IMG/VR virus record: IMGVR_UViG_3300042323_000705
Span: 1 to 64,000 of that record
Length of the DNA stretch: 64,000 bases
Direction: 5' to 3' (one strand)
From: a virus
Shown: positions 1-64,000 of the stretch, in pieces
Layout of the letters: each line of letters opens with the position of its first letter
How positions within the stretch are numbered: the stretch's first letter is position 1
Notes under the pieces: model-generated
The model's database searches: none
Told to the model about the DNA's origin: nothing
The model's input: only the letters and a program-made list of their open reading frames with translations
Program-made: the position numbers and the translations under genes

Positions 1-2
1 CC

Positions 3-143
3 TTGTACCCCGGTTGCCTTTGTCCTTCCTGTAAAGAAGGAAAGATAAAAGAAATAACTGTATGGAATCATCGAGAAGGCTTTTTTGTTTGTTCTTCTTG
101 TGATTTTACATACCAGCCTCCTCAATATAGGTATAAAAAATGA
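3..143 (+). CDS. Zinc-ribbon protein, C-terminal part (5' end outside window)
   Basis: An open frame enters from the left edge and ends at TGA 141-143. The visible 46 residues contain two Cys pairs, CPSC and CSSC, about 18 residues apart, the pattern of a zinc ribbon or C4 finger. The true start lies outside the window, so total length is unknown. Its stop overlaps the next ATG (ATGA), indicating translational coupling. Function is not assignable beyond likely zinc binding. Confidence 0.6.
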   Translation: MYPGCLCPSCKEGKIKEITVWNHREGFFVCSSCDFTYQPPQYRYKK

Positions 144-313
144 AAACAAAAGAATTTAAAGAGTGGTTTGCTGATTTTGCTGCTGGTGTCGCTATCGAAG
201 GCCCCAACTCAGGTCAATGGCGTAAACTACAAACAATTGTCAATTCTCTAGAAGTAGAAGCTCCTAAACCAGTGGTTGAAAAAGCTCCTGTTGAGAAAAA
301 GATTAAAGAATAA
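140..313 (+). CDS. Small hypothetical protein (57 aa)
   Basis: ATG at 140 overlaps the preceding stop. The N-terminal half looks folded (acidic/aromatic, WFADFAAG), the C-terminal third is a Lys/Glu/Pro-rich tail (VEAPKPVVEKAPVEKK). I do not recognise the family. It precedes a structured intergenic region and the scaffold/capsid genes, so it may be a minor head-region protein, but that is positional inference only. Confidence 0.55.
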   Translation: MKTKEFKEWFADFAAGVAIEGPNSGQWRKLQTIVNSLEVEAPKPVVEKAPVEKKIKE

Positions 314-319
314 AAACAA

Positions 320-385
320 GACTCTTCACGCTTACAGGGCTTAGCCCGCGAGATCGCCTGTGCGGTCGGCGCACCCCGAAGAGTC
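320..385 (+). ncRNA. GC-rich multi-hairpin element before the scaffold gene
   Basis: An 8-bp closing stem, GACTCTTC (320-327) with GAAGAGTC (378-385), encloses GGGC-TTA-GCCC (337-347), a small hairpin at 348-357 (GCG-AGAT-CGC) and GTGCG-GTCGG-CGCAC (360-374). The fold resembles a multi-branched junction and is much richer in GC than its surroundings. There is no U-run after it, so it is not a typical intrinsic terminator, and it does not fit a tRNA. It may be an RNA processing site or a leader element controlling the scaffold/capsid transcript. Confidence 0.45.
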
Positions 386-473
386 ACTAATAACTATAAT
401 ACCATAGACTAACGAACTATTGTTGTACCTTTAGTTCTCTATTCAATGCTGTGCAAAAGGAAATACTATAACT

Positions 474-1154
474 ATGGCTGATCAAAACGACGATAATACT
501 GTCAATGATAATGAAGACGATAATGACACCAATCAACAAGACCTTTCCCAGCGGAAAGCCTCTCTTGCTGATGAGCATCAAGCTCTACTAAAACAATTGG
601 TGGCTGACGAGCTTAAACAAATGAAGGGCAATGTTGACAAAGCCTATAAAAAAGCTGAAGAGCTAGCACGTGAAAATGCTCGTCTCAAAGCAGAAGCTCA
701 AGATAAGCAACGTAAACAACTCGAAGACGAAGGCAAGCATTACGAAGTTGCAAAACTCAAACTTGCTGAACTAGAAGAAGAAAAGAAAATTCTGCAGGAT
801 AAACTTACTTCTGTTACTCGAGATCGTGAGCTAGAGAAGCACTTAGGCTCTCTCGAGTTCCGTAACGACTTCGCACGTGAAACTGCTTTCAAAACTATTC
901 TCCCTGAACTTGTCCAAGACGAGGACGGCTCATGGGTTCACAAGTCTGGCGCTAGTATTAATGACTATCTCAAGGCTTTTTCTAAAGATCCTAATAAGGA
1001 TTTTCTCTTTAAACCTAAAGAAAACTCAGGTGCTGGCTCAAACTCGAACAAGAACTCTGCTTCAATGTCACGTCCAAAGACTCTCTCTGGCATGACTACT
1101 GAAGAGCTACTTGCTCTTGCTGAATCAGGTAAACTCGGAACAGTGACTTTCTAA
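474..1154 (+). CDS. Head scaffolding protein
   Basis: A 226-residue acidic, strongly helical protein immediately upstream of the major capsid gene, the standard place for a scaffold. Residues 1-30 are an acidic Asp/Asn-rich tail, about 30-125 is a charged coiled coil (LARENARLKAEAQDK, AKLKLAELEEEKK), and the C-terminus is a Ser/Asn-rich linker followed by a short basic/hydrophobic end (SRPKTLSGMTTEELLALAESG), the type of tail that docks on capsid protein. No protease domain is seen. The SD is AAAGGAA before ATG 474. Scaffolds direct prohead assembly and leave before or during packaging. Confidence 0.8.
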   Translation: MADQNDDNTVNDNEDDNDTNQQDLSQRKASLADEHQALLKQLVADELKQMKGNVDKAYKKAEELARENARLKAEAQDKQRKQLEDEGKHYEVAKLKLAELEEEKKILQDKLTSVTRDRELEKHLGSLEFRNDFARETAFKTILPELVQDEDGSWVHKSGASINDYLKAFSKDPNKDFLFKPKENSGAGSNSNKNSASMSRPKTLSGMTTEELLALAESGKLGTVTF

Positions 1155-1185
1155 GTCACCAATAATCTAAAAAAGGTACAACAAA

Positions 1186-2277
1186 ATGGCTATTAATCAT
1201 CTTAACTTTCAGAACGTAGCAGTTGCTATCTCTGCTTATGCAGAAGAGCGCTGGACCGAAGAAAAGCGTATTAACTCAACTGGTATGGTCGCAGCTTCAA
1301 CCGAACTAGACCCATCAGGTGAAGGCTTCGCTGGTCAGCTACGCTGGTACAAACCGCTATCAGCTACCATCAACAATGCTTCACTAACCACTGCTACTGA
1401 TGGTACTTATTCTTCAATTTCAACCGACATTGCTAACTATGTTAAGAATGCTCGCACCATCGGTGCTGAACAGGTTAACCTACAGCGCATCATCTCACAG
1501 CAGGACGGCCTAGCTTTCTTCGCTCGTAACTTCGCTCAGTCACGTGCTCAGGACGAGCATAACGCTGTTCTAAACATCATGAAGGGCGTTGCTGCTTCTG
1601 AAGTTGCTCTTGGTGCTGGTATTGTCGGCTTCGACACTGTTCCTTCAGGCTCAGTTGGTGCTTTCGTTGACGTTAACGCTGCTGGTGCTTTCGGCGCTGC
1701 TGCTACTGGCGCTGGCGATGCTCGCAAGCTAGTTGACTCCTCAGAAATCGGTGCTGCTCGTGGTGAGCGTCTATTCCGTGCTATGGGTATGTTCTACAAG
1801 GACTACGAACCAGACTTCGTCTATATGGTAACTTCACCTGAAGTTCTTGCTGACCTTCGTGCAGCTAACCTAATCGACCAAGACCGTGTTCGTGACGGTA
1901 ACCTAGACTTCCAAACCATCTTCGGTGGTAAGTTCCGTCTAGTCCTAACTCGTGCTGCTCAAGGCAACCTTGCTGCTTCAGCTAACGTTAACGACCAGTC
2001 AACCAAGACAACCTTCCTTGTCAAGCCTGGTTCAGTTGCTTTCCGCGAAATCCCAATGCCAGTCGCTACCGAAGTTGATCGTAATCCTGCTAGCTATGCT
2101 GGTGGTGGTTCAACCAACATCTGGTATCGCTATGGCTTCGTTGCTCATCCAATGGGCTACGACTGGGTTGGTGCAACCAACAACTTCGCTACCAATGCAA
2201 CCCTAGGGGCCGCTGGTTCATGGACCCGTACTATGGATCCACTAAACCTAGGTATTCTCCCCATCCTACACGCTTAA
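1186..2277 (+). CDS. Major capsid protein
   Basis: 363 residues following the scaffold, preceded by AAAAAGGTAC. The composition (Ala/Gly/Asn/Thr-rich, almost no Cys), the strongly biased codon choice (CTA, GCT, TCA, AAC repeated) and the position point to the main shell protein, expected to have the HK97 fold. The N-terminal region (SAYAEERWTEEKRINSTG) resembles the N-arm region of HK97-like capsid proteins in T7-polymerase-encoding phages. It lacks an obvious cleaved pro-domain, consistent with the separate scaffold gene. The function call is well supported by context; the fold is inference. Confidence 0.85.
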   Translation: MAINHLNFQNVAVAISAYAEERWTEEKRINSTGMVAASTELDPSGEGFAGQLRWYKPLSATINNASLTTATDGTYSSISTDIANYVKNARTIGAEQVNLQRIISQQDGLAFFARNFAQSRAQDEHNAVLNIMKGVAASEVALGAGIVGFDTVPSGSVGAFVDVNAAGAFGAAATGAGDARKLVDSSEIGAARGERLFRAMGMFYKDYEPDFVYMVTSPEVLADLRAANLIDQDRVRDGNLDFQTIFGGKFRLVLTRAAQGNLAASANVNDQSTKTTFLVKPGSVAFREIPMPVATEVDRNPASYAGGGSTNIWYRYGFVAHPMGYDWVGATNNFATNATLGAAGSWTRTMDPLNLGILPILHA

Positions 2278-2290
2278 GTTAGGAAGCATC

Positions 2291-2791
2291 ATGGCGCTAA
2301 TTTTATTTGAAAACTCTTACTTAGAGTCTGCTGACGATTATCTTGCAGACAACCCTTTTTGGGAAGCTGCAGATACAGATGCTCAAGAACAGGCGCTAGT
2401 TGATGCAACTCGAATTCTGGACCAAAATGAATGGATTGGGACGGCGGTAACGTCGTCTCAGTCTCTTGCTTGGCCTAGAGCTAAACTTAGTTTCTTTGAT
2501 CCTGTACTTTCTCTTCATGTTCCTGTTGAACAAGGAGAGATTCCTATTCGTCTAGAAAAAGCTGTAGCTTATCTAGCACTTCACTTAGTAAAACACCCAA
2601 CAGTAATTAAAGGTTATGAGACAACCTATGACTCTATTTCAATCGGACCTATTAGCTTGTCTAATACCGATGCTGGTCGTAGTTCTTCTCCTCAAGTTCC
2701 TTTAGTACCTGCTGAGATTAATAAGCTTATTGCTCCTTTAATCTTTAGCCAAGGTTACACTGCTGCAGGGGGCTGGTGGAGGTCAAACTAA
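2291..2791 (+). CDS. Head-tail adaptor (connector) protein
   Basis: 166 residues, first gene after the capsid, where siphophages encode the gp6/gp15-type adaptor that sits below the portal. The sequence is mainly helical at the N-terminus (residues 10-45, ESADDYLADNPFWEAAD) with a second helix pair around 90-115 (IRLEKAVAYLALHLVKHP), a pattern typical of the connector family DnaT-like/adaptor proteins. Its stop codon overlaps the next ATG. No catalytic motif is expected. The call rests on position and helical pattern. Confidence 0.6.
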   Translation: MALILFENSYLESADDYLADNPFWEAADTDAQEQALVDATRILDQNEWIGTAVTSSQSLAWPRAKLSFFDPVLSLHVPVEQGEIPIRLEKAVAYLALHLVKHPTVIKGYETTYDSISIGPISLSNTDAGRSSSPQVPLVPAEINKLIAPLIFSQGYTAAGGWWRSN

Positions 2792-3126
2792 TGAGCCTAC
2801 TACAAACAGTAGAATCTGCAGTTGATCAAGCTTTTCAAGCTGCTGGTGACTTAGTACAGTTAGGTGTTCTTCTTGAAGAAACAGCTATAGGATTTAATTT
2901 CGGCACAGGTACTTTAATTTCTGATGAACAACCCTACTCAGTAGAATTTATCGAAGTTAGTTCTGTGTTAGACAAAGATTTAAATATCGTAAAGGAATTA
3001 GTTATTAGAACTAGAGATCTAGATGGTTCTCGTTATTCAACTATTAGTTTTGGAAACAAGACTTACCGTTTTGAAAAACTTGAGACTTATCCAGGAATTA
3101 CGCAATTAACAGTAAGGAGTGTTTGA
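2791..3126 (+). CDS. Head-tail joining / neck protein
   Basis: 111 residues, starting at the ATG that overlaps the previous stop, with GGAGG at 2776-2780 as ribosome binding site; a longer upstream frame is possible but ignores that site. The protein is short, beta-rich and lies between the adaptor and the tail terminator, where many siphophages have the stopper protein. I see no diagnostic motif. Assigning stopper rather than another neck component is inference from gene order. Confidence 0.5.
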   Translation: MSLLQTVESAVDQAFQAAGDLVQLGVLLEETAIGFNFGTGTLISDEQPYSVEFIEVSSVLDKDLNIVKELVIRTRDLDGSRYSTISFGNKTYRFEKLETYPGITQLTVRSV

Positions 3127-3518
3127 TGTTTGAAGATATCATAGACACTTTTTATTCGTTACCACAAAATAACTTACTAGCAAATTTGCCCGTTTATCCG
3201 GCTGATTACCGAGGAACAATCTCTGCCGTTCCTTTTTTGAAGCTTAATATTGTAACCGGAAAAGCAAATCAATTTGCCTATAGAGATAACAAATTAGTTA
3301 CTGGTCTCGTCATTGTAAGTATTTATTACCCTGCTGGTAGTGGTCAAAAAGAACCTACTACAATTGCTAACTCTTTAGATCTTGTGTTCCAAAATAAATT
3401 TTTAGCTTACGGTATTCAAACTAATGTAAGCTCTTTACAGTTCATTGGACCAGATCCCGATGACTCAACTCTTTCAAGAGCAGATTATTCTGTTCCTTTT
3501 TCTTACTATGGAGAATAA
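3126..3518 (+). CDS. Tail terminator protein
   Basis: 130 residues, ATG overlapping the preceding TGA. The size, the location directly before the major tail protein, and the pattern of an N-terminal helix (FEDIIDTFYSLP) followed by alternating beta strands (PFLKLNIVTGKANQFAY, TGLVIVSIYYPAG) and a C-terminal strand (ADYSVPFSYYG) fit the lambda gpU/DUF4128-type tail terminator that caps the tail tube. No sequence-specific motif proves it. Confidence 0.6.
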   Translation: MFEDIIDTFYSLPQNNLLANLPVYPADYRGTISAVPFLKLNIVTGKANQFAYRDNKLVTGLVIVSIYYPAGSGQKEPTTIANSLDLVFQNKFLAYGIQTNVSSLQFIGPDPDDSTLSRADYSVPFSYYGE

Positions 3519-3521
3519 CTA

Positions 3522-4100
3522 ATGGCTTTCCCAACTTCAATCTCAGCTGCACAGTTCTCAGCTCTTGCTGTTTCTCGTGATGCTGTCCCAACCTCTCTTA
3601 CTGAGAGCAATCTTAAAGCAAACTTTGCTACTGCTGCAGACTTCGCAGAAATTGAAAACATTCGCGACATGCCTAGCTTCGGTACTCCTGCTAACATCGT
3701 TAAAGTTCCTGTTTATGGTCAAGCTCAGACCCAGTCTATCGGTGCTCAGTCAGACGCTCCTGACCTAGAACTAACGATTAACTATGTACCTTCAGAGTGG
3801 GCAAAGGCTAACGCTTCTTTTGCTACTACTGGTACACTAGGCGATGCAGTCGCTGATGGTATTGCAAAGGTATTCCAATTCGCGCTACTTCCTGCTAAGC
3901 CCCCAGCACTAACTACTGCTGTAACTGCTGGCGTTGGTGGTACTCTTGCTGCTCCAGTTCCAAACGCACTCATTTACTTCGTAGGTAAAATCGAATCACT
4001 ACTCGTTAACCCTGCTCGTGATGACGCATCAACTGCTACTGTAGCTCTTTCTATTCAGTCAGACTTCTATGGTCCTTACACTGTAACTGCTACAAGCTAA
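3522..4100 (+). CDS. Major tail (tube) protein
   Basis: 192 residues, Ala/Thr/Ser-rich with capsid-like codon bias, placed between the tail terminator and the chaperone genes. Features include long beta-prone stretches (IVKVPVYGQAQTQSIG, LELTINYVPSEW, ALIYFVGKIESLLVN) and a C-terminal strand ending TVTATS. This is the expected site and composition of the tube protein that polymerises around the tape measure. It is followed by a strong GC hairpin, which would end or attenuate this highly expressed transcript. Confidence 0.8.
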   Translation: MAFPTSISAAQFSALAVSRDAVPTSLTESNLKANFATAADFAEIENIRDMPSFGTPANIVKVPVYGQAQTQSIGAQSDAPDLELTINYVPSEWAKANASFATTGTLGDAVADGIAKVFQFALLPAKPPALTTAVTAGVGGTLAAPVPNALIYFVGKIESLLVNPARDDASTATVALSIQSDFYGPYTVTATS

Positions 4101-4108
4101 TTTAGGAA

Positions 4109-4124
4109 GGCCCCTTCGGGGGCC
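4109..4124 (+). terminator. GC hairpin with UUCG tetraloop after major tail gene
   Basis: GGCCCC-TTCG-GGGGCC forms a perfect 6-bp stem with a very stable UUCG loop 8 bases after the tail-protein stop. Only a weak T stretch follows (CCTTTACAT), so it may attenuate transcription or protect the mRNA 3' end rather than fully terminate. Confidence 0.7.
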
Positions 4125-4145
4125 AACCTTTACATAGGTATATAC

Positions 4146-4373
4146 ATGAATAAACCATTTTCAAATAGTTATGTCGTAAAAGAGACATTAAAACATATGC
4201 AATCAAGTGTAGCTATTTCTACGCAAAAAACAATCGCAAGACTACCTGAGTTTCAAGATCAACCAGAAAAACTTCAAGAAGTAATGACTACTCTTGCTAA
4301 TCTTGGTAAATTGAACGCTATGATTGAGTCAATTCGCGAAAATAATGAAAATATTCTAGGAGATAAAGAATGA
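4146..4373 (+). CDS. Small hypothetical tail-region protein (75 aa)
   Basis: Helical protein without recognised domain, located between the tube protein and the frameshifted chaperone pair; its last codons overlap the start of the chaperone gene. The N-terminus (NKPFSNSYVVKETLKHMQSSV) and Glu/Asn-rich C-terminus give little clue. It is probably co-translated with the chaperones and involved in tail assembly; this is position-based. Confidence 0.55.
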   Translation: MNKPFSNSYVVKETLKHMQSSVAISTQKTIARLPEFQDQPEKLQEVMTTLANLGKLNAMIESIRENNENILGDKE

Positions 4374-4717
4374 AACATCTATTAAATTCAAAACTTCCAG
4401 TTAAAACTTACGATTTTATGGGTCAAAAAAATTCTGTTGAGATTAGGAAACTTTCTGCACAAGAAGTTCTTGATTTCCAGACTTATGTTAAATCAGTAGT
4501 TCCACAAGATGATAAAGAAACGCAAACTGCTGACTCAGGTTTTGCTATTCAATTTTATTTAATTAAAAAAACTGTTAAAGGTGCAGAAGATATCTCTGAT
4601 GAAGAGCTAAAAACTTTTCCATTAGAAGACCTCTCACGCCTTACGGAAGAAATTTTAAAGTTTTCAGGGTTAGATACTTCTAAAGTAGAGGGAAACGACT
4701 CAGCGAAGAAGAAGTAG
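4370..4717 (+). CDS. Tail assembly chaperone, short form (gpG-like)
   Basis: 115 residues ending at TAG 4715. It lies in the standard position of lambda G between the tube protein and the tape measure. The sequence begins with a beta-like segment (KTYDFMGQKNSVEIRKLSAQEVLDFQ) then helices, a pattern shared by chaperones that follow the tail tube gene. About 20 bases before the stop there is a canonical slippery heptamer in the correct phase, so a fraction of ribosomes should make the longer form. Confidence 0.75.
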   Translation: MKHLLNSKLPVKTYDFMGQKNSVEIRKLSAQEVLDFQTYVKSVVPQDDKETQTADSGFAIQFYLIKKTVKGAEDISDEELKTFPLEDLSRLTEEILKFSGLDTSKVEGNDSAKKK

Positions 4718-5028
4718 GCTACTATGAAATAGCTTATCATTTAAAGAAAAGTGTAAGTGAAATAAAGTCATTACCTTACGATGAGGTTTTAGGTTGGTTT
4801 GAATTTTTCGATAGATTTCCTCCAGAGTGGAGAGCAGATCGTAGAGCAGCTGTTATCACTATGTCTATGGCAGGAGATAAGGTAAAACCTGAAGACTTGT
4901 TTGATTCTTTACGAGTTATACGACATCAATACAACAAACAACAAGAGAAAGTTAATACAGTCAGCAATCGTTTTGTTGATAGGTTCAAACATCTATTTAC
5001 TGAGAAGGTAGACTTTTTAAATGATTAA
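4370..5028 (+). CDS. Tail assembly chaperone, -1 frameshift fusion (gpG-T-like)
   Basis: If ribosomes slip at GGGAAAC (4690-4696), 109 in-frame codons are followed by the -1 frame from 4696 to TAA 5026-5028, giving about 219 residues. The -1 frame is open for over 300 bases, has no good start of its own, and encodes a plausible domain (SVSEIKSLPYDEVLGWFEFFDRFPPEWRAD read in two parts). This matches the G/GT arrangement of siphophages, where the T extension recruits tape measure and tube protein. Confidence 0.8.
4690..4696 (+). promoter_or_regulatory. Programmed -1 ribosomal frameshift site GGGAAAC
   Basis: The heptamer is in X-XXY-YYZ phase relative to the short chaperone: zero-frame codons GGA (4691) and AAC (4694) re-pair as GGG and AAA after a one-base slip. 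The zero-frame stop follows at 4715, and the -1 frame continues into the T-like extension. GGGAAA-type heptamers are known frameshift sites in phage tail chaperones. Confidence 0.8.
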
Positions 5029-5335
5029 AGCAAGTATTACTTTCAAAAGAAAAGATTTAGAAAAACTAGTAAAGAAAGAAGTTTTAACAGAACTTTTAGA
5101 AGACAAAAATGATATTTTAACTTCAATGAAGCTAGCTACACCTGTTGATACCGGAGAAGCAAAATCTTCTTGGAAATTATTAGTTAAGAACGAAAAATTA
5201 TCTTTAGAAAATGATGAAAATTATATTTTCTATGTGAATAATGGAACATCTAAAATTCAACCTAGAAATTTTATAGAAAGAGTTTGTTTGTCTTTTGGTA
5301 AGATTGAGGGTAGTGCAGCTCGATTAACGCAATAA
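5021..5335 (+). CDS. HK97 gp10-like tail completion protein (putative)
   Basis: 104 residues starting within the end of the frameshift extension. The central motif TPVDTGEAKSSW followed by a strand (NYIFYVNNGTSKIQPRNF) strongly resembles the HK97 gp10/tail-completion family, in which 'P.DTG...W' precedes a YA..E.GT..... .F motif. In most siphophages this gene is between connector and terminator genes; here it is displaced to sit next to the tape measure, just before a strong terminator. The family call is by motif recognition. Confidence 0.6.
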   Translation: MIKASITFKRKDLEKLVKKEVLTELLEDKNDILTSMKLATPVDTGEAKSSWKLLVKNEKLSLENDENYIFYVNNGTSKIQPRNFIERVCLSFGKIEGSAARLTQ

Positions 5336-5340
5336 TATAT

Positions 5341-5384
5341 GCCCCATGATTTAACAATTGTGGGGCTTTTTTTTTTTTTTTTTT
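5341..5384 (+). terminator. Intrinsic terminator before the tape measure gene
   Basis: GCCCCA...TGGGGC stem (5341-5366) followed by 18 consecutive T (5367-5384). The ribosome binding site AGGAGG of the tape measure gene begins right after the T run, so the tape measure transcript must come from partial read-through or an unidentified start close by. The homopolymer length is unusual and may vary between clones. Confidence 0.85.
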
Positions 5385-5395
5385 AGGAGGCCTAA

Positions 5396-8300
5396 ATGAC
5401 AGTTTATGTCGATTTCGAAGTAAGAGACGCTAAGGTTAGGTCTTCAGTAGAAAACATTAATAATTCTATTAATAGACTTACAAGTTCTACTATAAAGACG
5501 TCTAGTACAATGAATCGCCTAGGCGCTAGTGATCTTAGCAACATTAACAAACAACTAGCTAGTATTAATAAAAATATTAGTAATATGAATACTTCTACAG
5601 TAAACGCAGTTGCAAATATGAAAACTCTTGCAATTTCTGCAGGAGCAGCTCTTACTGGTATTTTTGCAGGTTCTGCTTTTACAAGAGCAGGCGATTCTTT
5701 AACTAGTATTAACAACCGTTTATCACTTATTGTAGGTAGAGGGCAAGAGCTAGGTAGACTTAGAACTGAACTAGAAAGAATTTCTTTAACTACTAAAACA
5801 TCTATTAATAGTGGAGCTGAGGTTTTTGGTAGAATCGGTTTAGTATTAAAAGAAAGATACCCAACTGAAGATTTACTTGCTGCAACAGAAGCTATCCAGC
5901 TAGCTGCAAAAATTGGTGGTGGAGCGCCTGAGTCTGTAGATGCTGCTCTAGTACAGCTAAGCCAAGCGTTTGCAGGTAACTTCCAAAATGCTGGTGCAGA
6001 ACTTACTTCTTTGCAAGAACAAGCTCCTAAAGTCGCCTTAGCTATCGCTGAAGGATTAAATATCCCTTACGGCGAACTTAAGAAACTTGCTGCTGATGGT
6101 AAACTAAACTCAGACATTGTTCTTAATGCGCTTATTGCTCAGCTAGGTTCTCTTAGAGAAGAAGCCAACTTAGTAGAAAGCACAGTATCTGGTTCTTTCA
6201 ATATCTTATCTGAATCTTTTTCTAAATTTTTTGGAGAAGTTAACGCAGGCTTAGGGACTAACAAGAGACTCACTAGTTGGATGGAATCTCTAGCTGACTC
6301 TATGTACTACTTGTCAGGATATATTAGAGAAGACGTAGAAGACATTGTAAGCTATATTACAAATTTTGTATCTGAAATTTATAGCTCTGTTACTAACTTT
6401 TATAATAACTTTGGCAAACCTATTGTAGACACTTTTATTAGTGTTGTAACTTCTGTATACAGCTATACTAAAGGTCTATGGTCTAGGATTGCTGACCCTG
6501 TAGTTGAAATGCTAGAGAACATTAAACAAGTTATCTGGGACTTTGGTGTTTGGTTAATTTGGAACTCAGTTTGGAAAGATATTTGGGAAGATGTAATTGC
6601 ATACACTGCTAACTTGTGGAGTATGACTAAGCAAGTATTTTTTAACTTTGTTAATAATATCAAAGGAGTTTTTGAAAGACTAAGAGAATCTATCTCTTCT
6701 ATCTTTACTAATATTAAAGAAACTATCTCTAAAATTGATTTTAACTCTCTAATTAATAAGTTTAAAGAGTTTGTTGGCACAATAACTGATATTGATTTTA
6801 ATCAAATTTTCTTCTTGTCTGTTGTTGGTTTAGCAACTCTTTTTAGCACAACTTTACGTGGTATTGTTGTTGATGGTATTAAGAAAGCTTTACTTATTGC
6901 TAGTACTCTCTTGTTAGACTTTGATTTTATAAGATCAATAGCTATCAACTTTGCTAATGGATTAACTTCTTATTTGTATGAAAACTTAGTTGGAGAATCA
7001 AAAAAGATTAGCAATACTGCCATGAGTAATATTATGGAAAGTATGTTCTTAGAAGCAGAGTCTACTAATGAAAAACTAATACCTAAGCTTTCCAGATCTT
7101 TTGGTAACTTATTGAATGCAATAGGGGTAGGTATTGGTGGAACTTTGATTCCCTCATTGTTTACCGATATGAACCAAGCAGAAGTAGAAAATGCTGTAAA
7201 ACGGTATGCAAGTCCTATTGGTACTGCAGTTGCGTTAGGTATTCTTACTATTATGAGTGAGACTTTTAGAGGTGCTGCTGCTAGCATTTTAAAGTTTATC
7301 TTTAACATTGGCGAAGAAGGTATGAGTAAGCGCATCAATGAAAGCATTGGTAATATTGGTACTTTCTACAAAAGAGCAATTACTTCTTCTTTAGGTCTTG
7401 CTGCAGGTTACTCTATTGGTGGAATTATCTCTCAGCAATTAGAGCTAGGTGAAGGTTCTTTACTTGACACTGCTACAAAAATTGGTTCTTCTTTGGGAGT
7501 AACTATTTTTCAAGATATGGTAATGGGTATAACTGAAGGTGCAGGTAGGGGTTCCATGGGAGACTATCTAAGACGTGCAGTTTTAGGTACTCTTGTAGGA
7601 TTTAGTATTGGTAGTATTTCTTCAGACTTAGTAGTTAAGCCATTAATCGAAAGTATTTCAGGAGCTTCACTAAGTGCAGACTCTGAACAATTCATAGATA
7701 TTGCCTCTGGTATTGTTACAGGTATTGCTTACTTCTTTGGAGAACCCTTAGCTAATGACACTTTTGAGTATTTAAAAACAAAAGGTGGCGAGCTAATAAG
7801 CAGCATGACTTCTGGTTTAAATAAAGGTATTACTGGAAAAACAAGTAAAGCTTCATTACTTAGAGACATAGGTATTTCTTTAGGCTTTGGTGCTTTAAGT
7901 TTTGGAATTGCTCAAAATATTATTGCTAGTTCAGGTATGGAATTAAGCCCTATTCAAGAAGCAGGTGTTTATGCTGGTACTCTAATAGCCGGTGAATTTT
8001 TAGCGATGCTTACCAGGTCTTTAATAAAAAAGATACCTACTGCTGCTATTAAAAATTTAGGTAAAAATTTTATTCAAGTAGTTAAAAAACTCTTAGGTAA
8101 ATCTTTTGGTCGTGGCCTTCTTGCTGGTGTTCTACTAGGTTATTTTACTACTTTTTCATCTTCTATTGAAGGAGAGCTAAGAGCATTAGGCGAACAAATC
8201 TTAGGTATTAAAATTGAAGCTGGTTCTTGGACAGAAGCAGGCATTTTCTTTGGTTCAATTATTGTCTTAGGTTTAATTGGAGGATTAGTTAGCGTAATTA

Positions 8301-10309
8301 CTAGTCTAGGTGCAACTATTATTGCAGCTATCGGCTCGGCTTTACTTGTTGCAATTACCTCTGTTCCTTTCATTGTGTTTACTGCTATTGGTTCTGTCAT
8401 TGCAGCTTCAATGGTTCAGTTTATGGCTAAAGGTCTAACAGGAAAAGGCATTATTGAAGGATTTATGCCAATTGGCTCTGAATGGATTGGCAAACTACTA
8501 GATGTTCTTGTTATGGGTATTCTTGCTGGTGCAGCTTTACTACTTGCAGGAGCTAGCTGGCCTATTGTAATTGCTGCAGCTATTGCCGCTGCAATTTGGC
8601 AAGCACTTCTTTCTTACAATGTTATAGACCAAGCAGCTGTAAATGCTTTCGTAGACTGGGTTTGGAGTTCTCTTGTTTCAGGGTTTAACTCTATTGCTAG
8701 TACTGGTAGAGAGATTTGGAATTATATTCTTAAGTTTGATGACATGAGCTGGACAGAAATCGGTGCAACAATTGCAAATGATATCTGGACAGGTTTAAAA
8801 AGTTTAGGTACTCAAATCAGTAACTGGTTTAAAAACTTATTTAGTTTAGAAAACAATAATAACTTCGATCCTAATACAGAGTTAGGTAGAGCTAACCTTA
8901 GAAGACAAATAAGAGAAGGTTCTGGCTTACCTGTAGGTCCTAGAGAAAACTTTGCTACAGGTGGTTTTGTATCCGGTCCTGGGACAGGTACTTCTGATTC
9001 TATTCCTGCGATGCTATCTAATGGCGAATTTGTAATTAACGCTAAAGCTAGTAAGAAGTTTGGGCCTTTATTAGCCTCTATCAATAAAGGAACTTATGGC
9101 CGATTTGCAGAAGGGTATACTCCTGGAGTTTCGCCTTCTTTTGAGGGTAGTGGTAGAACTTACGCAACTGCTCCAACAAATACACTAGAGGCGTTTATGT
9201 CTCTTTGGGACGGTAGCAAATCTAAAACTTTAGAAGAATTAATAGCCACACAAAAAGAAAGTAATTCTGAGACTAACAAAGAAATTTTAGCAAAAAGTGA
9301 AGCTAGTGATAAAACTTCAGAAGCTACAGATAAAATTAAGGAACTTAAAGAACAACTAAAGTCTATTGCTGAAAGTGCTATTGAGTTAACTACTATGAGC
9401 CCAGCTTATTTTGCTCAAGCGGGTTTAAGTGGTGCTGAGGCAATGCTACAATCTTTTAAAGATAACTTTAGTGGGCTACTTAAAGGTGAATTAAGTTTTA
9501 AAGATATGATTGGGGGATTGTTAGATACTTTTACTAATAATATTATTGATAATTTTGTTGGTGGTTTTACTAATGCTCTTTTTAATAAATTTGATCTAAC
9601 TTCTTTATTCGGAGGTTTATTTTCAAGCGCTGCAGGCACAGGCGCTCAAGCTGGCGGCGGAGTCTTAGCGCCTAATACTTCCGGGTTAATGCAAAACGGT
9701 ACTCCTGTTTTTGTTACTAATATGCCTATGAGTTCTGGAGCAGTTAGCCAAAATCCTTTAAGTGAAGGAGCAACTAATGGTGCTCAAGCAGGAGGAGGGT
9801 TCTTTAGTAGTCTCTTCTCAGGTATCCAAGGTTTCTTTGGAAACTTATTTGGTGGTATTGGTAACCTTTTCTCTGGCTTGTTTGGTAGTGGTGGCCTTGG
9901 TGGGTTATTTAGCCTATTTAGTGGTGGTAGCTTATTTGGTGGTTTTGCTACTGGCGGTTTTGTTTCAGGACCAGGAACAGCTACTTCAGATTCTATTATG
10001 GCTATGCTATCCAATGGTGAGTATGTAGTAAATGCTGCTACAACTAAACGTTGGTTGCCTTTCCTTGAAACACTAAATGCTAACAAAGGTCGTCTACCAG
10101 CTTTTGCTAATGGTGGACTAGTTGGACCGAGCAATCCTAGTGCTTTTAAAACACTACAAGAAAATAATAACAATAAGGACAAACAACAAGTGTTCAACAT
10201 TAATGTTTCAGGTGATGTCTCCATGCAAACTCGTAAAGAGATTGCCCGTATGATTCCGGAGATCACTGCTGGGGTCAATATGACTAATCGCGAGAGAGGA
10301 TCACGATAA
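5396..10309 (+). CDS. Tape measure protein
   Basis: 1637 residues, the longest gene in the window, directly after the tail chaperones; its length sets tail length. Residues about 70-300 match the conserved tape-measure domain (TRAGDSLTSINNRLSLIVGRG then SLTTKTSINSGAEVFGRIG). The N-terminus is Ser/Asn-rich coiled coil, the middle (about 440-1100) has many hydrophobic segments that could cross the host inner membrane during DNA entry, and the C-terminal third contains two copies of the FATGGFVSGPGT..SDSI.AMLSNGE motif (near residues 1185 and 1520), common in tape measures. Glycine/phenylalanine-rich linker around 1460-1515. No lysozyme or peptidase motif was seen. Confidence 0.95.
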   Translation: MTVYVDFEVRDAKVRSSVENINNSINRLTSSTIKTSSTMNRLGASDLSNINKQLASINKNISNMNTSTVNAVANMKTLAISAGAALTGIFAGSAFTRAGDSLTSINNRLSLIVGRGQELGRLRTELERISLTTKTSINSGAEVFGRIGLVLKERYPTEDLLAATEAIQLAAKIGGGAPESVDAALVQLSQAFAGNFQNAGAELTSLQEQAPKVALAIAEGLNIPYGELKKLAADGKLNSDIVLNALIAQLGSLREEANLVESTVSGSFNILSESFSKFFGEVNAGLGTNKRLTSWMESLADSMYYLSGYIREDVEDIVSYITNFVSEIYSSVTNFYNNFGKPIVDTFISVVTSVYSYTKGLWSRIADPVVEMLENIKQVIWDFGVWLIWNSVWKDIWEDVIAYTANLWSMTKQVFFNFVNNIKGVFERLRESISSIFTNIKETISKIDFNSLINKFKEFVGTITDIDFNQIFFLSVVGLATLFSTTLRGIVVDGIKKALLIASTLLLDFDFIRSIAINFANGLTSYLYENLVGESKKISNTAMSNIMESMFLEAESTNEKLIPKLSRSFGNLLNAIGVGIGGTLIPSLFTDMNQAEVENAVKRYASPIGTAVALGILTIMSETFRGAAASILKFIFNIGEEGMSKRINESIGNIGTFYKRAITSSLGLAAGYSIGGIISQQLELGEGSLLDTATKIGSSLGVTIFQDMVMGITEGAGRGSMGDYLRRAVLGTLVGFSIGSISSDLVVKPLIESISGASLSADSEQFIDIASGIVTGIAYFFGEPLANDTFEYLKTKGGELISSMTSGLNKGITGKTSKASLLRDIGISLGFGALSFGIAQNIIASSGMELSPIQEAGVYAGTLIAGEFLAMLTRSLIKKIPTAAIKNLGKNFIQVVKKLLGKSFGRGLLAGVLLGYFTTFSSSIEGELRALGEQILGIKIEAGSWTEAGIFFGSIIVLGLIGGLVSVITSLGATIIAAIGSALLVAITSVPFIVFTAIGSVIAASMVQFMAKGLTGKGIIEGFMPIGSEWIGKLLDVLVMGILAGAALLLAGASWPIVIAAAIAAAIWQALLSYNVIDQAAVNAFVDWVWSSLVSGFNSIASTGREIWNYILKFDDMSWTEIGATIANDIWTGLKSLGTQISNWFKNLFSLENNNNFDPNTELGRANLRRQIREGSGLPVGPRENFATGGFVSGPGTGTSDSIPAMLSNGEFVINAKASKKFGPLLASINKGTYGRFAEGYTPGVSPSFEGSGRTYATAPTNTLEAFMSLWDGSKSKTLEELIATQKESNSETNKEILAKSEASDKTSEATDKIKELKEQLKSIAESAIELTTMSPAYFAQAGLSGAEAMLQSFKDNFSGLLKGELSFKDMIGGLLDTFTNNIIDNFVGGFTNALFNKFDLTSLFGGLFSSAAGTGAQAGGGVLAPNTSGLMQNGTPVFVTNMPMSSGAVSQNPLSEGATNGAQAGGGFFSSLFSGIQGFFGNLFGGIGNLFSGLFGSGGLGGLFSLFSGGSLFGGFATGGFVSGPGTATSDSIMAMLSNGEYVVNAATTKRWLPFLETLNANKGRLPAFANGGLVGPSNPSAFKTLQENNNNKDKQQVFNINVSGDVSMQTRKEIARMIPEITAGVNMTNRERGSR

Positions 10310-10914
10310 TGACAGTTTATTATTTTGAGGGGAGCCCAATTGTGGCTCCTCTTACTATTGAATCTAATGAACCTGTATTTGTTGCAGATACAGTAAATCT
10401 TAAACAACAAAGGGCATCGCAAGGTGCCCAACGTTGGGAACTAAGCTTTCAAATTCAAACTAAAGATATAGAAGAAGATTACTTTGTTGGTATGGTAACA
10501 GGTATCAAAGATGCTAAGACTATGATTATGCCTCAGTTGCTTTCAGTTGATAAAAAAGTAACTGTAACTACTAACGGTTCGGCTAGTGCTACTTCTGCAG
10601 GAGCTGACTCTGTTCTTATTAATTTTTCTCAAGCATCTAGACTTTTACCTAAAGGGTCTTTTATTAAATTTGCTAGTCATAGTAAAATTTATACAGTTAC
10701 TGCAAACGTAACTACTCAAACAACTGTTGTTTCTGTGCCTATTTATCCATCTTTACGTCAAAGTATTTCTAGCTCAACTGTAGTTCACCATCCAGGCTCA
10801 ACTACAAAACCTGTTTTACAATACTACCGCGATTTAGAAACACTGCAAGGCATTATTTATGAAGACGGTGTACTTGTAAATCCTGGAACTATTAAGCTAT
10901 TAGAGGCATTTTAA
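10309..10914 (+). CDS. Distal tail / minor tail protein
   Basis: 201 residues, start overlapping the tape-measure stop. The first gene after the tape measure in siphophages usually encodes a distal tail component. The sequence is beta-rich with a central Thr/Ser/Ala-rich segment (TTNGSASATSAGADSVLINF) and the C-terminal phrase YRDLETLQGIIYEDGVLVN. I recognise no enzymatic motif. Likely part of the ring joining tail tube to tip. Confidence 0.6.
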   Translation: MTVYYFEGSPIVAPLTIESNEPVFVADTVNLKQQRASQGAQRWELSFQIQTKDIEEDYFVGMVTGIKDAKTMIMPQLLSVDKKVTVTTNGSASATSAGADSVLINFSQASRLLPKGSFIKFASHSKIYTVTANVTTQTTVVSVPIYPSLRQSISSSTVVHHPGSTTKPVLQYYRDLETLQGIIYEDGVLVNPGTIKLLEAF

Positions 10915-10915
10915 A

Positions 10916-11482
10916 ATGAGAACGCTAAGCGCAGCAGCATTAGCTGCAATAAATTTACCTAATCCAAAATTTGTATTATTTGCAAAAATTGTGCTAAAAA
11001 GCACTACACTCTTAGTAACTAGTAACTCTTTTAATCATGATTTTAATGAAGAAACTTATTTAAGTAATAACTCTTTAGTTAGTTTTGGACCTCCAAGAAT
11101 TTCAAGCTCAGTTGATCGTGAAGTATATGAGTTAATTTTCCTTGATCACGATAATTTAATTCAACAAGAATTAAGGCTTGGTATTACTGGGAAAAAAGTT
11201 ACTGTCTATGCTGCTTTTTACAATAGCTCAAATGTTTTACTTAACTCAGTAAACGATGTTTTAATTGCCTATGAAGGTTTAATTGATAGTGGTAAAGTAG
11301 TTAATGATGGTTCAGTTAAGCAAGCTATCATATCAGTAGCTTCGCCAATGGCTACTTTAGATTCTATTGGTGGCTACATCGTATCAAGAGATGGTATGGA
11401 TCAAGTTAGCTCTACAGATACTTCTTTTGATGAAGTTTATGCTGGTGGCGACACTGTTAATCTTAAGTGGGGAAAAGACTAA
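10916..11482 (+). CDS. Minor tail / tail-tip hub protein
   Basis: 188 residues. The opening MRTLSAAALAAI is characteristic of hub-type minor tail proteins that precede the host-specificity protein in GTA-like and lambda-like tails; then come paired strands (FDEETYLSNN-type turn, VYELIFLDHDN, ITGKKVTVYAAFYNSS, VLIAYEGLIDSGKV). These resemble the beta-domain of baseplate hubs (gp27-like fold). Stop overlaps the next start. Function by family resemblance and order. Confidence 0.6.
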   Translation: MRTLSAAALAAINLPNPKFVLFAKIVLKSTTLLVTSNSFNHDFNEETYLSNNSLVSFGPPRISSSVDREVYELIFLDHDNLIQQELRLGITGKKVTVYAAFYNSSNVLLNSVNDVLIAYEGLIDSGKVVNDGSVKQAIISVASPMATLDSIGGYIVSRDGMDQVSSTDTSFDEVYAGGDTVNLKWGKD

Positions 11483-14400
11483 TGGCATTTTTTACAGCAT
11501 TTTTTACCACAGTAGTAGGCTTATCAGCAGCTGCTGCTGCTACTGCAGTTTCGTTAACCCTTACGGTAGCTTCAATAGCATATCAACAGTCTCGTATGAG
11601 AAAGCTTAGAAATGAGCTAGATAAGCGAAAGCAAGTTAACGTAGCTATAGATGGCGAACCTTTTTACTTGCCAATTGTTTACGGTAAAGCTAAAGTTTCA
11701 GGTGGTAAGGTTTATCATAAACTAAAAGATAGCTATACACATCCAACATCCATTAATGCTAATCAAACTTTTTTAAATGGATTGACATCTAGTCGAACAG
11801 GTTCTAAAAATGAATACCTTTTTGTTCAGCAAGCTATCTGTTATGGCGGTATTAACAATGTAGTTGACATTACTGTTGACGATAAAAATTGGGATGAAGA
11901 AACCTTAGCGTACGGGCAAAGAATTCATGTGTTTAAGGATGGTGGCGTAGCTGATACTATGGCAACCGCTAATGCAATTCCTTCAACTAACCGGTTTACA
12001 AATACTGCTTACGCTTCTATGATTTTTAGATTAAACAGAGAAGAGTATAACTACAATAGCTCACCTAATGTATCTTTCTTTATTGAAGGGCAAAAAGTTT
12101 ATGATATTGTAAATACTAGTGGTGTGTATTCTCTTTCTACTACTAAAAGTTTTACAGAAAATCCTGCTAGAATTCTTTTAGATTATCTTACAAATAACGT
12201 TTATGGAAAAGGGTTATCTCTTTCATCTATTGACTTAGCTTCTTTTTACAAAGCAAAAGTTATTTGTGATAGAATAGTTTCTACTAATGTTATACAAGAT
12301 GGGCGTATTAATGGACGTAGACCTGATGTTGAAAATGAAGATGGCACTATTACAACTCAACCTCAGTTACCTAATACTTCTATAAAATTGTATGAGTGTA
12401 ATATTGTTCTTGACTCAGAAAGACCTTTACGAGAAAATATTGAGATTATTTTAGAGTCTATGGAAGAGGCAGAACTAATTTGGTCAGGCGGTAAATACAA
12501 GTTAATGCTTGATGCCCCTATTGATTTAGCTGAGCAAGATGCATTAGTTGTAGCTACTTTTACAGAGGAAGACATTATCCGTGGAGGAATGGAGTTAGAG
12601 TTCCCTGACTCTTCTACACGTTACAACCAGTGCGTAGCTCGCTTTATGAGTGAATTTGAAAACTTTGTAGATGACACAGTTACTTGGCCAACTAGTTACT
12701 CTGCTCCTTACAATACTTACTTAACTGAAGATAGCGGAATTCTTTTAAAAACTGAAATTTATTTACCTTGCACTTCTGATCCTTATCATGCTTTAGCTAA
12801 AGCAGAGCAAATCGTCAGAACTTCTAGAAGAGAAATGAGAGCTAAATTTACAGCTTCTAAAAAGGGTTTGCTACTAGAACCTGGTGATATTATTAAGGTT
12901 ACTGATAGCACTAGTGGTTTGCTTAATGAAACTATGAAAGTTGATTCTGTCAAAACTAATGCAGATTTAACGGTAAATATTGAAGCTAGACAGTATAGTT
13001 TTGAAAATTTTGCTTGGAACGTTCCAGATAACATTCCGTATGCTTCTGTAAAAACAGATTACTACTATCCTGTTGTAAAACCAACTAACGTGCTGTTTAC
13101 CCCAGACAACCCTAATGGTGTTTTTGGAGTTAGCTCAGGAAAAATAACTTGGAATTATCCTAATACAGTTTCTGTAAACGGCTTTTTAGTAGAGGTTTCT
13201 TCAGACAATGGAGTTACTTGGCAAGCCTTAACTACTACTTTAACTAACAGTTATGATGTTGTTGGTTTAAATAACGGGGTTTACAAGTTTTCTGTACGTT
13301 CTTTAAATAACTTAAATAAGTATTCTGCTAGAGTTTTAGCTAAAGATGCTGCAACTCAATTAGTAGAATCTTTTACTATTCAAAAAGCAGCTGTTGATCA
13401 AGTAGCAGTTATTTATGCAAATAATGACAATATTGCAACTAACACTCAAACGTACTCTTTAGGCTTGAATGAGTATGTAGCTTACTATGTTTACTCAGGA
13501 GACTTACCAACACTACCTATCAGAACTGGAATTACTTTTGCTAGATTTATAGGTGCAGATGGTTTACCCGGTGTTAATGGTATTGATGGCACATCAGGTA
13601 CTAGTGTTGCACAACTACAGATTTACAAACGCTCTGCTACCGCTTTACCTACACCTACTGGTGGCTCTTTTAGTTTTGATACAGGAGTATTAACTCCTCC
13701 TAGTGGTTGGTCAGCTACACCTCCCGCTGGTACAGATCCTTTGTATTCCTGCTTAGCTACTGCATCTATTGTAGGCACTACTGGAACAGATACTAGTTTA
13801 ACTTGGTCTTCTCCTACTATAGTTGTTCAAAATGGTTCTGCTGGTAAATCAGTTTATACTGCTATTGTCTTTAAACGCTCTACTACAGTACCTACTGCAC
13901 CTACAGATGGATCTTTTAATTTTGGAACTAACGTTTTAACACCCCCTGTAGGCTGGTCTTTAGATGTACCTACAGGTACAGACCCTGTTTATGCAGTTAG
14001 GTTTGTGTTTTCTATTATTGGAGATTCTGGTTTACAAAATGTTAGTCCTGCTTGGTCAACGCCTTTTATATTTGTTCAAGATGGCACTGATGGGGCTACA
14101 GGAGCTCCTGGTTCAAACGGTATCAGCACTTACCAGCTAAGTGTTTTTAGACGTTCTGCTGCAGCACCTGCTGTCCCTACTGGAGGATCTTACAACTTTG
14201 GAACTCAGCTAGTAACAGCACCTTCTGGTTGGAGTGCTACTGTGCCTACAGGTACAGATCCTGTTTACGTTTCTACTGCTTTAGCTTCTGTTCAAGGCAC
14301 AACTGGTTTAGACGATACACTAACTTGGTCTACTCCGGCTATACTTGCTCAAAATGGAACTCCAGGAGCAGATGGTGAAGACGCTTGGCCAGCAACAGGT

Positions 14401-15231
14401 AATGCTGTTGGAGGTTACAACGACTTGCAGTCTAACGCTGCATCACTAGATACTGATGTAGAATACCGATTAATTTCCTCAGGTGTTACAAGTACAAATA
14501 ACTTAGCAATTACTACTGTATTACACATTGGCTATGCAAATGCTGATAATAATGTTCAGCAAAAGTTATCAACAGTTGTTGTTGGAGACTACGTTACCGT
14601 AACAGCTGTTTATGGAACAACAATTGTTAAGTTTGCTTATATCATAACTAGCGTAGCTAAACGTTCAAACTATACCTTTAACGCTATTGCTGGACAATAT
14701 TTTTATGAGTTTGGTGTTACTTTAATAAAGTCTAACGCTGCAAGTTCAGCTATTGACTACACAACTGGTGGAAGTACTGCTACTTTTGATTTTTCTAGAG
14801 CCGTTGGAACTAGAGGTGCAGGCTGGTGGCGTTATGACGCTGGGGCAGCAGACTTGTCGGGAGTAGACACTACTGCAGAAGTAAACGTGTATTGGGATGC
14901 ACTTCATACCCCAGATATTGATCCTGTAAAAGATGATCGTTTTGTTATTGCTACTACACATGTTAGCGGTACTAAAGCTTTTATATTTAACGGCACAGAC
15001 TGGGTAACACAAGCAGCCTTTGTAGATGGAAATCTTCTTGTAGCAGGTACTGTAACAGCTAACGCTTTAGCTGCAAACTCTGTTACTACAAACTCTATCT
15101 ATGTTGGTCCAACAGAGGGTCTAAGTGATTTAACTTCAAATGCTGGTACAATTACAGCGGGGGTTTTAAGAAATAGCTCTGGTACTTTCGTTATCAACTT
15201 AACAGCTGGAACTATTACAATTTCAGTATAA
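11482..15231 (+). CDS. Tail tip / host-specificity protein with triplicated repeat
   Basis: 1249 residues from the ATG that overlaps the previous stop; an upstream GTG start is possible but less economical. Residues about 1-40 form a hydrophobic segment plus basic helix (MRKLRNELDKRKQ), then a gpJ-like body, including an FN3-like domain near 540-630 (TNVLFTPDNPNGVFG, GFLVEVSSDNGVTWQALTT). Three tandem ~80-residue repeats at about 13620-14370 share ...PTGGS(F/Y).FGT..LT.P.GWS...P.GTDP(V/L)Y...; they are separated by collagen-like Gly-X-Y stretches. The C-terminus ends in a beta-rich domain. Role: receptor contact and tail-tip assembly. Confidence 0.8.
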   Translation: MAFFTAFFTTVVGLSAAAAATAVSLTLTVASIAYQQSRMRKLRNELDKRKQVNVAIDGEPFYLPIVYGKAKVSGGKVYHKLKDSYTHPTSINANQTFLNGLTSSRTGSKNEYLFVQQAICYGGINNVVDITVDDKNWDEETLAYGQRIHVFKDGGVADTMATANAIPSTNRFTNTAYASMIFRLNREEYNYNSSPNVSFFIEGQKVYDIVNTSGVYSLSTTKSFTENPARILLDYLTNNVYGKGLSLSSIDLASFYKAKVICDRIVSTNVIQDGRINGRRPDVENEDGTITTQPQLPNTSIKLYECNIVLDSERPLRENIEIILESMEEAELIWSGGKYKLMLDAPIDLAEQDALVVATFTEEDIIRGGMELEFPDSSTRYNQCVARFMSEFENFVDDTVTWPTSYSAPYNTYLTEDSGILLKTEIYLPCTSDPYHALAKAEQIVRTSRREMRAKFTASKKGLLLEPGDIIKVTDSTSGLLNETMKVDSVKTNADLTVNIEARQYSFENFAWNVPDNIPYASVKTDYYYPVVKPTNVLFTPDNPNGVFGVSSGKITWNYPNTVSVNGFLVEVSSDNGVTWQALTTTLTNSYDVVGLNNGVYKFSVRSLNNLNKYSARVLAKDAATQLVESFTIQKAAVDQVAVIYANNDNIATNTQTYSLGLNEYVAYYVYSGDLPTLPIRTGITFARFIGADGLPGVNGIDGTSGTSVAQLQIYKRSATALPTPTGGSFSFDTGVLTPPSGWSATPPAGTDPLYSCLATASIVGTTGTDTSLTWSSPTIVVQNGSAGKSVYTAIVFKRSTTVPTAPTDGSFNFGTNVLTPPVGWSLDVPTGTDPVYAVRFVFSIIGDSGLQNVSPAWSTPFIFVQDGTDGATGAPGSNGISTYQLSVFRRSAAAPAVPTGGSYNFGTQLVTAPSGWSATVPTGTDPVYVSTALASVQGTTGLDDTLTWSTPAILAQNGTPGADGEDAWPATGNAVGGYNDLQSNAASLDTDVEYRLISSGVTSTNNLAITTVLHIGYANADNNVQQKLSTVVVGDYVTVTAVYGTTIVKFAYIITSVAKRSNYTFNAIAGQYFYEFGVTLIKSNAASSAIDYTTGGSTATFDFSRAVGTRGAGWWRYDAGAADLSGVDTTAEVNVYWDALHTPDIDPVKDDRFVIATTHVSGTKAFIFNGTDWVTQAAFVDGNLLVAGTVTANALAANSVTTNSIYVGPTEGLSDLTSNAGTITAGVLRNSSGTFVINLTAGTITISV
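13619..14375 (+). repeat. Three in-gene repeats in the tail-tip gene
   Basis: Coding repeats of about 230-260 bases begin near 13619, 13860 and 14140. Each encodes an opening (K/F)RS(A/T).., then PT(G/D)GS(F/Y).F.T..(L/V)T.P.GWS, P(A/T)GTDP(L/V)Y, and ends in TW(S)(S/T)P. DNA identity is moderate, so duplication is not recent. Such repeats usually lengthen fibre-like tips and may change by recombination. Confidence 0.8.
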
Positions 15232-15243
15232 GGAATACTATAT

Positions 15244-15771
15244 ATGTATGAAATATTTTTAAATAAGATAGGTAAAAAATTTAATGTAGTTAATGGCGAG
15301 TTTGTAGAAGACAGTGATGGAATACTTACTGTCTCTACTTCTCCTTTTAATAATAGTATTTATTTAAACACGCTAAACAATACTTGGCTTGTAGTATCAG
15401 ACCTCTTAATTGGTATTCCTTACAGAATAGCTAGAGATGATTGTGCTACACTTTGCGCTAGATACTTGGATAAACACTTTGGGTCTAAAATAGAAGAAAA
15501 GCTTTTTTCCCTTACTTTAAAAGAATGGACAAACTACATTAAACTTGGTGGTGAAACTCTTATTAAAGAAGTAGGAGGCTACGAAGTAAACTTATCACAA
15601 CTAAAAGAAAAAGACGTAGTTTCTTATGAAATTGAAGATTCAAGAATTACGTCTCATCTTGCCGTTTATTTAGGAAACAACAAAATACTACATCATGTAC
15701 CTAACAAGTACTCTAGTATTGACGATATAGACATGTCAAAAGTAAAAAGGGTTTTTAGATATGGCAACTAG
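15244..15771 (+). CDS. NlpC/P60-like peptidase, tail associated
   Basis: 175 residues. The motif DDCATLCARYLDKHFG (candidate catalytic Cys in DCATL, about residue 63) and later SHLAVYLGNNKILHH (candidate His) are the Cys and His boxes of NlpC/P60 cysteine peptidases, which cut D-gamma-glutamyl-meso-diaminopimelate bonds in peptidoglycan. Lambda-like tails carry such a domain (gpK); here it follows rather than precedes the tip gene. Likely aids cell-wall penetration during infection. The first 45 residues are family-unassigned. Confidence 0.7.
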   Translation: MYEIFLNKIGKKFNVVNGEFVEDSDGILTVSTSPFNNSIYLNTLNNTWLVVSDLLIGIPYRIARDDCATLCARYLDKHFGSKIEEKLFSLTLKEWTNYIKLGGETLIKEVGGYEVNLSQLKEKDVVSYEIEDSRITSHLAVYLGNNKILHHVPNKYSSIDDIDMSKVKRVFRYGN

Positions 15772-16288
15772 TACATTTTACGCAGATAAAGATACTGGAG
15801 CAGTAATGATATCAAACATTACTGCAGGGTCTCCTACCTATGCTCAAATCCTTGCTAGCCCACAAACATACTTGTCTTACATAAGATTCCATTCTAGTTT
15901 AAACTTTTTAACTATTAAAGGTGCAGTATCAGCGGCTTCAGTTACTTTTCCCGCATTTATTAGAGATACTTACACGGTAAGTCGCGATGGAGGCTGTCTT
16001 AACAGCGACGATTATTACACTACTATTGCACCTACAACAAAAATTCAAAGTGTAACAATTGGCACTTCACCTATTATTAACCCGGCATTTTGTCTGTTAG
16101 AGTATGCAGGAGAAATCTATGCAGATTTTTATGATGGCCTAACTACAGCAAGTGTAGATAGAAGAGTTTTTCCAGTGTATAACTCTGCAGACAATACTAT
16201 CAGGCTTCTTGCAGTAACTACTGCTGTATCTGCTGACGCAACTTCTCAAACACTAACTTCAGTTAAGGTTCATGTTGTAAATGGATAA
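15761..16288 (+). CDS. Tail-tip region structural protein (175 aa)
   Basis: Beta-rich, Thr/Ser/Ala-rich protein with no recognised domain. ATG lies inside the end of the peptidase gene. Begins MATSTFYADKDTGAVMIS and contains repeated short strands typical of virion appendages. It heads a run of four small genes between the peptidase and the endolysin that probably encode tail-tip or fibre subunits. Function not assigned. Confidence 0.55.
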   Translation: MATSTFYADKDTGAVMISNITAGSPTYAQILASPQTYLSYIRFHSSLNFLTIKGAVSAASVTFPAFIRDTYTVSRDGGCLNSDDYYTTIAPTTKIQSVTIGTSPIINPAFCLLEYAGEIYADFYDGLTTASVDRRVFPVYNSADNTIRLLAVTTAVSADATSQTLTSVKVHVVNG

Positions 16289-16967
16289 GGTATTTATTAA
16301 CTCTAGCAAAATTGAATGCAAAGATAATAGCGGAAATATTACTTTTAGTTCTAACTTTAATTATTTAAAAACTAATTCCGCTTCAAAAACAGAAATATCG
16401 GGTATTGCACTTACAAGAGTCCCACAAGGAGTTTCTACTGACTCTCAAGGTTTTGTTTCTTCAAAACAAGTTGGTAATATGAATTTTATATCTGCAACAC
16501 CTAACAGCGGTGCACTTTTGGTTTTAAATCAAAGCATGAGTATTCAATTTTATTTTTCTAACTTTCACCCTGTGTCTATAATGGGTTTTATTGGTAACAA
16601 ACAAATTCTTCCTCAGTTTCAAACTGACCAGTCGATAAGCAGTACAAAGCATGCGCTTATTCAACAGTTTGTTAATGGTTCTTGGGTAACCAGGTATGAA
16701 AGCTTGTTAAACTCATTCTCTAGTTATTTTGCACCACAAGGAACACCACAGGCTTTTAATAGATTTTTTTATGTCCCTGATTGGGATAATGTTGCAATTA
16801 TAAACAACTTAATTTCAACGCATGGTGGTGGAAACTACAGATTTTTTATAAATAGTAATTGGAATGTAGGCATGACTCCAGCTAATACTACTTATTTAGA
16901 GTTTGCTATGGCAAATTATCAACAAAGTGGCGGAGCTAGACTTATTAATGCAGAGATTACACCATGA
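16281..16967 (+). CDS. Putative tail-fibre-like protein (228 aa)
   Basis: Unrecognised family. The N-terminus, FINSSKIECKDNSGNITF, is related to the start of the next gene (KIDSSKIYIQNSSGVTKF), suggesting a shared attachment module on the tail tip. The rest is beta-rich with many Asn/Ser/Gln. Overlaps both neighbours by a few bases. Likely an appendage subunit. Confidence 0.55.
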   Translation: MDKVFINSSKIECKDNSGNITFSSNFNYLKTNSASKTEISGIALTRVPQGVSTDSQGFVSSKQVGNMNFISATPNSGALLVLNQSMSIQFYFSNFHPVSIMGFIGNKQILPQFQTDQSISSTKHALIQQFVNGSWVTRYESLLNSFSSYFAPQGTPQAFNRFFYVPDWDNVAIINNLISTHGGGNYRFFINSNWNVGMTPANTTYLEFAMANYQQSGGARLINAEITP

Positions 16968-17458
16968 GCCTTAAAATTGATTCTAGCAAAATTTATATTC
17001 AAAACTCAAGTGGAGTCACTAAGTTTGATAGCTCTAATGGATTACTTTATCGTGCAGCTTACTTATCAGGAAGTCAAACATTTTCAGGAGCTACTAACTA
17101 CAACATTTCTCCACATGGTCTTAGCTATAACCCTAATACCGATATTATAGTAGGAAGCTACAAGATTACTGCATGCAGCGGTAACTTAGCCAGCGGCTTT
17201 CTTAATCTTCAACTACCTAGCTCTGTGCCTATTTGTTTACATGTAGAAAATGTAGCAGCAGTCCGTTCTTATGGCCAACTAGACTCAAGGCCAAATATTT
17301 TAAGCATGATGGTAGACACAACTAATATTATGCTGCAATTTAGGAAAATTGGTTCACGAAGTCCAATAACTAATGCTAATTTCGGAGCTCCAACTTTAAA
17401 CCCTGATGTTTCTGTATCATTCACTTGGCAAATATCTTTATATAAAAGGACATATTAA
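16964..17458 (+). CDS. Putative tail-fibre-like protein (164 aa), paralog of the preceding one at its N-terminus
   Basis: N-terminal ~20 residues resemble the upstream gene product (SSKI....SSG.TKF.SS), then the sequences diverge. Beta-rich, low in charge, C-terminal SFTWQISLYKRTY. Start overlaps the previous stop (ATGAG). The shared N-terminus suggests that both attach to the same virion site with different distal domains. Confidence 0.55.
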   Translation: MSLKIDSSKIYIQNSSGVTKFDSSNGLLYRAAYLSGSQTFSGATNYNISPHGLSYNPNTDIIVGSYKITACSGNLASGFLNLQLPSSVPICLHVENVAAVRSYGQLDSRPNILSMMVDTTNIMLQFRKIGSRSPITNANFGAPTLNPDVSVSFTWQISLYKRTY

Positions 17459-17685
17459 TGGATATGACAAATAAAACTATTAAAATTAATCACTTAAGTG
17501 TTGATTTTATAAAAGAAAAAACTATCTGCGATGTTTCTGTATACCAAGTTATTTCAGAAGGTATTCACAAAAAAGTTTTAGATCTTAGCTTAGAGGTTAG
17601 TTCTAGCTTTCAAGATGCAAATGATGACAGACTCACACTTAAAATTTTAGAAATTATCGGAGGATTAGATGTACCAATTGGGTAA
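17458..17685 (+). CDS. Small hypothetical protein (75 aa)
   Basis: Directly coupled to the preceding gene (TAATG) and overlapping the endolysin start by 17 bases. Mixed alpha/beta, no signal peptide, no motif. Located at the boundary between tail and lysis genes; could belong to either set. Unrecognised. Confidence 0.5.
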   Translation: MDMTNKTIKINHLSVDFIKEKTICDVSVYQVISEGIHKKVLDLSLEVSSSFQDANDDRLTLKILEIIGGLDVPIG

Positions 17686-18091
17686 TAAATCTAAAGACAA
17701 ACTAAAAGGTGTTCACCCTACTCTAGTACGAGTCATCGAGAGAGCTATCGAGTTATCCTCTCAAGACTTTATGGTGTTAGAAGGGTTACGTACTCCTGAA
17801 CGTCAAGCAGAGCTGTACGCTCAAGGGCGTACTAAGCCAGGCCAAGTAGTTACTTGGACATTAAAATCAAGACATTTTGTTCAAGCAGATGGTTGGGGTC
17901 ATGCAGTAGATATTGCTCCGTATCCTCTTGATTGGAATGATTTGTCAAAGTTTGAAGCTATTGCCGATGCAATGTTTCAGGCTTCTAAAGAACTAGGTAC
18001 TCCGATTCGTTGGGGTGCTGACTGGGACCAAGATGGTCGTCCTCGTGAAAAAGGCGAAACAGATAGTCCCCATTTCGAGCTAGTAGTGTAA
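17669..18091 (+). CDS. Endolysin, M15 D-Ala/L-Ala peptidase family
   Basis: 140 residues. The zinc-binding motifs of the M15 (VanY/Ply500-type) family are visible: SRHFVQADGWGHAVDIAPY (SxHxxGxAxD-like, with His and Asp ligands) and the C-terminal DSPHFEL (HxE/H box). The opening helix and TPERQAELYAQGRTKPG are typical of L-alanyl-D-glutamate endopeptidases. It cuts peptide crosslinks in peptidoglycan. No signal sequence, so release needs the holin encoded next. Confidence 0.9.
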   Translation: MYQLGNKSKDKLKGVHPTLVRVIERAIELSSQDFMVLEGLRTPERQAELYAQGRTKPGQVVTWTLKSRHFVQADGWGHAVDIAPYPLDWNDLSKFEAIADAMFQASKELGTPIRWGADWDQDGRPREKGETDSPHFELVV

Positions 18092-18300
18092 TGAAAACTT
18101 ACAAGCGTGAAGCGGCTATAGCAATTATCTTTTATCTTTGTTACTTGGGACTATACGGTCGTGTAGAAGCTCTAGAAGTTATCGCTTGGCCCTTCATGCT
18201 TTTTGTTGGAGCGGCCTTTGGTATGGATTGGGCAGGTAAACAAACCAGCTTAGTATCAAGAAAGAGAGAATACACAGATGATGAGCTTAATAACAAATAA
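18091..18300 (+). CDS. Holin (two-TM, putative)
   Basis: 69 residues with two hydrophobic segments (AAIAIIFYLCYLGLYG, residues 7-22, and VIAWPFMLFVGAAFG, residues 31-45) and a charged C-terminal tail (SRKREYTDDELNNK). Starts at the endolysin stop (TAATG) and overlaps the spanin gene. Size, topology and position fit a small class II/III holin that permeabilises the inner membrane. Confidence 0.7.
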   Translation: MKTYKREAAIAIIFYLCYLGLYGRVEALEVIAWPFMLFVGAAFGMDWAGKQTSLVSRKREYTDDELNNK

Positions 18301-18523
18301 ACTTATGATAGGAGCGATTATTCTTCTTTTTAGCCTAGCAGGGGTAGCAAGCTATTACTTGTACAACAAAGGTTTTAAAGCTAAAGAGCAAGAGGTAATC
18401 ATACAACAACAAGAAACTTACATTCAAACTAGGAGAAGGATCGATGAAGCCACTAGTGATAATCGTTCTGTTAACGATGCTCTTGACAGGTTGCGGGCTA
18501 GGCAGAAATCTAGGAGTAAATGA
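18278..18523 (+). CDS. i-spanin (Rz-like)
   Basis: 81 residues: one N-terminal transmembrane segment (LMIGAIILLFSLAGVASYYLY) followed by a periplasmic coiled coil (KEQEVIIQQQETYIQTRRRIDEATSDN) and a basic C-terminus. Contains the start of the lipoprotein spanin gene in another frame, the classical Rz/Rz1 nesting. It links inner to outer membrane and mediates fusion during the last step of lysis in Gram-negative hosts. Confidence 0.85.
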   Translation: MMSLITNKLMIGAIILLFSLAGVASYYLYNKGFKAKEQEVIIQQQETYIQTRRRIDEATSDNRSVNDALDRLRARQKSRSK

Positions 18524-18665
18524 GAAAGGGCTATGTGACGGTTTATCACCTAAGATAGACCGATTAAATGACGCTCTTCTGATTGACGGTGGTCAACAAA
18601 CTATCCTTGCTGGTGAAGATGTAATTATAGGATTTGATGCAGGATGCTATGGACCAGTGGGTTGA
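18444..18665 (+). CDS. o-spanin lipoprotein (Rz1-like)
   Basis: 73 residues with signal sequence PLVIIVLLTMLLTGC; the lipobox LLTGC places the lipidated Cys at about residue 17. It begins inside Rz in a shifted frame and extends past its end. Longer and less proline-rich than lambda Rz1, with two further Cys (LCDGL, AGCYG) that could form a disulfide. Outer-membrane partner of the i-spanin; strongly indicates a Gram-negative host. Confidence 0.85.
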   Translation: MKPLVIIVLLTMLLTGCGLGRNLGVNEKGLCDGLSPKIDRLNDALLIDGGQQTILAGEDVIIGFDAGCYGPVG

Positions 18666-18885
18666 CAAAATTATCGCAGGAGCAATAGCTACTGTCTTTG
18701 CTTCTATTACTTGGTTAGTTCGAACAGTTTTAACTAACAATCGTAAAATTGAGTTGCTACAATTAGAAATCAAAAATAGAGATCAACGTAGAGAAGAAGA
18801 TCGTAAAGCAGTAGCTGAGTTAAAACAAGAAATGAAGGATCTTCGTAAAGAGCTTCATGATTATTTCTTCAGCAAGAAAGACTGA
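18637..18885 (+). CDS. Membrane-anchored coiled-coil protein, lysis cassette
   Basis: 82 residues: amphipathic start, one transmembrane helix (IIAGAIATVFASITWLVRTVL) and a charged coiled coil (QLEIKNRDQRREEDRK, VAELKQEMKDLRKELH). Begins within the end of Rz1 with AGGA upstream. Similar architecture occurs in phage holin-like or antiholin-like proteins next to spanins. It may be a second holin component or a regulator of lysis timing; not resolved by sequence alone. Confidence 0.6.
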   Translation: MQDAMDQWVDKIIAGAIATVFASITWLVRTVLTNNRKIELLQLEIKNRDQRREEDRKAVAELKQEMKDLRKELHDYFFSKKD

Positions 18886-18912
18886 CAAAAAAAAAAAAAA
18901 AGAAAAGTGGAT

Positions 18913-18950
18913 AGCCCCCGCCAGCGCAATGCTGACAGGGGCTTTCTTAT
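18913..18950. terminator. Bidirectional terminator between convergent operons
   Basis: Stem AGCCCC/GGGGCT with an inner CAGC/GCTG (18913-18943). On + it is followed by TTTCTTATT; on - it leads to a run of 15 T (the A15 at 18887-18901). It separates the rightward virion/lysis genes from the leftward amidoligase operon. Confidence 0.9.
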
Positions 18951-19795
18951 TAAAAGTTATTAAGTGTTAGGTTATTATAGCGTACTGCTGCTGCTTCTAC
19001 AGGCTCTGCAAGTACCCAATCGCCTATAATTGTAGTTGGCTTTTGAGGTTTAATCTCTCCTTTTTTCATGTTCTCTATTTTAAGTTGCAACTCAGGATGC
19101 AGCCTGTTAAGATAACCGTAGACTTTATTCTTGAAGTAAGCTGGGTGATCTAGGAAGTCTTCAGCCCAGTAACTAAAAGGAAAGTCAGTTAGCCCCCATT
19201 GAAACAACTCACCTAAACTTTCACAGTTTAGTACAAGTTCTCTTAACGCAGGTGCTTCTACAGGTAACCCTAGTGCTACTAGCTTTTCTGTATGTACTTC
19301 TGGCTTATTAAACCGTTCAACGATATACTCGAAGCAGTAACAGTAAGTTTCTAGCATAAGTACTAGGTCTTCTTTCGATACCTTCCTTTTCTTGTCTGCA
19401 AAGTGAAGATCTCGGAAAATAGCCGCAAGATACTGATCGTTCATCCTTTCAGTGATCACTAACTTTCTGTTGAAGCTAAAGAAGCGATTCCTTTCAAAGT
19501 TCTTGAAAGAATACTCTTCTAGCACCCTCAGAAAGTCTAACTTGAAGATAGAAAGATCTTCCTTGTAATCAGTACCGAAGTCTTTTGGTTCTGGTCCTCC
19601 TGCGAAGTAAAGGTTGAAATCATGCAACATCGTTTGAGCAAGCAGATTTCTGTTTTCTTCTGAGTAGTGAGTTCTCCAGTCTGCTCTGACTTTTAACCAA
19701 AACTCTGAAGATTCATAGCTCCATCCTAGATAATCAGGCTCAAACACCTTTTGAATCTGGTAGAGTACTTTAGATACTTTCCGGAAATTAATCAT
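18950..19795 (-). CDS. Unknown protein of the amidoligase operon (281 aa)
   Basis: Last gene of the leftward operon, overlapping the ATP-grasp gene by 8 bases. Rich in aromatic residues and helix-forming stretches (FLRVLEEYSFKNFERNRFF, DLVLMLETYCYCFEYIVERF). No signal peptide or catalytic motif that I recognise. Coupling to five peptide-ligase/amidotransferase genes suggests that it is a partner, scaffold or target of that pathway. Confidence 0.6.
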   Translation of the reverse strand: MINFRKVSKVLYQIQKVFEPDYLGWSYESSEFWLKVRADWRTHYSEENRNLLAQTMLHDFNLYFAGGPEPKDFGTDYKEDLSIFKLDFLRVLEEYSFKNFERNRFFSFNRKLVITERMNDQYLAAIFRDLHFADKKRKVSKEDLVLMLETYCYCFEYIVERFNKPEVHTEKLVALGLPVEAPALRELVLNCESLGELFQWGLTDFPFSYWAEDFLDHPAYFKNKVYGYLNRLHPELQLKIENMKKGEIKPQKPTTIIGDWVLAEPVEAAAVRYNNLTLNNF

Positions 19796-20585
19796 TCTTC
19801 AGCCTGTCAAACATTGCTACATAGTCTTCGATAGTAGAACCCTCTAGTCCGGGGGCAGTGTTTAGCTCTAGAGCATAAGCTGTTGCTTGCCTTTCATTGT
19901 AGATAACATCGACTGCACCAAAGTCAAGACCAGTTACAGCTAGCGCTTTTACTGCTTGCTCTTTACAGCCCTCTGGAACATCGATGTCTTGTTTAGCAAA
20001 GATGAAACCATTTGCATGATTTCGGATTTGGTAGTCCACTTCCTCATTAGGTACATCTTTCTTTTTCAGCTTTTCTTGAATGCAGAACACACCTGCTTTA
20101 CGATCTACGTGGAAACGAAACTCACGTTTCTTTGGAACGTAAACAACAAACATAGTGCCTTCAGCAATAGGGGCAAGATCCTCTACTGTGTTTACTTTTA
20201 CAATACCTTCACCAGAGTGCCCTGCTAGTACTGTACGAGCAAACAGTTTCTTAGGCTTATCTTCTGTTAGCCATTGTCTAGCTTGCTCTTTACTAAATGT
20301 AAACTCAGGAACATTAGGACCAGCTTCACCCGCTTCTTTAGCCAACTCAAAGAAGTTCTTTTTGTTACTAGCACGGTTAACTAAGCTAGGTGGGTTGATA
20401 ACTTTAGTCAGCCGCAGGATATCTGGCTCCATAGTTGTAGAACCCCAGTTAACTACTGTTTTTCTAGTAGAGGGTTTGAACTTAGAGTTCTCCAAACGAA
20501 TAACCTTGCCTTGAATACCTTGAGCAAGAGCAATAGCGCTGTTAGACCCTTGACGATAGGGGTAGACGAAGTTTTCAGTAGCCAT
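19788..20585 (-). CDS. ATP-grasp peptide ligase
   Basis: 265 residues. ATP-grasp hallmarks: an N-terminal lobe with LVNRASNKKNFFELAKEAG, a basic ATP-binding segment (KLFARTVLAGHSGEGIVKV) with a glycine-rich loop, the strand EFRFHVDRKAG, and the metal/ATP site GLDFGAVDVIY followed by ALELNTAPGLEG (Glu and Asn as Mg ligands). Such enzymes activate a carboxylate as acylphosphate and join it to an amine. Phage members of this group occur with amidoligases in phiEco32-like phages and are predicted to ligate amino acids or modify peptides. Cytosolic. Confidence 0.85.
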   Translation of the reverse strand: MATENFVYPYRQGSNSAIALAQGIQGKVIRLENSKFKPSTRKTVVNWGSTTMEPDILRLTKVINPPSLVNRASNKKNFFELAKEAGEAGPNVPEFTFSKEQARQWLTEDKPKKLFARTVLAGHSGEGIVKVNTVEDLAPIAEGTMFVVYVPKKREFRFHVDRKAGVFCIQEKLKKKDVPNEEVDYQIRNHANGFIFAKQDIDVPEGCKEQAVKALAVTGLDFGAVDVIYNERQATAYALELNTAPGLEGSTIEDYVAMFDRLKND

Positions 20586-20586
20586 G

Positions 20587-21414
20587 TTATTTAGTCTCCC
20601 AGTTGTTTAGAAATACCCAGTGTTGGATTTGACGAATACCCTCATACAAGGATTCTTCGAAGTTAGGTTTGCTGATTTGTTTTTCAGCATGAGCACCTAG
20701 CAGTTTTCTCACTACCTCTGCTCCACCGTTTGCAGACATACTGTTTAACAACTCTACAGGACTAGAAAATTCTTTTACTGTATTCTCTTTTAAAGTCAAA
20801 AAGAGATCAGCCCACTCGATAACCTTATCTGCTGTTTGCGGAGTACGTAAAGCTCGGAACTCAAGAGAACCAAACTTAGAGACGCTAACAAGATTCATTG
20901 CACCATAGCGCAAATTCTCGTTAGAAAAAATACCACCATCGGCTAGGAAGTCTCGATGCGTAAGACAACCCATAATACCTGTATTAACATAGTCTGCATC
21001 TGACAACCGCAAACAGAACAAATTACCTTGTCGCTCTTCTCCTGCATCCTCTGTTAGCAGATTCTCTAAACAGTAGTAAGCCGCCATTACAGTGAACAAC
21101 TGCTTGATAGTAAGTCGTTGACAGTTGACATGTACGTGAACACCTGCTCGCATAGAGTCATTGACTTTACCATCTAAATAAAGATAAAGATTCCTGACTT
21201 CTGCAAAAGCTACCTCCTTAGCTAGAGGCTTAGAGAAGACATATTCTTTGGCTTCACCACGTAAAGAACCATCGTTTAGTACTTTCCAGTAGCTATCTGG
21301 AATTTGAGTAGGTAGCTTTTGATTTGACTCTACCTCAACTTCAATTCCAAGATCACCTTCTTTGATAGAATGACCGAATACCTCGTATACTTTTTTAGCG
21401 AGAAAGTTTGTCAT
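20587..21414 (-). CDS. Amidoligase family COOH-NH2 ligase (glutamine-synthetase-like fold)
   Basis: 275 residues. Signature elements of the Amidoligase_2 family: GDLGIEVEVESN near residue 20 (G-E-x-E metal ligands), YWKVLNDGSLRGEAKEYVFSKP near 43-62 (D-S/E-x-V), MRAGVHVHVN near 90 (H-x-H) and FGSLEFRALRTPQ (E-x-R). The family joins a carboxylate to an amine using ATP. It sits between the ATP-grasp gene and a second amidoligase. Start overlaps upstream gene by 20 bases. Substrate unknown; peptides or cell-wall amino acids are predicted from family studies (Iyer and colleagues, 2009). Confidence 0.85.
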   Translation of the reverse strand: MTNFLAKKVYEVFGHSIKEGDLGIEVEVESNQKLPTQIPDSYWKVLNDGSLRGEAKEYVFSKPLAKEVAFAEVRNLYLYLDGKVNDSMRAGVHVHVNCQRLTIKQLFTVMAAYYCLENLLTEDAGEERQGNLFCLRLSDADYVNTGIMGCLTHRDFLADGGIFSNENLRYGAMNLVSVSKFGSLEFRALRTPQTADKVIEWADLFLTLKENTVKEFSSPVELLNSMSANGGAEVVRKLLGAHAEKQISKPNFEESLYEGIRQIQHWVFLNNWETK

Positions 21415-22000
21415 TGCCGACCTCTTTTGTGAACTCTTCTTCGATAAAGTTAAACGCAGTGTACAGTTTAAACTTATCGTCTTTTGTTAGATCACCAACA
21501 GTAAACCCTTTATATAGCAGCTTGTACTTACTACTTAGAGCAAAGTTCTTGCTAAAAGCAATATCACCATTACATTCTTCAGCTAGCTCAATAACAGTGT
21601 CAAAGCTTTGGTATCTGTTTCTTAGACACTTGTTGACACTCTTTGCGTTACTCTCTAACCAGTTTTCAGAGAGGTTGTTATAAGAACCATTACGAACATG
21701 AGACAACTGAGAAGAACGTAAACCTTGACGGAAGTCTCGGCGAATCGGAAGACGACTAATAAACATAGCTGTTCCCGAATAAGCATCATTTACGTAACCT
21801 AGCTTTCCAATCGAGAAGTCTAGGTCTCTAATATTCAACTTAACTTCGTTTCGGTCTTCATCAAAGGCAATAATAGTCGCTTTATCTAAGTCATTAGTCT
21901 TAGAGTATATATCGACAATCTTGTAAAAGCCTTTTTCTTTACCTTTCATGTAACTAGAGTTAAGCCTTGACCTTGCATAGCTTGCATCATTATTGAACAT
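21395..22000 (-). CDS. Unknown protein of the amidoligase operon (201 aa)
   Basis: Between the two amidoligases, overlapping both. N-terminal basic stretch (ARSRLNSSYMKGKEKGF) then a small beta module (YKIVDIYSKTNDLDKATIIAFDEDRNEVKLNIRD, read in two parts) that may be SH3-like, then helices. No known enzymatic signature seen. Conserved insertion between two ligases would suggest a substrate-binding or carrier role; this is inference. Confidence 0.6.
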   Translation of the reverse strand: MFNNDASYARSRLNSSYMKGKEKGFYKIVDIYSKTNDLDKATIIAFDEDRNEVKLNIRDLDFSIGKLGYVNDAYSGTAMFISRLPIRRDFRQGLRSSQLSHVRNGSYNNLSENWLESNAKSVNKCLRNRYQSFDTVIELAEECNGDIAFSKNFALSSKYKLLYKGFTVGDLTKDDKFKLYTAFNFIEEEFTKEVGNDKLSR

Positions 22001-22835
22001 ATTGCGCCTTTAGGTTGTTAAAGATAGCTTCGCCAAGATAAGCCCAGTTGCTATTAATAATCTCTTGTGAGGGAAGATTAATAGCTCCTTTGAAGAAGGT
22101 TTGATTATTGAGACCCTTCCTCTGCTTTTTATCCATCAAGCTTGTAATCGCTTGAATAGTAGTATCATACACAAAACCGATTAACTCGTCAGACTTCAAC
22201 CATTGATTTGAACCAGAACGATACTCCATACCATAAGGTTTAGGACGGAAAGCACCCGCAGCACCGTAGATAGAACGACGAAGAGCATCTTTGTCCCAAG
22301 CAAGAGAAGCTGCACCCATGTAGTAGTCCATTTCTGCGGCTAGAGCAGCACAAGCCTCGATATGCTTAGGGTCTCGAGTAGGTAACCCAGCAGCCCAACC
22401 AATATGCACATGACCACCTGCTGATCGAATGTTAGGATCAGGTAGCCTAGGGCGAGGATTCTTGTCTAGAGTATAAGCATTGTAGTCAGGATCACAACCT
22501 AACTCAAGAGCTTCTTCAGGTTGAGCAGCCATGATCTCTGGAGAGAACTTGGCAATAGACGAAACTGACAGACTGTGACCCTCTGGCAGCATTTCTTTTA
22601 GTTGAGTTAGTACATCATTAATACGATAGACGAAGTCCCTTTTATTAGTGGCAGGATCGATACCAAATTCGAGAGCCATACCATCTACCTGAACCATACC
22701 GTTACGTACTTTTAGTGGTTCTGTTTTTGTTCCGGGAATCATTCCGTGAGCACTAACAAACTCACCTTTAGCATTAGTAACAAATACTTCAGGGTCACAG
22801 CCAATAAGGAATTCTACGTTATTGATGATAGTCAT
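21990..22835 (-). CDS. phiEco32-type COOH-NH2 ligase (amidoligase, type 2)
   Basis: 281 residues. I recognise the opening LIGCDPEVFVTNAKGEFVSA and GMALEFGIDPATNKRDF as those of the phiEco32-like amidoligase-type-2 group; the later AGGHVHIGW supplies the H-x-H metal ligands and MEYRSGSNQWL the E-x-R motif. These residues place it in the glutamine-synthetase-like amidoligase fold: Mg/ATP-dependent formation of an amide. Together with the neighbouring ligases and amidotransferases it suggests at least two successive amide-forming steps. RBS region AGGA upstream of ATG. Confidence 0.9.
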   Translation of the reverse strand: MTIINNVEFLIGCDPEVFVTNAKGEFVSAHGMIPGTKTEPLKVRNGMVQVDGMALEFGIDPATNKRDFVYRINDVLTQLKEMLPEGHSLSVSSIAKFSPEIMAAQPEEALELGCDPDYNAYTLDKNPRPRLPDPNIRSAGGHVHIGWAAGLPTRDPKHIEACAALAAEMDYYMGAASLAWDKDALRRSIYGAAGAFRPKPYGMEYRSGSNQWLKSDELIGFVYDTTIQAITSLMDKKQRKGLNNQTFFKGAINLPSQEIINSNWAYLGEAIFNNLKAQYVQ

Positions 22836-22852
22836 TTCCTAAGTCCTTCTAG

Positions 22853-23938
22853 TTAGGAAGCGTGTTTCCATTCTTTAGAACATGCAAGGCAGATAGGTGT
22901 TTCTCTATCCATCCACTTTACAAATCCTTCTACATGATCTTCGTATTCCAAGTCTGTTTGGCACATAGCACAACCGTCTCGAGCATCTTTGTCAAACTCC
23001 TCTTTAGTGATGTATGATCGATCCAACCAACCGGAGGCTGGACGAAAGGGTTCTTTTGATTTGTTAACCTCGCTAGCCCAGTTAGGCTTTTTATGGTTTA
23101 ACAACTTGACATGCTTGTTAGCAAAGGTAGTTACAACGCCCGTACTCCGATCCCCATAAGAACTGTTGGTAGGCTTCACTACTAAAGGGGCTACGGAGTT
23201 TACTTTTACCTCCTCGATTTTGTTGTCACCTAAAACAATCTCTACATGCTCGTTTACTGGAAACTCTTTAATATTTTTAACAAGTTCACTAAGTTTGCCT
23301 TTTACAAGAGCTACTCGTAGAATCCACTCTTCACTAGCATAAGCATAGACTGTTTTAGTGTCATTGTGAGTCAAGAATAACGATCGTTCTTTATTGCGGT
23401 AAATATTGAAGGTTTTCTTTTCAGAATCCCACCAAGTCATTGCCGCTGCACCAGTAACAGTATCCATAATCTTTTTGATAGACCAACCTTTGCTTAGAGC
23501 AAAGATTAGTTTTTCAGAGTCAGTATGGCCAGAGATAGCTTCTCCTGTCGGAAGAACCAACAGTCCTCCGCTAATAGTTCCATTATGGCAACCAGTGATT
23601 GATCCATGATGGAACGGATGAGCGTTAGTGGCGTTAACTGCACCAATAGTAGCCGCACGGTTATGACCCATTAAAAAGTCAAACCGTTCAGTCAGCTTAT
23701 TATGCAGCATACCCCTATGATCAAACAACTCTGGAAATTTACGTGTCAAGTTAGAAGGATGACCTTCTGTCTTAGCAACAATTACTTGTGAACGATTTTT
23801 CTTACCTACGAAAGACTTACGAAGAGCAATGCCCGTGGAGTCTTCTCCTCGAACAGTATCTAGATGTAGCATCCATTTGAATGCCTCAAGATGTAGAGTG
23901 GAAAGATTTGCTCCCACAATACCGACTAGTCCACACAT
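22853..23938 (-). CDS. Class II glutamine amidotransferase with C-terminal zinc ribbon
   Basis: 361 residues. The Ntn-type nucleophile Cys2 is exposed by removal of Met1 (MCGLVGIVG). Further conserved boxes: RGEDSTGIAL, GHNRAATIGAVN, AHPFHHGSITGCHNGTISG and HTDSEKL, all of the GATase_6/asparagine-synthase-N type. They hydrolyse glutamine to release ammonia. Residues about 320-356 carry two CxxC pairs (CAMCQTD, CLACSKE), a zinc ribbon not usual in GFAT or PurF. No sugar-isomerase or synthetase domain follows, so ammonia is presumably passed to a partner ligase. Confidence 0.85.
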   Translation of the reverse strand: MCGLVGIVGANLSTLHLEAFKWMLHLDTVRGEDSTGIALRKSFVGKKNRSQVIVAKTEGHPSNLTRKFPELFDHRGMLHNKLTERFDFLMGHNRAATIGAVNATNAHPFHHGSITGCHNGTISGGLLVLPTGEAISGHTDSEKLIFALSKGWSIKKIMDTVTGAAAMTWWDSEKKTFNIYRNKERSLFLTHNDTKTVYAYASEEWILRVALVKGKLSELVKNIKEFPVNEHVEIVLGDNKIEEVKVNSVAPLVVKPTNSSYGDRSTGVVTTFANKHVKLLNHKKPNWASEVNKSKEPFRPASGWLDRSYITKEEFDKDARDGCAMCQTDLEYEDHVEGFVKWMDRETPICLACSKEWKHAS

Positions 23939-24531
23939 TATAGCATCCCTTGGAATTTATGTTTCATTAGTTCAGCAAAGAAGTCTACCGCATTTTCAGG
24001 GCAGTTTGAGTATTCTGGATGATACTGTACGCCTAAGAATCCACAACTAGTAGCTACTACTACCTCTGTAGAGCCTTCATGACTTACGTACACTTCATCC
24101 GCGTAGTCTACTTCATGGATAGGCACACACTGGTGATGAGAAGAGTTGATAGTTAACCCTTCCCATCCTTCGATTTCTTCCTCATCCATAGCTAGTAGGC
24201 GATGTGGTGTTCCTGCATGACCTGAGATATGCTGGATTAGTGTACCTCCATTAGCTACGTGTAACAACTGTAAACCTCTACAAATACCTAACATTGGAAT
24301 CTGCTTTAGTTTACCTGCAATAACTGTGCAGAAGTCTTGGTAGTCAACGTCACTGTCAGAGTAGGTACCTCTAAGCTTTTCAGCATTGTATAAAGAAGGA
24401 GAAACATCGTACCCTCCTCCAAAGACAATGAAGTCAGGTGTTTCCTTATCACTAACCTCTTGATAACCTAGTTTTCGTAGAAGACTAGCTACACCATAGT
24501 CAAAGCGACTCATTAGAAACTTAGCTGCCAT
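23938..24531 (-). CDS. Class I glutamine amidotransferase / gamma-glutamyl hydrolase-like
   Basis: 197 residues from the ATG after the upstream stop; a GTG nine bases earlier is an alternative. Triad motifs: GICRGLQLLHVANGG (nucleophile Cys in GxCxG), HHQCV region, and GVQYHPEYSNCPEN (His and Glu). FGGGYDVSPSLY is typical of the PuuD-like gamma-glutamyl-GABA hydrolase branch. It could supply ammonia or cut gamma-glutamyl amide bonds made by neighbouring ligases. ATG of the next gene overlaps its stop. Confidence 0.85.
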   Translation of the reverse strand: MAAKFLMSRFDYGVASLLRKLGYQEVSDKETPDFIVFGGGYDVSPSLYNAEKLRGTYSDSDVDYQDFCTVIAGKLKQIPMLGICRGLQLLHVANGGTLIQHISGHAGTPHRLLAMDEEEIEGWEGLTINSSHHQCVPIHEVDYADEVYVSHEGSTEVVVATSCGFLGVQYHPEYSNCPENAVDFFAELMKHKFQGML

Positions 24532-24532
24532 G

Positions 24533-25519
24533 TTATTCACCTAGTTTGAGTTGTTTTGAAAGCATTTCGATTGGAGTCAAGTTGATAGGCACTCCATTCG
24601 AATCAGCTTTGTCTGTGATAATAAATGATTTTAACTCGTCAATAGCATCTTGCCACAAAGAAGCGTAGTCTACCTCAACTACTTCTGCTGCAGTGTTAAA
24701 CAGCATTGAGCCATTACCACGCATAATCTCAGAGAAAGATTGTTGTAGTTCAAACTCGTTTCTTCCTGTATACTCTTTAGCGAGAGGAGACAAGATGTAG
24801 TTACTGTTTGACGGCCAGCGTCCTTCTGTAAAACTAATCTGATTTACCCAACCAAAAGGTTTGTTTGGATCATCTTTACACATATCTTTTAGTGCAGCTA
24901 TAGACTCAGCGTACACTAGAGGTAGATGCGCACTATTAGAAGAGTGCAAACTATCACGAAGACTTTTTACTCTTGGAGTTCGTGTTGCCTTGACAGTTTT
25001 CTTGTCAGAAACAAGATTTAGCTCAGTAGCTACGAGTAGCAGTAGCATAGGGTGAATATCATAGCCTGAGGCTAGAATATCATAGACTGCATGCATAAAC
25101 TTTTTAAACTCACTAGTACTTAAACGAGCTAACTGAGCAGCACCTAACCACTTAGCCGCGGATACGTCTACTCGTTTAACGAAACCATAACGAAGACTTA
25201 GTACTGGGTCTTTACAAAGAAACACATCAGAGAAGAAGCTTTTATTAATTAGCCAGTCGTAGAATTGAATTGCACCTTGGTTGTCTACTAGTTTGTTATC
25301 TGCCATAGTAATAACAGCAAGAGCTTTGTCTCGATAGATTGCACTATTTACTGCTGCATGGCAAGCTCCTTGGACTATACCTCTAGTCCGATAACTACCT
25401 TCTGGATCATCATTGTGAGCAACATAACCTGTCATAGCATAAGTGCTATTTCTATAACCTTCAAAGATTTGATCGTAAAAGCCTTCAGCATGTTGACGTA
25501 GTACAGTTTGAATATCCAT
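24533..25519 (-). CDS. Unknown protein, first gene of the amidoligase operon (328 aa)
   Basis: Starts just after a terminator hairpin, with AAGAGG as ribosome binding site. Mostly helical, no signal peptide, no motif known to me. Contains VQGACHAAVNSA and RSDSLHSS-like polar stretches but no clear catalytic triad. Being first in a tightly coupled operon with ligases and amidotransferases, it may provide substrate specificity. A sensitive profile search is the decisive test. Confidence 0.6.
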   Translation of the reverse strand: MDIQTVLRQHAEGFYDQIFEGYRNSTYAMTGYVAHNDDPEGSYRTRGIVQGACHAAVNSAIYRDKALAVITMADNKLVDNQGAIQFYDWLINKSFFSDVFLCKDPVLSLRYGFVKRVDVSAAKWLGAAQLARLSTSEFKKFMHAVYDILASGYDIHPMLLLLVATELNLVSDKKTVKATRTPRVKSLRDSLHSSNSAHLPLVYAESIAALKDMCKDDPNKPFGWVNQISFTEGRWPSNSNYILSPLAKEYTGRNEFELQQSFSEIMRGNGSMLFNTAAEVVEVDYASLWQDAIDELKSFIITDKADSNGVPINLTPIEMLSKQLKLGE

Positions 25520-25545
25520 TTTAGGACCTCTTAGCTAGGTTAAGT

Positions 25546-25568
25546 AAAAAGCCCAGTTTTCACTGGGC
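25546..25568 (-). terminator. Intrinsic terminator after the RNR/glutaredoxin genes
   Basis: Read on -: GCCCAG-TGAAAA-CTGGGC followed by TTTTTACTT. The stop codon TGA of the 25560 gene is inside the loop. It separates the nrd genes from the amidoligase operon, which would then depend on read-through or its own start in a short (26-base) gap. Confidence 0.85.
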
Positions 25569-25802
25569 CTTTGTTGAGGGTAGTTCTTTGTCTTTACCGC
25601 AAACATAGCGGCCAACAACTTCAAAAGTAAGAAGTTTCTTTTCATCTTCCATTAGCACGACAAGATAAACATCTTGGAAAGTTATAACCCAAGAATCTCT
25701 TAGACCAATAGAATGACTTACGATTCTTTCTACTTTTTCTCCTTCGATTTTAATGATGTCTCCTCGTTTAAGGGAACACCATTCTTCATACAGAGTAGAC
25801 AT
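25560..25802 (-). CDS. Small hypothetical protein, SH3-like beta barrel (80 aa)
   Basis: Start at ATG 25802, just inside the glutaredoxin end. Sequence alternates short strands (RGDIIKIEGEKVERIVSH, SWVITFQDVYLVVLMED, LLTFEVVGRYV), consistent with a small barrel such as those often found in phage early proteins. Co-transcribed with glutaredoxin and ribonucleotide reductase. Function unknown. Confidence 0.6.
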   Translation of the reverse strand: MSTLYEEWCSLKRGDIIKIEGEKVERIVSHSIGLRDSWVITFQDVYLVVLMEDEKKLLTFEVVGRYVCGKDKELPSTKAQ

Positions 25803-26016
25803 GACGTTGAAACTCTGTAGCACCTCCGATGTAGTTTTCCATAGATACAGCATCTTTGAATACTACAGGAACTGTTTTTAAACCATTCTCTTGCATAAAC
25901 TCAATCATAGATTCTAATGATAACTCTTTGTAGTCTAATCCTGCCTTTTTAGCAAGATTCTTTACCATTTCACAGTAAACACAACGAGGAGTATCTCTTG
26001 TAATAAAGTAGTACAT
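25786..26016 (-). CDS. Glutaredoxin
   Basis: 76 residues with the redox pair CVYC at residues 12-15, cis-proline loop TVPVVF near residue 49 and the C-terminal GG motif (YIGGATEF). It reduces the CxxC of ribonucleotide reductase after each turnover. Stop/start overlap with nrdA confirms the partnership. Length is typical of phage glutaredoxins. Confidence 0.9.
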   Translation of the reverse strand: MYYFITRDTPRCVYCEMVKNLAKKAGLDYKELSLESMIEFMQENGLKTVPVVFKDAVSMENYIGGATEFQRHVYSV

Positions 26017-27698
26017 TATGCCTCACAAGATGAGCAAGTTAACAAGTTTCGAACTAACTCTTGAGCAGGGTTAGTTGATCGTTGGTAGTACATCGTCTTT
26101 ACTCCTAGGTGCCAAGCCATAACAAGAAGATCATGGACATCACTTGGAGGGGAATTAGGATGCACAGTAATATTAAGAGATTGCGATTGATCAATATACT
26201 TTTGCCGATCTGCTGCTTGAATTACAATTTCTAGTTGTGAGATTTCTCCGAAGGTTTTGAAAACTTCTTTTTCGTGCTCACTGAGAAACTCGAGGTGTTG
26301 GACTGAACCTCCACGGATGAGGATTGATCGCCATACCTCTTCAGTATCTTTTTCATGAGTTGCGAGGACACTTTGAAGGTAGGGGTTTTTGTAGGTGTAT
26401 TTCCCTTTTGCAAGATCTTTCGTGAAGTAGTTACTAGCAAGTGGTTCAATACTAGGAGATACAGCACCAAGGATAAAACTTGAGCTAGTAGTAGGAGCAA
26501 TAGCCATGAGAGTGACATTACGACGACCATAACCTTTCAGTAGTTCAGGCTCACCAAACAACTTAGCCATTTCTTTAGAAGCAGCTAGTGATCTGATGTT
26601 AATAAAGTTGTGAATAGTTCGGTTTAGATCACGTGCTTCTTCTGATTCAAAGGCTAGTAGTTTAGACTGAAGTAAGCTATGATACCCAAGAGTACCAATC
26701 CCGAGAGCGCGTTGCTTAATAGCGAAATTACGAGCCGCTTCCATAAACCTGATGTTAGCGGTTTTTTCAATGTACTCTTCCATAACAGCATCGAGGAAGA
26801 AAGCCAAGACTTCAACTGCATCTGTTTCCTTCCATTCATCCCAAGTAGCCATGTTCATTGAAGACAAGTCGCAAACAAAAGATTCATCTTCTGTTGAAGA
26901 CAATGCAATCTCTGAACACAGGTTGCTTGAGTAGATTTTACGCCCTAGAGCCTTATAGACCTCTGGGGCTGCATTATTTACTGTGTCTGTCCAGAAGATA
27001 TAAGGATAGCCAGATTCGAAACGTTTACGAATAATAGCTCCCCATACCTTACGTTTGTCTTTATCACCACCAAGCATAGATTGCATCCAAGCGTCTGTAA
27101 TACAGACCCCTAGCGAAATGTCCTGAATCGGTGATCCTTCTTCTCGCATGTTGAGCCACTCGTGAATGTCTGGGTGCTCGACATCAAGGTAGCCCGCCCA
27201 GGCTCCGCGACGTGTAGTGCCTTGACTGATGACGCTTGTGGTCGTCTGAAACATTTCCACAAAATGTACAGGACCGTCAGCTGAACCACCAGACCTAATA
27301 GGAGTCCCCCTAGGACGAATGTGACCAAGATAGCCGCTAGTACCTGCTCCATGTTTTGTTTGCATCCCCACTTCTGCTACTTTTTCAAGAATACCACCCA
27401 TGTCATCCGGAACATAAACGTTATTGCAACTGATAGGTAGTCCTTCACGACCAAAGTTTGACCACACAGGAGAGGCTAGACTATAGAAGCCTCGTGACAT
27501 GTAGTCGTAGAATTTAGCCTCTAACTGATCTACAAACTTGTAGTCAGCCTCAACTAGCATGTTAGAAACAACTACACCGAATCGTTTAGCGATGTTTCCT
27601 ACTCGTTGTTGTACCGTTTCTCCGTTACGAAGATAGCTACCTCCTTTAGACATAAAATCGACAGTATCTTTTGTTACCCAGTACCAAGGTTCTTGCAT
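26016..27698 (-). CDS. nrdA: Ribonucleoside-diphosphate reductase, alpha subunit (class I)
   Basis: 560 residues. Makes dNDPs from NDPs, supplying DNA synthesis. Visible signatures: SNLCSEIALSS (radical-site Cys with flanking Asn and Glu), the redox cysteines in GLPISCNNVYVPDD and ESFVCDLSSMN, and the C-terminal LLTCSSCEA, which takes electrons from glutaredoxin. Shorter than E. coli NrdA (about 760) mainly because the N-terminal ATP cone is missing, as in many phage enzymes, so dATP feedback inhibition is probably absent. ATG overlaps the nrdB stop. Confidence 0.95.
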   Translation of the reverse strand: MQEPWYWVTKDTVDFMSKGGSYLRNGETVQQRVGNIAKRFGVVVSNMLVEADYKFVDQLEAKFYDYMSRGFYSLASPVWSNFGREGLPISCNNVYVPDDMGGILEKVAEVGMQTKHGAGTSGYLGHIRPRGTPIRSGGSADGPVHFVEMFQTTTSVISQGTTRRGAWAGYLDVEHPDIHEWLNMREEGSPIQDISLGVCITDAWMQSMLGGDKDKRKVWGAIIRKRFESGYPYIFWTDTVNNAAPEVYKALGRKIYSSNLCSEIALSSTEDESFVCDLSSMNMATWDEWKETDAVEVLAFFLDAVMEEYIEKTANIRFMEAARNFAIKQRALGIGTLGYHSLLQSKLLAFESEEARDLNRTIHNFINIRSLAASKEMAKLFGEPELLKGYGRRNVTLMAIAPTTSSSFILGAVSPSIEPLASNYFTKDLAKGKYTYKNPYLQSVLATHEKDTEEVWRSILIRGGSVQHLEFLSEHEKEVFKTFGEISQLEIVIQAADRQKYIDQSQSLNITVHPNSPPSDVHDLLVMAWHLGVKTMYYQRSTNPAQELVRNLLTCSSCEA

Positions 27699-28681
27699 CA
27701 CTTAAAAATATCCTCTAGATCGAAACTTTTGTTGTTTTTAGCATACTCGACTGGACGCTTGTGAAAGAAATCTGTCATGTTAGACCCTAGTGTTTCTTCT
27801 TCCATCCAAAGTGTTTGCTTTACTAATTCTTTTTCTTCTGTTGACTCTTCTAGTTTGGGAAACCCAATCTGTTCCATAGAGTCATTAATACGTCTTTTAA
27901 TATAGGCTTTTAGAATGTCCTGTGATAAGTGTTTGTTAGTGTACCCTTGTAGGATCCAGTCGATAACTTTAGCTTCAGCTTCATAAGCTGCTTGGCATTC
28001 CTCTTTAATCCTTTGTTTGAGTTCTTCGTCGAATAGCTCAGGATATTCCTCTTTCAGTTTGTTGATAAGATAGATACCAACTTGTGCATGAAGCATTTCT
28101 TCATTTCGAGTATACTGGATTTGTTGTGCTACATCTTTTAACACGTTATCAAAACGGTTAAAGTGCATCATAGTATAGAACTGACTGAAAAGAGATACGT
28201 TTTCTACGAACAGAGTGAAGAGACAGATAGCATAGACATACTGTTTCTTATCATCTTTATATTTCTTTTCAAGGTACTTTTGTAGATACTTGACACGGTT
28301 AGCTACGACATCTTTCTTTAGATTCTCTTCGAATACCGCTTCTAAACCTAGAACTGTAAGTAACTTCTCATAAGCAATGTTATGAATGACTTCTGAGTTA
28401 GCCATAACATAACCTAAGTCTTTAATAGCAGGATGGGGTAAGTGATCACCTAGCTGTGCCCAAAAGCTTTTGACAGCTACTTCAATTTGACCGATAGCAG
28501 AAAGAGTGCGTACTACTACTTCTTTTTCTTCTTCAGTTAATTGAGTTTTGAACTGAGCATAGTCGGACTTGAATGAAAATTCATTACTAGTCCAAAAGCC
28601 TGACCACATAGCATCGATGAATTGTTGTGTTTCCGGATAGTTATTAGGTTTCCGTGATACCTGTTTGTCGAATAAGCCCAT
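27698..28681 (-). CDS. nrdB: Ribonucleoside-diphosphate reductase, beta subunit (class I)
   Basis: 327 residues from MGLFDKQ, preceded by GAGGG. Dimetal/tyrosyl radical ligands are visible: NSEVIHNIAYEKL reproduces the ExxHxxxY element (metal ligands plus radical Tyr), FVENVSLFSQF gives the next Glu, and RNEEMLHAQVG the last ExxH. This generates the radical passed to NrdA. A phage-type promoter lies about 32 bases upstream of the start, inside the preceding gene, so nrdBA can be transcribed separately. Confidence 0.95.
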   Translation of the reverse strand: MGLFDKQVSRKPNNYPETQQFIDAMWSGFWTSNEFSFKSDYAQFKTQLTEEEKEVVVRTLSAIGQIEVAVKSFWAQLGDHLPHPAIKDLGYVMANSEVIHNIAYEKLLTVLGLEAVFEENLKKDVVANRVKYLQKYLEKKYKDDKKQYVYAICLFTLFVENVSLFSQFYTMMHFNRFDNVLKDVAQQIQYTRNEEMLHAQVGIYLINKLKEEYPELFDEELKQRIKEECQAAYEAEAKVIDWILQGYTNKHLSQDILKAYIKRRINDSMEQIGFPKLEESTEEKELVKQTLWMEEETLGSNMTDFFHKRPVEYAKNNKSFDLEDIFK

Positions 28682-28874
28682 AGTTCCCTCGTCGTTTCTT
28701 ATTGTAAATTGTCTCTGCTTTATAGCTAAGAGGTGAACCAAGTTTCAGTACTGTTGTTACAATACGTTCTTGTTCTTTATTATGGATTTTTGTATAAACA
28801 GCAATATAGAACTGCTGCTTTACATAGGTTCTATCAAGTTCCAGCAGCTCGGCTGCTTTGTCCCACAAGCTCAT
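28644..28874 (-). CDS. Small hypothetical protein (76 aa) overlapping nrdB start
   Basis: Begins MSLWDKAAELLELDRTYVKQQF and has a basic C-terminal half. Overlaps nrdB by 38 bases and contains the phage promoter for nrdB in its coding region. No recognised motif. Its start overlaps the end of the preceding gene. Real because of the codon pattern and coupling, function unknown. Confidence 0.55.
   Translation of the reverse strand: MSLWDKAAELLELDRTYVKQQFYIAVYTKIHNKEQERIVTTVLKLGSPLSYKAETIYNKKRRGNYGLIRQTGITET
28713..28735 (-). promoter_or_regulatory. Phage RNA polymerase promoter candidate before nrdB
   Basis: On -, CACCTCTT then AGCTA then TAAAG then CAGAG; it matches the family at 39641, 44286, 50787 and 54241 at all but the last position. 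The site ends about 32 bases before the nrdB start, a good leader length. Promoter function is inferred from repetition and position plus the T7-type polymerase gene. Confidence 0.75.
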
Positions 28875-29094
28875 TTGCGATATCCTTTACAATAAGTGGG
28901 TAATCTTCTTCAGCAAGTAGTAGCGTTCCAGCAGCTAAATTTTCCTTATCTATCAACTGTTTATGCCTATGCTCTATAGTGTCATAGTTTGCTAACAGCT
29001 CTTTTGCCATCGTGTCGAACTTAGCATCAGTGATAAGACTCTCGTCTAGTATGTAGTATGCGTAGGCCGTGATCAGATACCACGGCACAAGCAT
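28834..29094 (-). CDS. Hypothetical protein (86 aa)
   Basis: The start MLVPWYLITAYAYY just after the phosphoesterase stop is preferred over an upstream ATG that would overlap by 70 bases. The phrase YAYYILDESLITDAKFDTMAKEL resembles the N-terminal Ia region of NAD-dependent DNA ligases (YY..D.s.isDaeYD), but the remainder is too short for a ligase. It may be an isolated ligase-Ia-like domain. Low certainty about function. Confidence 0.6.
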   Translation of the reverse strand: MLVPWYLITAYAYYILDESLITDAKFDTMAKELLANYDTIEHRHKQLIDKENLAAGTLLLAEEDYPLIVKDIANELVGQSSRAAGT

Positions 29095-29101
29095 GTTAGG
29101 G

Positions 29102-29638
29102 TTAGTCTTTGTTACCTTGAAGTTTTTTATACTTAGCAAGGATTTCTTCGATCGCAATCGGTTTGTAGTCATTCTGTTCTACACAAGCGTTAAAGTAAGG
29201 ACCTGGAGGGCTATCGTTATTATGGATATGCCCGTGAACATTAACACCACCAGCTACAACAATACGCTCATGGATGCTAGCTTCATGAATAGGGACATGA
29301 GTCAGTAGAAGGTTCCATTCAGTAAAGACTCGCCACATAGAAACTTTTTTAAACCATCCACCTTTTGACAAGAATGGAATATCATCATGGTTTCCTACGA
29401 TCAACCGTTTAGATCCATGTAGCTTACTTAGTAGACTACCTAGCTCTTCATAGCAGTTCTTACCCATACCAACATCACCAAGATGATAGACCTTATCACC
29501 GGGCTTTACTACAGAGTTCCAGTTATCAATAAGGCACTCATTCATTAACTCTGCATTAGCAAAAGGACGACCACAGTACTGGATAATATTGTCGTGAAAG
29601 AAGTGAGTGTCAGAAGTAACCCAGATATCATGCGCCAT
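29102..29638 (-). CDS. Calcineurin-like metallophosphoesterase
   Basis: 178 residues from MAHDIW. Dimetal motifs in order: SDTHFFH (DxH), YHLGDVG (GD), VGNHDD (GNHD), THVPIH and HGHIHNN (GHxH). Matches the phage/bacterial phosphoesterase family that hydrolyses phosphomono- or diesters. In this context it may act in nucleotide salvage or DNA processing; substrate not evident. Start overlaps the previous stop. Confidence 0.9.
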   Translation of the reverse strand: MAHDIWVTSDTHFFHDNIIQYCGRPFANAELMNECLIDNWNSVVKPGDKVYHLGDVGMGKNCYEELGSLLSKLHGSKRLIVGNHDDIPFLSKGGWFKKVSMWRVFTEWNLLLTHVPIHEASIHERIVVAGGVNVHGHIHNNDSPPGPYFNACVEQNDYKPIAIEEILAKYKKLQGNKD

Positions 29639-29951
29639 TCTTAGGACTCCATAACTTTGCAAACTTCAGTACGTTAGGATATTCCGCACGAGGGCAAACT
29701 ACTGCACAAGCCTTACGTGCTTCTAGTGTACGGTTCTCATGTGCTAAGTATACATCAGGTAACTCCGCAATTTTATCAAATTCTTTTTGATTTACACGAA
29801 CTACACACTTTTTGAAACTGTTATCAATCCAATCTTCATAGTCTTTCTTAAATTCAAAAGTTAGATGAGCACCAAGAACAGCATGAGCTACAAGAGTGGG
29901 GACCATGTAGTCAGGGAATTCATCTAGTACTGCGATGTATAACTTAGTCAT
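29628..29951 (-). CDS. PTH2-like protein (putative)
   Basis: 107 residues: KLYIAVLDEFPDYMVPTLVAHAVLGAH then KKCVVRVNQKEFDKIAELPDVYLAHENRTLEA (read as two parts). The order strand, helix with small residues, strand with basic-VV, resembles the Pth2 type peptidyl-tRNA hydrolase fold found in some phages. Key residues could not be verified; treat as tentative. Confidence 0.55.
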   Translation of the reverse strand: MTKLYIAVLDEFPDYMVPTLVAHAVLGAHLTFEFKKDYEDWIDNSFKKCVVRVNQKEFDKIAELPDVYLAHENRTLEARKACAVVCPRAEYPNVLKFAKLWSPKNGA

Positions 29952-30237
29952 GACTCATCCCATTACCCATTGAAATCTTACGATACTTTTCAATCTTTAC
30001 AAACTTCATATCAAGTAGATCTGCGTTAGGGTCATACTCAAAACGAGGATCTTCACCTTCAACAAGAATAGCACAAGCGCAGACATCGTTCCACTCTTTA
30101 ATAAGAGCTTCATAGTTTTTCTCAAGAGTGTTAGGATGAACTTCATCCATACCAAACTGAGCGCACTTGATAGCTACTTGAGCTAGCTCTGCTGCTTCTT
30201 CTGCTAGCTTTAGAAGGTAGTATTGCTGCTTATTCAT
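29944..30237 (-). CDS. MazG-like nucleotide pyrophosphohydrolase
   Basis: 97 residues. The first helix KLAEEAAELAQVAIK contains the EExxE metal motif of all-alpha NTP-PPases, and the second helix LIKEWNDVCACAIL the (E)xxD pair. Such enzymes hydrolyse NTPs/dNTPs or ppGpp. Fits the nucleotide-metabolism neighbourhood. C-terminal part is variable. Confidence 0.7.
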   Translation of the reverse strand: MNKQQYYLLKLAEEAAELAQVAIKCAQFGMDEVHPNTLEKNYEALIKEWNDVCACAILVEGEDPRFEYDPNADLLDMKFVKIEKYRKISMGNGMSHD

Positions 30238-30388
30238 TTTTGCATTCCACTTTTGTGTCTAGTGTTGGGGGTAACTGATACTGTTCAACTATTAACTTTT
30301 CACCACAAGTTTCGCAGACATAAACTTTTCTTAAGGTATTAATCAGAATGTCATGGAATTTCCATTTGCAAGCTTTTACCTTTATCAT
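30230..30388 (-). CDS. Small zinc-finger-like protein (52 aa)
   Basis: ATG overlaps the stop of the acetyltransferase (TAATG) and its end overlaps the MazG start. Contains KACKWKFHDI and YVCETCGEKL: a C..H plus CxxC set that could bind zinc. Found by reading the gap between two longer genes. Function unknown. Confidence 0.6.
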   Translation of the reverse strand: MIKVKACKWKFHDILINTLRKVYVCETCGEKLIVEQYQLPPTLDTKVECKNE

Positions 30389-30834
30389 TACAAAGCTTTC
30401 TTGTAAGTGAACTCGATAGCCTCATAACCAAGCTTAGTATAAAGCAGACCTAAGTTACTCATCTTACTAGTATAAGTCATAACTACAAAATCTGCTTTAG
30501 CTTTTTCTTTAGCCCACGTTTCAAAGTCTTTAAGCATAGCTAGGCTCTTACGCCCTCGGTAATCAGGCTTGACATACCAACCTAACTCTGAGGCAAGTAC
30601 ATCATCAAAGTAGATTCCTTCGCTAGCAACACCAACTAGCAATCCTACTAGCTTGTTCTCTTCTTTTAAAACAGAGCAGTAGTAGTTTTTATCGTAAACG
30701 AGAGAAGCTTCTAAGATCCTTCTCAGCTTAGCTCGGTTAAACTTTTTAGAAGTTCCATAAAGAGTATTGAACTCAGCAGCTAAATCTAAAGTAGCCTCAA
30801 TATCAAACACTTGTAATTTTTCTAGCTGAGTCAC
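30388..30834 (-). CDS. GNAT-family N-acetyltransferase
   Basis: 148 residues. The acetyl-CoA loop is visible as LGWYVKPDYRGRKSLAMLKDFE (motif A, R-G-x-x-S/G), with preceding strand KLVGLLVGVASEG and C-terminal GLLYTKLGYEA typical of GNAT motif B. Target unknown; phages use such enzymes on host proteins or metabolites. Directly follows the primase-helicase gene with two bases of spacing. Confidence 0.8.
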   Translation of the reverse strand: MTQLEKLQVFDIEATLDLAAEFNTLYGTSKKFNRAKLRRILEASLVYDKNYYCSVLKEENKLVGLLVGVASEGIYFDDVLASELGWYVKPDYRGRKSLAMLKDFETWAKEKAKADFVVMTYTSKMSNLGLLYTKLGYEAIEFTYKKAL

Positions 30835-30835
30835 T

Positions 30836-32545
30836 TTATGCTACCTCTGTTGTAATTATTTCAAAGTCGTCCTCATCTTTTTTCTCAACTTCTTCAAGGC
30901 GACCTGTAGCTGAGTTGAATCGATACGCACCTGCAGGACCTGTATTTCCGGTTTTCCGGTCTTTGAGAAGGTAGATTTGACTACGATTTCGAACCAGCTC
31001 ATTTTCTGCAAGCTTGTTCCTTGAAATCGCAATAGTCTGAAAGGAGATTTGCTTAAGTGATCCAGAGCCTTTAAGGTCATCTTCACTAATTGGAGCACCT
31101 GACTCAAATGAGTCTTCCCCCGACTTAACTTTTCTAAGATGCGATACAACTCCGACCCAAATGTTGTGGCGTTTAACGATCTTAAGTAGATCGGACATGA
31201 ATCGATCGATTGCAGCGTTAACATTGCCATCTTCTGTCTCCGATACTGCGATAGTAATATGGTCTAGATAAATATAACGGCAACCATTTAAAGCCATGTA
31301 TTCAATCTTGTCTATCAACCCGTTATCGCTAACAGAGCCTTGATGATCAAGAAGAATAACACGGTTAGGTAGACCTACAGTAGATTCCCAAGCTTTACGC
31401 TCTTCTTCTTCTGTGATCTCTACTCCTGGAAGTCCTAAACGTTTGTTCAGATACAAACCCATGATACCACCAACAGTTTCGCCTACATCTTCTTCAAGGA
31501 AGATACAACCGATTTTTTCTTCAGTTGTTTTTAGAAGATGAAAGATATCTTCTCGAAGCATAGTAGACTTACCGATTGAAGTACCAGCAGCAATCATAGT
31601 AATAGTGCTTAGTGCACGACCATGAGTCAACTCATTTAGTCGATTAAGGAAAGGAGGCCAAGGAACAAACTCTAGGTTTTTAAACTCGTTGTAACGTTCC
31701 CAAGTCTCTTCACCAGCAATAATACCAGAAGGACTGTAGGGTTTAGCATCCCAGATGTAAGCCCAAGCTTTCTTAGTGCCTTCCTCTGATCCATACTTCT
31801 TTAGTGTGTCACAAGCATCTTTTTCATTAGCCTTGACAATCTTTACTTTGTCAGCTCCAAGAATCTTTGCAGCTTCTTTAGATGCTTTTTGACCTTGTTC
31901 ATCTGCATCAAACCAGATAACAATCTCGTTGAACTTTCGAAGTACGTCACGATTCTTTAGAAGATAATTAGTTTGATTAACTCCTCCCATAGAACAAACA
32001 GGATAGATGCTACCATACTTAAGTAGACTAGTCTGTGCAACCGCGAGTGCATCCTCTTCTCCCTCAGTGATAACAATACGCTTACCGCCATTCATGAAGT
32101 GCTCAATGCCGAAAAGGTTTTTAGCTTCTCCGATAGCGTAAGTGTCTGATTTATCTTTAGGATTTTTAGTTTTGTATCCAGCAGTAACCGTACCTGTAGA
32201 ATCAGGGAAAGGAAAGTAATAACGGTCTACGTCTCCTTTCTCATCATAAGAAGCCTTAACATTAAAAAATTCGGATACTGCTTTAGTAATAAGTCTCTCA
32301 GAAAATCCCCTAGAAGGTAACACCATCACATCTTCAAGGGCAATCTCTTTTTTGTAGTGACTTCTTCGGTAGTTGTCTGTTTTATAGACGATCTCTCCTT
32401 TATCGTGTTTCTTTGCATACTCTTTGTTGTAGTCATAAGAGGCTTTACAAGAGAAGCAGTGAGCTGGACCTTCCTCATAAATTTGAGCAGCATCACTAGA
32501 AGCACAACGAAGGCAAGGTTGGTTACGATGTAATACTTTTCCCAT
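30836..32545 (-). CDS. Primase-helicase (T7 gp4-like)
   Basis: 569 residues. N-terminal zinc finger Cys11/Cys14 and Cys30/Cys33 (CLRC, CFSC), TOPRIM with VITEGEEDALAVAQ (Glu near 161) and VIWFDADEQGQ (DxD), then a RecA-type helicase with Walker A AAGTSIGKST (Lys near 326), IYLDHITIAV (Walker B) and SHLRKVKSGE. It makes RNA primers and unwinds DNA as a hexamer, with the polymerase encoded downstream of the same promoter. C-terminus is acidic, as in T7 gp4, where it contacts the polymerase. Confidence 0.95.
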   Translation of the reverse strand: MGKVLHRNQPCLRCASSDAAQIYEEGPAHCFSCKASYDYNKEYAKKHDKGEIVYKTDNYRRSHYKKEIALEDVMVLPSRGFSERLITKAVSEFFNVKASYDEKGDVDRYYFPFPDSTGTVTAGYKTKNPKDKSDTYAIGEAKNLFGIEHFMNGGKRIVITEGEEDALAVAQTSLLKYGSIYPVCSMGGVNQTNYLLKNRDVLRKFNEIVIWFDADEQGQKASKEAAKILGADKVKIVKANEKDACDTLKKYGSEEGTKKAWAYIWDAKPYSPSGIIAGEETWERYNEFKNLEFVPWPPFLNRLNELTHGRALSTITMIAAGTSIGKSTMLREDIFHLLKTTEEKIGCIFLEEDVGETVGGIMGLYLNKRLGLPGVEITEEEERKAWESTVGLPNRVILLDHQGSVSDNGLIDKIEYMALNGCRYIYLDHITIAVSETEDGNVNAAIDRFMSDLLKIVKRHNIWVGVVSHLRKVKSGEDSFESGAPISEDDLKGSGSLKQISFQTIAISRNKLAENELVRNRSQIYLLKDRKTGNTGPAGAYRFNSATGRLEEVEKKDEDDFEIITTEVA

Positions 32546-32708
32546 CAGGTTCCCGATTAAATTCTTTTTCTTTAAAGGTTACAATAGCAATTAGAGTTCG
32601 AAGTGTCCCTACACTAATACCTAAAAGTTCCTCATTTGTACGAGGGAAACCTTCATGGTCATAGGTTTGTTTTGTTAACCAATCAACTAGTTCTTTACTT
32701 GCTTTCAT
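32523..32708 (-). CDS. Small hypothetical protein (61 aa)
   Basis: Short helical protein (ASKELVDWLTKQTYDHEGF, GTLRTLIAIVTFKEKEF) overlapping the start of the primase-helicase gene and the end of its upstream neighbour. No recognised family. Translation coupling suggests expression with the primase. Confidence 0.55.
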   Translation of the reverse strand: MKASKELVDWLTKQTYDHEGFPRTNEELLGISVGTLRTLIAIVTFKEKEFNREPDGKSITS

Positions 32709-32901
32709 AGTACCAACGCCTCCAATTCCAGTTAAAGGTCAACAGTCTAGTTAAATGCTTATCAAAGGTAACCTCTTTATAGTTAAAGAAAACTACAGGG
32801 TTGTACTCTAGCTCTTTGTATACAATTGCCCTTTGACGGTGAGTTTGCACGTAGCAGATAAAAAACCAAATCACTGGTAGATAAACCACATATTCAAACA
32901 T
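32695..32901 (-). CDS. Small membrane protein (68 aa)
   Basis: N-terminal hydrophobic helix YVVYLPVIWFFICYV (residues 4-18) then a basic/aromatic cytoplasmic tail ending NWNWRRWYYESK. One predicted membrane pass. Start overlaps the GIY-YIG gene end. Function unknown; small phage membrane proteins in early regions often act on host envelope or exclusion. Confidence 0.55.
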   Translation of the reverse strand: MFEYVVYLPVIWFFICYVQTHRQRAIVYKELEYNPVVFFNYKEVTFDKHLTRLLTFNWNWRRWYYESK

Positions 32902-33331
32902 ACTTGTACTTCTTCATGTAGTGTTTTAACCTCCGCTTATGACGAGCTGTTACAGGTTCTGTTACTTTCCAAGTTACTTTATCAATGAAACGATTCATGA
33001 ATTCATCGTTGTTACTTGGTGTTTCTACAAAAACCTGACTCCAAGTCTCTGCAAAGCTTAAACCTCCAACAGTATGATACTCCTCAAGTATGATAAACTC
33101 AAACTTGTCTTTACCTTTCTCTTTTATTAAGTCGTTAAGGTAGGAGCTAGAACTTGTGTAAGTCTTCCAGTTGGAAGCCTGACCTTTATTCAACTTGCCC
33201 CTACCTTTGTAGTTCTTTTTACCGATATACTTTTGGTTAGTTTCGGTATAAACTATCATGTAAACAAAGCCGATTGCACCAGCAGGATCTAGTTTTAAAC
33301 CTGTGCAATCCCAATGGCCTTGTTTAGTAAT
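32894..33331 (-). CDS. GIY-YIG endonuclease, probable ATT start
   Basis: The GIY-YIG core reads AIGFVYMIVYTETNQKYIGKK, followed by SNWKTYTSSSSYLNDLIKEKGKDKFEF and AETWSQVF (the conserved Glu). If translation began at the first ATG (33259), the first GIY strand (GFVY) would be lost. In frame upstream there is no ATG/GTG/TTG, but ATT at 33331 is preceded by GCGAGG at ideal distance and gives a complete domain (145 residues). Homing-type endonuclease, probably mobile, close to the nuclease and polymerase genes. Confidence 0.7.
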   Translation of the reverse strand: MTKQGHWDCTGLKLDPAGAIGFVYMIVYTETNQKYIGKKNYKGRGKLNKGQASNWKTYTSSSSYLNDLIKEKGKDKFEFIILEEYHTVGGLSFAETWSQVFVETPSNNDEFMNRFIDKVTWKVTEPVTARHKRRLKHYMKKYKYV

Positions 33332-33346
33332 GCAACCTCGCTAAGT

Positions 33347-33541
33347 TCATAAAAATTCCTTTTTCAATTGTTCCCAGTAGTGCAACTCTGCTTGCTCAAA
33401 GTTGTAAAAAGTTTTAGAGTGGTAAAATTTATTTTTATCCCACAGTTCTACTTTATAGGTAACTGGTCGTTTTTCTGTCTTTTCTTGACGTGTAACACAA
33501 GCGTAACCTAGGTCTTTAAGCCGGAATTCCAGTACGATCAT
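33347..33541 (-). CDS. Small hypothetical protein (64 aa)
   Basis: Beta-beta-alpha pattern (VTYKVELWDKNKFYHSKTF, NFEQAELHYWEQLKKEFL), starting inside the end of the 5' nuclease gene. No recognised motif. It separates the GIY-YIG gene from the nuclease. Confidence 0.55.
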   Translation of the reverse strand: MIVLEFRLKDLGYACVTRQEKTEKRPVTYKVELWDKNKFYHSKTFYNFEQAELHYWEQLKKEFL

Positions 33542-34259
33542 TTAGGAAACTCTCCTTGAAGGTGTCTAGAGTAAACCAATCATAATCTTTACGTTGTAAC
33601 CAAAGTAGCTTTCCGTTAGATAAGAAGTAGCTCTCCCAGTCTTTATCATAGGTAAGAAAGTAATGATCAAGAACAGCACTAGCTGCCTCTTTCACAGTGT
33701 CATACGAGTCGATGATCTTTTCTGCCTTGATAGGTCCATACTTAGGTAAGCCTGGAATCTTATCCATTGCGTCTCCCATAAGCAACTGCTTTAGGAAGAA
33801 CCGATCTGCTTGTTCTTGATCGAGAATATAGTAACGCTCTCGATTATACTTAGGATTGTAGTGCTTACCAGACAACTGATCCATGTCTTTGTCAACAGTA
33901 ACAATGACACAGTCTTCACCTAGCTGTCTACTAAGAATACCTAGCAGGTCATCTGCTTCTATGTTGTCTCCAACTACAACATTCTCTAGTGAGTACAAGT
34001 ACTCTTTTACCTTAGCAAAGTGTTCAGGACGTTCACCACGACCTTTTACTCGCATAGGAGTTTGTTTGTAGTCAGGGTACAAGTCGTCTCGGTAGTTCTT
34101 ACCGTTTAACGGACCAACAGCAATGACGCATTCATTGCAGAAGGCCCCATCAGTGTAATCTTCAATGTTGTATAGTAGTTTAGACAAGGCATCTTCATAG
34201 TTACTAGTCTCCCAGAGTGTTGCGTGAAGTAGAACATCACCATCAATTAACGCTATCAA
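33516..34259 (-). CDS. 5'-3' exonuclease / flap endonuclease
   Basis: 247 residues with FEN-family acidic clusters: LIDGDVLLH (Asp7-type), NIEADDLLGIL, VTVDKDMDQL, and a helix-hairpin-helix GDAMDKIPGLPKYGPIKAEKII. Equivalent to T7 gp6, which removes RNA primers and helps degrade host DNA and recombine. Lies with DNA polymerase and primase in one operon. Confidence 0.9.
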   Translation of the reverse strand: MIALIDGDVLLHATLWETSNYEDALSKLLYNIEDYTDGAFCNECVIAVGPLNGKNYRDDLYPDYKQTPMRVKGRGERPEHFAKVKEYLYSLENVVVGDNIEADDLLGILSRQLGEDCVIVTVDKDMDQLSGKHYNPKYNRERYYILDQEQADRFFLKQLLMGDAMDKIPGLPKYGPIKAEKIIDSYDTVKEAASAVLDHYFLTYDKDWESYFLSNGKLLWLQRKDYDWFTLDTFKESFLNDRTGIPA

Positions 34260-34650
34260 ATTCTTCCACTACCTCTAACTTGTAGTCAATATCGATTCGC
34301 TCATCGAGTTGACCAATAAGGTTTTCAATACCTTCGATTAAGTGTTTTCCTTTAGTAAAAGTCTCACCTTGCTTTACAGGCTCTAACTTACAAGTATAAA
34401 CCAAGATATCGTTATAGACAACGAACTCTTGTAAATTCTTGTGAATAGATAACAAGTTATCTGTGAGAAAATCACAAAGGTCGTAATATTTTTCTGTCGA
34501 AATAAAGTCTTCATTACGAAGAGCACAATATTGACAGAAATGGTAAAAAAGGAGTGCGTGTTCAACGCACCCCAGTTTTAGAGTTTTATCTAGTTCCTTT
34601 TCGTACTCTTCTTTAGTGTAGTACTCAGGATAGATAGCTTTACTTGACAT
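34243..34650 (-). CDS. Hypothetical protein of the replication operon (135 aa)
   Basis: Start chosen at MSSKAIYP, whose ATG overlaps the previous stop, rather than a much earlier ATG that would overlap the neighbour by about 90 bases. Helical, Tyr/Glu-rich, with several Cys (GCVEHAL, FCQYCALR) that do not form a clear zinc motif. Unknown function. Confidence 0.6.
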   Translation of the reverse strand: MSSKAIYPEYYTKEEYEKELDKTLKLGCVEHALLFYHFCQYCALRNEDFISTEKYYDLCDFLTDNLLSIHKNLQEFVVYNDILVYTCKLEPVKQGETFTKGKHLIEGIENLIGQLDERIDIDYKLEVVEEFDSVN

Positions 34651-34984
34651 TTGCACGGACCATAGCTGAGAGGATGTCTTTAGTGTGTTTAGTGCCTGGA
34701 AGCAGAGTGTAATGTTTTTCATTTTGCAGATCATAACGTTCTACAAAAGGAGTCGTTACATTCCAACCAAAGGAATTTTTAGGTGTTTTGTGTACAATAC
34801 CACGTGAAGGCAGCTTACCTAGTGTATAAGCAGTGCTTAGAAACTCACGGAGTAACTCAGTAGTTTCACGCTTAGTGATATCCCACTTTACAGGCTTGTC
34901 ACCACCGTAAAAGGTTAGAACACCTTTGTCGATGTTTAGACGACCATCTTGATTTCGAAATTGTGCGCGGATTACGTTAGCCAT
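34640..34984 (-). CDS. Hypothetical protein of the replication operon (114 aa)
   Basis: Basic protein, begins MANVIRAQFRNQDGRLNIDKG and contains FYGGDKPVKWDITKRETTELLREFL. It sits between DNA polymerase and 5' nuclease genes in a coupled run. Possible nucleic-acid-binding accessory factor by charge and position only. Confidence 0.6.
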   Translation of the reverse strand: MANVIRAQFRNQDGRLNIDKGVLTFYGGDKPVKWDITKRETTELLREFLSTAYTLGKLPSRGIVHKTPKNSFGWNVTTPFVERYDLQNEKHYTLLPGTKHTKDILSAMVRANVK

Positions 34985-35193
34985 TAGTTGATTCCTTCTA
35001 ATTTATAATAGTTGTTTTCTTGCATAGCTGCAAAGTAGGCTCTTGCAACTAGATCGTTAGGGAAGTGTTTAATTTCAACTTCATCATTGAAGCTGTTATT
35101 CCAGCCATAGGAGATCCAAGTTTCAGGTGGATCTACCTGTGCTTTACCTTTAAATAACTCATACTCTTCTCGAGTCATTCCATACTTAGACAT
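34984..35193 (-). CDS. Small hypothetical protein (69 aa)
   Basis: Coupled between DNA polymerase (shared base at stop/start) and the 114-residue protein. Opening MSKYGMTREEYELFKGK is helical; a polar middle follows (WISYGWNNSFNDEVEIKHF). Unrecognised. Confidence 0.55.
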   Translation of the reverse strand: MSKYGMTREEYELFKGKAQVDPPETWISYGWNNSFNDEVEIKHFPNDLVARAYFAAMQENNYYKLEGIN

Positions 35194-37064
35194 TAGTGTG
35201 TCTCATACCAGTTTTTACCGATAGCTGCAGAGCCATCCATAATCATTGCTCCTAGTTGTTTTGGTGCTTCTCTAAAAGCTTCAAGAGCTAGTTCTTTAGC
35301 TGCTTCAGCTTGGTCTTCTCGAACAAGAAACTGACACTCATCATGATAAACAATTAGAGGTTGCCAGTCAAACCCTCCTTCATCAAGCCTCGTTTGTAGT
35401 TGATCAATAGCAGAAGCTACAGTGATTTTTTCAAAAGACTGTAGTAGGTAGTTCAAAGCAAGTCGCTTACCTTCCATGTAGATCGGTCTACCATCTAGTG
35501 CCATGATGTAACCTTTACCAGTTTTAGAGTTAGTAGCGTCAAACATCTTCTCTAGTTTAGTAACTAACTCGTTTAAGCCTGGGATTTTTCTGAGGAATTC
35601 ATCTTTAATCTTTTGCCCAACAGAGGCATCACGACGACCTGTAACGATCAACGCTAGTTTGCCTGCACCACCTGCGAAGATCAGAGCGTAGAAGAAAGCC
35701 TTAGCTCGCTTACGTCCGTCTGGTCCCATAGGTCCAACAATAGACTCAAGAATCTTTCGGTTGAAGTCATGAATGTCACCTGTACAAATAGCTTCTGTAT
35801 AGGCAGCATTGTTTAGATAGTGGGCTAGAGCACGGTTTTGGTTACCCTTAGAGTCTGCACCAACAATGACATAGCCCGGTGGACTAGAGAACAAACTACG
35901 AATCTCAGGACCAAAAGTAGCATCTGCTGACGGAATGTTAGCAATGATACCATGTCTAGAACGTGCAGTAGGTGTACCGATAACGAAGCAGTCACCATGA
36001 ATTCGGTTATACTCAGTTAAGTTCTCTTCCATCCAAGTCTTCAAGATAGAATGCCTAGAACGAAGAGTATAGTATTGGTCAACCATCAACCCTAGCTCAC
36101 CTAGTGGCTCTAGTGAAGCAGTGGTTAACTTTGGGCTAGACTTGACCAAGTTACCCTTAGCATCTTTAACGTAGTTCCACTCGTCAGGCTCCCAACCTTG
36201 CTCATACAGCAACGCCTTAACAGACTCCATAGACCCGATATCAGGGTGAACAGCCTCTACTCTGCAGTAGTCTCCCCACACAGGACGATCGTCTTCTTGT
36301 CCTCTAACTGGATCAAACTCAAACCATCCAGCTGTTCTTGCTGCATAGTTTCCTGTCTTAACCCAAGCAGGTGACTTGAACTCAGGATCTCTGTCCATTT
36401 GAGCTAACTTTAGTTTTAGTTTAGGATTGATGTAGTCTTCAATCTTACCCATTTCTTCTTCAAGTTTTGCTTTGACTTCTTTTGCTTTTTCAATATCAAA
36501 AGGCCAACCATGAAGAATAGAACGCCCCACAAAGCGGGAAGTACCATGTTCTGCTTTTAACCCTAGTTTTAACTTTTCTTTGTTCTTTCTAGAGTTCAAC
36601 TCTTTAACGAGATAGTTATAAACCATCACGTTTAACTTTACGTCTGTTACACACCGTTCACGCATTTCAGGACTGTATTGTGACCAGTCTTCATGCTCCT
36701 TCTTTGGATAACCAAAAAACTCACCCCACTTCTCTAGACTATGACCAAATCCAAAACGTTTATAGTTAAGGACTTGGGACATGACCATAGTATCTACTAG
36801 TTTCTGATTCTGTTTGGGTTTCCAGCCTAACAGTTTTTCTAAGATCAACACATCATACATAAGGATATGGTGACCTGCTAGCATCCTACAGGAATCTAGA
36901 AAAGCAGGGAGTTCTTTAAGTGGTTTAGCGTCTTTGTCTTCGTCCGAGAAAACTGTCTGCTCACCAGTAACTAAGTCTTCAGCTACAAAAATCCAAATAG
37001 TTTCTGCCTCATGTAACAGACCATTGGTCTCGAGGTCAAATACTACTTGTTTAGTTGGTAACAT
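35193..37064 (-). CDS. DNA polymerase, family A (T7 gp5-like)
   Basis: 623 residues. Proofreading exonuclease motif FDLETNG (Asp10/Glu12) and DVLILEKLL, then polymerase motif A VGADSKGNQNRALAHY (Asp404), motif B KRAKAFFYALIF (Lys455, Tyr459) and motif C VYHDECQF (His574-Asp575-Glu576). The motif A Glu of Pol I/T7 is Gln (409) here, a change also seen in some other phage enzymes as far as I recall. Tyr459 at the ddNTP-selectivity position matches T7 Tyr526. Replicative polymerase of the phage. Confidence 0.95.
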   Translation of the reverse strand: MLPTKQVVFDLETNGLLHEAETIWIFVAEDLVTGEQTVFSDEDKDAKPLKELPAFLDSCRMLAGHHILMYDVLILEKLLGWKPKQNQKLVDTMVMSQVLNYKRFGFGHSLEKWGEFFGYPKKEHEDWSQYSPEMRERCVTDVKLNVMVYNYLVKELNSRKNKEKLKLGLKAEHGTSRFVGRSILHGWPFDIEKAKEVKAKLEEEMGKIEDYINPKLKLKLAQMDRDPEFKSPAWVKTGNYAARTAGWFEFDPVRGQEDDRPVWGDYCRVEAVHPDIGSMESVKALLYEQGWEPDEWNYVKDAKGNLVKSSPKLTTASLEPLGELGLMVDQYYTLRSRHSILKTWMEENLTEYNRIHGDCFVIGTPTARSRHGIIANIPSADATFGPEIRSLFSSPPGYVIVGADSKGNQNRALAHYLNNAAYTEAICTGDIHDFNRKILESIVGPMGPDGRKRAKAFFYALIFAGGAGKLALIVTGRRDASVGQKIKDEFLRKIPGLNELVTKLEKMFDATNSKTGKGYIMALDGRPIYMEGKRLALNYLLQSFEKITVASAIDQLQTRLDEGGFDWQPLIVYHDECQFLVREDQAEAAKELALEAFREAPKQLGAMIMDGSAAIGKNWYETH

Positions 37065-37242
37065 AGTCTACAATCTTAAACTTTTCTGAGCTGATTGAAC
37101 GTAGTTGGTTCACAAGAATTTTAGCGGTACCGTGGATATAAGGACCCTCTGGAAACCCTAGCTGACGTAGGAGAGGACCACTATAACCTGTACCACCCTT
37201 ATAGCTATCACGATCACGAACAACGACAAATTTTTCTAGCAT
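37051..37242 (-). CDS. Small hypothetical protein (63 aa)
   Basis: Overlaps the polymerase start. Contains VVVRDRDSYKGGTGYSGPLLRQLGF, with no match I recognise. Possibly translated ahead of the polymerase as part of coupled expression. Confidence 0.5.
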   Translation of the reverse strand: MLEKFVVVRDRDSYKGGTGYSGPLLRQLGFPEGPYIHGTAKILVNQLRSISSEKFKIVDYVTN

Positions 37243-37244
37243 TA

Positions 37245-38126
37245 TTATACTTCTCCGAGTACTTGGACAACCTTGTCTAGATCTACTTTATCTTCTGTAG
37301 AACACATCTCAAGGATTTGTTTTAATGTTTTGTTTTCAATACCATAGATACCGAGCAGCTCCTCTTCAAGAGCTTGTCGGTTAGCCCAGTCTACTTTACT
37401 AGAAGACACAGCTAAAGACAACAAAGAAGAAGGGCTAATACCCCAACCTCTCTTAATAAACTTATTCAACCGACTAACTGCCGACAACACGAAACGAGTG
37501 TTTCCAGTGTAGATCAACTCGTTCTTAGCGATAGACTCTTGACTACGACCTTCATAGGTTACAGTACCAAGTAACAGACCTAGCGGATTAGGACGCCAGT
37601 ATACTTTGCAATGCTCATAGTCAAAGGTAGTGAAGACTTCTTTTGGTTCTCCGATAAACCGGAAAATCAGCTGAATTCCGTTGTTTAGCGTTAGAGCATT
37701 CTTAGACAAGTAAGCAGGAACAACCTTGTGAGATCGACCTGAAGTTTTGAAACTTTTACAGTTTTGGTTAAACTCGTCAATCATATCCTCTAAACTCTTT
37801 ACATTCTCTTGAGGCCATTGAACTACAGCTGACTTAAGAGTCCCTCTTTCTAAGTTAGGATTCTTTTCGTCTTTAGTTACTTCCAATTGAAAGTTACTAC
37901 CTCCTGGAACTCTTTGCACTAGAGAGTTAAATAGTGTTACTGCAGAAGTTCCTTTAGTTACAAACAAGTCATAATCTTTAATCTTTTCTTCTTTAGAAAC
38001 AGAGATAATTGCTCCCCCTGCAATAAAAGAGTTACACAGTATGTGAGAACTAAAAAACTTACCTCCGAAGTTAAGTTCTTTAAGTTTAGCTTCACAGAGA
38101 TTATTGACTGTTCTTAGAAAGCTCAT
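37245..38126 (-). CDS. Nucleotidyltransferase-fold protein
   Basis: 293 residues. SFIAGGAIISVSKEEKIKDYDLFV has the Gly-Gly helix followed by Asp-x-Asp (DYDLF) of Pol-beta-type nucleotidyltransferases; a later acidic residue should complete the site. The segment VFTTFDYEHCKVYW and the C-terminal helical half resemble a family common in large and marine phages. Could add nucleotides to RNA, protein or a small molecule; substrate unknown. Located next to the polymerase. Confidence 0.65.
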   Translation of the reverse strand: MSFLRTVNNLCEAKLKELNFGGKFFSSHILCNSFIAGGAIISVSKEEKIKDYDLFVTKGTSAVTLFNSLVQRVPGGSNFQLEVTKDEKNPNLERGTLKSAVVQWPQENVKSLEDMIDEFNQNCKSFKTSGRSHKVVPAYLSKNALTLNNGIQLIFRFIGEPKEVFTTFDYEHCKVYWRPNPLGLLLGTVTYEGRSQESIAKNELIYTGNTRFVLSAVSRLNKFIKRGWGISPSSLLSLAVSSSKVDWANRQALEEELLGIYGIENKTLKQILEMCSTEDKVDLDKVVQVLGEV

Positions 38127-38401
38127 TGTTTCATCCGTTTATAGACACTACGAAGATATTCGATGTACCACGCAGACTTACCTAACTCTTGAACTTCATC
38201 ATCTTTTCCTCCAAGTCGAAGCATGTACTTCCACGCTTGACCTTTAAGGTGACCTTGGAACTCTTCCTGAGTCATGATATACTCCATAACTTCAATGTAT
38301 TGAAGAGTGATGTTGCCATCGATATCAGTATGATAGGTTACTCGATCCTTAGGAATTACTAACACACCCTGATAGTGTTTAGGGTTAATTGCGTCAGCCA
38401 T
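38123..38401 (-). CDS. DUF3310 / T7 gp1.7-like protein
   Basis: 92 residues. INPKHYQG near the N-terminus and the C-terminal FQGHLKGQAWKYMLRLGGKDDEVQELGKSAWYIEYL (in two parts) match the DUF3310 signature: NPxHY...E.i........ ...NaiKYl.R...K....DL.Ka.wYl. Members include the T7 gp1.7 nucleotide kinase. Probable role in nucleotide supply. Confidence 0.75.
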   Translation of the reverse strand: MADAINPKHYQGVLVIPKDRVTYHTDIDGNITLQYIEVMEYIMTQEEFQGHLKGQAWKYMLRLGGKDDEVQELGKSAWYIEYLRSVYKRMKQ

Positions 38402-38657
38402 GTTGTCTTACTCCTACTCTGTCTACTAAGACACAGATAAATTCGTTTAGTTCTTCATAGTCTTCAGTTTCCCAAACTAGCCCTGTGGCTAAGTGTTTAA
38501 CCTTAACTAACGGTTCTGTTTTAAGTCGATTACTCTTTAACGTTTTACGAAAAAATCTTTGAGCCTCTGTCGGATCAAAGCATACACGATTAGGACCCTT
38601 GTCAGGATTAACATGAATTGAGAATTCCCAGTTTGAGTTTCTTCTTTTGAGAGACAT
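38394..38657 (-). CDS. Hypothetical protein (87 aa)
   Basis: Basic N-terminus (SLKRRNSNWEF), then CFDPTEAQRFFRKTLKSN and a C-terminal helix (DYEELNEFICVLVDRVG). Coupled with the DUF3310 gene by overlap. Unrecognised; possibly RNA or DNA contacting by charge. Confidence 0.55.
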   Translation of the reverse strand: MSLKRRNSNWEFSIHVNPDKGPNRVCFDPTEAQRFFRKTLKSNRLKTEPLVKVKHLATGLVWETEDYEELNEFICVLVDRVGVRQHG

Positions 38658-38659
38658 GA

Positions 38660-39070
38660 TTACCTGTAATAAGCTAAAGTTGCTTCCAGTGCGTCTTCAA
38701 GTGTGTGGTGTAACTCTGTTGCAAAAACATCGACAAAAGGATGTTTAAATCCTTCTTCTAGCACAACAACAATTGTTTTACCCTCGTTATAAGCAAGAAT
38801 CAACTCACAAATAGTACCCCAAGCTTTACCTGCTCCTCGATCTTTAAGATTCATAAGAATAACATTTGATTCACAAATATCGTTAAGATCCATTCTAACA
38901 ATTTTGTTTGCTAGATTTCTGGAGTAAGGTTGATCATGAAACTTTTTACGTCGAGTAGGGTCTAGTGTAGGAATTTTATGCTTAAAAAAGAAGTTAGTGG
39001 CAGTCTCCCGCCACTTTGTTGCTTCCTCTAGAGATACGCCTTCAATTGGCCCAGCCAAATAGACGGTCAT
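38660..39070 (-). CDS. Nucleoside 2-deoxyribosyltransferase-like enzyme
   Basis: 136 residues. The opening TVYLAGPIEGVS is the substrate-binding GPI strand-loop of this family; NDICESNVILMNLKDRGAGKAWGTICELILAY gives the DxxxxD and GT..E segments (catalytic Glu in WGTICE). Transfers deoxyribose between bases or hydrolyses deoxynucleotides (DNA 5'-monophosphate glycosidase-like). Nucleotide salvage role. Confidence 0.8.
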   Translation of the reverse strand: MTVYLAGPIEGVSLEEATKWRETATNFFFKHKIPTLDPTRRKKFHDQPYSRNLANKIVRMDLNDICESNVILMNLKDRGAGKAWGTICELILAYNEGKTIVVVLEEGFKHPFVDVFATELHHTLEDALEATLAYYR

Positions 39071-39080
39071 TTAGTGCTCC

Positions 39081-39578
39081 TTAGTAAGGGTCATTCTCTG
39101 AGTTGTTTGGATCGATAACTTCGAAGTTATCTGTTAGCTCAAATTCATCGTCGTCTCCACGAGCTTCGAACTTGATTAGCTTAGTAACTTGGATACCTTT
39201 TAGTGTACGACCAGACTTATCTTCTTTCGTAAAGAAGCTAACGTTAGCAATTGAGCCATTGCCAACAGTGTTTGGATCTAGCTGAGTACCATCAGCAAGA
39301 ATAACGTTGACTGGTTTGTTTGGTTTTGTTAGATCTTCATTACCGTCTGGACCAGAACCATAAGCATAGCGAGAGATACTGGTTTTGTAGATAACTTTAT
39401 CATCTACTTCCATAGGAGAAAACTTGAAACCATAATCCTTTTCATAAGCCTCTTTTACCTTCTTGTCACGTACACGAAGTTGAATCGAGAACTTAGCTGG
39501 ACCTTTGCCTTGATAACGCTCAGGTTTTGCAGGATCACACTTTACCCAGTGAATTTCAACGTTGTTAATAATAGCCAT
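39081..39578 (-). CDS. Single-stranded DNA-binding protein (T7 gp2.5-like)
   Basis: 165 residues: an OB-fold-like core (VEIHWVKCDPAKPERYQGKG, FSIQLRVRDKKV, NVSFFTKEDKSGRTLKG) and a strongly acidic C-terminal tail (DDDEFELTDNFEVIDPNN) used in T7 to bind polymerase and primase-helicase. First gene after the phage promoter at 39641, as expected for a highly made protein. Confidence 0.85.
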   Translation of the reverse strand: MAIINNVEIHWVKCDPAKPERYQGKGPAKFSIQLRVRDKKVKEAYEKDYGFKFSPMEVDDKVIYKTSISRYAYGSGPDGNEDLTKPNKPVNVILADGTQLDPNTVGNGSIANVSFFTKEDKSGRTLKGIQVTKLIKFEARGDDDEFELTDNFEVIDPNNSENDPY

Positions 39579-39640
39579 TAGACATTTCCTTTTTCTTATT
39601 TTTATACATAGTTAGACAAACAAAAAGCGGTTTTTCAGCT

Positions 39641-39663
39641 TTCTGCTTTAACGTTAAGAGGTG
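39641..39663 (-). promoter_or_regulatory. Phage RNA polymerase promoter candidate before SSB
   Basis: On -: CACCTCTT, AACGT, TAAAG, CAGAA. Directly after the RNA polymerase stop and 63 bases before the SSB start. Identical to the 50787 copy except one base. Downstream, AAAAA-CCGC-TTTTT (about 39624-39637) could form a 5' leader hairpin. Confidence 0.8.
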
Positions 39664-39664
39664 G

Positions 39665-41845
39665 TTAACAGAAGCAAAAATCAGACTCAAGAACTTTCTT
39701 GATATCAAGATTTCCCCGTTTAGGTAACATTGAAGCACAACCTAACTGAGTTAGAACGTGCTTTAGTGGATCAGCTTCGTATAGCTCTACAAACTTTTCA
39801 CGAACTAAAGTAAAAAGTTTTCCCATAGAGCCAGCAGTAGTACCCCAAGAGTCGTGGATAGCAGCTACATCAAAGCTAGCAGCATGCACTACCATAGACA
39901 TGTGCACAGCATCAAGACTGTGAACAATGTTTGGAGAGGCACCGAGTTTCTGGGAGTCTTTGTCTAGAGTAGACTCTTCCCAGTTTTCAACTACAACATG
40001 AAAACGAGCATCACCATAAGATAACCAAGTACGGTTACTTGTTGGTTGACGATAGTTTTGAACTACAGGGAAGTTAGTCACAGGTGACTTCCAAGCCATG
40101 TACTCATGTTTTTCATTATACTGGTCAGCAACTTGCTCGAACAACTTTAGAAGCCCACCGGGACCTTTTAAGTCTTCATAACAAGCAGCATGTAACTCAC
40201 GACCTAGCATAGACGCCCAGAGTTTTTCTTGACGACCAAGATACTCATTGATAGTGCGAGTATCATCCCAGACTTGTTGACCCATACCATAAGGTACAGC
40301 TCCATAGGCTGAAGTCATTGTAGGACGTTTGGTAATCTTTCGTCGAACTTTTAAGTCTTTGATACGATTCCAATAGACGGGATAAAGAGCTTCTCGTAGT
40401 TTACGATTATTGTTTCTCCAGGTTTGAACTGAAGTATAGGCCAATGCTTTCCGTTCGGATCCAGCTGGTGCTTCATCATACTCCTTTTGCAGACGCTCTG
40501 CTTCTTCAAGAACGTAGTCTAGTTGATTATAAATCACGCTAGGGATACGCATTTCTAGTTCTTCAAGTCGTTTCCAAACTTTCTCAGCTACAAGAGCATA
40601 CAGATCTCCTGGAACTTCACTAGGTACTAGGTTCACATAAGGGGCTAGCTCTTCATCTTTTGACATTGCTGTAAGATGCTGAGAACCATTGTTTGAACCG
40701 TCAATAAACAGAGGTAAGTGAGAAACAAACAACTCTTGTTCGTTACCTGCTTCACACCAAGTTTGTAGCAACTTCAGTTCCATGCAGAAAGCTAAGAAAC
40801 TGAAGGGCTTATCTGCTTTCATCCAGCCAGTGTTCTGAGTAGGATCACTAGCATAAGACAGAAACAAGTCATAGTTCTGAAGGCAAAACTCTGCTCGGTC
40901 ATCAAGAGAGCACTTGTCATTACCCCAAGTATTAGAACCATGAATCAGCATCCAATACAGACCCTCCTCACCAATAGGTTGCCCATTAGCAAAGAGTAAA
41001 AGAGACTTAGCGTTATCACTAGACTGCTCATGAAGGAAAGCAGTGTTAGGATACAGTCGGCCTCGAAAATCTGTATTGTAAAGATGGTAGAACACCTTGT
41101 CGATATTCTTTTTAGCTAATCGCTGAATAGAACTCAACTCGATGTAAAGACTCTCTTTTTTCTCGAAGTCCTTTTCTTGTTTGTATTTTAGAGGGTTTCC
41201 TTCCTCAGGTGCTTCCATGTAATACTCAATAACATCCAGAAGAGGCTTGTTGATTATCCAAGGAGTTGACCCGAGTTTGTTTAGAACATCAAATAACATC
41301 TGATGCTCTTCTTTGTTGATCTTACTAGTAATCTCAGGGCTAGACTTCTTGATGATAGAGTAGCCAAGAGGATGCATAGGTCCTGTCCAAGGTTCAGGAG
41401 GAGTATTGACTGGGAAAAGATCAATCTCTTCTTCAGTGTTTAACTCCTCCCAAAGCTCGAACAAGGCTTTCTTGTTTTTAACGCTAACAGTATAAGTAAG
41501 GTACTTAGAACGACGACCCTTCTTATCTGTCTTAACTAGTTTGTACTCTAAAAGGCCAATCTCAAAGAATGAGACTAGCACAAAGAAGCCAACATGGCAA
41601 GCTGCAGTACTGTTACGAGACAACCTTAGTTTTTGTCGTACTCTACGGCCTAGGGTAACTGCCAGATCAACCAACGTAGCTTTCCGCTCAACACCCTTAA
41701 TGATGTGACCAAACGAGAACAAAATAATTCTACGTGCGTCTTCATCTTTAAGAAAGTGGGTGTATTGGTTTCTGTCAGCCCTAAGAGTAGCTTTACGAAA
41801 ATTAAAATCGTCAATAAGTGCTTTTAAAATAGAGTTTTCTGACAA
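39665..41845 (-). CDS. Single-subunit DNA-dependent RNA polymerase (T7-like)
   Basis: 726 residues versus 883 in T7; the N-terminal domain is shorter. Catalytic elements are intact: PLFIDGSNNGSQHL with Asp382 (T7 Asp537), RKITKRPTMTSAYG with Lys506 and Tyr514 (T7 Lys631, Tyr639), and AAIHDSWGT with Asp665 (T7 Asp812); the C-terminus LDIKKVLESDFCFC parallels T7's ESDFAFA foot. It should transcribe middle/late genes from phage promoters; the 23-bp repeats in this window are the best candidates. The specificity loop differs from T7. Confidence 0.97.
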   Translation of the reverse strand: MSENSILKALIDDFNFRKATLRADRNQYTHFLKDEDARRIILFSFGHIIKGVERKATLVDLAVTLGRRVRQKLRLSRNSTAACHVGFFVLVSFFEIGLLEYKLVKTDKKGRRSKYLTYTVSVKNKKALFELWEELNTEEEIDLFPVNTPPEPWTGPMHPLGYSIIKKSSPEITSKINKEEHQMLFDVLNKLGSTPWIINKPLLDVIEYYMEAPEEGNPLKYKQEKDFEKKESLYIELSSIQRLAKKNIDKVFYHLYNTDFRGRLYPNTAFLHEQSSDNAKSLLLFANGQPIGEEGLYWMLIHGSNTWGNDKCSLDDRAEFCLQNYDLFLSYASDPTQNTGWMKADKPFSFLAFCMELKLLQTWCEAGNEQELFVSHLPLFIDGSNNGSQHLTAMSKDEELAPYVNLVPSEVPGDLYALVAEKVWKRLEELEMRIPSVIYNQLDYVLEEAERLQKEYDEAPAGSERKALAYTSVQTWRNNNRKLREALYPVYWNRIKDLKVRRKITKRPTMTSAYGAVPYGMGQQVWDDTRTINEYLGRQEKLWASMLGRELHAACYEDLKGPGGLLKLFEQVADQYNEKHEYMAWKSPVTNFPVVQNYRQPTSNRTWLSYGDARFHVVVENWEESTLDKDSQKLGASPNIVHSLDAVHMSMVVHAASFDVAAIHDSWGTTAGSMGKLFTLVREKFVELYEADPLKHVLTQLGCASMLPKRGNLDIKKVLESDFCFC

Positions 41846-41865
41846 GAGTTTTCCTCTTTGTTTTA

Positions 41866-42036
41866 TTATTTTTTAGGTGTTTCTTCTAGGATAAGTAGTC
41901 CACCATCCCAACCAGCCTTTTCGGCTGCTTCTAACACTAGATCTTCCTCTTTCACGCTTTCATAGGTATGTCCCCACTTTTTGTCGATATCTTGGACTAG
42001 TTTAGAGAAGGTAGCATCTTCGAGTTTCTTAGTCAT
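41866..42036 (-). CDS. Small hypothetical protein (56 aa)
   Basis: ATG at 42036, TAA at 41866. Acidic: MTKKLEDATFSKLVQDIDK, ESVKEEDLVLEAAEKAGWDGG. Sits immediately upstream of the RNA polymerase and is too short for automatic ORF cut-offs. Acidic small proteins next to T7-like polymerases may regulate host or phage transcription, but that is speculation. Confidence 0.6.
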   Translation of the reverse strand: MTKKLEDATFSKLVQDIDKKWGHTYESVKEEDLVLEAAEKAGWDGGLLILEETPKK

Positions 42037-42102
42037 CTAATATTACCCCTTCTTAGGTATTCACTTCCGTGCCTGTTTTAGGTAATCATAATTAGATCTG
42101 AC

Positions 42103-42168
42103 TTACTGTTGTTTCTTTGCAATGAATTGTACAAGACAAAGCAAAAGAATAGCTGCAAGTAGATCCAA
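42103..42168 (-). CDS. Possible 21-residue membrane peptide (TTG start)
   Basis: TTG at 42168, preceded by GAGGA, reads MDLLAAILLLCLVQFIAKKQQ and stops at 42103: a single hydrophobic helix with a basic end. Plausible small membrane peptide, but the short length and non-ATG start make this uncertain. Confidence 0.35.
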   Translation of the reverse strand: MDLLAAILLLCLVQFIAKKQQ

Positions 42169-42179
42169 ATTATTTCCTC

Positions 42180-42686
42180 TTATGGTAGGTCACACCAGTT
42201 TGGCTTTTCACCTGTTGACCAAGTAGGTGGTTTCTTGTCTTCTTTCCAACGATGGTTTAGATAAAGACGATAAGCTAGATGTACGTCTTTTACATTCTTG
42301 TAGTTGATTCCTGCTCCTTCATTTGCAGCACAATTTTGAAAGGTCATTACATCGTTGTTAGGCAACCTCCAAAAGTTTGTAGTTAACCACTCTTTACACA
42401 AGTTGTAGTTAGTGTAGCACTTGTGATCTTTTTTACCTCGCAACTCTAGCAACCAACGAGTATGCTCTAGTAGCCAAGCAAAGTTTTGCCTACTAGCTTG
42501 AGTCCACAACCCACAAGGATGATTAGGATTGAAGTTTTTGTAGGTCTTTAACCCATGATCAGGATGCACAGTGTTGATAGTAGTAGACAACAGCTGACAA
42601 GATTCAAGAATCATCTTGTTAGCTCGTAAGTCGTCTAGCCAAAGAGCGCAGAGCCTTGGACTAGAATGTGTAGCAAAGATATTCAT
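42180..42686 (-). CDS. Phage protein related to the pyrimidine-dimer glycosylase-like family
   Basis: 168 residues from MNIFATHSSPRLCALWLDD, whose ATG overlaps the previous stop. The pattern MNIF...P..CA..LDD.R..KMILES.QLLST plus NHPCGLWTQASRQNFAWLLEH is that of a widespread phage family sometimes described as related to T4 endonuclease V-type proteins. The catalytic N-terminal residue of T4 DenV is not evident, so activity is unproven. Confidence 0.55.
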   Translation of the reverse strand: MNIFATHSSPRLCALWLDDLRANKMILESCQLLSTTINTVHPDHGLKTYKNFNPNHPCGLWTQASRQNFAWLLEHTRWLLELRGKKDHKCYTNYNLCKEWLTTNFWRLPNNDVMTFQNCAANEGAGINYKNVKDVHLAYRLYLNHRWKEDKKPPTWSTGEKPNWCDLP

Positions 42687-43072
42687 CGTTTCCACTCATA
42701 AGCTTGATGTTCTTCGTTTACTGGACAAGGAGCACCTCCACCATAACGACCGTCAGGCACCTCATAAATCCAAGCCTTTACTTTTTCCTCAAAGAAATCA
42801 AGGATCTTTACGTCTCTGATCACACGAGTATAGAAGTGACCGTTGCTCTCAAGACGATCTAAAGCTCTCACGACTTCATCAGAAGAAACGTCATATAACT
42901 CTCCTAGTAAGGGTAATCCATCATTGTAAGGCATAGCCTGTGGAAAACCCATGTGATAAACAGTGTAGTTACTTAGAGTTAACCCTTTACCTAAATACTT
43001 ACAGTCTTTTAGAAGAATATGGTTACCTTGATTTTTCTTCAAAGTACCATACACAAAGAACAGGTTAGTCAT
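42683..43072 (-). CDS. Gamma-glutamylcyclotransferase-like (GGCT) protein
   Basis: 129 residues. FVYGTLKKNQGNH is the YGxLx substrate loop of the GGCT/AIG2 family, and GELYDVSSDEVVRALDRLE contains the catalytic-region Glu (LDRLEs). GGCT enzymes release gamma-glutamyl groups as 5-oxoproline. This family is reported alongside amidoligases in phage and bacterial clusters, so it may recycle products of the 18950-25519 operon although it is 17 kb away. Confidence 0.85.
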   Translation of the reverse strand: MTNLFFVYGTLKKNQGNHILLKDCKYLGKGLTLSNYTVYHMGFPQAMPYNDGLPLLGELYDVSSDEVVRALDRLESNGHFYTRVIRDVKILDFFEEKVKAWIYEVPDGRYGGGAPCPVNEEHQAYEWKR

Positions 43073-43394
43073 GAGGTATCATCCTTAGTGAGATTAGCTT
43101 TGAGCCTTCTGGAATTACTTCTGGTTTTTCATCATACTTCACGTAATCGTTGATATCACGAATCAACAGATAGCACAGTTGCTTTTCTTTCTGAGCTGTT
43201 AAGCTTCGTTCATGCGCCATTAGCATACCTAGTGTAGTTTTGACAAGGTAAACGTTAGTCTCTCGAACATCACAGTAATGTCTAGATACAATCTTACCTG
43301 TCCACTTTTGATGATGTTTACCACCTTCTACAAACACTCGTTTCAACCCAACAGGGTACACTTCTTGGCCTACTTTAAACTTATACTTGGGCAT
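43065..43394 (-). CDS. Hypothetical protein, SH3-like N-terminus (109 aa)
   Basis: Starts MPKYKFKVGQEVYPVGLKRVFVEGG, a KOW/SH3-like barrel opening, followed by KWTGKIVSRHYCDVRETNVYLVK. C-terminal half ends SKLISLRMIPHD. Overlaps both neighbours. Could bind nucleic acid or peptide. Unassigned. Confidence 0.55.
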   Translation of the reverse strand: MPKYKFKVGQEVYPVGLKRVFVEGGKHHQKWTGKIVSRHYCDVRETNVYLVKTTLGMLMAHERSLTAQKEKQLCYLLIRDINDYVKYDEKPEVIPEGSKLISLRMIPHD

Positions 43395-43701
43395 TGTTTT
43401 CCACCTCTACTTCGAAAGTGACTTGATAGTATAGTTCTTTTTCAGCTTCTGGTACTTGATAGTTTACAAACTCAACTTGCAACTCATTGGTTTCTAACAA
43501 TTTAAGTGTTAGGTTTACTTTCTTTCTTACTTTTAGAACTAATTGTAGGTTTTCTAGTCGTACTACTTGATACCCAGCACCGTGTCCAAACGGGCCTGTA
43601 TAACTTACAGCTCCATACAGTTTCCCCTCTTCCATCCAGATAGATTTCAGCACTACAGGTCTATGCTGCCAGTAGTAAGTCTTGTTTAGCTCGTAACTCA
43701 T
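43381..43701 (-). CDS. Hypothetical protein (106 aa)
   Basis: Beta-rich (TYYWQHRPVVLKSIWMEEGKLYG, LVLKVRKKVNLTLKLLETNELQVEF in two parts), no motif. Coupled to the SH3-like gene by 14 bases. Function unknown. Confidence 0.55.
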   Translation of the reverse strand: MSYELNKTYYWQHRPVVLKSIWMEEGKLYGAVSYTGPFGHGAGYQVVRLENLQLVLKVRKKVNLTLKLLETNELQVEFVNYQVPEAEKELYYQVTFEVEVENNAQV

Positions 43702-43704
43702 AGC

Positions 43705-44280
43705 TTACTCCTTTGCAAGAACTAAGATGTTTTCTTTAAGATCCCAATTGTTACGAATAGTAGAGGATAGTTTGTTAACTTGAAAACCAGTTACAAGTTT
43801 GAAACCCATGTTAACTAAGTGCGGTATACAAAAAGATCTTGTAGAATAGCCTCCATCTACAAAACTTACATACTCATAATCTTTAGTGTAAATTTCTTTT
43901 TTAAATTGTTCTTTAGAAATACCTTTTCTATAACGATTGGTTTTTGATATCACGTTTACAATTAAAAGGTTATTGTCTAGGTTGGCCACTTTAGCTTCGA
44001 TAGGTAGCTTACGTTTAACATCAGTGTCAGCTCCCCAAGAAGTAAAGTAAGGTAAATGTTTAGTAAAGAAAGCTACTTTTTTACTTTCAACAACCTTCAG
44101 CGAGAAATTATTATAAAACTCTCTCAGTTCTTTAAGCTCTTTAAGATCTTTGTAGTTCTTAATCATTAACGAGTTTGTATTAGTTAGCTTGAAAAAAGAT
44201 TGCAACACCTCTTCAGCATTATGTGTTTTGTTGTCTGCTTCAAGCAGGCTAGGTAGTCCAAGAGCGTTAGATTTTAGCAA
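43705..44280 (-). CDS. Hypothetical protein (191 aa)
   Basis: First gene of the leftward block that faces the rightward small-terminase cluster. Mixed helices and strands (YKDLKELKELREFYNNF, NLDNNLLIVNVISKTNRYRKG). Ends with LKENILVLAKE. No recognised domain. The 40-base gap to the divergent gene contains a rightward phage promoter. Confidence 0.6.
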   Translation of the reverse strand: MLKSNALGLPSLLEADNKTHNAEEVLQSFFKLTNTNSLMIKNYKDLKELKELREFYNNFSLKVVESKKVAFFTKHLPYFTSWGADTDVKRKLPIEAKVANLDNNLLIVNVISKTNRYRKGISKEQFKKEIYTKDYEYVSFVDGGYSTRSFCIPHLVNMGFKLVTGFQVNKLSSTIRNNWDLKENILVLAKE

Positions 44281-44285
44281 GTTTT

Positions 44286-44308
44286 CACCTCTTTGCTATA
44301 AAGAAGAA
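44286..44308 (+). promoter_or_regulatory. Phage RNA polymerase promoter candidate, rightward
   Basis: CACCTCTT, TGCTA, TAAAG, AAGAA on +. Sits 12 bases before ATG 44321 with GGAG in between, the head of the rightward small-terminase cluster. Confidence 0.8.
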
Positions 44309-44320
44309 AAGGAGAACCAT

Positions 44321-44560
44321 ATGAACTATTCCGACTATTTCGAAAATAAAGTAGCTGCTGCCCTTTCTAACAAGTTAAACCTTATCATCGTAAAAACAAA
44401 GGCTGCTACTCAGCTTGACTTCATTTCTGAGACTATGTTACTAGACTCAATGAAGGAAGTTTGGTCAGTTATTGACTCACTCGATCCTTATTCTGTAACT
44501 CTAACAGATAAGATTGTCACTGTAAAAGTTATGGACTATGGCCAAGAAAAAGTACAATAA
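44321..44560 (+). CDS. Hypothetical protein (79 aa)
   Basis: ATG at 44321 with AAAGGAG at the right distance; an in-frame extension upstream to 44189 would run through the promoter and is rejected. MNYSDYFENKVAAALSNKLNLIIVK then helix and strand; no motif. Overlaps the candidate terminase small subunit by 23 bases. Confidence 0.65.
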   Translation: MNYSDYFENKVAAALSNKLNLIIVKTKAATQLDFISETMLLDSMKEVWSVIDSLDPYSVTLTDKIVTVKVMDYGQEKVQ

Positions 44561-45029
44561 GGCAAGACCTGGTCATTACAAGCCAGGTTCTAACTTTGCT
44601 GGTTATAGGAAAGGTTATGAGCCTAAAACAGGCGAGTTTAGAGAACCTTTTAAAGCATACAAAGTCAACGAAAGGGCTATCGCAATGCTAAAAGACTACG
44701 AAGAAGGCGGTGGCTTTAGAAAAGGCTCAGGAGCAAAGGCTCACAGAGCGGCTACCGACAAACTAAGAGATCTAGATTTTGATCCTCTCGAAGAGTTAGT
44801 TAAACAACTAGATGATATTGAAGAACTCCTAGCTAAAGAGCAAGGAATGACAAACCCAAGAATCATGGTTATTAACAATCTTATTAACTGTAAAATGAGA
44901 ATTCTTGAGAGCCTGCTGCCTTACCGGTATGGTAAAGCACCTACACTTACAGTAGAGTCGGCAGATATTCGAGAACCTATTAAGATTGTATTAGAACATG
45001 ATTTTACAACTAATTATCCGAAAACCTGA
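44538..45029 (+). CDS. Terminase small subunit (candidate)
   Basis: 163 residues. Very basic N-terminal 60 (MAKKKYNKARPGHYKPGSNF, YRKGYEPKTGEF), then helices (DPLEELVKQLDDIEELLAKEQG, INCKMRILESLLPYRYGKAPT) of the oligomerisation type. The C-terminal YRYGKAPT.TVES and EPIKIVLEHD phrases resemble small terminases that recognise packaging sites. The large subunit lies about 2.7 kb downstream on the same strand. Confidence 0.65.
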   Translation: MAKKKYNKARPGHYKPGSNFAGYRKGYEPKTGEFREPFKAYKVNERAIAMLKDYEEGGGFRKGSGAKAHRAATDKLRDLDFDPLEELVKQLDDIEELLAKEQGMTNPRIMVINNLINCKMRILESLLPYRYGKAPTLTVESADIREPIKIVLEHDFTTNYPKT

Positions 45030-45249
45030 TCAAGAGTTGTCTGAGGCTATTCTTGTAGGCACTAGACATTCTGAAGAGGTTTGTATTGAGTCTATTAAAC
45101 TGCTTCTAAATGACAAGATTACACCTTCTATTGCTAAACTTTGTTTTGGATTTTTTCCAGAAGGGTTTATAATAGAGGGAGTAGCTTATGGTCAACCAGA
45201 AGAAGAACCTATAGATGCTTACGACTTAGAACTAAAGGTACTGCATTGA
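44998..45249 (+). CDS. Small hypothetical protein (83 aa)
   Basis: Starts inside the end of the candidate small terminase and is coupled to the next gene by TTGA. Segment RHSEEVCIESIKLLLNDKI is helical; C-terminal half acidic (QPEEEPIDAYDLELK). Unrecognised. Confidence 0.5.
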   Translation: MILQLIIRKPDQELSEAILVGTRHSEEVCIESIKLLLNDKITPSIAKLCFGFFPEGFIIEGVAYGQPEEEPIDAYDLELKVLH

Positions 45250-45509
45250 TTGCTTATTATGAAATCCAATTAACTTGGTTATCGCCAAAAACTAAACGTC
45301 AAGAAATGGTGTTTGCACGTGATTTAACTCATGAACAGACAAACAGTCTTCTTGGTCGAATTTTCAACTATCAAGACTGGTCAGAATTAAAGTCTTTTAT
45401 TGAACAACATGAGGGAGAAAAAATCTCTTACATTGTTAGCGGAGTAAGACGTTCTGCTAATACTTATGTTGTTCCAATTATTGTGTCAGGAGTTAAAAAT
45501 GCTAAATAA
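45246..45509 (+). CDS. Small hypothetical protein (87 aa), TTG start
   Basis: The best start is TTG at 45246, overlapping the previous TGA. Reads IAYYEIQLTWLSPKTKRQEM then helix and strand. The longer frame back to 45141 overlaps too much. Unrecognised. Confidence 0.5.
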   Translation: MIAYYEIQLTWLSPKTKRQEMVFARDLTHEQTNSLLGRIFNYQDWSELKSFIEQHEGEKISYIVSGVRRSANTYVVPIIVSGVKNAK

Positions 45510-45636
45510 AGAAACACAAAAAGAAGTGCTTAAGCTAGAACCAAAGGATCCCTTTGAAGCTCTATATAAAGAACTTCTTAAAAAACCACAAGGCGACATT
45601 ATGGTTGCTAGAATTAAAAAATTCTTAGAACTTTAA
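45499..45636 (+). CDS. Small hypothetical protein (45 aa)
   Basis: ATG 45499 overlaps the previous gene, TAA at 45634. Lys/Glu-rich helical peptide (MLNKETQKEVLKLEPKDPF, IMVARIKKFLEL), last before a strong terminator. Function unknown. Confidence 0.5.
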   Translation: MLNKETQKEVLKLEPKDPFEALYKELLKKPQGDIMVARIKKFLEL

Positions 45637-45643
45637 GTAAATC

Positions 45644-45669
45644 GGGGGGCCGCGAAGCCCCCCTTTTTT
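45644..45669 (+). terminator. Intrinsic terminator after the small-terminase cluster
   Basis: GGGGGGC-CGCGAA-GCCCCCC stem (45644-45663) followed by TTTTTT. It lies eight bases after the last + gene and just before the convergent - gene. Same GC hairpin style as 49318. Confidence 0.9.
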
Positions 45670-45671
45670 AT

Positions 45672-46013
45672 TTACTCCATAGGCTCGTAGGTCCAACCTA
45701 AGTCATAGAGATCTTTTTCAATCTCAGCATCTACATGCCCCTCACTACCTGAGCAGTAAAACTCCATATAGTCGCTTATCCGGCTAGTACCGTGATGAAG
45801 TTCAGAGGTAACACCGCCAGCGGTTCGCCAACTGACTGCCCAAGGCTTTTGATCATTGTAAGCATAGCCTTCCTTTTTCCAGTAGTTGTTGCAGAGAGCT
45901 GCATAGAGTTTTTGAGCATATTCATAATGAGACGCTTTCTCCATCAACTCGCGTGATTGTTTAAACTCGTAGTCTAGCTCTGGGTAGGCTTGTTCAAGCA
46001 TGATAGTACTCAT
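45672..46013 (-). CDS. Hypothetical protein (113 aa)
   Basis: Convergent with the small-terminase cluster. Sequence LYAALCNNYWKKEGYAYNDQKPWAVSWRTAGG and HHGTSRISDYMEFYCSGSEGHVDAEI (in parts) looks like a small alpha/beta domain; no known match. Overlaps its upstream neighbour by 20 bases. Confidence 0.6.
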   Translation of the reverse strand: MSTIMLEQAYPELDYEFKQSRELMEKASHYEYAQKLYAALCNNYWKKEGYAYNDQKPWAVSWRTAGGVTSELHHGTSRISDYMEFYCSGSEGHVDAEIEKDLYDLGWTYEPME

Positions 46014-46200
46014 ATCCTGGGACGGTTGCGTTGTAGTCTTTTTCTAACTTTTCTCTTTTGGCTTTTTCCAAAAGATAAGCTTCATAATAGTCACAGGTAA
46101 CATTCTTCTTTAGCTCCTCATGTTCTTTCAAGAGTTGATCATACTTCTCTTGAAGTTCATCGAGTTGAGCTTGCTCTGAAGGTACACCCCACTTAGCCAT
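45994..46200 (-). CDS. Small coiled-coil protein (68 aa)
   Basis: EQAQLDELQEKYDQLLKEHEEL is a strong coiled coil, followed by LEKAKREKLEKDYN. Start/stop shared with the next gene (TAATGGC). Unknown role. Confidence 0.55.
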   Translation of the reverse strand: MAKWGVPSEQAQLDELQEKYDQLLKEHEELKKNVTCDYYEAYLLEKAKREKLEKDYNATVPGYEYYHA

Positions 46201-46508
46201 TAGTTACTCCATTTGTAGGTTGAGTTTTTAGTTTTGAAGACTACAATTACTGTACCGTCTTCTTCCTCTTCACGAGACACAATCTCAGTAACAGCAGTAG
46301 TCATCCACCAGTCTCGAGAAGAAAAACTACGAGCATAAGGTGTACCTACTTGCATACAGCAGCCTACTTTTGGTTCTGCATTGTATTTTACCCCTACAAG
46401 ACTCTTCCCGTCTTCTCCAACTTCGTGAGCAGCAGACATAGGTCCGCTATCTCCCTTGTACTCATTATAAGACCCATCTGGGTTTAGAGCATACATCCAG
46501 TAAGCCAT
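46200..46508 (-). CDS. Hypothetical protein (102 aa)
   Basis: Start MAYWMYALNPDGSYNEYKGD at 46508 with AAAAGGA upstream. Beta-rich, ends FKTKNSTYKWSN. Contains adjacent cysteines (GCCMQVG). Unrecognised early-region protein. Confidence 0.6.
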   Translation of the reverse strand: MAYWMYALNPDGSYNEYKGDSGPMSAAHEVGEDGKSLVGVKYNAEPKVGCCMQVGTPYARSFSSRDWWMTTAVTEIVSREEEEDGTVIVVFKTKNSTYKWSN

Positions 46509-46510
46509 GG

Positions 46511-46678
46511 TTATTCCTTTTTGATATAGCCGGGACATCCAACACTAAAGTCGGATTGAGCGATAGGTAGCCCAAAGTCATGAGCTTCCTTTGCTAGACC
46601 TTTGTACATAAAACGACGACAAGTCGTGTTTGCACAGTCTGACTTGCAAAAAGTCATATCTTTGTAGCAAAGTGCCAT
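46511..46678 (-). CDS. Small Cys-rich protein (55 aa)
   Basis: ATG overlaps the stop of the DUF1127-like gene. Contains CYKDMTFCKSDCANTTCRRF, four closely spaced Cys that could bind a metal, and a fifth Cys near the end (VGCPGY). Similar tiny Cys-rich proteins are frequent in phages of many hosts, function unknown. Confidence 0.65.
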   Translation of the reverse strand: MALCYKDMTFCKSDCANTTCRRFMYKGLAKEAHDFGLPIAQSDFSVGCPGYIKKE

Positions 46679-46872
46679 TACTGTTTTGCTCCTCGCTTCA
46701 TACGGTCTTCTTCTTTAAAGATCAACTCATCGATCTGCCAACGATTGATACCCATATCGAGTAGAGCTGCATCACTCAAAGAGTTTAGCGTCTTAATTGT
46801 CTCTCGATGTTTACGCCAAGTTACCATGTAACGCCAGTAACGAACAAACACATTCTCAGTTAGTAACTTCAT
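46678..46872 (-). CDS. DUF1127-like protein
   Basis: 64 residues with the DUF1127 pattern: basic helix with Trp (RYWRYMVTWRKHRETIKTLNSL), then LSDAALLDMGINRWQIDELI, matching L.sDaeLkDiGi.R..i. DUF1127 proteins are small RNA-binding or regulatory proteins common in alpha- and gammaproteobacteria (phosphate and sRNA metabolism). Presence in a phage suggests host capture. Confidence 0.7.
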   Translation of the reverse strand: MKLLTENVFVRYWRYMVTWRKHRETIKTLNSLSDAALLDMGINRWQIDELIFKEEDRMKRGAKQ

Positions 46873-47089
46873 GATACACCTTTTTGATTAGAGTTAGATC
46901 GGGTTCGCCATAGACACCTATCAAGCTTCCTGTAAGAGAGTGGCCAGTTACAAGATCCTCAAAGACTTCGTCAACAAGAAAGTAGTGCTCATCCCAACTG
47001 TCTAGTAAGACTCCATTCATAGTAGTAGGTTCACGGAAAGCTTCCTGAGAACTTTTAATAACTACAATGTCTCCGGAATGAACTTTCAT
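46856..47089 (-). CDS. Small hypothetical protein, SH3-like (77 aa)
   Basis: MKVHSGDIVVIKSSQEAFREP is a typical small barrel opening; short strands continue (EHYFLVDEVFEDLV, GSLIGVYGEPDLTLIKKVY). Overlaps DUF1127-like gene by 17 bases. Unrecognised. Confidence 0.6.
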   Translation of the reverse strand: MKVHSGDIVVIKSSQEAFREPTTMNGVLLDSWDEHYFLVDEVFEDLVTGHSLTGSLIGVYGEPDLTLIKKVYHEVTN

Positions 47090-47229
47090 CGACCTTGCCC
47101 TCGATAAGCTTTTGTTGCTCGACGTTTAGCTTTGTTCATTGAGCTTGTTTTCATAGCTCCTTGGTGAGTTGCCTGAGAAGTATGCTTATACTTGGGTTCA
47201 ACTCGGCTTAGACCACCTTTTTTGCTCAT
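47086..47229 (-). CDS. Small very basic protein (47 aa)
   Basis: Start at 47229 (ATGA overlap with upstream stop), stop 47086. Composition Lys/Arg/Ser/Gln, ends SSMNKAKRRATKAYRGQGR. Likely nucleic-acid binding or ribosome-associated by charge. Found by reading the gap. Confidence 0.6.
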   Translation of the reverse strand: MSKKGGLSRVEPKYKHTSQATHQGAMKTSSMNKAKRRATKAYRGQGR

Positions 47230-47414
47230 TGTGCTTTATCCTTCTTGAAGATGTGAATTAGTACTAGAGGCAATCCTACAAAGGCTACCAATGTAGTACC
47301 TAGGATAGACTTCAGCCCATCTTTGTGGATAGGTGACTGAGGTAAGCTGTAACTAGAGTAGAATACAGTAACAAGAACATTTAACACGATTAGTGCGGGT
47401 AGATAATCAAACAT
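47226..47414 (-). CDS. Small membrane protein (62 aa)
   Basis: Two hydrophobic segments (LPALIVLNVLVTVFYS, ILGTTLVAFVGLPLVLIHIF) joined by a polar loop and a basic end. Start overlaps the HU-like gene. Early-region inner-membrane protein of unknown role. Confidence 0.6.
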   Translation of the reverse strand: MFDYLPALIVLNVLVTVFYSSYSLPQSPIHKDGLKSILGTTLVAFVGLPLVLIHIFKKDKAQ

Positions 47415-47697
47415 TATTCCATAGCCTTTTCTTTAGCCCCCGTGAGGGTAGCCATCTAACACAAACAAAAGTTTCTTTTTCTTCTTTAGGTTCTAGCTTA
47501 AAGGTTTTAAAGTTAGACTGAGGCATTTTTCTTTCAAACGTAACGAAAGAACCGATACCTCTTAGTACTGTGTTATTCCTTTCAACTAGACCCTCAGTAA
47601 TTGTTTCGAAGATTACATCGATAGCTCCTTTTATGGTTTCTGCTTTCAAGTGAGGAAAGTCTTTTCTTAATTTTAAATATAAATCTGTTTTCGTCAA
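47407..47697 (-). CDS. HU/IHF-like DNA-binding protein
   Basis: 96 residues: TKTDLYLKLRKDFPHLKAETIKGAIDVIFETITEGL (in two parts) and VLRGIGSFVTFERK match the HU/IHF helical dimerisation domain and the GxGxF turn. The DNA-binding arm is shorter or altered relative to NPxTG-type arms. May organise phage DNA or regulate the divergent terminase gene 11 bases away. Confidence 0.8.
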   Translation of the reverse strand: MTKTDLYLKLRKDFPHLKAETIKGAIDVIFETITEGLVERNNTVLRGIGSFVTFERKMPQSNFKTFKLEPKEEKETFVCVRWLPSRGLKKRLWNNV

Positions 47698-47708
47698 TAG
47701 GATATCCC

Positions 47709-49064
47709 ATGTCAGTTATTAAATTACATCGCGCCCAATCTGAGGTGATTCACCATTTGTTTAAACCAGTGGAGCCTAACACAGAAGATTGGAAGATGCG
47801 CTTTGCTGTAGTTGTTGGTTCTCGTGGTTTTGGCAAGTCTTATGTTTCTGGTGCTGCTGTTACTCTTGCAGTAGGTGAACTAGAAACGCTTAACGAATCT
47901 GTTCCCAACAAAAACATTGCTCTTCTATGCGGTAGCCATACACAGGTAACCGACATTTACTGGCCTATGCTAGCTTACCAGTTTGGACTTGAGAGTCGTT
48001 GTTGGAAGCATTCACGCAGTCTCGGTAAATTTATCTTTGCAAATGGTACAGAAATCCGTTGTTGGTCAGCAGACGCTTATGAACGACTTCGTGGTTCAGG
48101 TCAGTACTTAGTAATTTCAGACGAACTACCTTCTTGGAAAGTCCCCGGTGGATCAATCAAGGATGCGTGGGAGTCTGTTATCGAGCCTTGTGTTATTACT
48201 CGTTGGAGTCCAAAGCAGGCAGCTGCAGTAGGCGCTCCTAGCCCTGGACGTGCACTTCTTCCAAGTACGCCTCTTGGTAAAGACTACTTTTATGATCTTG
48301 CTCAACGTGAGCATATCGACGATCGTTGGAAGACTTTTTCTTACTCCTACAAAGACAGCCCACTGTTGTCTGAAGAAGAAATTGAGAAGGCTAAGAAGCA
48401 TAGCGATCCTCTAAAGTTTGCTCGTGAATATGAAGCAAGCTTCGAAGAGTCTGGTCTAACGCTGTTCCATACATTTTCTCGTAAACTCCATGTTGATCCT
48501 GATTTACCTTACTTTGAGGAAGATGAAACAGTACACTGTGCTATCGACTTTAACATCATGCTTAACGCTACAAGCTTCCACGCTATTCGAGGTGGACAAG
48601 TGCATACTCTTGACGAGTCAAAAGGCACGGCTAACACTGAGGAACTTGCCCGTCTCATTCGTTCCAAATTCCCTAAAAATAAGATCGTCTGCTATCCAGA
48701 CCCTGCTGGGAAGGCCCGGAAGACGTCTGCAGCTGTGGGCGTGACAGACTTCAGCATACTCCGCGAGGCGGGATTTACCGTACTGGCGAAAGACAAAGCT
48801 CCCGCTATTGTTGATAGTGTGGCTGCTGTTAATCGGAAACTCCTTAATGCTGATGGTGATGTAGACATGCTGATTCATCCTCGTTGTACTGGGTTAATCA
48901 GTTCTTTTGAGCGTACTAGCTGGCTTGAAAACCGACCAGAAACAGCTACAATTGACAAGACTCAAGGTGTAGAGCACTACACTGACGGAGTTCGTTATTT
49001 TGTAGACTATCTCTGGCCGATTGTTCATTCAAGACCTAGTATTGTTGTTAGCTCAATGTTCTAA
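47709..49064 (+). CDS. terL: Terminase large subunit
   Basis: 451 residues. Packaging ATPase: Walker A VGSRGFGKS (residues 37-45), coupling/Walker B YLVISDELP (Asp138-Glu139); nuclease: CAIDFNIM with Asp280 and VCYPDPAGKARKTSA near 330-345. Cuts concatemers and drives DNA into proheads. It is the only + gene for several kilobases; its start is only 11 bases from the divergent HU-like gene, so its transcript must start inside that gene or come from the 44286 promoter past a terminator. Confidence 0.95.
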   Translation: MSVIKLHRAQSEVIHHLFKPVEPNTEDWKMRFAVVVGSRGFGKSYVSGAAVTLAVGELETLNESVPNKNIALLCGSHTQVTDIYWPMLAYQFGLESRCWKHSRSLGKFIFANGTEIRCWSADAYERLRGSGQYLVISDELPSWKVPGGSIKDAWESVIEPCVITRWSPKQAAAVGAPSPGRALLPSTPLGKDYFYDLAQREHIDDRWKTFSYSYKDSPLLSEEEIEKAKKHSDPLKFAREYEASFEESGLTLFHTFSRKLHVDPDLPYFEEDETVHCAIDFNIMLNATSFHAIRGGQVHTLDESKGTANTEELARLIRSKFPKNKIVCYPDPAGKARKTSAAVGVTDFSILREAGFTVLAKDKAPAIVDSVAAVNRKLLNADGDVDMLIHPRCTGLISSFERTSWLENRPETATIDKTQGVEHYTDGVRYFVDYLWPIVHSRPSIVVSSMF

Positions 49065-49276
49065 TTAACACCAAGTACTTTTCGGATCTCTTTTTGTTGG
49101 TGTTGTTTACCAAGGTTGTACATATCACGCAAAGCCGAGACTACTACTTTAGATTGTTCTAAAGGAATCCTTCCAGATTGGAAGTAGTAGATTTTAGCAT
49201 GTTGAGTTCCCTCTGCACGAGGATCGGGATTTTCAACGTAAACTTCTCCTGCATGGTAGTCAAATATGATAGTCAT
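49061..49276 (-). CDS. Small hypothetical protein (71 aa)
   Basis: Convergent with terL, ends overlap by 4 bases. FDYHAGEVYVENPDPRAEG then helix SKVVVSALRDMYNLGKQHQQ. No motif known. Downstream-most gene of its leftward group. Confidence 0.55.
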   Translation of the reverse strand: MTIIFDYHAGEVYVENPDPRAEGTQHAKIYYFQSGRIPLEQSKVVVSALRDMYNLGKQHQQKEIRKVLGVN

Positions 49277-49317
49277 AGGTCTCTCCCAGGTTGAAGAAAA
49301 AAGTGAAGTAATAAGAT

Positions 49318-49341
49318 GGGGGGCGCGAAGCCCCCCGTTTT
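49318..49341 (+). terminator. GC hairpin terminator, likely for the terL transcript
   Basis: GGGGGGC-GCGAA-GCCCCCC (49318-49336) with GTTTT and TTTAT after it on +. Resembles 45644. On - it would follow the 49344 gene but lacks an adjacent T run, so + is favoured. Confidence 0.75.
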
Positions 49342-49343
49342 AT

Positions 49344-49526
49344 TTATACGTGTCGAAACACCAAACGTTTTTGATCGTCTGATGCTTCGGGTAGACTACA
49401 AAGCTTTGCAGCTTTTCGTTGATAAGTCGTCCACTCGATATTCCATAGTAGTTTTTTCTTATTAAGAACTTTTCTTTCAATAGACATCATTTTGCGAATG
49501 TAATATGACAACTCAATCAGATGCAT
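49344..49526 (-). CDS. Small hypothetical protein (60 aa)
   Basis: Basic helical (MHLIELSYYIRKMMSIERKV, WNIEWTTYQRKAAKLCSL). Own ribosome binding site (GGAG) before ATG. Unrecognised. Confidence 0.5.
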   Translation of the reverse strand: MHLIELSYYIRKMMSIERKVLNKKKLLWNIEWTTYQRKAAKLCSLPEASDDQKRLVFRHV

Positions 49527-49544
49527 TGTTTTGCTCCTTGTATT

Positions 49545-49814
49545 TCACAGGTTAGCTTTTTTAGACATGAGGTAAGTTTCTAGCTCGTTACTAAGTTTTT
49601 CGAGCTCTGCTTGCTTTTTATTTTTTATTTTTTCTACTTCTCTAGTAAAGTTAGCTCTTACTTCTTGTTTAGCCTTTCTATACTTTTCTAGCATAGCTTC
49701 TAATTCGTCTGTTATAGGGTAACTTGAGTTGTCAATTAAAAAGTCAATTGGCCCTGCAATGATCTTGTCGTACTTTTCTGTGTTTGTTTCTTTCCGAGAG
49801 AAAAAACTAAACAT
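49545..49814 (-). CDS. Small coiled-coil protein (89 aa)
   Basis: MFSFFSRKETNTEKYDKII then a long charged helix (EAMLEKYRKAKQEVRANF, EVEKIKNKKQAELEKLSNEL). Directly downstream of a tRNA-like gene. Unknown role. Confidence 0.55.
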   Translation of the reverse strand: MFSFFSRKETNTEKYDKIIAGPIDFLIDNSSYPITDELEAMLEKYRKAKQEVRANFTREVEKIKNKKQAELEKLSNELETYLMSKKANL

Positions 49815-49833
49815 GGGTTTTCCTTTGTTGAAT

Positions 49834-49925
49834 TGGTAGAAGTGCCGAGTTTCGATCTCGGTCCAGAACAGTCATCTACTGCTAAAGGGATTATAAGGCC
49901 CTCCTGCGTCCCAACGCCCACTTCC
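49834..49925 (-). tRNA. Class II tRNA-like gene, anticodon uncertain (UAU by loop geometry)
   Basis: On -: acceptor GGAAGTG pairs with CACTTCT (one G-U), A73 and an encoded CCA. T-arm CCGAG/CTCGG encloses a loop with TCGA. A long variable arm AGCAGT-AGATG-ACTGTT makes it class II in size (92 nt). The D-arm is short, and the anticodon region has GGAGGG/CCCTTT around a nine-base loop CCTTATAAT, or a seven-base loop with a C-U mismatch giving UAU. Isoleucine with a class II shape is odd, so it may be degenerate or non-standard. Confidence 0.55.
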
Positions 49926-49930
49926 ATACT

Positions 49931-50107
49931 TTAACGATGATCCTTTGACTTTGGTTTAGCACGTTTATGCTTTTGAGTTTGGTATGTGCTAGTTGCACGA
50001 GTATGTTTGCGCCCTTTACGAAGATCACCACCTGCACAACAGCGACAGTGAGGGCGAACACCAAGACGAACGTCACAGTTAGCTTTTTCGTGATTTCCTG
50101 AATCCAT
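49931..50107 (-). CDS. Small basic Cys-containing protein (58 aa)
   Basis: ATG 50107, preceded by AAGAGG; TAA at 49931. Sequence has RLGVRPHCRCCAGGDLRKG with three Cys in CxCC and a Lys/Arg-rich rest (TQKHKRAKPKSKDHR). Possible nucleic-acid binding protein. Lies between the tRNA-like gene and the HNH gene. Confidence 0.6.
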   Translation of the reverse strand: MDSGNHEKANCDVRLGVRPHCRCCAGGDLRKGRKHTRATSTYQTQKHKRAKPKSKDHR

Positions 50108-50120
50108 GTTAGCCTCTTAG

Positions 50121-50687
50121 CTATATCTCATTTAGTTTAGCAAATTCACCATGGTATTTTAAAGCTGCTTCGTTATAAGCTTTTGCAGCTTCTATTAGGT
50201 CTTCAAAATAACCAATATGTTTAGTTATCGTATTTATCATTACTCTAGCTTGCCATTTTTCTTTTTCTTTATTCCAATGAACACCTTTATACCCAGAAGT
50301 ATTATTTTTAGGTTTTTTAGAATTTCTAGAATTTTCTTTTTGATTAGCTAACCTTAAATTCTCTAGTTTATTGTTAGAAGGATTCCCATCTATATGATCA
50401 ATATAGTATCCTTCAGGTATAGGACCATTAAACATTTGCCAGATTATCCTATGAACTCTAAAAGGACTACCTGCAATTGTTACTTCGAAATAGACTTTAC
50501 TGCTCTTATTTCCAGCAAGATCTCCTACTTTTTTATTATTACACATAGGATGAACAATTTTCCAGTAAATTTCTCCATTTTTATACTCAAAAATTTCATT
50601 AAGAGGTTTATTAAGAAATTCATTTTTTAACTGTTCTGCTTTTTGTTTTTTAATTTCATTATTTTTATGTAAATGTTCCCATCCCAT
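50121..50687 (-). CDS. HNH homing endonuclease with AP2 domain
   Basis: 188 residues. Motif FRVHRIIWQMFNGPIPEGY and YIDHIDGNPSNNKLENLR (HNH with DHxDGN..NN), followed by SGYKGVHWNKEKEKWQARV and KHIGYFEDLIEAAKAYNEAALKYHG, an AP2/ERF-type DNA-binding segment. Free-standing mobile element inserted between two tRNA-type genes. AT-richer than its neighbours. Confidence 0.9.
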   Translation of the reverse strand: MGWEHLHKNNEIKKQKAEQLKNEFLNKPLNEIFEYKNGEIYWKIVHPMCNNKKVGDLAGNKSSKVYFEVTIAGSPFRVHRIIWQMFNGPIPEGYYIDHIDGNPSNNKLENLRLANQKENSRNSKKPKNNTSGYKGVHWNKEKEKWQARVMINTITKHIGYFEDLIEAAKAYNEAALKYHGEFAKLNEI

Positions 50688-50704
50688 ATTAGTTTCCTTT
50701 TTAA

Positions 50705-50780
50705 TGGCAGCTCCGGGGTGAATTGCACACCCGACCTAGAATTTAGAAGATTCTTGCTCTGTCTGCTGAGCTACGGAGCC
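50705..50780 (-). tRNA. tRNA-Arg (anticodon UCU)
   Basis: 76 nt on -: acceptor GGCTCCG/CGGAGCT (first pair G-U), D-arm GCTC/GAGC, anticodon stem AGAAT/ATTCT with loop CTTCTAA giving UCU, T-arm GGGTG/CACCC, discriminator G and encoded CCA. It reads AGA, frequent in this AT-rich phage. The phage promoter at 50787 is immediately upstream. Confidence 0.92.
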
Positions 50781-50786
50781 ATACCT

Positions 50787-50809
50787 TTCTGCTTTAGCGT
50801 TAAGAGGTG
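50787..50809 (-). promoter_or_regulatory. Phage RNA polymerase promoter candidate before tRNA-Arg
   Basis: On -: CACCTCTT, AACGC, TAAAG, CAGAA. It begins at the exact end of an upstream hairpin and runs to a few bases before the tRNA, so tRNA transcription would start almost at its 5' end. Confidence 0.8.
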
Positions 50810-50845
50810 AGAAGGCCAGCCATTAGTCACACAGCCAGCCTTCTC
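50809..50845 (-). terminator. Hairpin insulating the promoter
   Basis: GAGAAGGC/GCCTTCTC 8-bp stem with a 21-base loop, just after the stop of the 50853 gene and abutting the tRNA promoter. There is no T run, so it may be a processing site or weak terminator. Confidence 0.5.
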
Positions 50846-50852
50846 AAGTTTA

Positions 50853-51035
50853 TTACTGCATAGTCTCTACGATCTTGTCGATACGTTGATGCAGTCCTTC
50901 AAGTGTAGTCACAATTTCTTTCGTTGAAGTCCACTCATCGTCTTCATCTTTGCCTGAGTAGTTTAGGACAAAGCCGTTACTAACGATTTCAACATCAAAA
51001 GTTTCTACTTTTTTAGTTACAGGTTTCTTAGCCAT
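50853..51035 (-). CDS. Small hypothetical protein (60 aa)
   Basis: MAKKPVTKKVETFDVEIVSNGF then YSGKDEDDEWTSTKEIVTT and a C-terminal helix. Similar short 'scaffold of strands plus helix' proteins are common in phage early regions. Function unknown. Confidence 0.55.
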   Translation of the reverse strand: MAKKPVTKKVETFDVEIVSNGFVLNYSGKDEDDEWTSTKEIVTTLEGLHQRIDKIVETMQ

Positions 51036-51368
51036 TTATGTCTCCAGTTTGTCAAGAGCAAACCACCACAGTTTCAACCGGGTGTTTGCATGTGATGTTT
51101 TAGTTGCCCACTTAGTGGATTTAAAACCAATGTCTTTCAAGAAGGCATTAGCTTTTACTTGTTTGTCGTTGGTAAAGGCTGTAACCATAGCCTTTCCTTC
51201 GTTTTTAAGCTTTAGCATTTCATTTAGCAAAGCTTCTTTAGTTTCTTCAACTTTCATGCCTGGATAGTTATAATCAGCTCCTTGAGCAGGAACTCCATCA
51301 CCATCAAAGCGAAAGCTAGACAGGACCACAGCAGTACAGCACGAGGCTACGTTATCTACTTTCATCAC
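51036..51368 (-). CDS. Hypothetical protein (110 aa)
   Basis: Contains FRFDGDGVPAQGADYNYPGMKVEET and HTRLKLWWFALDKLET-like C-terminus (NTRLKLWWFALDKL). Contains adjacent cysteines (ASCCTAVVL). Overlaps the next gene by 4 bases. No recognised family, but conserved-looking aromatic residues. Confidence 0.6.
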   Translation of the reverse strand: MMKVDNVASCCTAVVLSSFRFDGDGVPAQGADYNYPGMKVEETKEALLNEMLKLKNEGKAMVTAFTNDKQVKANAFLKDIGFKSTKWATKTSHANTRLKLWWFALDKLET

Positions 51369-51964
51369 AGTTCTCCTACGACAAGACGCTTGCAGTTTTT
51401 AGCCGACAACTCAGAACAGTTATCTTGCTTAGTATCTAGCTCCGCTACAGTCCAAATTGTAGCGCCATACACAATAACATCATTCTGTTTCAGCTTATCC
51501 TTTTCAACAGTAGCATGACGAGGATTACCTGTTCCAGCCAACGGTACAAGTTTAACAGTATAAGGTTTCACTTCCTCAAGAGCATCTTTCTTAAATGCCT
51601 TGATAGCGTTGTTAGCGTCACCGCGAATCTCAAGTACTAGCTCACCAGCAGTATTGGTACCGATGTGGATACCATACACTTCTTCACCGATAACTTTGAA
51701 TAGCTTAGACATGGTTTTCTTTTCCTCTTTTGTGTTGCCGATTACTGTGTAGTTGCTTAGGCTGTAGTTATCACCATCATACAAGGTACAATCGTTTAAA
51801 CCTTTAGTATTGTAGTCTTGACCTTCCCAACGTTCTAAGGGACGGCAACTTGCTGTGTCTGCTCTGTCATTTCTAAGATGAATCTTGTAGACTTCAAGAG
51901 GCACCTTGTTACGTCGATGCTTTAGAACATCACCTTCTTTTAGATACTTTAGTACTACTGCCAT
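51365..51964 (-). CDS. Hypothetical two-domain protein (199 aa), possible internal start
   Basis: N-terminal 80 residues (YLKEGDVLKHRRNKVPLEVYK) look like a small barrel, then EEKKT leads into a second domain starting MSKLFKVIGEEVYGIHIG. That internal ATG (51712) has a strong GAGGA eight to ten bases upstream, so a 115-residue C-terminal form may be made as well. No recognised motif. Confidence 0.6.
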   Translation of the reverse strand: MAVVLKYLKEGDVLKHRRNKVPLEVYKIHLRNDRADTASCRPLERWEGQDYNTKGLNDCTLYDGDNYSLSNYTVIGNTKEEKKTMSKLFKVIGEEVYGIHIGTNTAGELVLEIRGDANNAIKAFKKDALEEVKPYTVKLVPLAGTGNPRHATVEKDKLKQNDVIVYGATIWTVAELDTKQDNCSELSAKNCKRLVVGEL

Positions 51965-52134
51965 TTTACCCCCAAGGTGTCTTTCCCAAATACAACGTAA
52001 AAGGGATTAGTGATTGCTGATGGAGCCTCTGAATAGCTCATGTGTTCATGATGGTCCCAGTCGTCTTCGTTCCAAGCCTTGTGCTCCTTTATCAGGTTAA
52101 ACTCTGCTTTACTCATAGAACGTATGTTCGCCAT
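51955..52134 (-). CDS. Small hypothetical protein (59 aa)
   Basis: Start at MANIRSMSKAEFNLIKEHKA, overlapping the end of the hydrolase gene. His/Asp/Glu-rich centre (AWNEDDWDHHEHMSYSEA). Unrecognised. A longer frame to 52182 is less likely. Confidence 0.5.
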   Translation of the reverse strand: MANIRSMSKAEFNLIKEHKAWNEDDWDHHEHMSYSEAPSAITNPFYVVFGKDTLGVKWQ

Positions 52135-52465
52135 AGCGTCCGATCCTTTTTCTAGTGTTAAAGAAACCTTTACGAGATCCACTGTGGAAAAACAAAGCTT
52201 CAGTACCAGGTAACTCTGTGTGACCCCAGTATACTTCTCCTGCCATGGTTACTGAGTCTAAGAAGACAGCTTCAGTAATAGGCAGGTCTTTGTCAGACCA
52301 AGCGAATTGTTTAGGCTGGTAGACTACCTCACAAATAGTTGCTGGGAAGTCTTCGTGTTTAACTCTGTTCATGATAACCTCAGCTACAAGTAACTGGGCT
52401 TCGATAGTTTCTGAACGAGCTTCGTGGTAGAGAGCTAGGGCTAAGCATAGTACGCTTTCTAGCAT
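52109..52465 (-). CDS. SleB-like cell-wall hydrolase
   Basis: 118 residues. LCLALALYHEARSETIEAQLL has the LYHEARGE-type catalytic Glu of the SleB (Hydrolase_2) family, followed by VAEVIMNRVKHEDFPATICEVVYQPKQFAWS. Cuts peptidoglycan glycan or peptide links. Here it is in the leftward early-type region, far from the lysis cassette, and has no obvious signal peptide apart from hydrophobic N-terminus. Confidence 0.8.
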   Translation of the reverse strand: MLESVLCLALALYHEARSETIEAQLLVAEVIMNRVKHEDFPATICEVVYQPKQFAWSDKDLPITEAVFLDSVTMAGEVYWGHTELPGTEALFFHSGSRKGFFNTRKRIGRYGEHTFYE

Positions 52466-52479
52466 GCTACCTCCTTTGT

Positions 52480-52680
52480 TTAGAAAGGAATCAGTAGAGA
52501 CTCCACGTACTGCATGTGATTTTCACTCATCTCTGCTAGGTCTTCATCAGTTATCTCTTTCCAAGTTGAGTTGTCTAAGGAACGCTCGATGTGTCTCCAG
52601 TCTCGACATCGATAGTACCAAACGGTTCCGTCGAACTCTGTGTAAGAGTTCAAAGGATCTATGCGGCAGTCGTTACACAT
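52480..52680 (-). CDS. Small hypothetical protein (66 aa)
   Basis: Cys-containing start (MCNDCRIDPLNSYTEFDG) and RCRDW. Ends MQYVESLLIPF. Overlaps the deaminase end by 8 bases. May bind a metal through C2-C5 and other Cys. Unknown. Confidence 0.5.
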   Translation of the reverse strand: MCNDCRIDPLNSYTEFDGTVWYYRCRDWRHIERSLDNSTWKEITDEDLAEMSENHMQYVESLLIPF

Positions 52681-53089
52681 AGTTTATTGTCACTCCTGCT
52701 TCTTGTAGCATTGATCGTGCTACTGTGAAGTTACGATACCAAGAAGACCAAGGTTCAGGTGCAGGTGCTACTACTCTACTGATTCCTCGCTGTATAGCTA
52801 ACCCTGCACAAGTACTGCAGAGAAAGCTGGTACAGTAAAGAGTGGCTCCGTGGCAGTCGTTAGAGGAGAGAAGAGCATAAGTCTCTGCATGCACTACAAT
52901 TAGGTTCTTATACTCTTTGTCAGCCCAACGAGCATCGGTGTTAGCGATACCTTTAGGAAACTGGTTAAAGCCTCTAGTAAGGACTCTACCGTTTCTTGCA
53001 ACTACGCAACCTACTTTTTTGTTAGGATCTAGAGACCAAGAAGCTTGTTCTTGCGCTAGTCCAAAGTAGAACTGATCCTGATCATTCAT
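52673..53089 (-). CDS. dCMP deaminase-like (zinc) enzyme
   Basis: 138 residues. HAET (zinc His and catalytic Glu) with later FLCSTCAGLAI providing the two zinc Cys. KVGCVVARNGRVLTRGFNQFP is the typical start of dCMP/CDA deaminases. Converts dCMP to dUMP for dTMP synthesis. Coupled to upstream small gene by ATGA. Confidence 0.85.
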   Translation of the reverse strand: MNDQDQFYFGLAQEQASWSLDPNKKVGCVVARNGRVLTRGFNQFPKGIANTDARWADKEYKNLIVVHAETYALLSSNDCHGATLYCTSFLCSTCAGLAIQRGISRVVAPAPEPWSSWYRNFTVARSMLQEAGVTINYV

Positions 53090-53262
53090 TCCAGTTCCTC
53101 TGTACAGTCACAGTCGTATACGTACTCAGACCAGATAGAGTCGTAACCAATGTCCATCTTAGCTTTCCATTCTCCTAGCGAAGTAGGGTCAAGCAGCAAA
53201 GAAAGACCAAACATAAACAGGATAGCCTTGTAGACTTGGTTGATGTACTCGTTCAGTCTCAT
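53086..53262 (-). CDS. Small membrane-type protein (58 aa)
   Basis: ATG 53262 overlaps the previous stop, TGA overlaps the deaminase ATG. Helix YKAILFMFGLSLLLDPTS is hydrophobic, C-terminal part acidic with YDCDCTEELE. Unrecognised. Confidence 0.55.
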   Translation of the reverse strand: MRLNEYINQVYKAILFMFGLSLLLDPTSLGEWKAKMDIGYDSIWSEYVYDCDCTEELE

Positions 53263-53669
53263 TTGTTTTCTCCTTTGATTTCTGCTATGAGGTCTTTGAT
53301 ACGTTTATTGTAAACTCCAGCACCACTGTGCATAGAGCTATTGTAACCTAATACTGATTTTAATAACTCTAGAGTCTTCTCGAGAAGTAGCTCCTTTTTG
53401 TGTAGTTTTTCAGCTAGTCGATCAGAAACAGCAGAGTGAGTCTTTATTGCTTCTTCAAGGTGATCTACTGGGCGTTCTCCTTCGTAGGCTTGCCAAAGTA
53501 AGTTGTAGTAACCTAGCTTGGCTTCAAGGGCTTCGATGCGATCGGCGCGGACGTATTCGATGCAAGGCTTATCGTTCAGCGTCTTGCCCTCGTTGTCGTC
53601 CCAATCGCCCTCGCTCCAATCGCCTTCGCGCCAAGGAGCAATCCAAATCCGTTCTGGTGCGTCAGTCAT
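53259..53669 (-). CDS. Hypothetical protein, 'TDAPERIW' type (136 aa)
   Basis: Begins MTDAPERIWIAPWREGDWSEG and contains PCIEYVRADRIEALEAKL, phrases frequent in small proteins of alphaproteobacterial phages. A C-terminal coiled coil follows. The codons are more GC-rich than neighbours, suggesting transfer. Confidence 0.6.
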   Translation of the reverse strand: MTDAPERIWIAPWREGDWSEGDWDDNEGKTLNDKPCIEYVRADRIEALEAKLGYYNLLWQAYEGERPVDHLEEAIKTHSAVSDRLAEKLHKKELLLEKTLELLKSVLGYNSSMHSGAGVYNKRIKDLIAEIKGENK

Positions 53670-53829
53670 AATGACACCCCAGTCTTCCGCAAATCATGCA
53701 GCGCGTTTCAAATACGATGTGACCGCGATCAGTGACATGGACTCGGCTAACCTTGTTTTTATGCAGACCAATCCAGTGCAGGAGTCTCCAAATCATTTCC
53801 CAGATTTGCCCGTTGTTGTAGTCAGTCAT
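53662..53829 (-). CDS. Small hypothetical protein (55 aa)
   Basis: ATG 53829, TGA 53662. MTDYNNGQIWEMIWRLLHWIG then VHVTDRGHIVFETRCMICGRLGCHYD with a C..C....C cluster near the end. Related in style to its neighbour (MTNYNDGKIHGWNGG). GC-richer than average. Confidence 0.6.
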   Translation of the reverse strand: MTDYNNGQIWEMIWRLLHWIGLHKNKVSRVHVTDRGHIVFETRCMICGRLGCHYD

Positions 53830-54151
53830 CTCTTGCCTCTACATACTTCACGGCGATGCGGACATCGTGAGGGCTGACATAGCGAAGGGCGGCTTCTTTT
53901 GATGTGAAGGTCACCAAGCCGCCTCCTTTCGTCTCATTCACCCAGATCACCTTCGGCTCGACATGCTGTTTGACCACTTGGAAGGCGATGATATCTGCGT
54001 CACCATAGTCATGCCGCCATGAAATAAGTTTAGCCTGCCATAAAATAGGCAAACCCAAGTTTCTCCGCCACGCTCTAACCTCAGTCTCAGGATGCACAGG
54101 ACAGTCGCCACCGTTCCAGCCGTGGATTTTTCCGTCGTTGTAGTTGGTCAT
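53822..54151 (-). CDS. Hypothetical protein, 'YNDGKIHGWNGGDCPVHPET' type (109 aa)
   Basis: Start at 54151 overlaps the 21-residue ORF stop. NDGKIHGWNGGDCPVHPE and VWVNE-like phrases are known to me from small phage and prophage proteins of alphaproteobacteria. Ends YVEARDD. GC-richer. Function unknown. Confidence 0.65.
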   Translation of the reverse strand: MTNYNDGKIHGWNGGDCPVHPETEVRAWRRNLGLPILWQAKLISWRHDYGDADIIAFQVVKQHVEPKVIWVNETKGGGLVTFTSKEAALRYVSPHDVRIAVKYVEARDD

Positions 54152-54213
54152 TTCGTCCTCCTCGCCGGGCAATCTCTACCTTGATTACAGTTGTTGTTAC
54201 AGGGTGGGCACAT
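54148..54213 (-). CDS. Tiny Cys-rich peptide (21 aa)
   Basis: ATG 54213 with AAGGAGAG upstream; reads MCPPCNNNCNQGRDCPARR plus two more residues. The CNQGRDCPAR phrase is a recurring tiny-ORF motif in phages and plasmids. Stop overlaps the next start. Real but function unknown. Confidence 0.65.
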   Translation of the reverse strand: MCPPCNNNCNQGRDCPARRTK

Positions 54214-54240
54214 GGTTCTCTCCTTAGTTTGTTAACCTCC

Positions 54241-54263
54241 CACCTCTTAGCTATAAAGAAGAA
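54241..54263 (+). promoter_or_regulatory. Phage RNA polymerase promoter candidate pointing against local genes
   Basis: CACCTCTT, AGCTA, TAAAG, AAGAA on +, in a gap between leftward genes. Transcription would go right, through the 54307-54372 hairpin and then antisense to 54375 and beyond. No + gene of size follows, so the product is likely a non-coding RNA. Confidence 0.75.
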
Positions 54264-54284
54264 TGAGAGTTCTTTGGGGGTCGT

Positions 54285-54386
54285 CATCAGTGGTTCAGTT
54301 AGAAGAACTATGATGTTTTTCCTACTTTCCGGTGACTAGCGTCAGCTATAGGGGGTAGGGGGCCATCATAGTGGTTAGTTAGAAGA
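54285..54386. repeat. Direct repeats flanking the long hairpin
   Basis: GTGGTTCAGTTAGAAGA (54290-54306) and GTGGTTAGTTAGAAGA (54371-54386) lie on both sides of the 54307-54372 hairpin; they differ by one missing base. Confidence 0.7.
54307..54372 (+). ncRNA. Putative phage small RNA (long hairpin)
   Basis: ACTATGATG (54307-54315) pairs exactly with CATCATAGT (54364-54372). Inside, CCTAC/GTAGG pairs and TGAC-TAGC-GTCA forms the tip, so most of the 66 bases can pair. About 44 bases downstream of the phage promoter at 54241, with no rightward gene, which suggests a transcribed structured RNA. It could also be a terminator for the leftward 54375 gene, since the inverted repeat works on both strands. 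Confidence 0.5.
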
Positions 54387-54650
54387 GAGAAGAAATAAAT
54401 CAGTCACATCTAACTTCTTTTCTTCTTCTTTCTTCTTATACTGATCTAGTATCAACTGTGCTTCTTCTTGTGTTTTAACCACACAATAAAATAGCTGTAA
54501 ATCTGGAAAGCGAAAAGTAGTCAACTCTGAACATACACCAGACCACTCATACACTGGTTTAGACCACCAGAGCATACCTGTTGTTCTTCCTGTTGATTTC
54601 CAAACCTGAGGAACATAGCCTTTAGTGACCACGACAATACGTGTTTTCAT
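54375..54650 (-). CDS. Hypothetical protein (91 aa)
   Basis: Start at MKTRIVVVTKGYVPQVWKST, overlapping closely with the upstream stop; a longer frame is disregarded. Strands then helix with lysine/glutamate C-terminal (DQYKKKEEEKKLD). Unknown. Followed directly by the hairpin. Confidence 0.6.
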   Translation of the reverse strand: MKTRIVVVTKGYVPQVWKSTGRTTGMLWWSKPVYEWSGVCSELTTFRFPDLQLFYCVVKTQEEAQLILDQYKKKEEEKKLDVTDLFLLSSN

Positions 54651-54651
54651 G

Positions 54652-54903
54652 TTACGCCTCCAGACGGTTGTGAACAGCCAACGGTACTTCATTATGACGT
54701 ACCTTTGTCCAGTGTTCTTTAGCGAGACTAAACACATAGTCTCCCTGTTTGTAACTGTACTCGTAGTCAAGGTCAGCCCACATAATCTTTACCTTGTCTA
54801 CAGTGATACGTGCCCACTTGTTACGTACAGGATGGTGATACCAACCCTGTGCACAGTAGTAGCCACGGTTGTTGACGGTAGTTACAGCGGTGTCCTTGCT
54901 CAT
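54652..54903 (-). CDS. Hypothetical protein (83 aa)
   Basis: Contains YYCAQGWYHHPVRNKWARI and YEYSYKQGDYVFSLAKEHW. Beta-type, coupled upstream by ATGA. No recognised family. Confidence 0.6.
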   Translation of the reverse strand: MSKDTAVTTVNNRGYYCAQGWYHHPVRNKWARITVDKVKIMWADLDYEYSYKQGDYVFSLAKEHWTKVRHNEVPLAVHNRLEA

Positions 54904-55199
54904 AGTCCTAGTTCCTTCTTTAGCTGTTCATATTGTGAGCGTTTGTAAGCTTGCTGTCGAGTAGCTTCTAATACTACTCTTTTATTGTACTCTTCTTCTG
55001 TCTCTCCACGATAGAAGATCCAACGTAGTTCTACTGAACCTTCATAGTCTGTACAATATTCGAAGTAAACACCATCACAGCCAAATAGAGACTTAGCTCT
55101 TTCTTGTGCTGCTTTAGTTTCTGCTTCTATTGTGCTTGCAGGAGTTTCATATCCCCAGTTTATTACTTCTTCGACTAGGTTAAACTTACGACGAGTCAT
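54900..55199 (-). CDS. Hypothetical protein (99 aa)
   Basis: Mixed sequence with acidic helix (STIEAETKAAQERAKSLFG), strand pair (GVYFEYCTDYEGSVELRWIFYRG in parts), and C-terminal helix. Overlaps both neighbours by four bases. Unknown. Confidence 0.6.
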   Translation of the reverse strand: MTRRKFNLVEEVINWGYETPASTIEAETKAAQERAKSLFGCDGVYFEYCTDYEGSVELRWIFYRGETEEEYNKRVVLEATRQQAYKRSQYEQLKKELGL

Positions 55200-55468
55200 A
55201 CTGCCTCCAGTTGTTTGTAATGTTTCTTAAAGGGTCGATAGTAAGGTTTAGTTTTTAACAACACCATACCATCCCCAAGAAAAGCTTCAATTCTAGCTTC
55301 ATGTCCAGTATTTGAAATTCGAACTAACTCTCCTTTGCTAAAGGGACCTCCACCCTTCTTTTGTGGTGTAGTAGGTTCTTTTGATTCCGAATGCTTCAAT
55401 TGCACGTGAGCATCCATCGCAAGGGCAACTTGACGCTGTACTTCCATCTTTACAAGTTCTAGCAACAT
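55196..55468 (-). CDS. Hypothetical protein, SH3-like C-terminus (90 aa)
   Basis: ATG 55468 has AAGGAG at ideal distance, so 131 bases overlap the deaminase gene in another frame. N-terminal 35 residues helical (LVKMEVQRQVALAMDAH), C-terminal part a barrel (FSKGELVRISNTGHEARIEAF, MVLLKTKPYYRPFKK). Later starts lack a ribosome binding site. Confidence 0.6.
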   Translation of the reverse strand: MLLELVKMEVQRQVALAMDAHVQLKHSESKEPTTPQKKGGGPFSKGELVRISNTGHEARIEAFLGDGMVLLKTKPYYRPFKKHYKQLEAV

Positions 55469-55721
55469 AAAGAGTGCACTCCTTTAGTATTTCGGTTCCA
55501 TAAAGATTCACTGCCCTGATTATGCAGTCTATTTCTGCATGCAAGTTTACACAGTCAGGGTGTTTATTGTAACGTAGCATCATAGGATGCGTTTTGTAGC
55601 GGTTGACTCCTGTGGCCAACAACCGGCCTCGGTAGTAGAGTCCCGCTGCATGTTTAGAGCGGAACACTGGTTCTGTTTTCCTTGCCAGTTCGATTATATA
55701 ACTAGCGTGATTTACTTCCAC
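55338..55721 (-). CDS. Cytidine/deoxycytidylate deaminase-like protein
   Basis: 127 residues. NLHAEIDCIIRA gives the HAE zinc/catalytic motif, and SSCPCDGCSRAIEAFGIKRTYY the PCxxC pair. KHAAGLYYRGRLLATGVNRYKTHPMM is the nucleoside-binding start. It is the second deaminase-fold protein in the window, and might act on another base or on tRNA or nucleotide. Confidence 0.8.
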   Translation of the reverse strand: MEVNHASYIIELARKTEPVFRSKHAAGLYYRGRLLATGVNRYKTHPMMLRYNKHPDCVNLHAEIDCIIRAVNLYGTEILKECTLYVARTCKDGSTASSCPCDGCSRAIEAFGIKRTYYTTKEGWRSL

Positions 55722-56068
55722 GATCGACCTAGCTCAAACACGTACCTAAAGTATTCTTTTTCTAGTAGATAAGAAGACTTATCTTTAGCTTCTTCCCAAG
55801 CTTTCTCCCAAGGTTCTAGCTTGTTTTCTAAATAGTAACTTACTGCATTTGTTGTAGTTAAGAATCGGAAAGTAATAGCAGAGACACGATGTATAGATCC
55901 TCCTGCATTCTCTACAATTAGCTCTCCTTGTCGATTTTTACCGATGTAATGAAAGTCACCCCAACCTTTAACTGTGAGAGGTTTAGATAAATCTACTGTA
56001 GGCATTTTAGTTTCCTTTGCAGGTGGATAGTCTCGTTGACAGATAGAACAACTTCCAGATAGACACAT
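55712..56068 (-). CDS. Hypothetical protein, paralog of the next upstream gene (118 aa)
   Basis: N-terminus has CSGSCSICQ-like cysteines (SGSCSICQRDYPP), then VDLSKPLTVKGWG... and ends FELGRSWK. The upstream gene shows VNWKEPLQIEGLG... and the same FELGRSWK end, so the two are tandem duplicates of about 95 residues. A small beta barrel plus helix is likely. Function unknown. Confidence 0.65.
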   Translation of the reverse strand: MCLSGSCSICQRDYPPAKETKMPTVDLSKPLTVKGWGDFHYIGKNRQGELIVENAGGSIHRVSAITFRFLTTTNAVSYYLENKLEPWEKAWEEAKDKSSYLLEKEYFRYVFELGRSWK

Positions 56069-56556
56069 TATTTCCAGCTCCTACCTAGCTCAAAAGCATC
56101 TTTGAAGGTTTGTTCAACTGAGTATTCTTTTTCAGCTGGTTGACCTTTCCAGAGCTCAAAAGCTTGTTTCCACTCTTGTGGTGGGTTAGTTACTCGAACA
56201 AATCCTAGTTGACCTTGTACAAGTCCTGTATCTTTGTAAGCAGCGTAGACTGTTCCATCTGCAGTCTCTACTACTACCTTGTCTCCTTTTTTAGTTGAAG
56301 AGACTAAGAGAGTACAAGTCAGAGGAGCTTGACCTAAACCTTCGATTTGTAGCGGTTCTTTCCAGTTTACTGTCATTTTAAGTTTCCTGAATAGTGTGTA
56401 CTTAAGGTTTCCTAACCGACGAACACCTGTACTAGTTTCAATAGTAAGGTAGCCGTTAGCGTCTTGTTTCAGTTGATAACGTTCACCATGTTGAGTCTCA
56501 ACACAGTCTCCACGGCAAACACTATAAACGATTTCATCTCCATACTTCCAAGTCAT
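56068..56556 (-). CDS. Hypothetical protein, tandem-duplicate family (162 aa)
   Basis: Residues about 1-58 form one barrel-like unit (GDEIVYSVCRGDCVETQHGER), then MTVNWKEPLQIEGLGQAP begins a unit homologous to the downstream gene. Ends FKDAFELGRSWK. Possibly a fusion of two early genes. Unknown. Confidence 0.65.
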   Translation of the reverse strand: MTWKYGDEIVYSVCRGDCVETQHGERYQLKQDANGYLTIETSTGVRRLGNLKYTLFRKLKMTVNWKEPLQIEGLGQAPLTCTLLVSSTKKGDKVVVETADGTVYAAYKDTGLVQGQLGFVRVTNPPQEWKQAFELWKGQPAEKEYSVEQTFKDAFELGRSWK

Positions 56557-56777
56557 GTTGCGGTATAGGTCCCTTCTGGTAGCCCAAGAGCGGTTAACGC
56601 TTCTCTTAGCTGTTGGTTTGTCATTTCTACGACTTCATAACGCTCATACTCTTCATTCCACTGACGAACAAAGACTCCCTGCTCGTCGAGTAGCCATTCA
56701 ACGTCTTCTAGTCGTCCACTGTCGTCTAGTACTGTTATAATCGACTCCGCGAACACATGCTCTACTGTGAAGGTCAT
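56553..56777 (-). CDS. Small acidic hypothetical protein (74 aa)
   Basis: Strongly acidic (DDSGRLEDVEWLLDEQG, WNEEYERYEVVEM), ends EALTALGLPEGTYTAT. Start overlaps its upstream neighbour. No family recognised. Confidence 0.6.
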   Translation of the reverse strand: MTFTVEHVFAESIITVLDDSGRLEDVEWLLDEQGVFVRQWNEEYERYEVVEMTNQQLREALTALGLPEGTYTAT

Positions 56778-56914
56778 TGCTTTGATACCGCCTGATACCA
56801 GAACAAACCCTCTTTATAGGTTGCTCCTGTTGTTGACCAGCCTAGACGAGTTAGCTTTGCTACATCAGATAGTAGCTTAGATTCTGAGTAAGCGCGTAGT
56901 ACTTGTTGGATCAT
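56774..56914 (-). CDS. DUF1737-like small protein (46 aa)
   Basis: AYSESKLLSDVAKLTRLGW then ATYKEGLFWYQAV follows the DUF1737 pattern (helix, then short strands ending YYQAm). TGA overlaps the next start. Function unknown. Confidence 0.55.
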   Translation of the reverse strand: MIQQVLRAYSESKLLSDVAKLTRLGWSTTGATYKEGLFWYQAVSKQ

Positions 56915-56957
56915 TTTGACCTCAGTTAGCCATGAAAAAAATAATGAAGTTTAGAAA

Positions 56958-56977
56958 GCCCCCGCCGAAGCGGGAGC
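56958..56977 (-). terminator. Hairpin terminator after small membrane gene
   Basis: On -: GCTCCCGC-TTCG-GCGGGGGC then TTTCTAAAC and a T-rich stretch (ATTATTTTTTTC). Follows the stop of the 56984 gene by a few bases and carries a UUCG loop. Confidence 0.75.
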
Positions 56978-56983
56978 CTTATC

Positions 56984-57169
56984 TTACCAAAACAACACAG
57001 CAGTTACTAGGAAAGCACCTATTCCTGCTTGATAGTTTTCGGAAGAAACTCCTACAAAGATACCAAACAGCAATGCAGCAAGCAAAGCAGAAGGACCTAG
57101 TCGAAGTCTTGGTAGTTTCAGAGAAGAAACTATGATTACAAACAGTATGATGCTACCTATGATAATCAT
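56984..57169 (-). CDS. Two-TM small membrane protein (61 aa)
   Basis: Two hydrophobic segments (MIIIGSIILFVIIVSSL and ALLAALLFGIFVGVS / AGIGAFLVTAVLFW) separated by a basic turn (LPRLRLGPS). Just before a terminator. Early inner-membrane protein, role unknown. Confidence 0.6.
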   Translation of the reverse strand: MIIIGSIILFVIIVSSLKLPRLRLGPSALLAALLFGIFVGVSSENYQAGIGAFLVTAVLFW

Positions 57170-57180
57170 CTATTTTTACC

Positions 57181-57426
57181 TTACACAAGAGTAGGGGCAG
57201 TAAAGCCGGGGTAGTAAACTGCAATACGCTTTGCAGACTTGTTTAGTAAACGTTGAAAAATCTCAACGTCTTGGTTATTACCTTTATCGTAGTCAGCAAG
57301 TAACTTATAGAAGTAACGAAGCTCTAGTTTCTTATATGCTTCTTTCTGTTTACGATGCTCAAGATACTCATGAACACCAACAACAATACCGATGAAAAAC
57401 AATGCCACAAAGGTTGCAGTCCACAT
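57181..57426 (-). CDS. Small membrane-anchored protein (81 aa)
   Basis: N-terminal helix TFVALFFIGIVVGVHEYLEH then basic cytoplasmic part (RKQKEAYKKLELRYFYKLL). Possibly anchored in the inner membrane. Unrecognised. Confidence 0.6.
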   Translation of the reverse strand: MWTATFVALFFIGIVVGVHEYLEHRKQKEAYKKLELRYFYKLLADYDKGNNQDVEIFQRLLNKSAKRIAVYYPGFTAPTLV

Positions 57427-57427
57427 T

Positions 57428-57646
57428 TCACACTCTCCGTCCAGTGAAGGGTTTTTGATCTGAAGCTAGCTCGTATAGTCTTTGCCAAGCTACTTCGGTT
57501 GAAGCGTAGTATACCTCAGCCCAAACGAATCCGGGCTGAAGCTTTCTGTTACAGACGAACTGTCCAAATCTCAAAGACGACCGAAGACTTGAATCGCCAA
57601 TCCAAGTGTTCCAGAGCGTTCTAAGCTCTTCAGTTGTGAGTTCCAT
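57428..57646 (-). CDS. Small hypothetical protein (72 aa)
   Basis: ELTTEELRTLWNTWIGDSSLR then VWAEVYYASTEVAWQRLYELA. Overlaps the upstream gene by 76 bases in another frame. Upstream AAAGGGAA may serve as ribosome site. Unrecognised. Confidence 0.5.
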   Translation of the reverse strand: MELTTEELRTLWNTWIGDSSLRSSLRFGQFVCNRKLQPGFVWAEVYYASTEVAWQRLYELASDQKPFTGRRV

Positions 57647-57795
57647 TTCTTTTTGTTCCCTTTCATTCTAAACACGATAGCAAGTTCAGCTTCTTTCAGC
57701 CGATGCTTCCAACCATGTTCGGTTACGAGTAACTCGTAGGTCACCCAAGAAACTTCGAGTAACTTTCCTGAGTCTAGTTGTGCGTAGTATCTCAT
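57571..57795 (-). CDS. Small hypothetical protein (74 aa)
   Basis: MRYYAQLDSGKLLEVSWVTYEL then helix and basic segment (RMKGNKKKWNSQLKSLERSG). ATG with GGAGAG upstream. Overlap with next gene is long; one of the two may end earlier in reality. Confidence 0.5.
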   Translation of the reverse strand: MRYYAQLDSGKLLEVSWVTYELLVTEHGWKHRLKEAELAIVFRMKGNKKKWNSQLKSLERSGTLGLAIQVFGRL

Positions 57796-57849
57796 GTTTC
57801 TCTCCTTAAGAGGGTTGTAGTCGAGCAGTTAGTCGCTTGCTCAGGCCAA

Positions 57850-57863
57850 GACTCTACAGAGTC
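57850..57863. other. Perfect inverted repeat at stop of 57854 gene
   Basis: GACTCTACAGAGTC: six-base arms around AC. Overlaps the stop of the 57854 gene. The 57864-57795 gap also holds a weak GAGCA/TGCTC pair. Could be an operator or weak terminator. Confidence 0.35.
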
Positions 57864-58042
57864 ATTACCAGTTCGTACACCGCAACACCTGCAAGAGTCT
57901 TAGTTACGTCCTCATGCAACTCAAGGGCTTTTTTCAAAGCTTCTTCTTTGTTACCTGCCATGAAGTAATCGCTTGTCATAAAACCGTTTTCACCATCGTC
58001 AGTGGTGAAAGCCAGTTTAACAAAGTACGGCATTGCTCTCAT
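57854..58042 (-). CDS. Small hypothetical protein, first leftward gene (62 aa)
   Basis: Start at MRAMPYFVKLAFTTDDGENG, preceded by GGAGG; the earlier ATG at 58054 overlaps the binding site. Alpha/beta (NKEEALKKALELHEDVTKTL), similar in size to phage DUF-type regulators. First leftward gene downstream of a host-like promoter, so likely expressed very early. Confidence 0.65.
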   Translation of the reverse strand: MRAMPYFVKLAFTTDDGENGFMTSDYFMAGNKEEALKKALELHEDVTKTLAGVAVYELVMTL

Positions 58043-58067
58043 AAGAGCCTCCATCGTTGGGGGTTAA

Positions 58068-58099
58068 GAGATTTCTCGTCTTGAGATTATCTCATTATA
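58068..58099 (-). promoter_or_regulatory. Host-type -10 box with tandem palindromes (leftward early promoter)
   Basis: On -, a perfect TATAAT (58094-58099), with no good -35 at standard spacing. Immediately downstream are two palindromes: GAGATTATCTC (58083-58093) and GAGATTTCTC (58068-58077), sharing the GAGA/TCTC half-sites. They could be repressor or activator binding sites over the transcription start, or a hairpin leader. No other -10 of this quality in the gap between the divergent gene sets. Confidence 0.5.
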
Positions 58100-58144
58100 G
58101 ATACACACTTTTCCTCACTTTTTTAGCATACCAAAAGGAATAAA

Positions 58145-58822
58145 ATGACCAAAAGAATTCGTACTCGCCCACGACCTCTAGTTGAAAAGGCTGTCCACAT
58201 TCAGCCAAAGACTCAAAACCAAGATCGGCTAATCAGAGCTATCGAGCAAAACCAGTTAGTAGTTACAATTGGTCCAGCAGGTGTTGGTAAAACTTATTGT
58301 GCTGTTAACGCAGCTGTAAACTTGCTTGTGCAAGGTCGTGTAAAGAAACTGGTACTAGTTCGTGCTAATATTCCTACAGGAAAAACTCTTGGTTCTTTCC
58401 CCGGTGACATTTACGATAAGCTTGGTCCTTGGTTAGCTCCCATGACTAGTGAGATTAAAAAGAGACTTGGTGCAAATGACTACGATGCTAAGCGTCATTC
58501 AGGTCAAATCGAGTTTCATCCGCTAGAAACTATTCGTGGTGCTAGCTTTGAGGACACAATTATTCTTGTTGACGAATCTCAGAACTTAACTTATGAAGAA
58601 GTGAAGGCAATTACTACAAGAATCGGTGAGAACTCTAAAATGATTCTTATGGGTGATCCAATGCAAAGAGATACACGTGACTCTGGTCTAACAACCTTTA
58701 AAAAGATTATTAATCAATTTAACTTAGAGATTCCTGTTGTTGAGTTTGATCTAGACGATATCGTTCGTTCTGATCTAGTTGCTCAGCTTGTGAAAGCCTA
58801 TGTAAAATATGAGAAAAACTAA
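58145..58822 (+). CDS. phoH: PhoH-like ATPase
   Basis: 225 residues. GPAGVGKTYCAVNAA (Walker A) near residue 45, ILVDESQNLTYEEV (Walker B) near 140, MGDPMQRDT (sensor) and LDDIVRSDLV (arginine finger region). Matches PhoH family common in marine phages. RNA/DNA helicase-like function. Own AAGGA binding site. Confidence 0.9.
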   Translation: MTKRIRTRPRPLVEKAVHIQPKTQNQDRLIRAIEQNQLVVTIGPAGVGKTYCAVNAAVNLLVQGRVKKLVLVRANIPTGKTLGSFPGDIYDKLGPWLAPMTSEIKKRLGANDYDAKRHSGQIEFHPLETIRGASFEDTIILVDESQNLTYEEVKAITTRIGENSKMILMGDPMQRDTRDSGLTTFKKIINQFNLEIPVVEFDLDDIVRSDLVAQLVKAYVKYEKN

Positions 58823-58906
58823 CACACACTAACGCCCATTGTTTTCAGGCCAAAAACTTTACTAAAAGAATCGACCCTGAAACTCTAAAAATAAAGGACA
58901 ACAAAT

Positions 58907-59215
58907 ATGGCAAGAAATCAAGCAGCAGTGCATGTACCAGTTGGTGTATGGACTGAACTAACTGGCGGTGATGCAACTAAGATCACATGGCAAATCGTCA
59001 CTAACGAAGACAAACTAAACGGTGTTTACGTTCGTGTAACAGATACTGGCACAGCTCCAACAGACCAGTACGGCCTCCATTTCGCAACTTGGGATGATGC
59101 TGAGATTAATCGTGCACTTACAGACTATCGTGCAGGTGTAGCAGGCTCTAAACGTGTCTGGGCCAAAGCAATTAAAGAAGCTGTTGTAGTAGTCGTATCA
59201 GACGATAGCGTATAA
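58907..59215 (+). CDS. Putative virion-associated protein (102 aa)
   Basis: Begins MARNQAAVHVPVGVWTELTGG, then beta strands (KITWQIVTNEDKLNGVYVRV) and acidic end. Directly before portal, with AAAGGA. Looks like a small beta-sandwich, possibly a head decoration or fibre subunit; family not confirmed. Confidence 0.55.
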   Translation: MARNQAAVHVPVGVWTELTGGDATKITWQIVTNEDKLNGVYVRVTDTGTAPTDQYGLHFATWDDAEINRALTDYRAGVAGSKRVWAKAIKEAVVVVVSDDSV

Positions 59216-59231
59216 CTCTAAGGAGAACTAA

Positions 59232-60803
59232 ATGACCCAGATACCAACTCTTACTTCGAAGTCTAGTGTTGGCACTCCAACTTACGAATATGAATCTATG
59301 GTTCGTATCTGGAAACGTTGCCGCGCTATTCTAAACGGAGAGCTTTATGCTAAAGAGCATGACCGTTATCTCGATCAAGTTAACTACACTAACCTACTAG
59401 TACCTTTTAGTCCTCGTATGTCAGCAGAACAGTATCGCTGGTACGTAGCTGAAGCAGAACTACCCGGTTTAACTTCACAGTATGCAAAGATTCTTACAGG
59501 TGGTTTGCTTCGTAAGCCACCAGAAATTATGCTACCTGAAACAGTACCTGAAGAAGCTGCCTCTTGGCTACGTAACCGCTTTACGGAAGATGGTCGTCCA
59601 ATTATTGCTTTTCTTGATGCTGCTATTTGGGAAGAGCTATCGACTTCACGTGGTTGGGTTTCTGTAGACTTTCCTATGGTTCCTAACTACACTGATTTAG
59701 ATCCTGAACAAAAACAAATGATTGCGCCTTATCCAGTTCTTTGGAGAGCTGAGGACGTTATTAACTGGCAAACAGGTATTGATAAATCCACTGGTCGTCC
59801 AACTCTTACTCGTATTGTTTTCCGTTACATTGGCAGAACTTATAGAGACTCTGAGTGGCATCCTAACTTAGACATTGTTGCTGCGGATCATTATCTTGAT
59901 GAAGAAGGTATTTACAGAGTACAATACTACAAAAAAGAAGGTGAAGCTACAGTAGACCTGATTAACGGTGACATTAAAATGACTCAGCTCTTTGGTACTG
60001 AGCTGTTTAGTAATGACCACTGGATTGCAGACGGTGAACCTTTAACTCCAATGATGTGGGGTGAGCCAATGACACAGCTCCCTATTTTCCCATTAAATGG
60101 TGAAGTTACCCTCGAAGCTCCAATGCTAACTCCTCTTATTGACAAAGAAATTGCTCTTTACAACAAAATCTCTCGTCGTAATCATCTTCTTTATGGTGCA
60201 GCTACTTTTACTCCTGTAGTGTTTTCAGACATGAGCAACGAAGACTTTCAACAAGTAGTTAATGCTGGTTTAGGCTCCTGGATTAAATTAGGCTCACAAG
60301 ACAAAATTGATGCTTTTAAAACTCCAACGGATGCTTTGTCAGATATGGATCGTGCAATTGAAGGTGCCTTAGCTGAAATGTCTCGTTTCGGTACTCAGAT
60401 TCTAGCACCAGACGCAAGAACTGGAGACTCTGGTATTGCGCTTGAAATTAGAAACTCTAGCATCACAGCTCAGCTAGGACTTCTTAACAACAAGCTCTCT
60501 GCTACTATGGCAGAAGTTCTTAAGCTAATGATTAGATGGCGTTATGGAAAAGATGTAGAAGTTGAAGATCTTAAATTCAAACTATCAGCAGACTTTAACC
60601 CAACACCTCTTGGTTCTGAATGGACTCGTCTAGTAACTGAATGGTATCAGAATCGTTTGATTCCTCGTTCTGTATGGCTTTCTGTAGCTAAGCAGCATGA
60701 TATTATTCCTAATGATTATGATGATGTAGCAGGTATGGAAGAGATCGGCCAAGATCCTCTGATTCAAGATAACTCTGGCATGGACATAGAGGACAATATA
60801 TAA
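59232..60803 (+). CDS. Portal protein
   Basis: 523 residues. Matches the DUF4055-type portal group: opening KSSVGTPTYEYESMVRIWKR and YLVPF-like NYTNLLVPFSPRMSAEQY, then ITGGLLRKPPEIM-type region, and the long stem/wing in the C-terminal part (NKISRRNHLLYGAATFTPV, SRFGTQILAPDARTGDSGIAL). Forms the dodecameric ring through which DNA is packaged. The capsid and scaffold genes at the left edge are presumably reached past 64000. Confidence 0.85.
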   Translation: MTQIPTLTSKSSVGTPTYEYESMVRIWKRCRAILNGELYAKEHDRYLDQVNYTNLLVPFSPRMSAEQYRWYVAEAELPGLTSQYAKILTGGLLRKPPEIMLPETVPEEAASWLRNRFTEDGRPIIAFLDAAIWEELSTSRGWVSVDFPMVPNYTDLDPEQKQMIAPYPVLWRAEDVINWQTGIDKSTGRPTLTRIVFRYIGRTYRDSEWHPNLDIVAADHYLDEEGIYRVQYYKKEGEATVDLINGDIKMTQLFGTELFSNDHWIADGEPLTPMMWGEPMTQLPIFPLNGEVTLEAPMLTPLIDKEIALYNKISRRNHLLYGAATFTPVVFSDMSNEDFQQVVNAGLGSWIKLGSQDKIDAFKTPTDALSDMDRAIEGALAEMSRFGTQILAPDARTGDSGIALEIRNSSITAQLGLLNNKLSATMAEVLKLMIRWRYGKDVEVEDLKFKLSADFNPTPLGSEWTRLVTEWYQNRLIPRSVWLSVAKQHDIIPNDYDDVAGMEEIGQDPLIQDNSGMDIEDNI

Positions 60804-60997
60804 TGTTTTTAGCAATGCTACTAGTGTGCACTTCAGCTGAAGTACAATCTTGCGAAATCTTTTACAATACTGAAGAGGTCTTTGTAACTCAAGAAGCTTG
60901 TGAAGCAGATCTTGATGAAGCTTCTACTTTTCTTGACAGTCCTGAAGTTTACTACAGCAAGACTGGTTGCATTGTTCTTCCAGGAGACTCTGCATAA
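60803..60997 (+). CDS. Small secreted-type protein (64 aa)
   Basis: Hydrophobic N-terminal [15 protein letters not shown] looks like a signal peptide, followed by four Cys in the mature part (SCEIFY, EACEAD, GCIVL), able to form disulfides. Coupled to the portal stop. Perhaps periplasmic and involved in host surface or exclusion. Confidence 0.55.
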
Positions 60998-61143
60998 TGC
61001 CACTTAAAAAAGGTTATTCACAAAAGACCATTTCTTCAAATATTCGTAGAGAGAAAAAACGTGGTCATTCACAGAAACAATCTGTAGCTATCGCTTTGTC
61101 GGTAGCTGCAGAGGCTAAGAAGAAAAGAAATAAAAAGAAATAA
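60997..61143 (+). CDS. DUF6496-like small basic protein (48 aa)
   Basis: ATG overlaps the previous stop, TAA at 61141. [20 protein letters not shown] then [21 protein letters not shown] matches the small basic phage protein family (MPLKKGsS..tis.Ni...ka.GkpqkQavAIAls.A). Likely DNA or capsid associated. Confidence 0.65.
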
Positions 61144-61144
61144 C

Positions 61145-61200
61145 TCTCCTCAATGAAGGACCCCAACAACACAACCCAGCTGAGGCTCGGTTAGAGGAGA
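61145..61200 (+). promoter_or_regulatory. Leader with ribosome-binding-site sequestering pair
   Basis: TCTCCTC (61145-61151) is exactly complementary to GAGGAGA (61194-61200), the Shine-Dalgarno of the gene at 61208. The 42-base loop includes GAAGGACCCC. Folding would hide the binding site and could time expression. Confidence 0.45.
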
Positions 61201-61207
61201 CACACAC

Positions 61208-61645
61208 ATGGCACGCAGTAAAATTACTTCTGCTTCCCAAGATCTTATCTCTGATAATGGAGCAGTCTTAGCAAGTATTGTTGACGGAGAACAGATTCAA
61301 TTAGATGTAACACTAAACTGGCTAACCAATCTTACAGGTTATCAGATGAAAGTTACTGTCATTGAAGCTCAAAATACTGGTGATGGTAAGATTCCTACGG
61401 CTGTGCAGCCTAGTGGAGTTATTACTCAGCTACCTATTTTAGATTCTCTCGTAACCGATAATACTTTCAAGATTGTTTTCCCAGAGAACTTGATTGCTAC
61501 TTGGAACGTACAACCTTCCCCTGACAAACCTGTTTATGGTTATATCGAACTAGAAGTAAAAGACACAGGAACAGGGAATCTACAACAAATTTGGAAACCT
61601 CTCAGAGGACTAGTAGAAGTCTTATATTCTCCAACGGAGTTCTAA
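61208..61645 (+). CDS. Virion appendage protein, BppU-like N-terminus (145 aa)
   Basis: ASIVDGEQIQLDVTLNWLTNLTGYQMKVTV resembles the N-terminal domain of baseplate upper proteins (in two parts). Followed by strands and KPLRGLVEVLYSP end. Probably an attachment module for the fibre genes that follow. Confidence 0.55.
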   Translation: MARSKITSASQDLISDNGAVLASIVDGEQIQLDVTLNWLTNLTGYQMKVTVIEAQNTGDGKIPTAVQPSGVITQLPILDSLVTDNTFKIVFPENLIATWNVQPSPDKPVYGYIELEVKDTGTGNLQQIWKPLRGLVEVLYSPTEF

Positions 61646-61646
61646 G

Positions 61647-62129
61647 ATGACATACAAACTAAGCACTAAAGGCAATAAGTTAGAACTTTCTCTAACTAAA
61701 AACGAACTTGTTACAGAAGTAGACAAGCTAGAATACACAGTTTCTCTTGCTAGGACAGGAGGGCAGGGTTCTAAAGGCGATACTATTAGTAATGTTTATG
61801 TTGATGCTAACCAACACCTTATTGTACAAACGGTTAACTCTGCAGGAGTAACCACTACAATCGATGCAGGTGATGTTGAAGCTGAAATCAACTTAGACCA
61901 TCTTGAAGATGTTATTTTTAACAACTTACAAAATGCTGACTACATCGCTTACGACTTACCTACTCAAACCTTTAGAAACTACCAGCTAACAACTTCTCGT
62001 ATGGTAGATGTAAACAATGACGATAGAACTGACGGTTCTCTTCTTGTGTTTAAAGAAACTGATAACAAGTATGTTGCAACAAACGTACTTAATAATCCAA
62101 ATACTATCATTACTGGGGGTAACTTCTAA
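61647..62129 (+). CDS. Virion appendage protein (160 aa)
   Basis: Short collagen-like RTGGQGSKGDT linker around residue 40, then VYVDANQHLIVQTVNSAGV and other strands. Ends in NNPNTIITGGNF. Overlaps next start. Likely fibre or collar subunit. Confidence 0.55.
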   Translation: MTYKLSTKGNKLELSLTKNELVTEVDKLEYTVSLARTGGQGSKGDTISNVYVDANQHLIVQTVNSAGVTTTIDAGDVEAEINLDHLEDVIFNNLQNADYIAYDLPTQTFRNYQLTTSRMVDVNNDDRTDGSLLVFKETDNKYVATNVLNNPNTIITGGNF

Positions 62130-63223
62130 TGGCAACTAAAATTCTTCTTAAAAAATCTAGTACAGCAGGTGCTGTGCCGCTAACAACCGATCTTGAAATT
62201 GGTGAAGTAGCACTTAACCTTGCTGACCGTAAACTTTATTCTAAAAACAATTCTAACATTGTAGTACCCATTGGTTCTGCTTATGTTGGTGGTACTGCTC
62301 CTACTGCTCCTGCTGAAGGTGACCTTTGGTACGATTCTGCTAACGATTTGTTAAAAGCTTACAACGGTACTGCTTGGGCAGCTGCAGGCTACACCTCTCT
62401 CACCCAGTTCGGTGTTAATGCTAGTGCTGCAGAGCTAAACATCCTTGACGGCGCTACCCTAACTACTACTGAGCTAAATTATGTAGACGGTGTTACCTCT
62501 GCTATTCAAACGCAGTTAGACGGCAAATCTTCTACCTCTCATAACCACACTGTTGACTCTCTTTCAAACGTCCTTGTTATTGACAACTCTGATAACGAAG
62601 TACTAGCTTGGGACTCTACAAGCTCTAAGTGGATTAACCAAACAGCAGCAGAAGCTGGTCTTGCCACTTCAACTCACAACCACACTCTAGACTCTCTTTC
62701 TAACGTTACGATCACATCAAATGCTAGTGGTGAGATCTTAAAGTGGAATGGTACTGCTTGGATTAACAACACTCTTGCAGAAGCAGGTATTCAACCAGCT
62801 GGCTCTTATTTAACTGCTGAAGTCGATACTCTTGCTACCGTAACAGGTCGTGGTGCAACCACTTCAACTGCTATTTCTATTGCTAATGCTACAAGTTCTA
62901 CTGGAACTACTAGTGGTGCTTTAACTGTAGCTGGTGGTGTAGGCATCGTAGAAAACCTTAACGTTGGTGGTAATGCTATTATCACAGGCAACTTGACTGT
63001 TAATGGTACAACTACTACTGTAAACTCAAACACTGTTAACATTGGCGACAACATCATTGTTCTTAACGCAGACGAAACAGGAGCAGCCAGTCAAAATGCT
63101 GGTTTTGAAGTAGAGCGTGGCACTGATACAAACGTACAGTTTATTTGGAATGAAGCTAACGATGCTTGGGACATGGGTGACTATCCACTACAAAACGTAA
63201 AGCTTGACGGCGGTACTTACTAA
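62129..63223 (+). CDS. Tail fibre-like protein (364 aa)
   Basis: N-terminus MATKILLKKSSTAGAVPLTT begins a module shared with the next gene. Fibre-type phrases: NASAAELNILDGATLTTTEL, NYVDGVTSAIQTQLDGK, TSHNHTVDSLSNV repeated with variation, and TSGALTVAGGVGIVENLNVGG (phage stalk type). No enzymatic domain. Attached to the virion by the N-terminal module. Confidence 0.75.
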   Translation: MATKILLKKSSTAGAVPLTTDLEIGEVALNLADRKLYSKNNSNIVVPIGSAYVGGTAPTAPAEGDLWYDSANDLLKAYNGTAWAAAGYTSLTQFGVNASAAELNILDGATLTTTELNYVDGVTSAIQTQLDGKSSTSHNHTVDSLSNVLVIDNSDNEVLAWDSTSSKWINQTAAEAGLATSTHNHTLDSLSNVTITSNASGEILKWNGTAWINNTLAEAGIQPAGSYLTAEVDTLATVTGRGATTSTAISIANATSSTGTTSGALTVAGGVGIVENLNVGGNAIITGNLTVNGTTTTVNSNTVNIGDNIIVLNADETGAASQNAGFEVERGTDTNVQFIWNEANDAWDMGDYPLQNVKLDGGTY

Positions 63224-63245
63224 GACATAGAAAGGTCTCATCTAT

Positions 63246-64000
63246 ATGGCGACTAAAATTATTCACAAGAAGTCTAGCGTTGCTGAAAAAGTACCGCTAA
63301 CGACTGATCTTGAAGTTGGCGAGCTTGCTATCAACCTTGTCGACAAAAAACTATTCTCAAAAGATGGCAACGGTAACATCATCGAGTTCGGCTCTGTAGA
63401 AGTACAGCAGTTAACTGTATACAACGGTACTGGCGCTACAATTACTAAAGGCTCTGTTGTTTATATCAACGGAGCACAAGGACAAAGACCAAGTATTGCG
63501 CTTGCTAGCAACTCTTCTGAAGCTACTTCCAGCAAGACTATTGGTTTTGTTGTTGCAGACATTCTCAATGGAGCAGAAGGAACAGTAACCACAGAAGGTT
63601 TAGTTTACAACCTAAATACTCTTGGTTTAACTGAAGGGGGTCCTGTTTACTTAGGATCAACAGCAGGGTCTATTACTCAGACTAAGCCTGTTGCTCCTGC
63701 TCACTTAGTTTCTCTTGGTTGGGTAGTTAAGGCTAATGCTAGCTCAGGCCGTATTCTTGCTCATGTGCAGAATGGTTTTGAGTTAAATGAAATTCATGAT
63801 GTCCTTATCTCTAGCCCTACTAATGGCCAAGTTTTAGCTTATGAAACTTCTTCAGGTCTTTGGAAGAATACCACAAGTCAAAGTACTGCAAGCTCATATG
63901 CAACTGGAAAAGTAACGCTATCAACAACTACTGCAGATCAAATTATAGATAGCTTTTTAGTTACAGCAGTAAAAACTACAAAATATTATGTAGAAGCAAC
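63246..64000 (+). CDS. Tail fibre-like protein, partial (3' end outside window)
   Basis: ATG 63246. The N-terminus MATKIIHKKSSVAEKVPLTT parallels that of the 62129 gene, giving a duplicated anchor module. The remainder includes NGTGATITKGSVVYINGAQG, LGLTEGGPVYLGSTAGSIT and a domain common in phage fibre proteins of marine origin. Continues past the right edge. Confidence 0.75.
   Translation, partial: MATKIIHKKSSVAEKVPLTTDLEVGELAINLVDKKLFSKDGNGNIIEFGSVEVQQLTVYNGTGATITKGSVVYINGAQGQRPSIALASNSSEATSSKTIGFVVADILNGAEGTVTTEGLVYNLNTLGLTEGGPVYLGSTAGSITQTKPVAPAHLVSLGWVVKANASSGRILAHVQNGFELNEIHDVLISSPTNGQVLAYETSSGLWKNTTSQSTASSYATGKVTLSTTTADQIIDSFLVTAVKTTKYYVEA

Follow-up and report, generated by a model that had tools for sequence, protein, structure and literature searches.

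A GGGAAAC heptamer in a siphovirus-like tail module as a probable site of G/GT programmed −1 ribosomal frameshifting

A review of phage lambda describes low-level −1 slippage that yields gpGT; there, G is said to bind the tape measure protein and T to bind the major tail protein, with a 30:1 ratio as crucial (PMC5009743). A second review gives the lambda slip site as G_GGA_AAG and states that modification of tRNA-Lys alters the G:GT ratio (PMC7618472). An HK97-like tail chaperone cluster contains two genes with reported frameshifting of 6% and 7% (PMC3711429), and the G-T pair of the Haloarcula virus HCTV-1 is listed with the slip site G_GGA_AAC (PMC5009743). The window analysed here (the whole stretch of DNA, 64,000 nucleotides) comes from a virus record of 73,778 bases that carries a siphovirus-like tail module. 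An earlier note had proposed that a "canonical" GGGAAAC in it joins a tail chaperone to its extension by a −1 frameshift. The adjective holds in part: the site departs from that of lambda, but has its published precedent in HCTV-1.

The slippery heptamer lies at 4690–4696 on the plus strand. Read in the open reading frame that begins with ATG 4370, its codons are GAG (4688–4690), GGA (4691–4693), and AAC (4694–4696), which is the X XXY YYZ phase required of such a site. This zero frame (4370..4717, plus strand) encodes a predicted gpG-like tail assembly chaperone of 115 aa and closes at TAG 4715–4717. The spacing from heptamer to stop is 18 nt and not the 19 given earlier. The −1 frame (4696..5028, plus strand), a gpT-like extension, is open for 110 codons (4696–5025) up to TAA 5026–5028, in agreement with the ≈330 open bases predicted. 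Both product sizes were reproduced on recomputation, namely 115 aa for the zero frame and 219 aa for the fusion of codons 4370–4696 with the −1 extension.

The motif GGGAAAC occurs five times on the two strands of the window against 5.43 expected, and is thus not in excess. Among mechanically called ORFs of at least 60 aa, the window holds four in-phase heptamers of the type XXX(AAA/TTT)N whose −1 frame runs at least 60 nt beyond the zero-frame stop. The heptamer at 4690–4696 exceeds chance because the in-phase site is conserved in T-family loci, and not by its count. Further upstream in G there is an in-phase TTTAAAG, which was rejected as the slip site because its −1 extension would be just 7 aa in the window (L001) and 4 aa in the relative L005.

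The zero-frame protein matches phrog_42 "minor tail protein" (E 9.4e-8). Its matches to Pfam chaperone models were all below cut-off (16.9 against 27 for the lambda-G model). Among the 45 aligned G members, whose starts were set at the first ATG so that some may be cut short, 12 match the TAC_7 model and 1 the lambda-G model at E ≤ 0.01. The AlphaFold model of G, built from these 45 aligned sequences (mean pLDDT 76.7), resembles the HK97 tail assembly chaperone 2ob9 (Z 7.8, rmsd 3.6, 94 residues, 18% identity) and YqbN 3klu (Z 7.8), followed by 5ir0 (Z 6.7), 3fgx (Z 6.1), and other chains at Z 3.5 and below; by the comparison tool's own warning, Z under 8 may reflect merely a common arrangement. 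Foldseek gave weak matches, with 5ir0 first (E 0.075) and 2ob9 second (E 0.096), and a search of the PDB with the G profile returned nothing convincing. We consider the likeness to 2ob9 credible because gene position and sequence families agree.

The −1 frame, hereafter T, scores 25.4–25.5 bits against the Minor tail protein T family PF06223, just under the cut-off of 25.9 (E 1.8e-5), and the same model is matched by 23 of the 45 aligned T members at E ≤ 0.01. T also matches phrog_337 (E 1.6e-6) and phrog_16513 "tail assembly chaperone" (E 6.9e-5). Its predicted structure is all-helical (mean pLDDT 86.3) and found no match in the PDB, either by structure or by profile. Compared with an 80%-identical relative, the differences by codon position are 21/11/41 in T (of 103 each) and 26/13/41 in G (of 107 each), and this bias indicates that both frames code.

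The G/T pair is placed between the genes for the probable major tail protein and the tape measure protein, with two small extra ORFs intervening, all on the plus strand. The probable major tail protein, which would be the partner of T, is encoded at 3522..4100 (phrog_158, E 1.4e-6; no Pfam match). Directly before G lies a 75-aa ORF (4146..4373) of no convincing family, which overlaps the start of G by 4 nt; a small ORF just before G is also present in four of the six annotated relatives compared. A 104-aa ORF resembling tail completion or Neck1 proteins (5021..5335; phrog_5, E 1.4e-8) lies between T and the gene for the 1637-aa tape measure protein (5396..10309; PF20155, E 9.2e-38; phrog_17300, E 5.4e-48), the expected partner of the chaperone. 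By position only, an ORF of 90–149 aa stands between T and the tape measure gene in 38 of the 45 distinct loci described below, and two of the seven sequences without one end too early. A terminator-like hairpin with a run of 18 T behind it was seen at 5341–5384, after the 104-aa ORF and ahead of the tape measure gene. The length of the run may be an assembly matter, because the otherwise matching contig L021 has 13 T.

Relatives were collected by scanning IMG/VR with peptide patterns from the T frame only, which matched 157 stretches, 66 of them confirmed as relatives. An in-phase slippery heptamer is found within the frame overlap in all 66 T-family loci, and in 35 of them it is GGGAAAC. The 66 include the window's own sequence three times (100% T identity), and collapsing the set at 95% T identity left 45 distinct loci. 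Their heptamers are GGGAAAC (21), GGGAAAG (19), GGGAAAA (3), CCCAAAC (1), and AAAAAAG (1), taking the last of type XXX(AAA/TTT)N where one locus has several in phase. Shuffling of the G codons leads one to expect 2.56 of 45 loci with an in-phase heptamer, against 45 of 45 observed. Leaving out L021, which is the window's own copy, the other 44 distinct loci fall into 24 clusters at 70% identity, so the conservation does not rest on one lineage.

Six annotated phage loci were also compared, and an in-phase heptamer is present in four: EBPR siphovirus 1 (GGGAAAG), DSS3_PM1 (GGGAAAC), RcCronus (GGGAAAC), and phi3LM21 (AAAAAAC), the last two being weak T matches (E 5e-4 and 3e-3). In the record of the distant match RcCronus, the annotated tail assembly chaperone is joined from two pieces. 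The Pelagibacter phages Kolga and Aegir, which have an identical G and a related T, showed no heptamer of the tested type in phase. In these two (L017, L019) the G and T frames overlap in a −1 relation, and the L017 overlap at 2780–2860 contains GGGGAAG. DSS3_VP1 was also among the matches.

With every one of the 66 loci carrying an in-phase heptamer, the window site would, by its sequence, join the well-known G/GT kind of frameshift. The central proposal of the earlier note, a tail chaperone joined to its extension by a −1 shift, is supported by the family matches, the G model, the place of the genes, the codon bias, and the 66 loci. G/GT programmed −1 ribosomal frameshifting at this GGGAAAC, within a siphovirus-like tail module, is in our judgement very probable.

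That T is instead a separate gene with its own start inside or after G, reached by re-initiation or an internal start, is how the GenBank records of EBPR siphovirus 1, DSS3_PM1, Kolga, Aegir, and phi3LM21 would have it, where the T-like stretch is annotated as its own ORF. We regard this as very improbable for the window. Here a stop at 4681–4683 closes the −1 frame on the upstream side, and the first ATG, GTG, or TTG in that frame is the ATG at 4861, from which a product of 55 aa would remain; the earlier claim that this frame has no good start was thus confirmed. The conserved T residues L2, Y10, A13, and L16 all lie upstream of that ATG and would be lost. A start codon precedes the conserved Tyr in the −1 frame in 10 of 44 distinct relatives, and there is none in the other 34. 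A separate start would also leave the in-phase heptamer of the 66 loci unexplained.

The window is a single virus record known from sequence alone, and its change of frame might be put down to a sequencing or assembly error or to a decayed gene. Yet other contigs, with T identities of 100%, 80%, and about 50%, show the same heptamer and frames, and the in-phase heptamer throughout the 66 loci and the coding bias in both frames likewise speak against error or decay, to which we give next to no credence. Equally hard to credit is a real slip site that acts by transcriptional instead of ribosomal slippage. The runs in GGGAAAC are just three identical bases long, whereas a polymerase generally requires longer homopolymers to slip, and the tandem-codon phase is conserved.

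Under programmed −1 ribosomal frameshifting, most ribosomes would translate the 115-aa G chaperone and end at the TAG. A minority would slip back one base on G_GGA_AAC, where the tRNAs on GGA and AAC could re-pair with GGG and AAA, and these ribosomes would bypass the TAG and make the 219-aa GT fusion; we infer both the slippage and its rate. By analogy with lambda, G would bind the tape measure protein and the T part would recruit the major tail protein, so that the G:GT ratio would control tail assembly. The efficiency of G_GGA_AAC would depend on the host. Since AAC would here be decoded by tRNA-Asn, the effect of host tRNA may differ from that in lambda.

The distance from heptamer to stop varies within the family. 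It is 0 nt in 27 of the 45 distinct loci (among L034–L086), and the stop adjoins the heptamer in 18 of the 22 GGGAAAG/GGGAAAA loci. The 18-nt spacing of the window is common to L024, L029, L030, and L083. For comparison, the PRFect paper, in which downstream folding energy serves as a general feature, reports mean spacings of 26 nt for its training phages and 36 nt for the Xu set (PMC10274946). In the open-access literature searched, we found no report of a stop directly behind the slippery site in tail chaperone genes. Nor, in the portions of that literature covered, did we find one of a downstream stem at tail assembly frameshift sites like that described below for the relatives.

Folding of the window downstream of the heptamer gave a weak hairpin of 8 bp at 4714..4737 on the plus strand (−7.0 kcal/mol). 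No stable stimulatory stem was found there, given an MFE of −7.0, 7 of the 14 family-register pairs, and an MFE z of −0.61 against synonymous sequences, and overall the downstream structure of the window is indistinguishable from synonymous expectation (z −0.5 to −1.2). Across the 45 distinct loci, the stretch 5–70 nt past the heptamer is more stably folded than its dinucleotide shuffles (mean z −1.93), with 25 of 45 below −2, as against −0.26, −0.26, and −0.47 in three control stretches. T codons 3–24 likewise fold more stably than synonymous recodings (mean z −1.80), with 24 of 45 below −1.5 (controls −0.34, +0.35, and −0.15; the partly overlapping codons 15–32, −0.81). Mean z by heptamer is −3.09 for GGGAAAG (n = 19), −3.62 for GGGAAAA (n = 3), −1.01 for GGGAAAC (n = 21), −2.60 for AAAAAAG, and +0.50 for CCCAAAC. 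The window's near relatives L024, L026, and L031 have z below −3.

The family stem is centred on the conserved Tyr codon, with positions −4..−17 paired with +4..+17 inside the T coding sequence. At least 11 of its 14 pairs are present in 11 of 19 GGGAAAG, 3 of 3 GGGAAAA, 1 of 1 AAAAAAG, 2 of 21 GGGAAAC, and 0 of 1 CCCAAAC loci. The stem-bearing GGGAAAG/GGGAAAA loci are L034, L044, L047, L050, L057, L058, L059, L060, L061, L064, L065, L067, L076, L086, and L015, while the GGGAAAG loci L048 and L056 have no stem at all (z +1.73 and +1.03). EBPR siphovirus 1 folds strongly at the stem region (−25.4 kcal/mol). The register is specific, since 78.6% of cells pair in place and no more than 49.7% after sliding, but shuffles reach 77.2%, and the covariation score was equalled by 102 of 500 of them. 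The GGGAAAC/CCCAAAC set behaves alike (56.2% paired vs. 54.9% in shuffles; score reached by 43 of 500). Because 15 GGGAAAG/GGGAAAA loci share one 70%-identity cluster, the stem loci are not independent. The downstream stem in the relatives is accordingly a lead only, without covariation support.

Upstream of the heptamer, the Shine-Dalgarno-like energy (−3.80 kcal/mol) shows no excess over the −120..−100 control (−3.75) and some excess over the −60..−40 control (−2.60), and no stimulator of this kind stands out in the window. For the GGGAAAG/GGGAAAA relatives we can suggest, tentatively and with some doubt, that heptamer, adjoining stop, and a T-coding stem reaching 14 pairs form a compound signal, through which termination and RNA structure would jointly set the G:GT ratio.

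A second in-phase heptamer in the window, GGGAAAA at 11470–11476, lies 3 nt before the stop of a 188-aa ORF, and its −1 frame enters a 1254-aa ORF. Comparison with 14 of 16 related loci (L088 and L094 left out) showed the heptamer kept in three, all at 92–100% protein identity. The other 11 have no in-phase heptamer here and still encode WGK just before TAA, 8 of them reading TAATG. The site was rejected as a second frameshift, being kept in near copies only, and is probably the conserved WGK end together with the ribosome-binding site of the following gene.

For annotation, this means that the window phage and its relatives DSS3_PM1 and EBPR siphovirus 1, where two genes are annotated, most likely encode one G/GT gene. 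The 45 distinct sites vary in heptamer, stop distance, and stem, and they offer material to test the share of each element in the G:GT ratio. The interest lies in the annotation and the family survey more than in the window site alone.

Among the annotated phages, EBPR siphovirus 1 (GGGAAAG) and DSS3_PM1 (GGGAAAC) share with the window a related T, an in-phase heptamer, a small ORF before G, and a tail gene downstream. Unlike in the window, their zero-frame stop adjoins the heptamer directly; their records annotate separate genes and no frameshift, and in EBPR siphovirus 1 three ORFs separate T from a large "tail protein." The HK97 chaperone 2ob9 is alike in predicted G fold (Z 7.8), although sequence identity is just 18%. 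HCTV-1 has, by its published description, the identical heptamer in the same gene pair, but an archaeal host. With lambda G/GT the window shares overlapping −1 frames, a heptamer near the end of G, and a place between the major tail protein and the tape measure; its T frame scores just under the cut-off of the Minor tail protein T model. It differs in the second codon of the slip site (AAC vs. AAG) and in having additional small ORFs, one ahead of G and one separating T from the tape measure gene. Its G matches the lambda-G model weakly, the comparison with lambda having been made through family models. The G/GT type of frameshift has long been known from lambda, and the window very probably presents an ordinary case of it, for which the prediction is sound.
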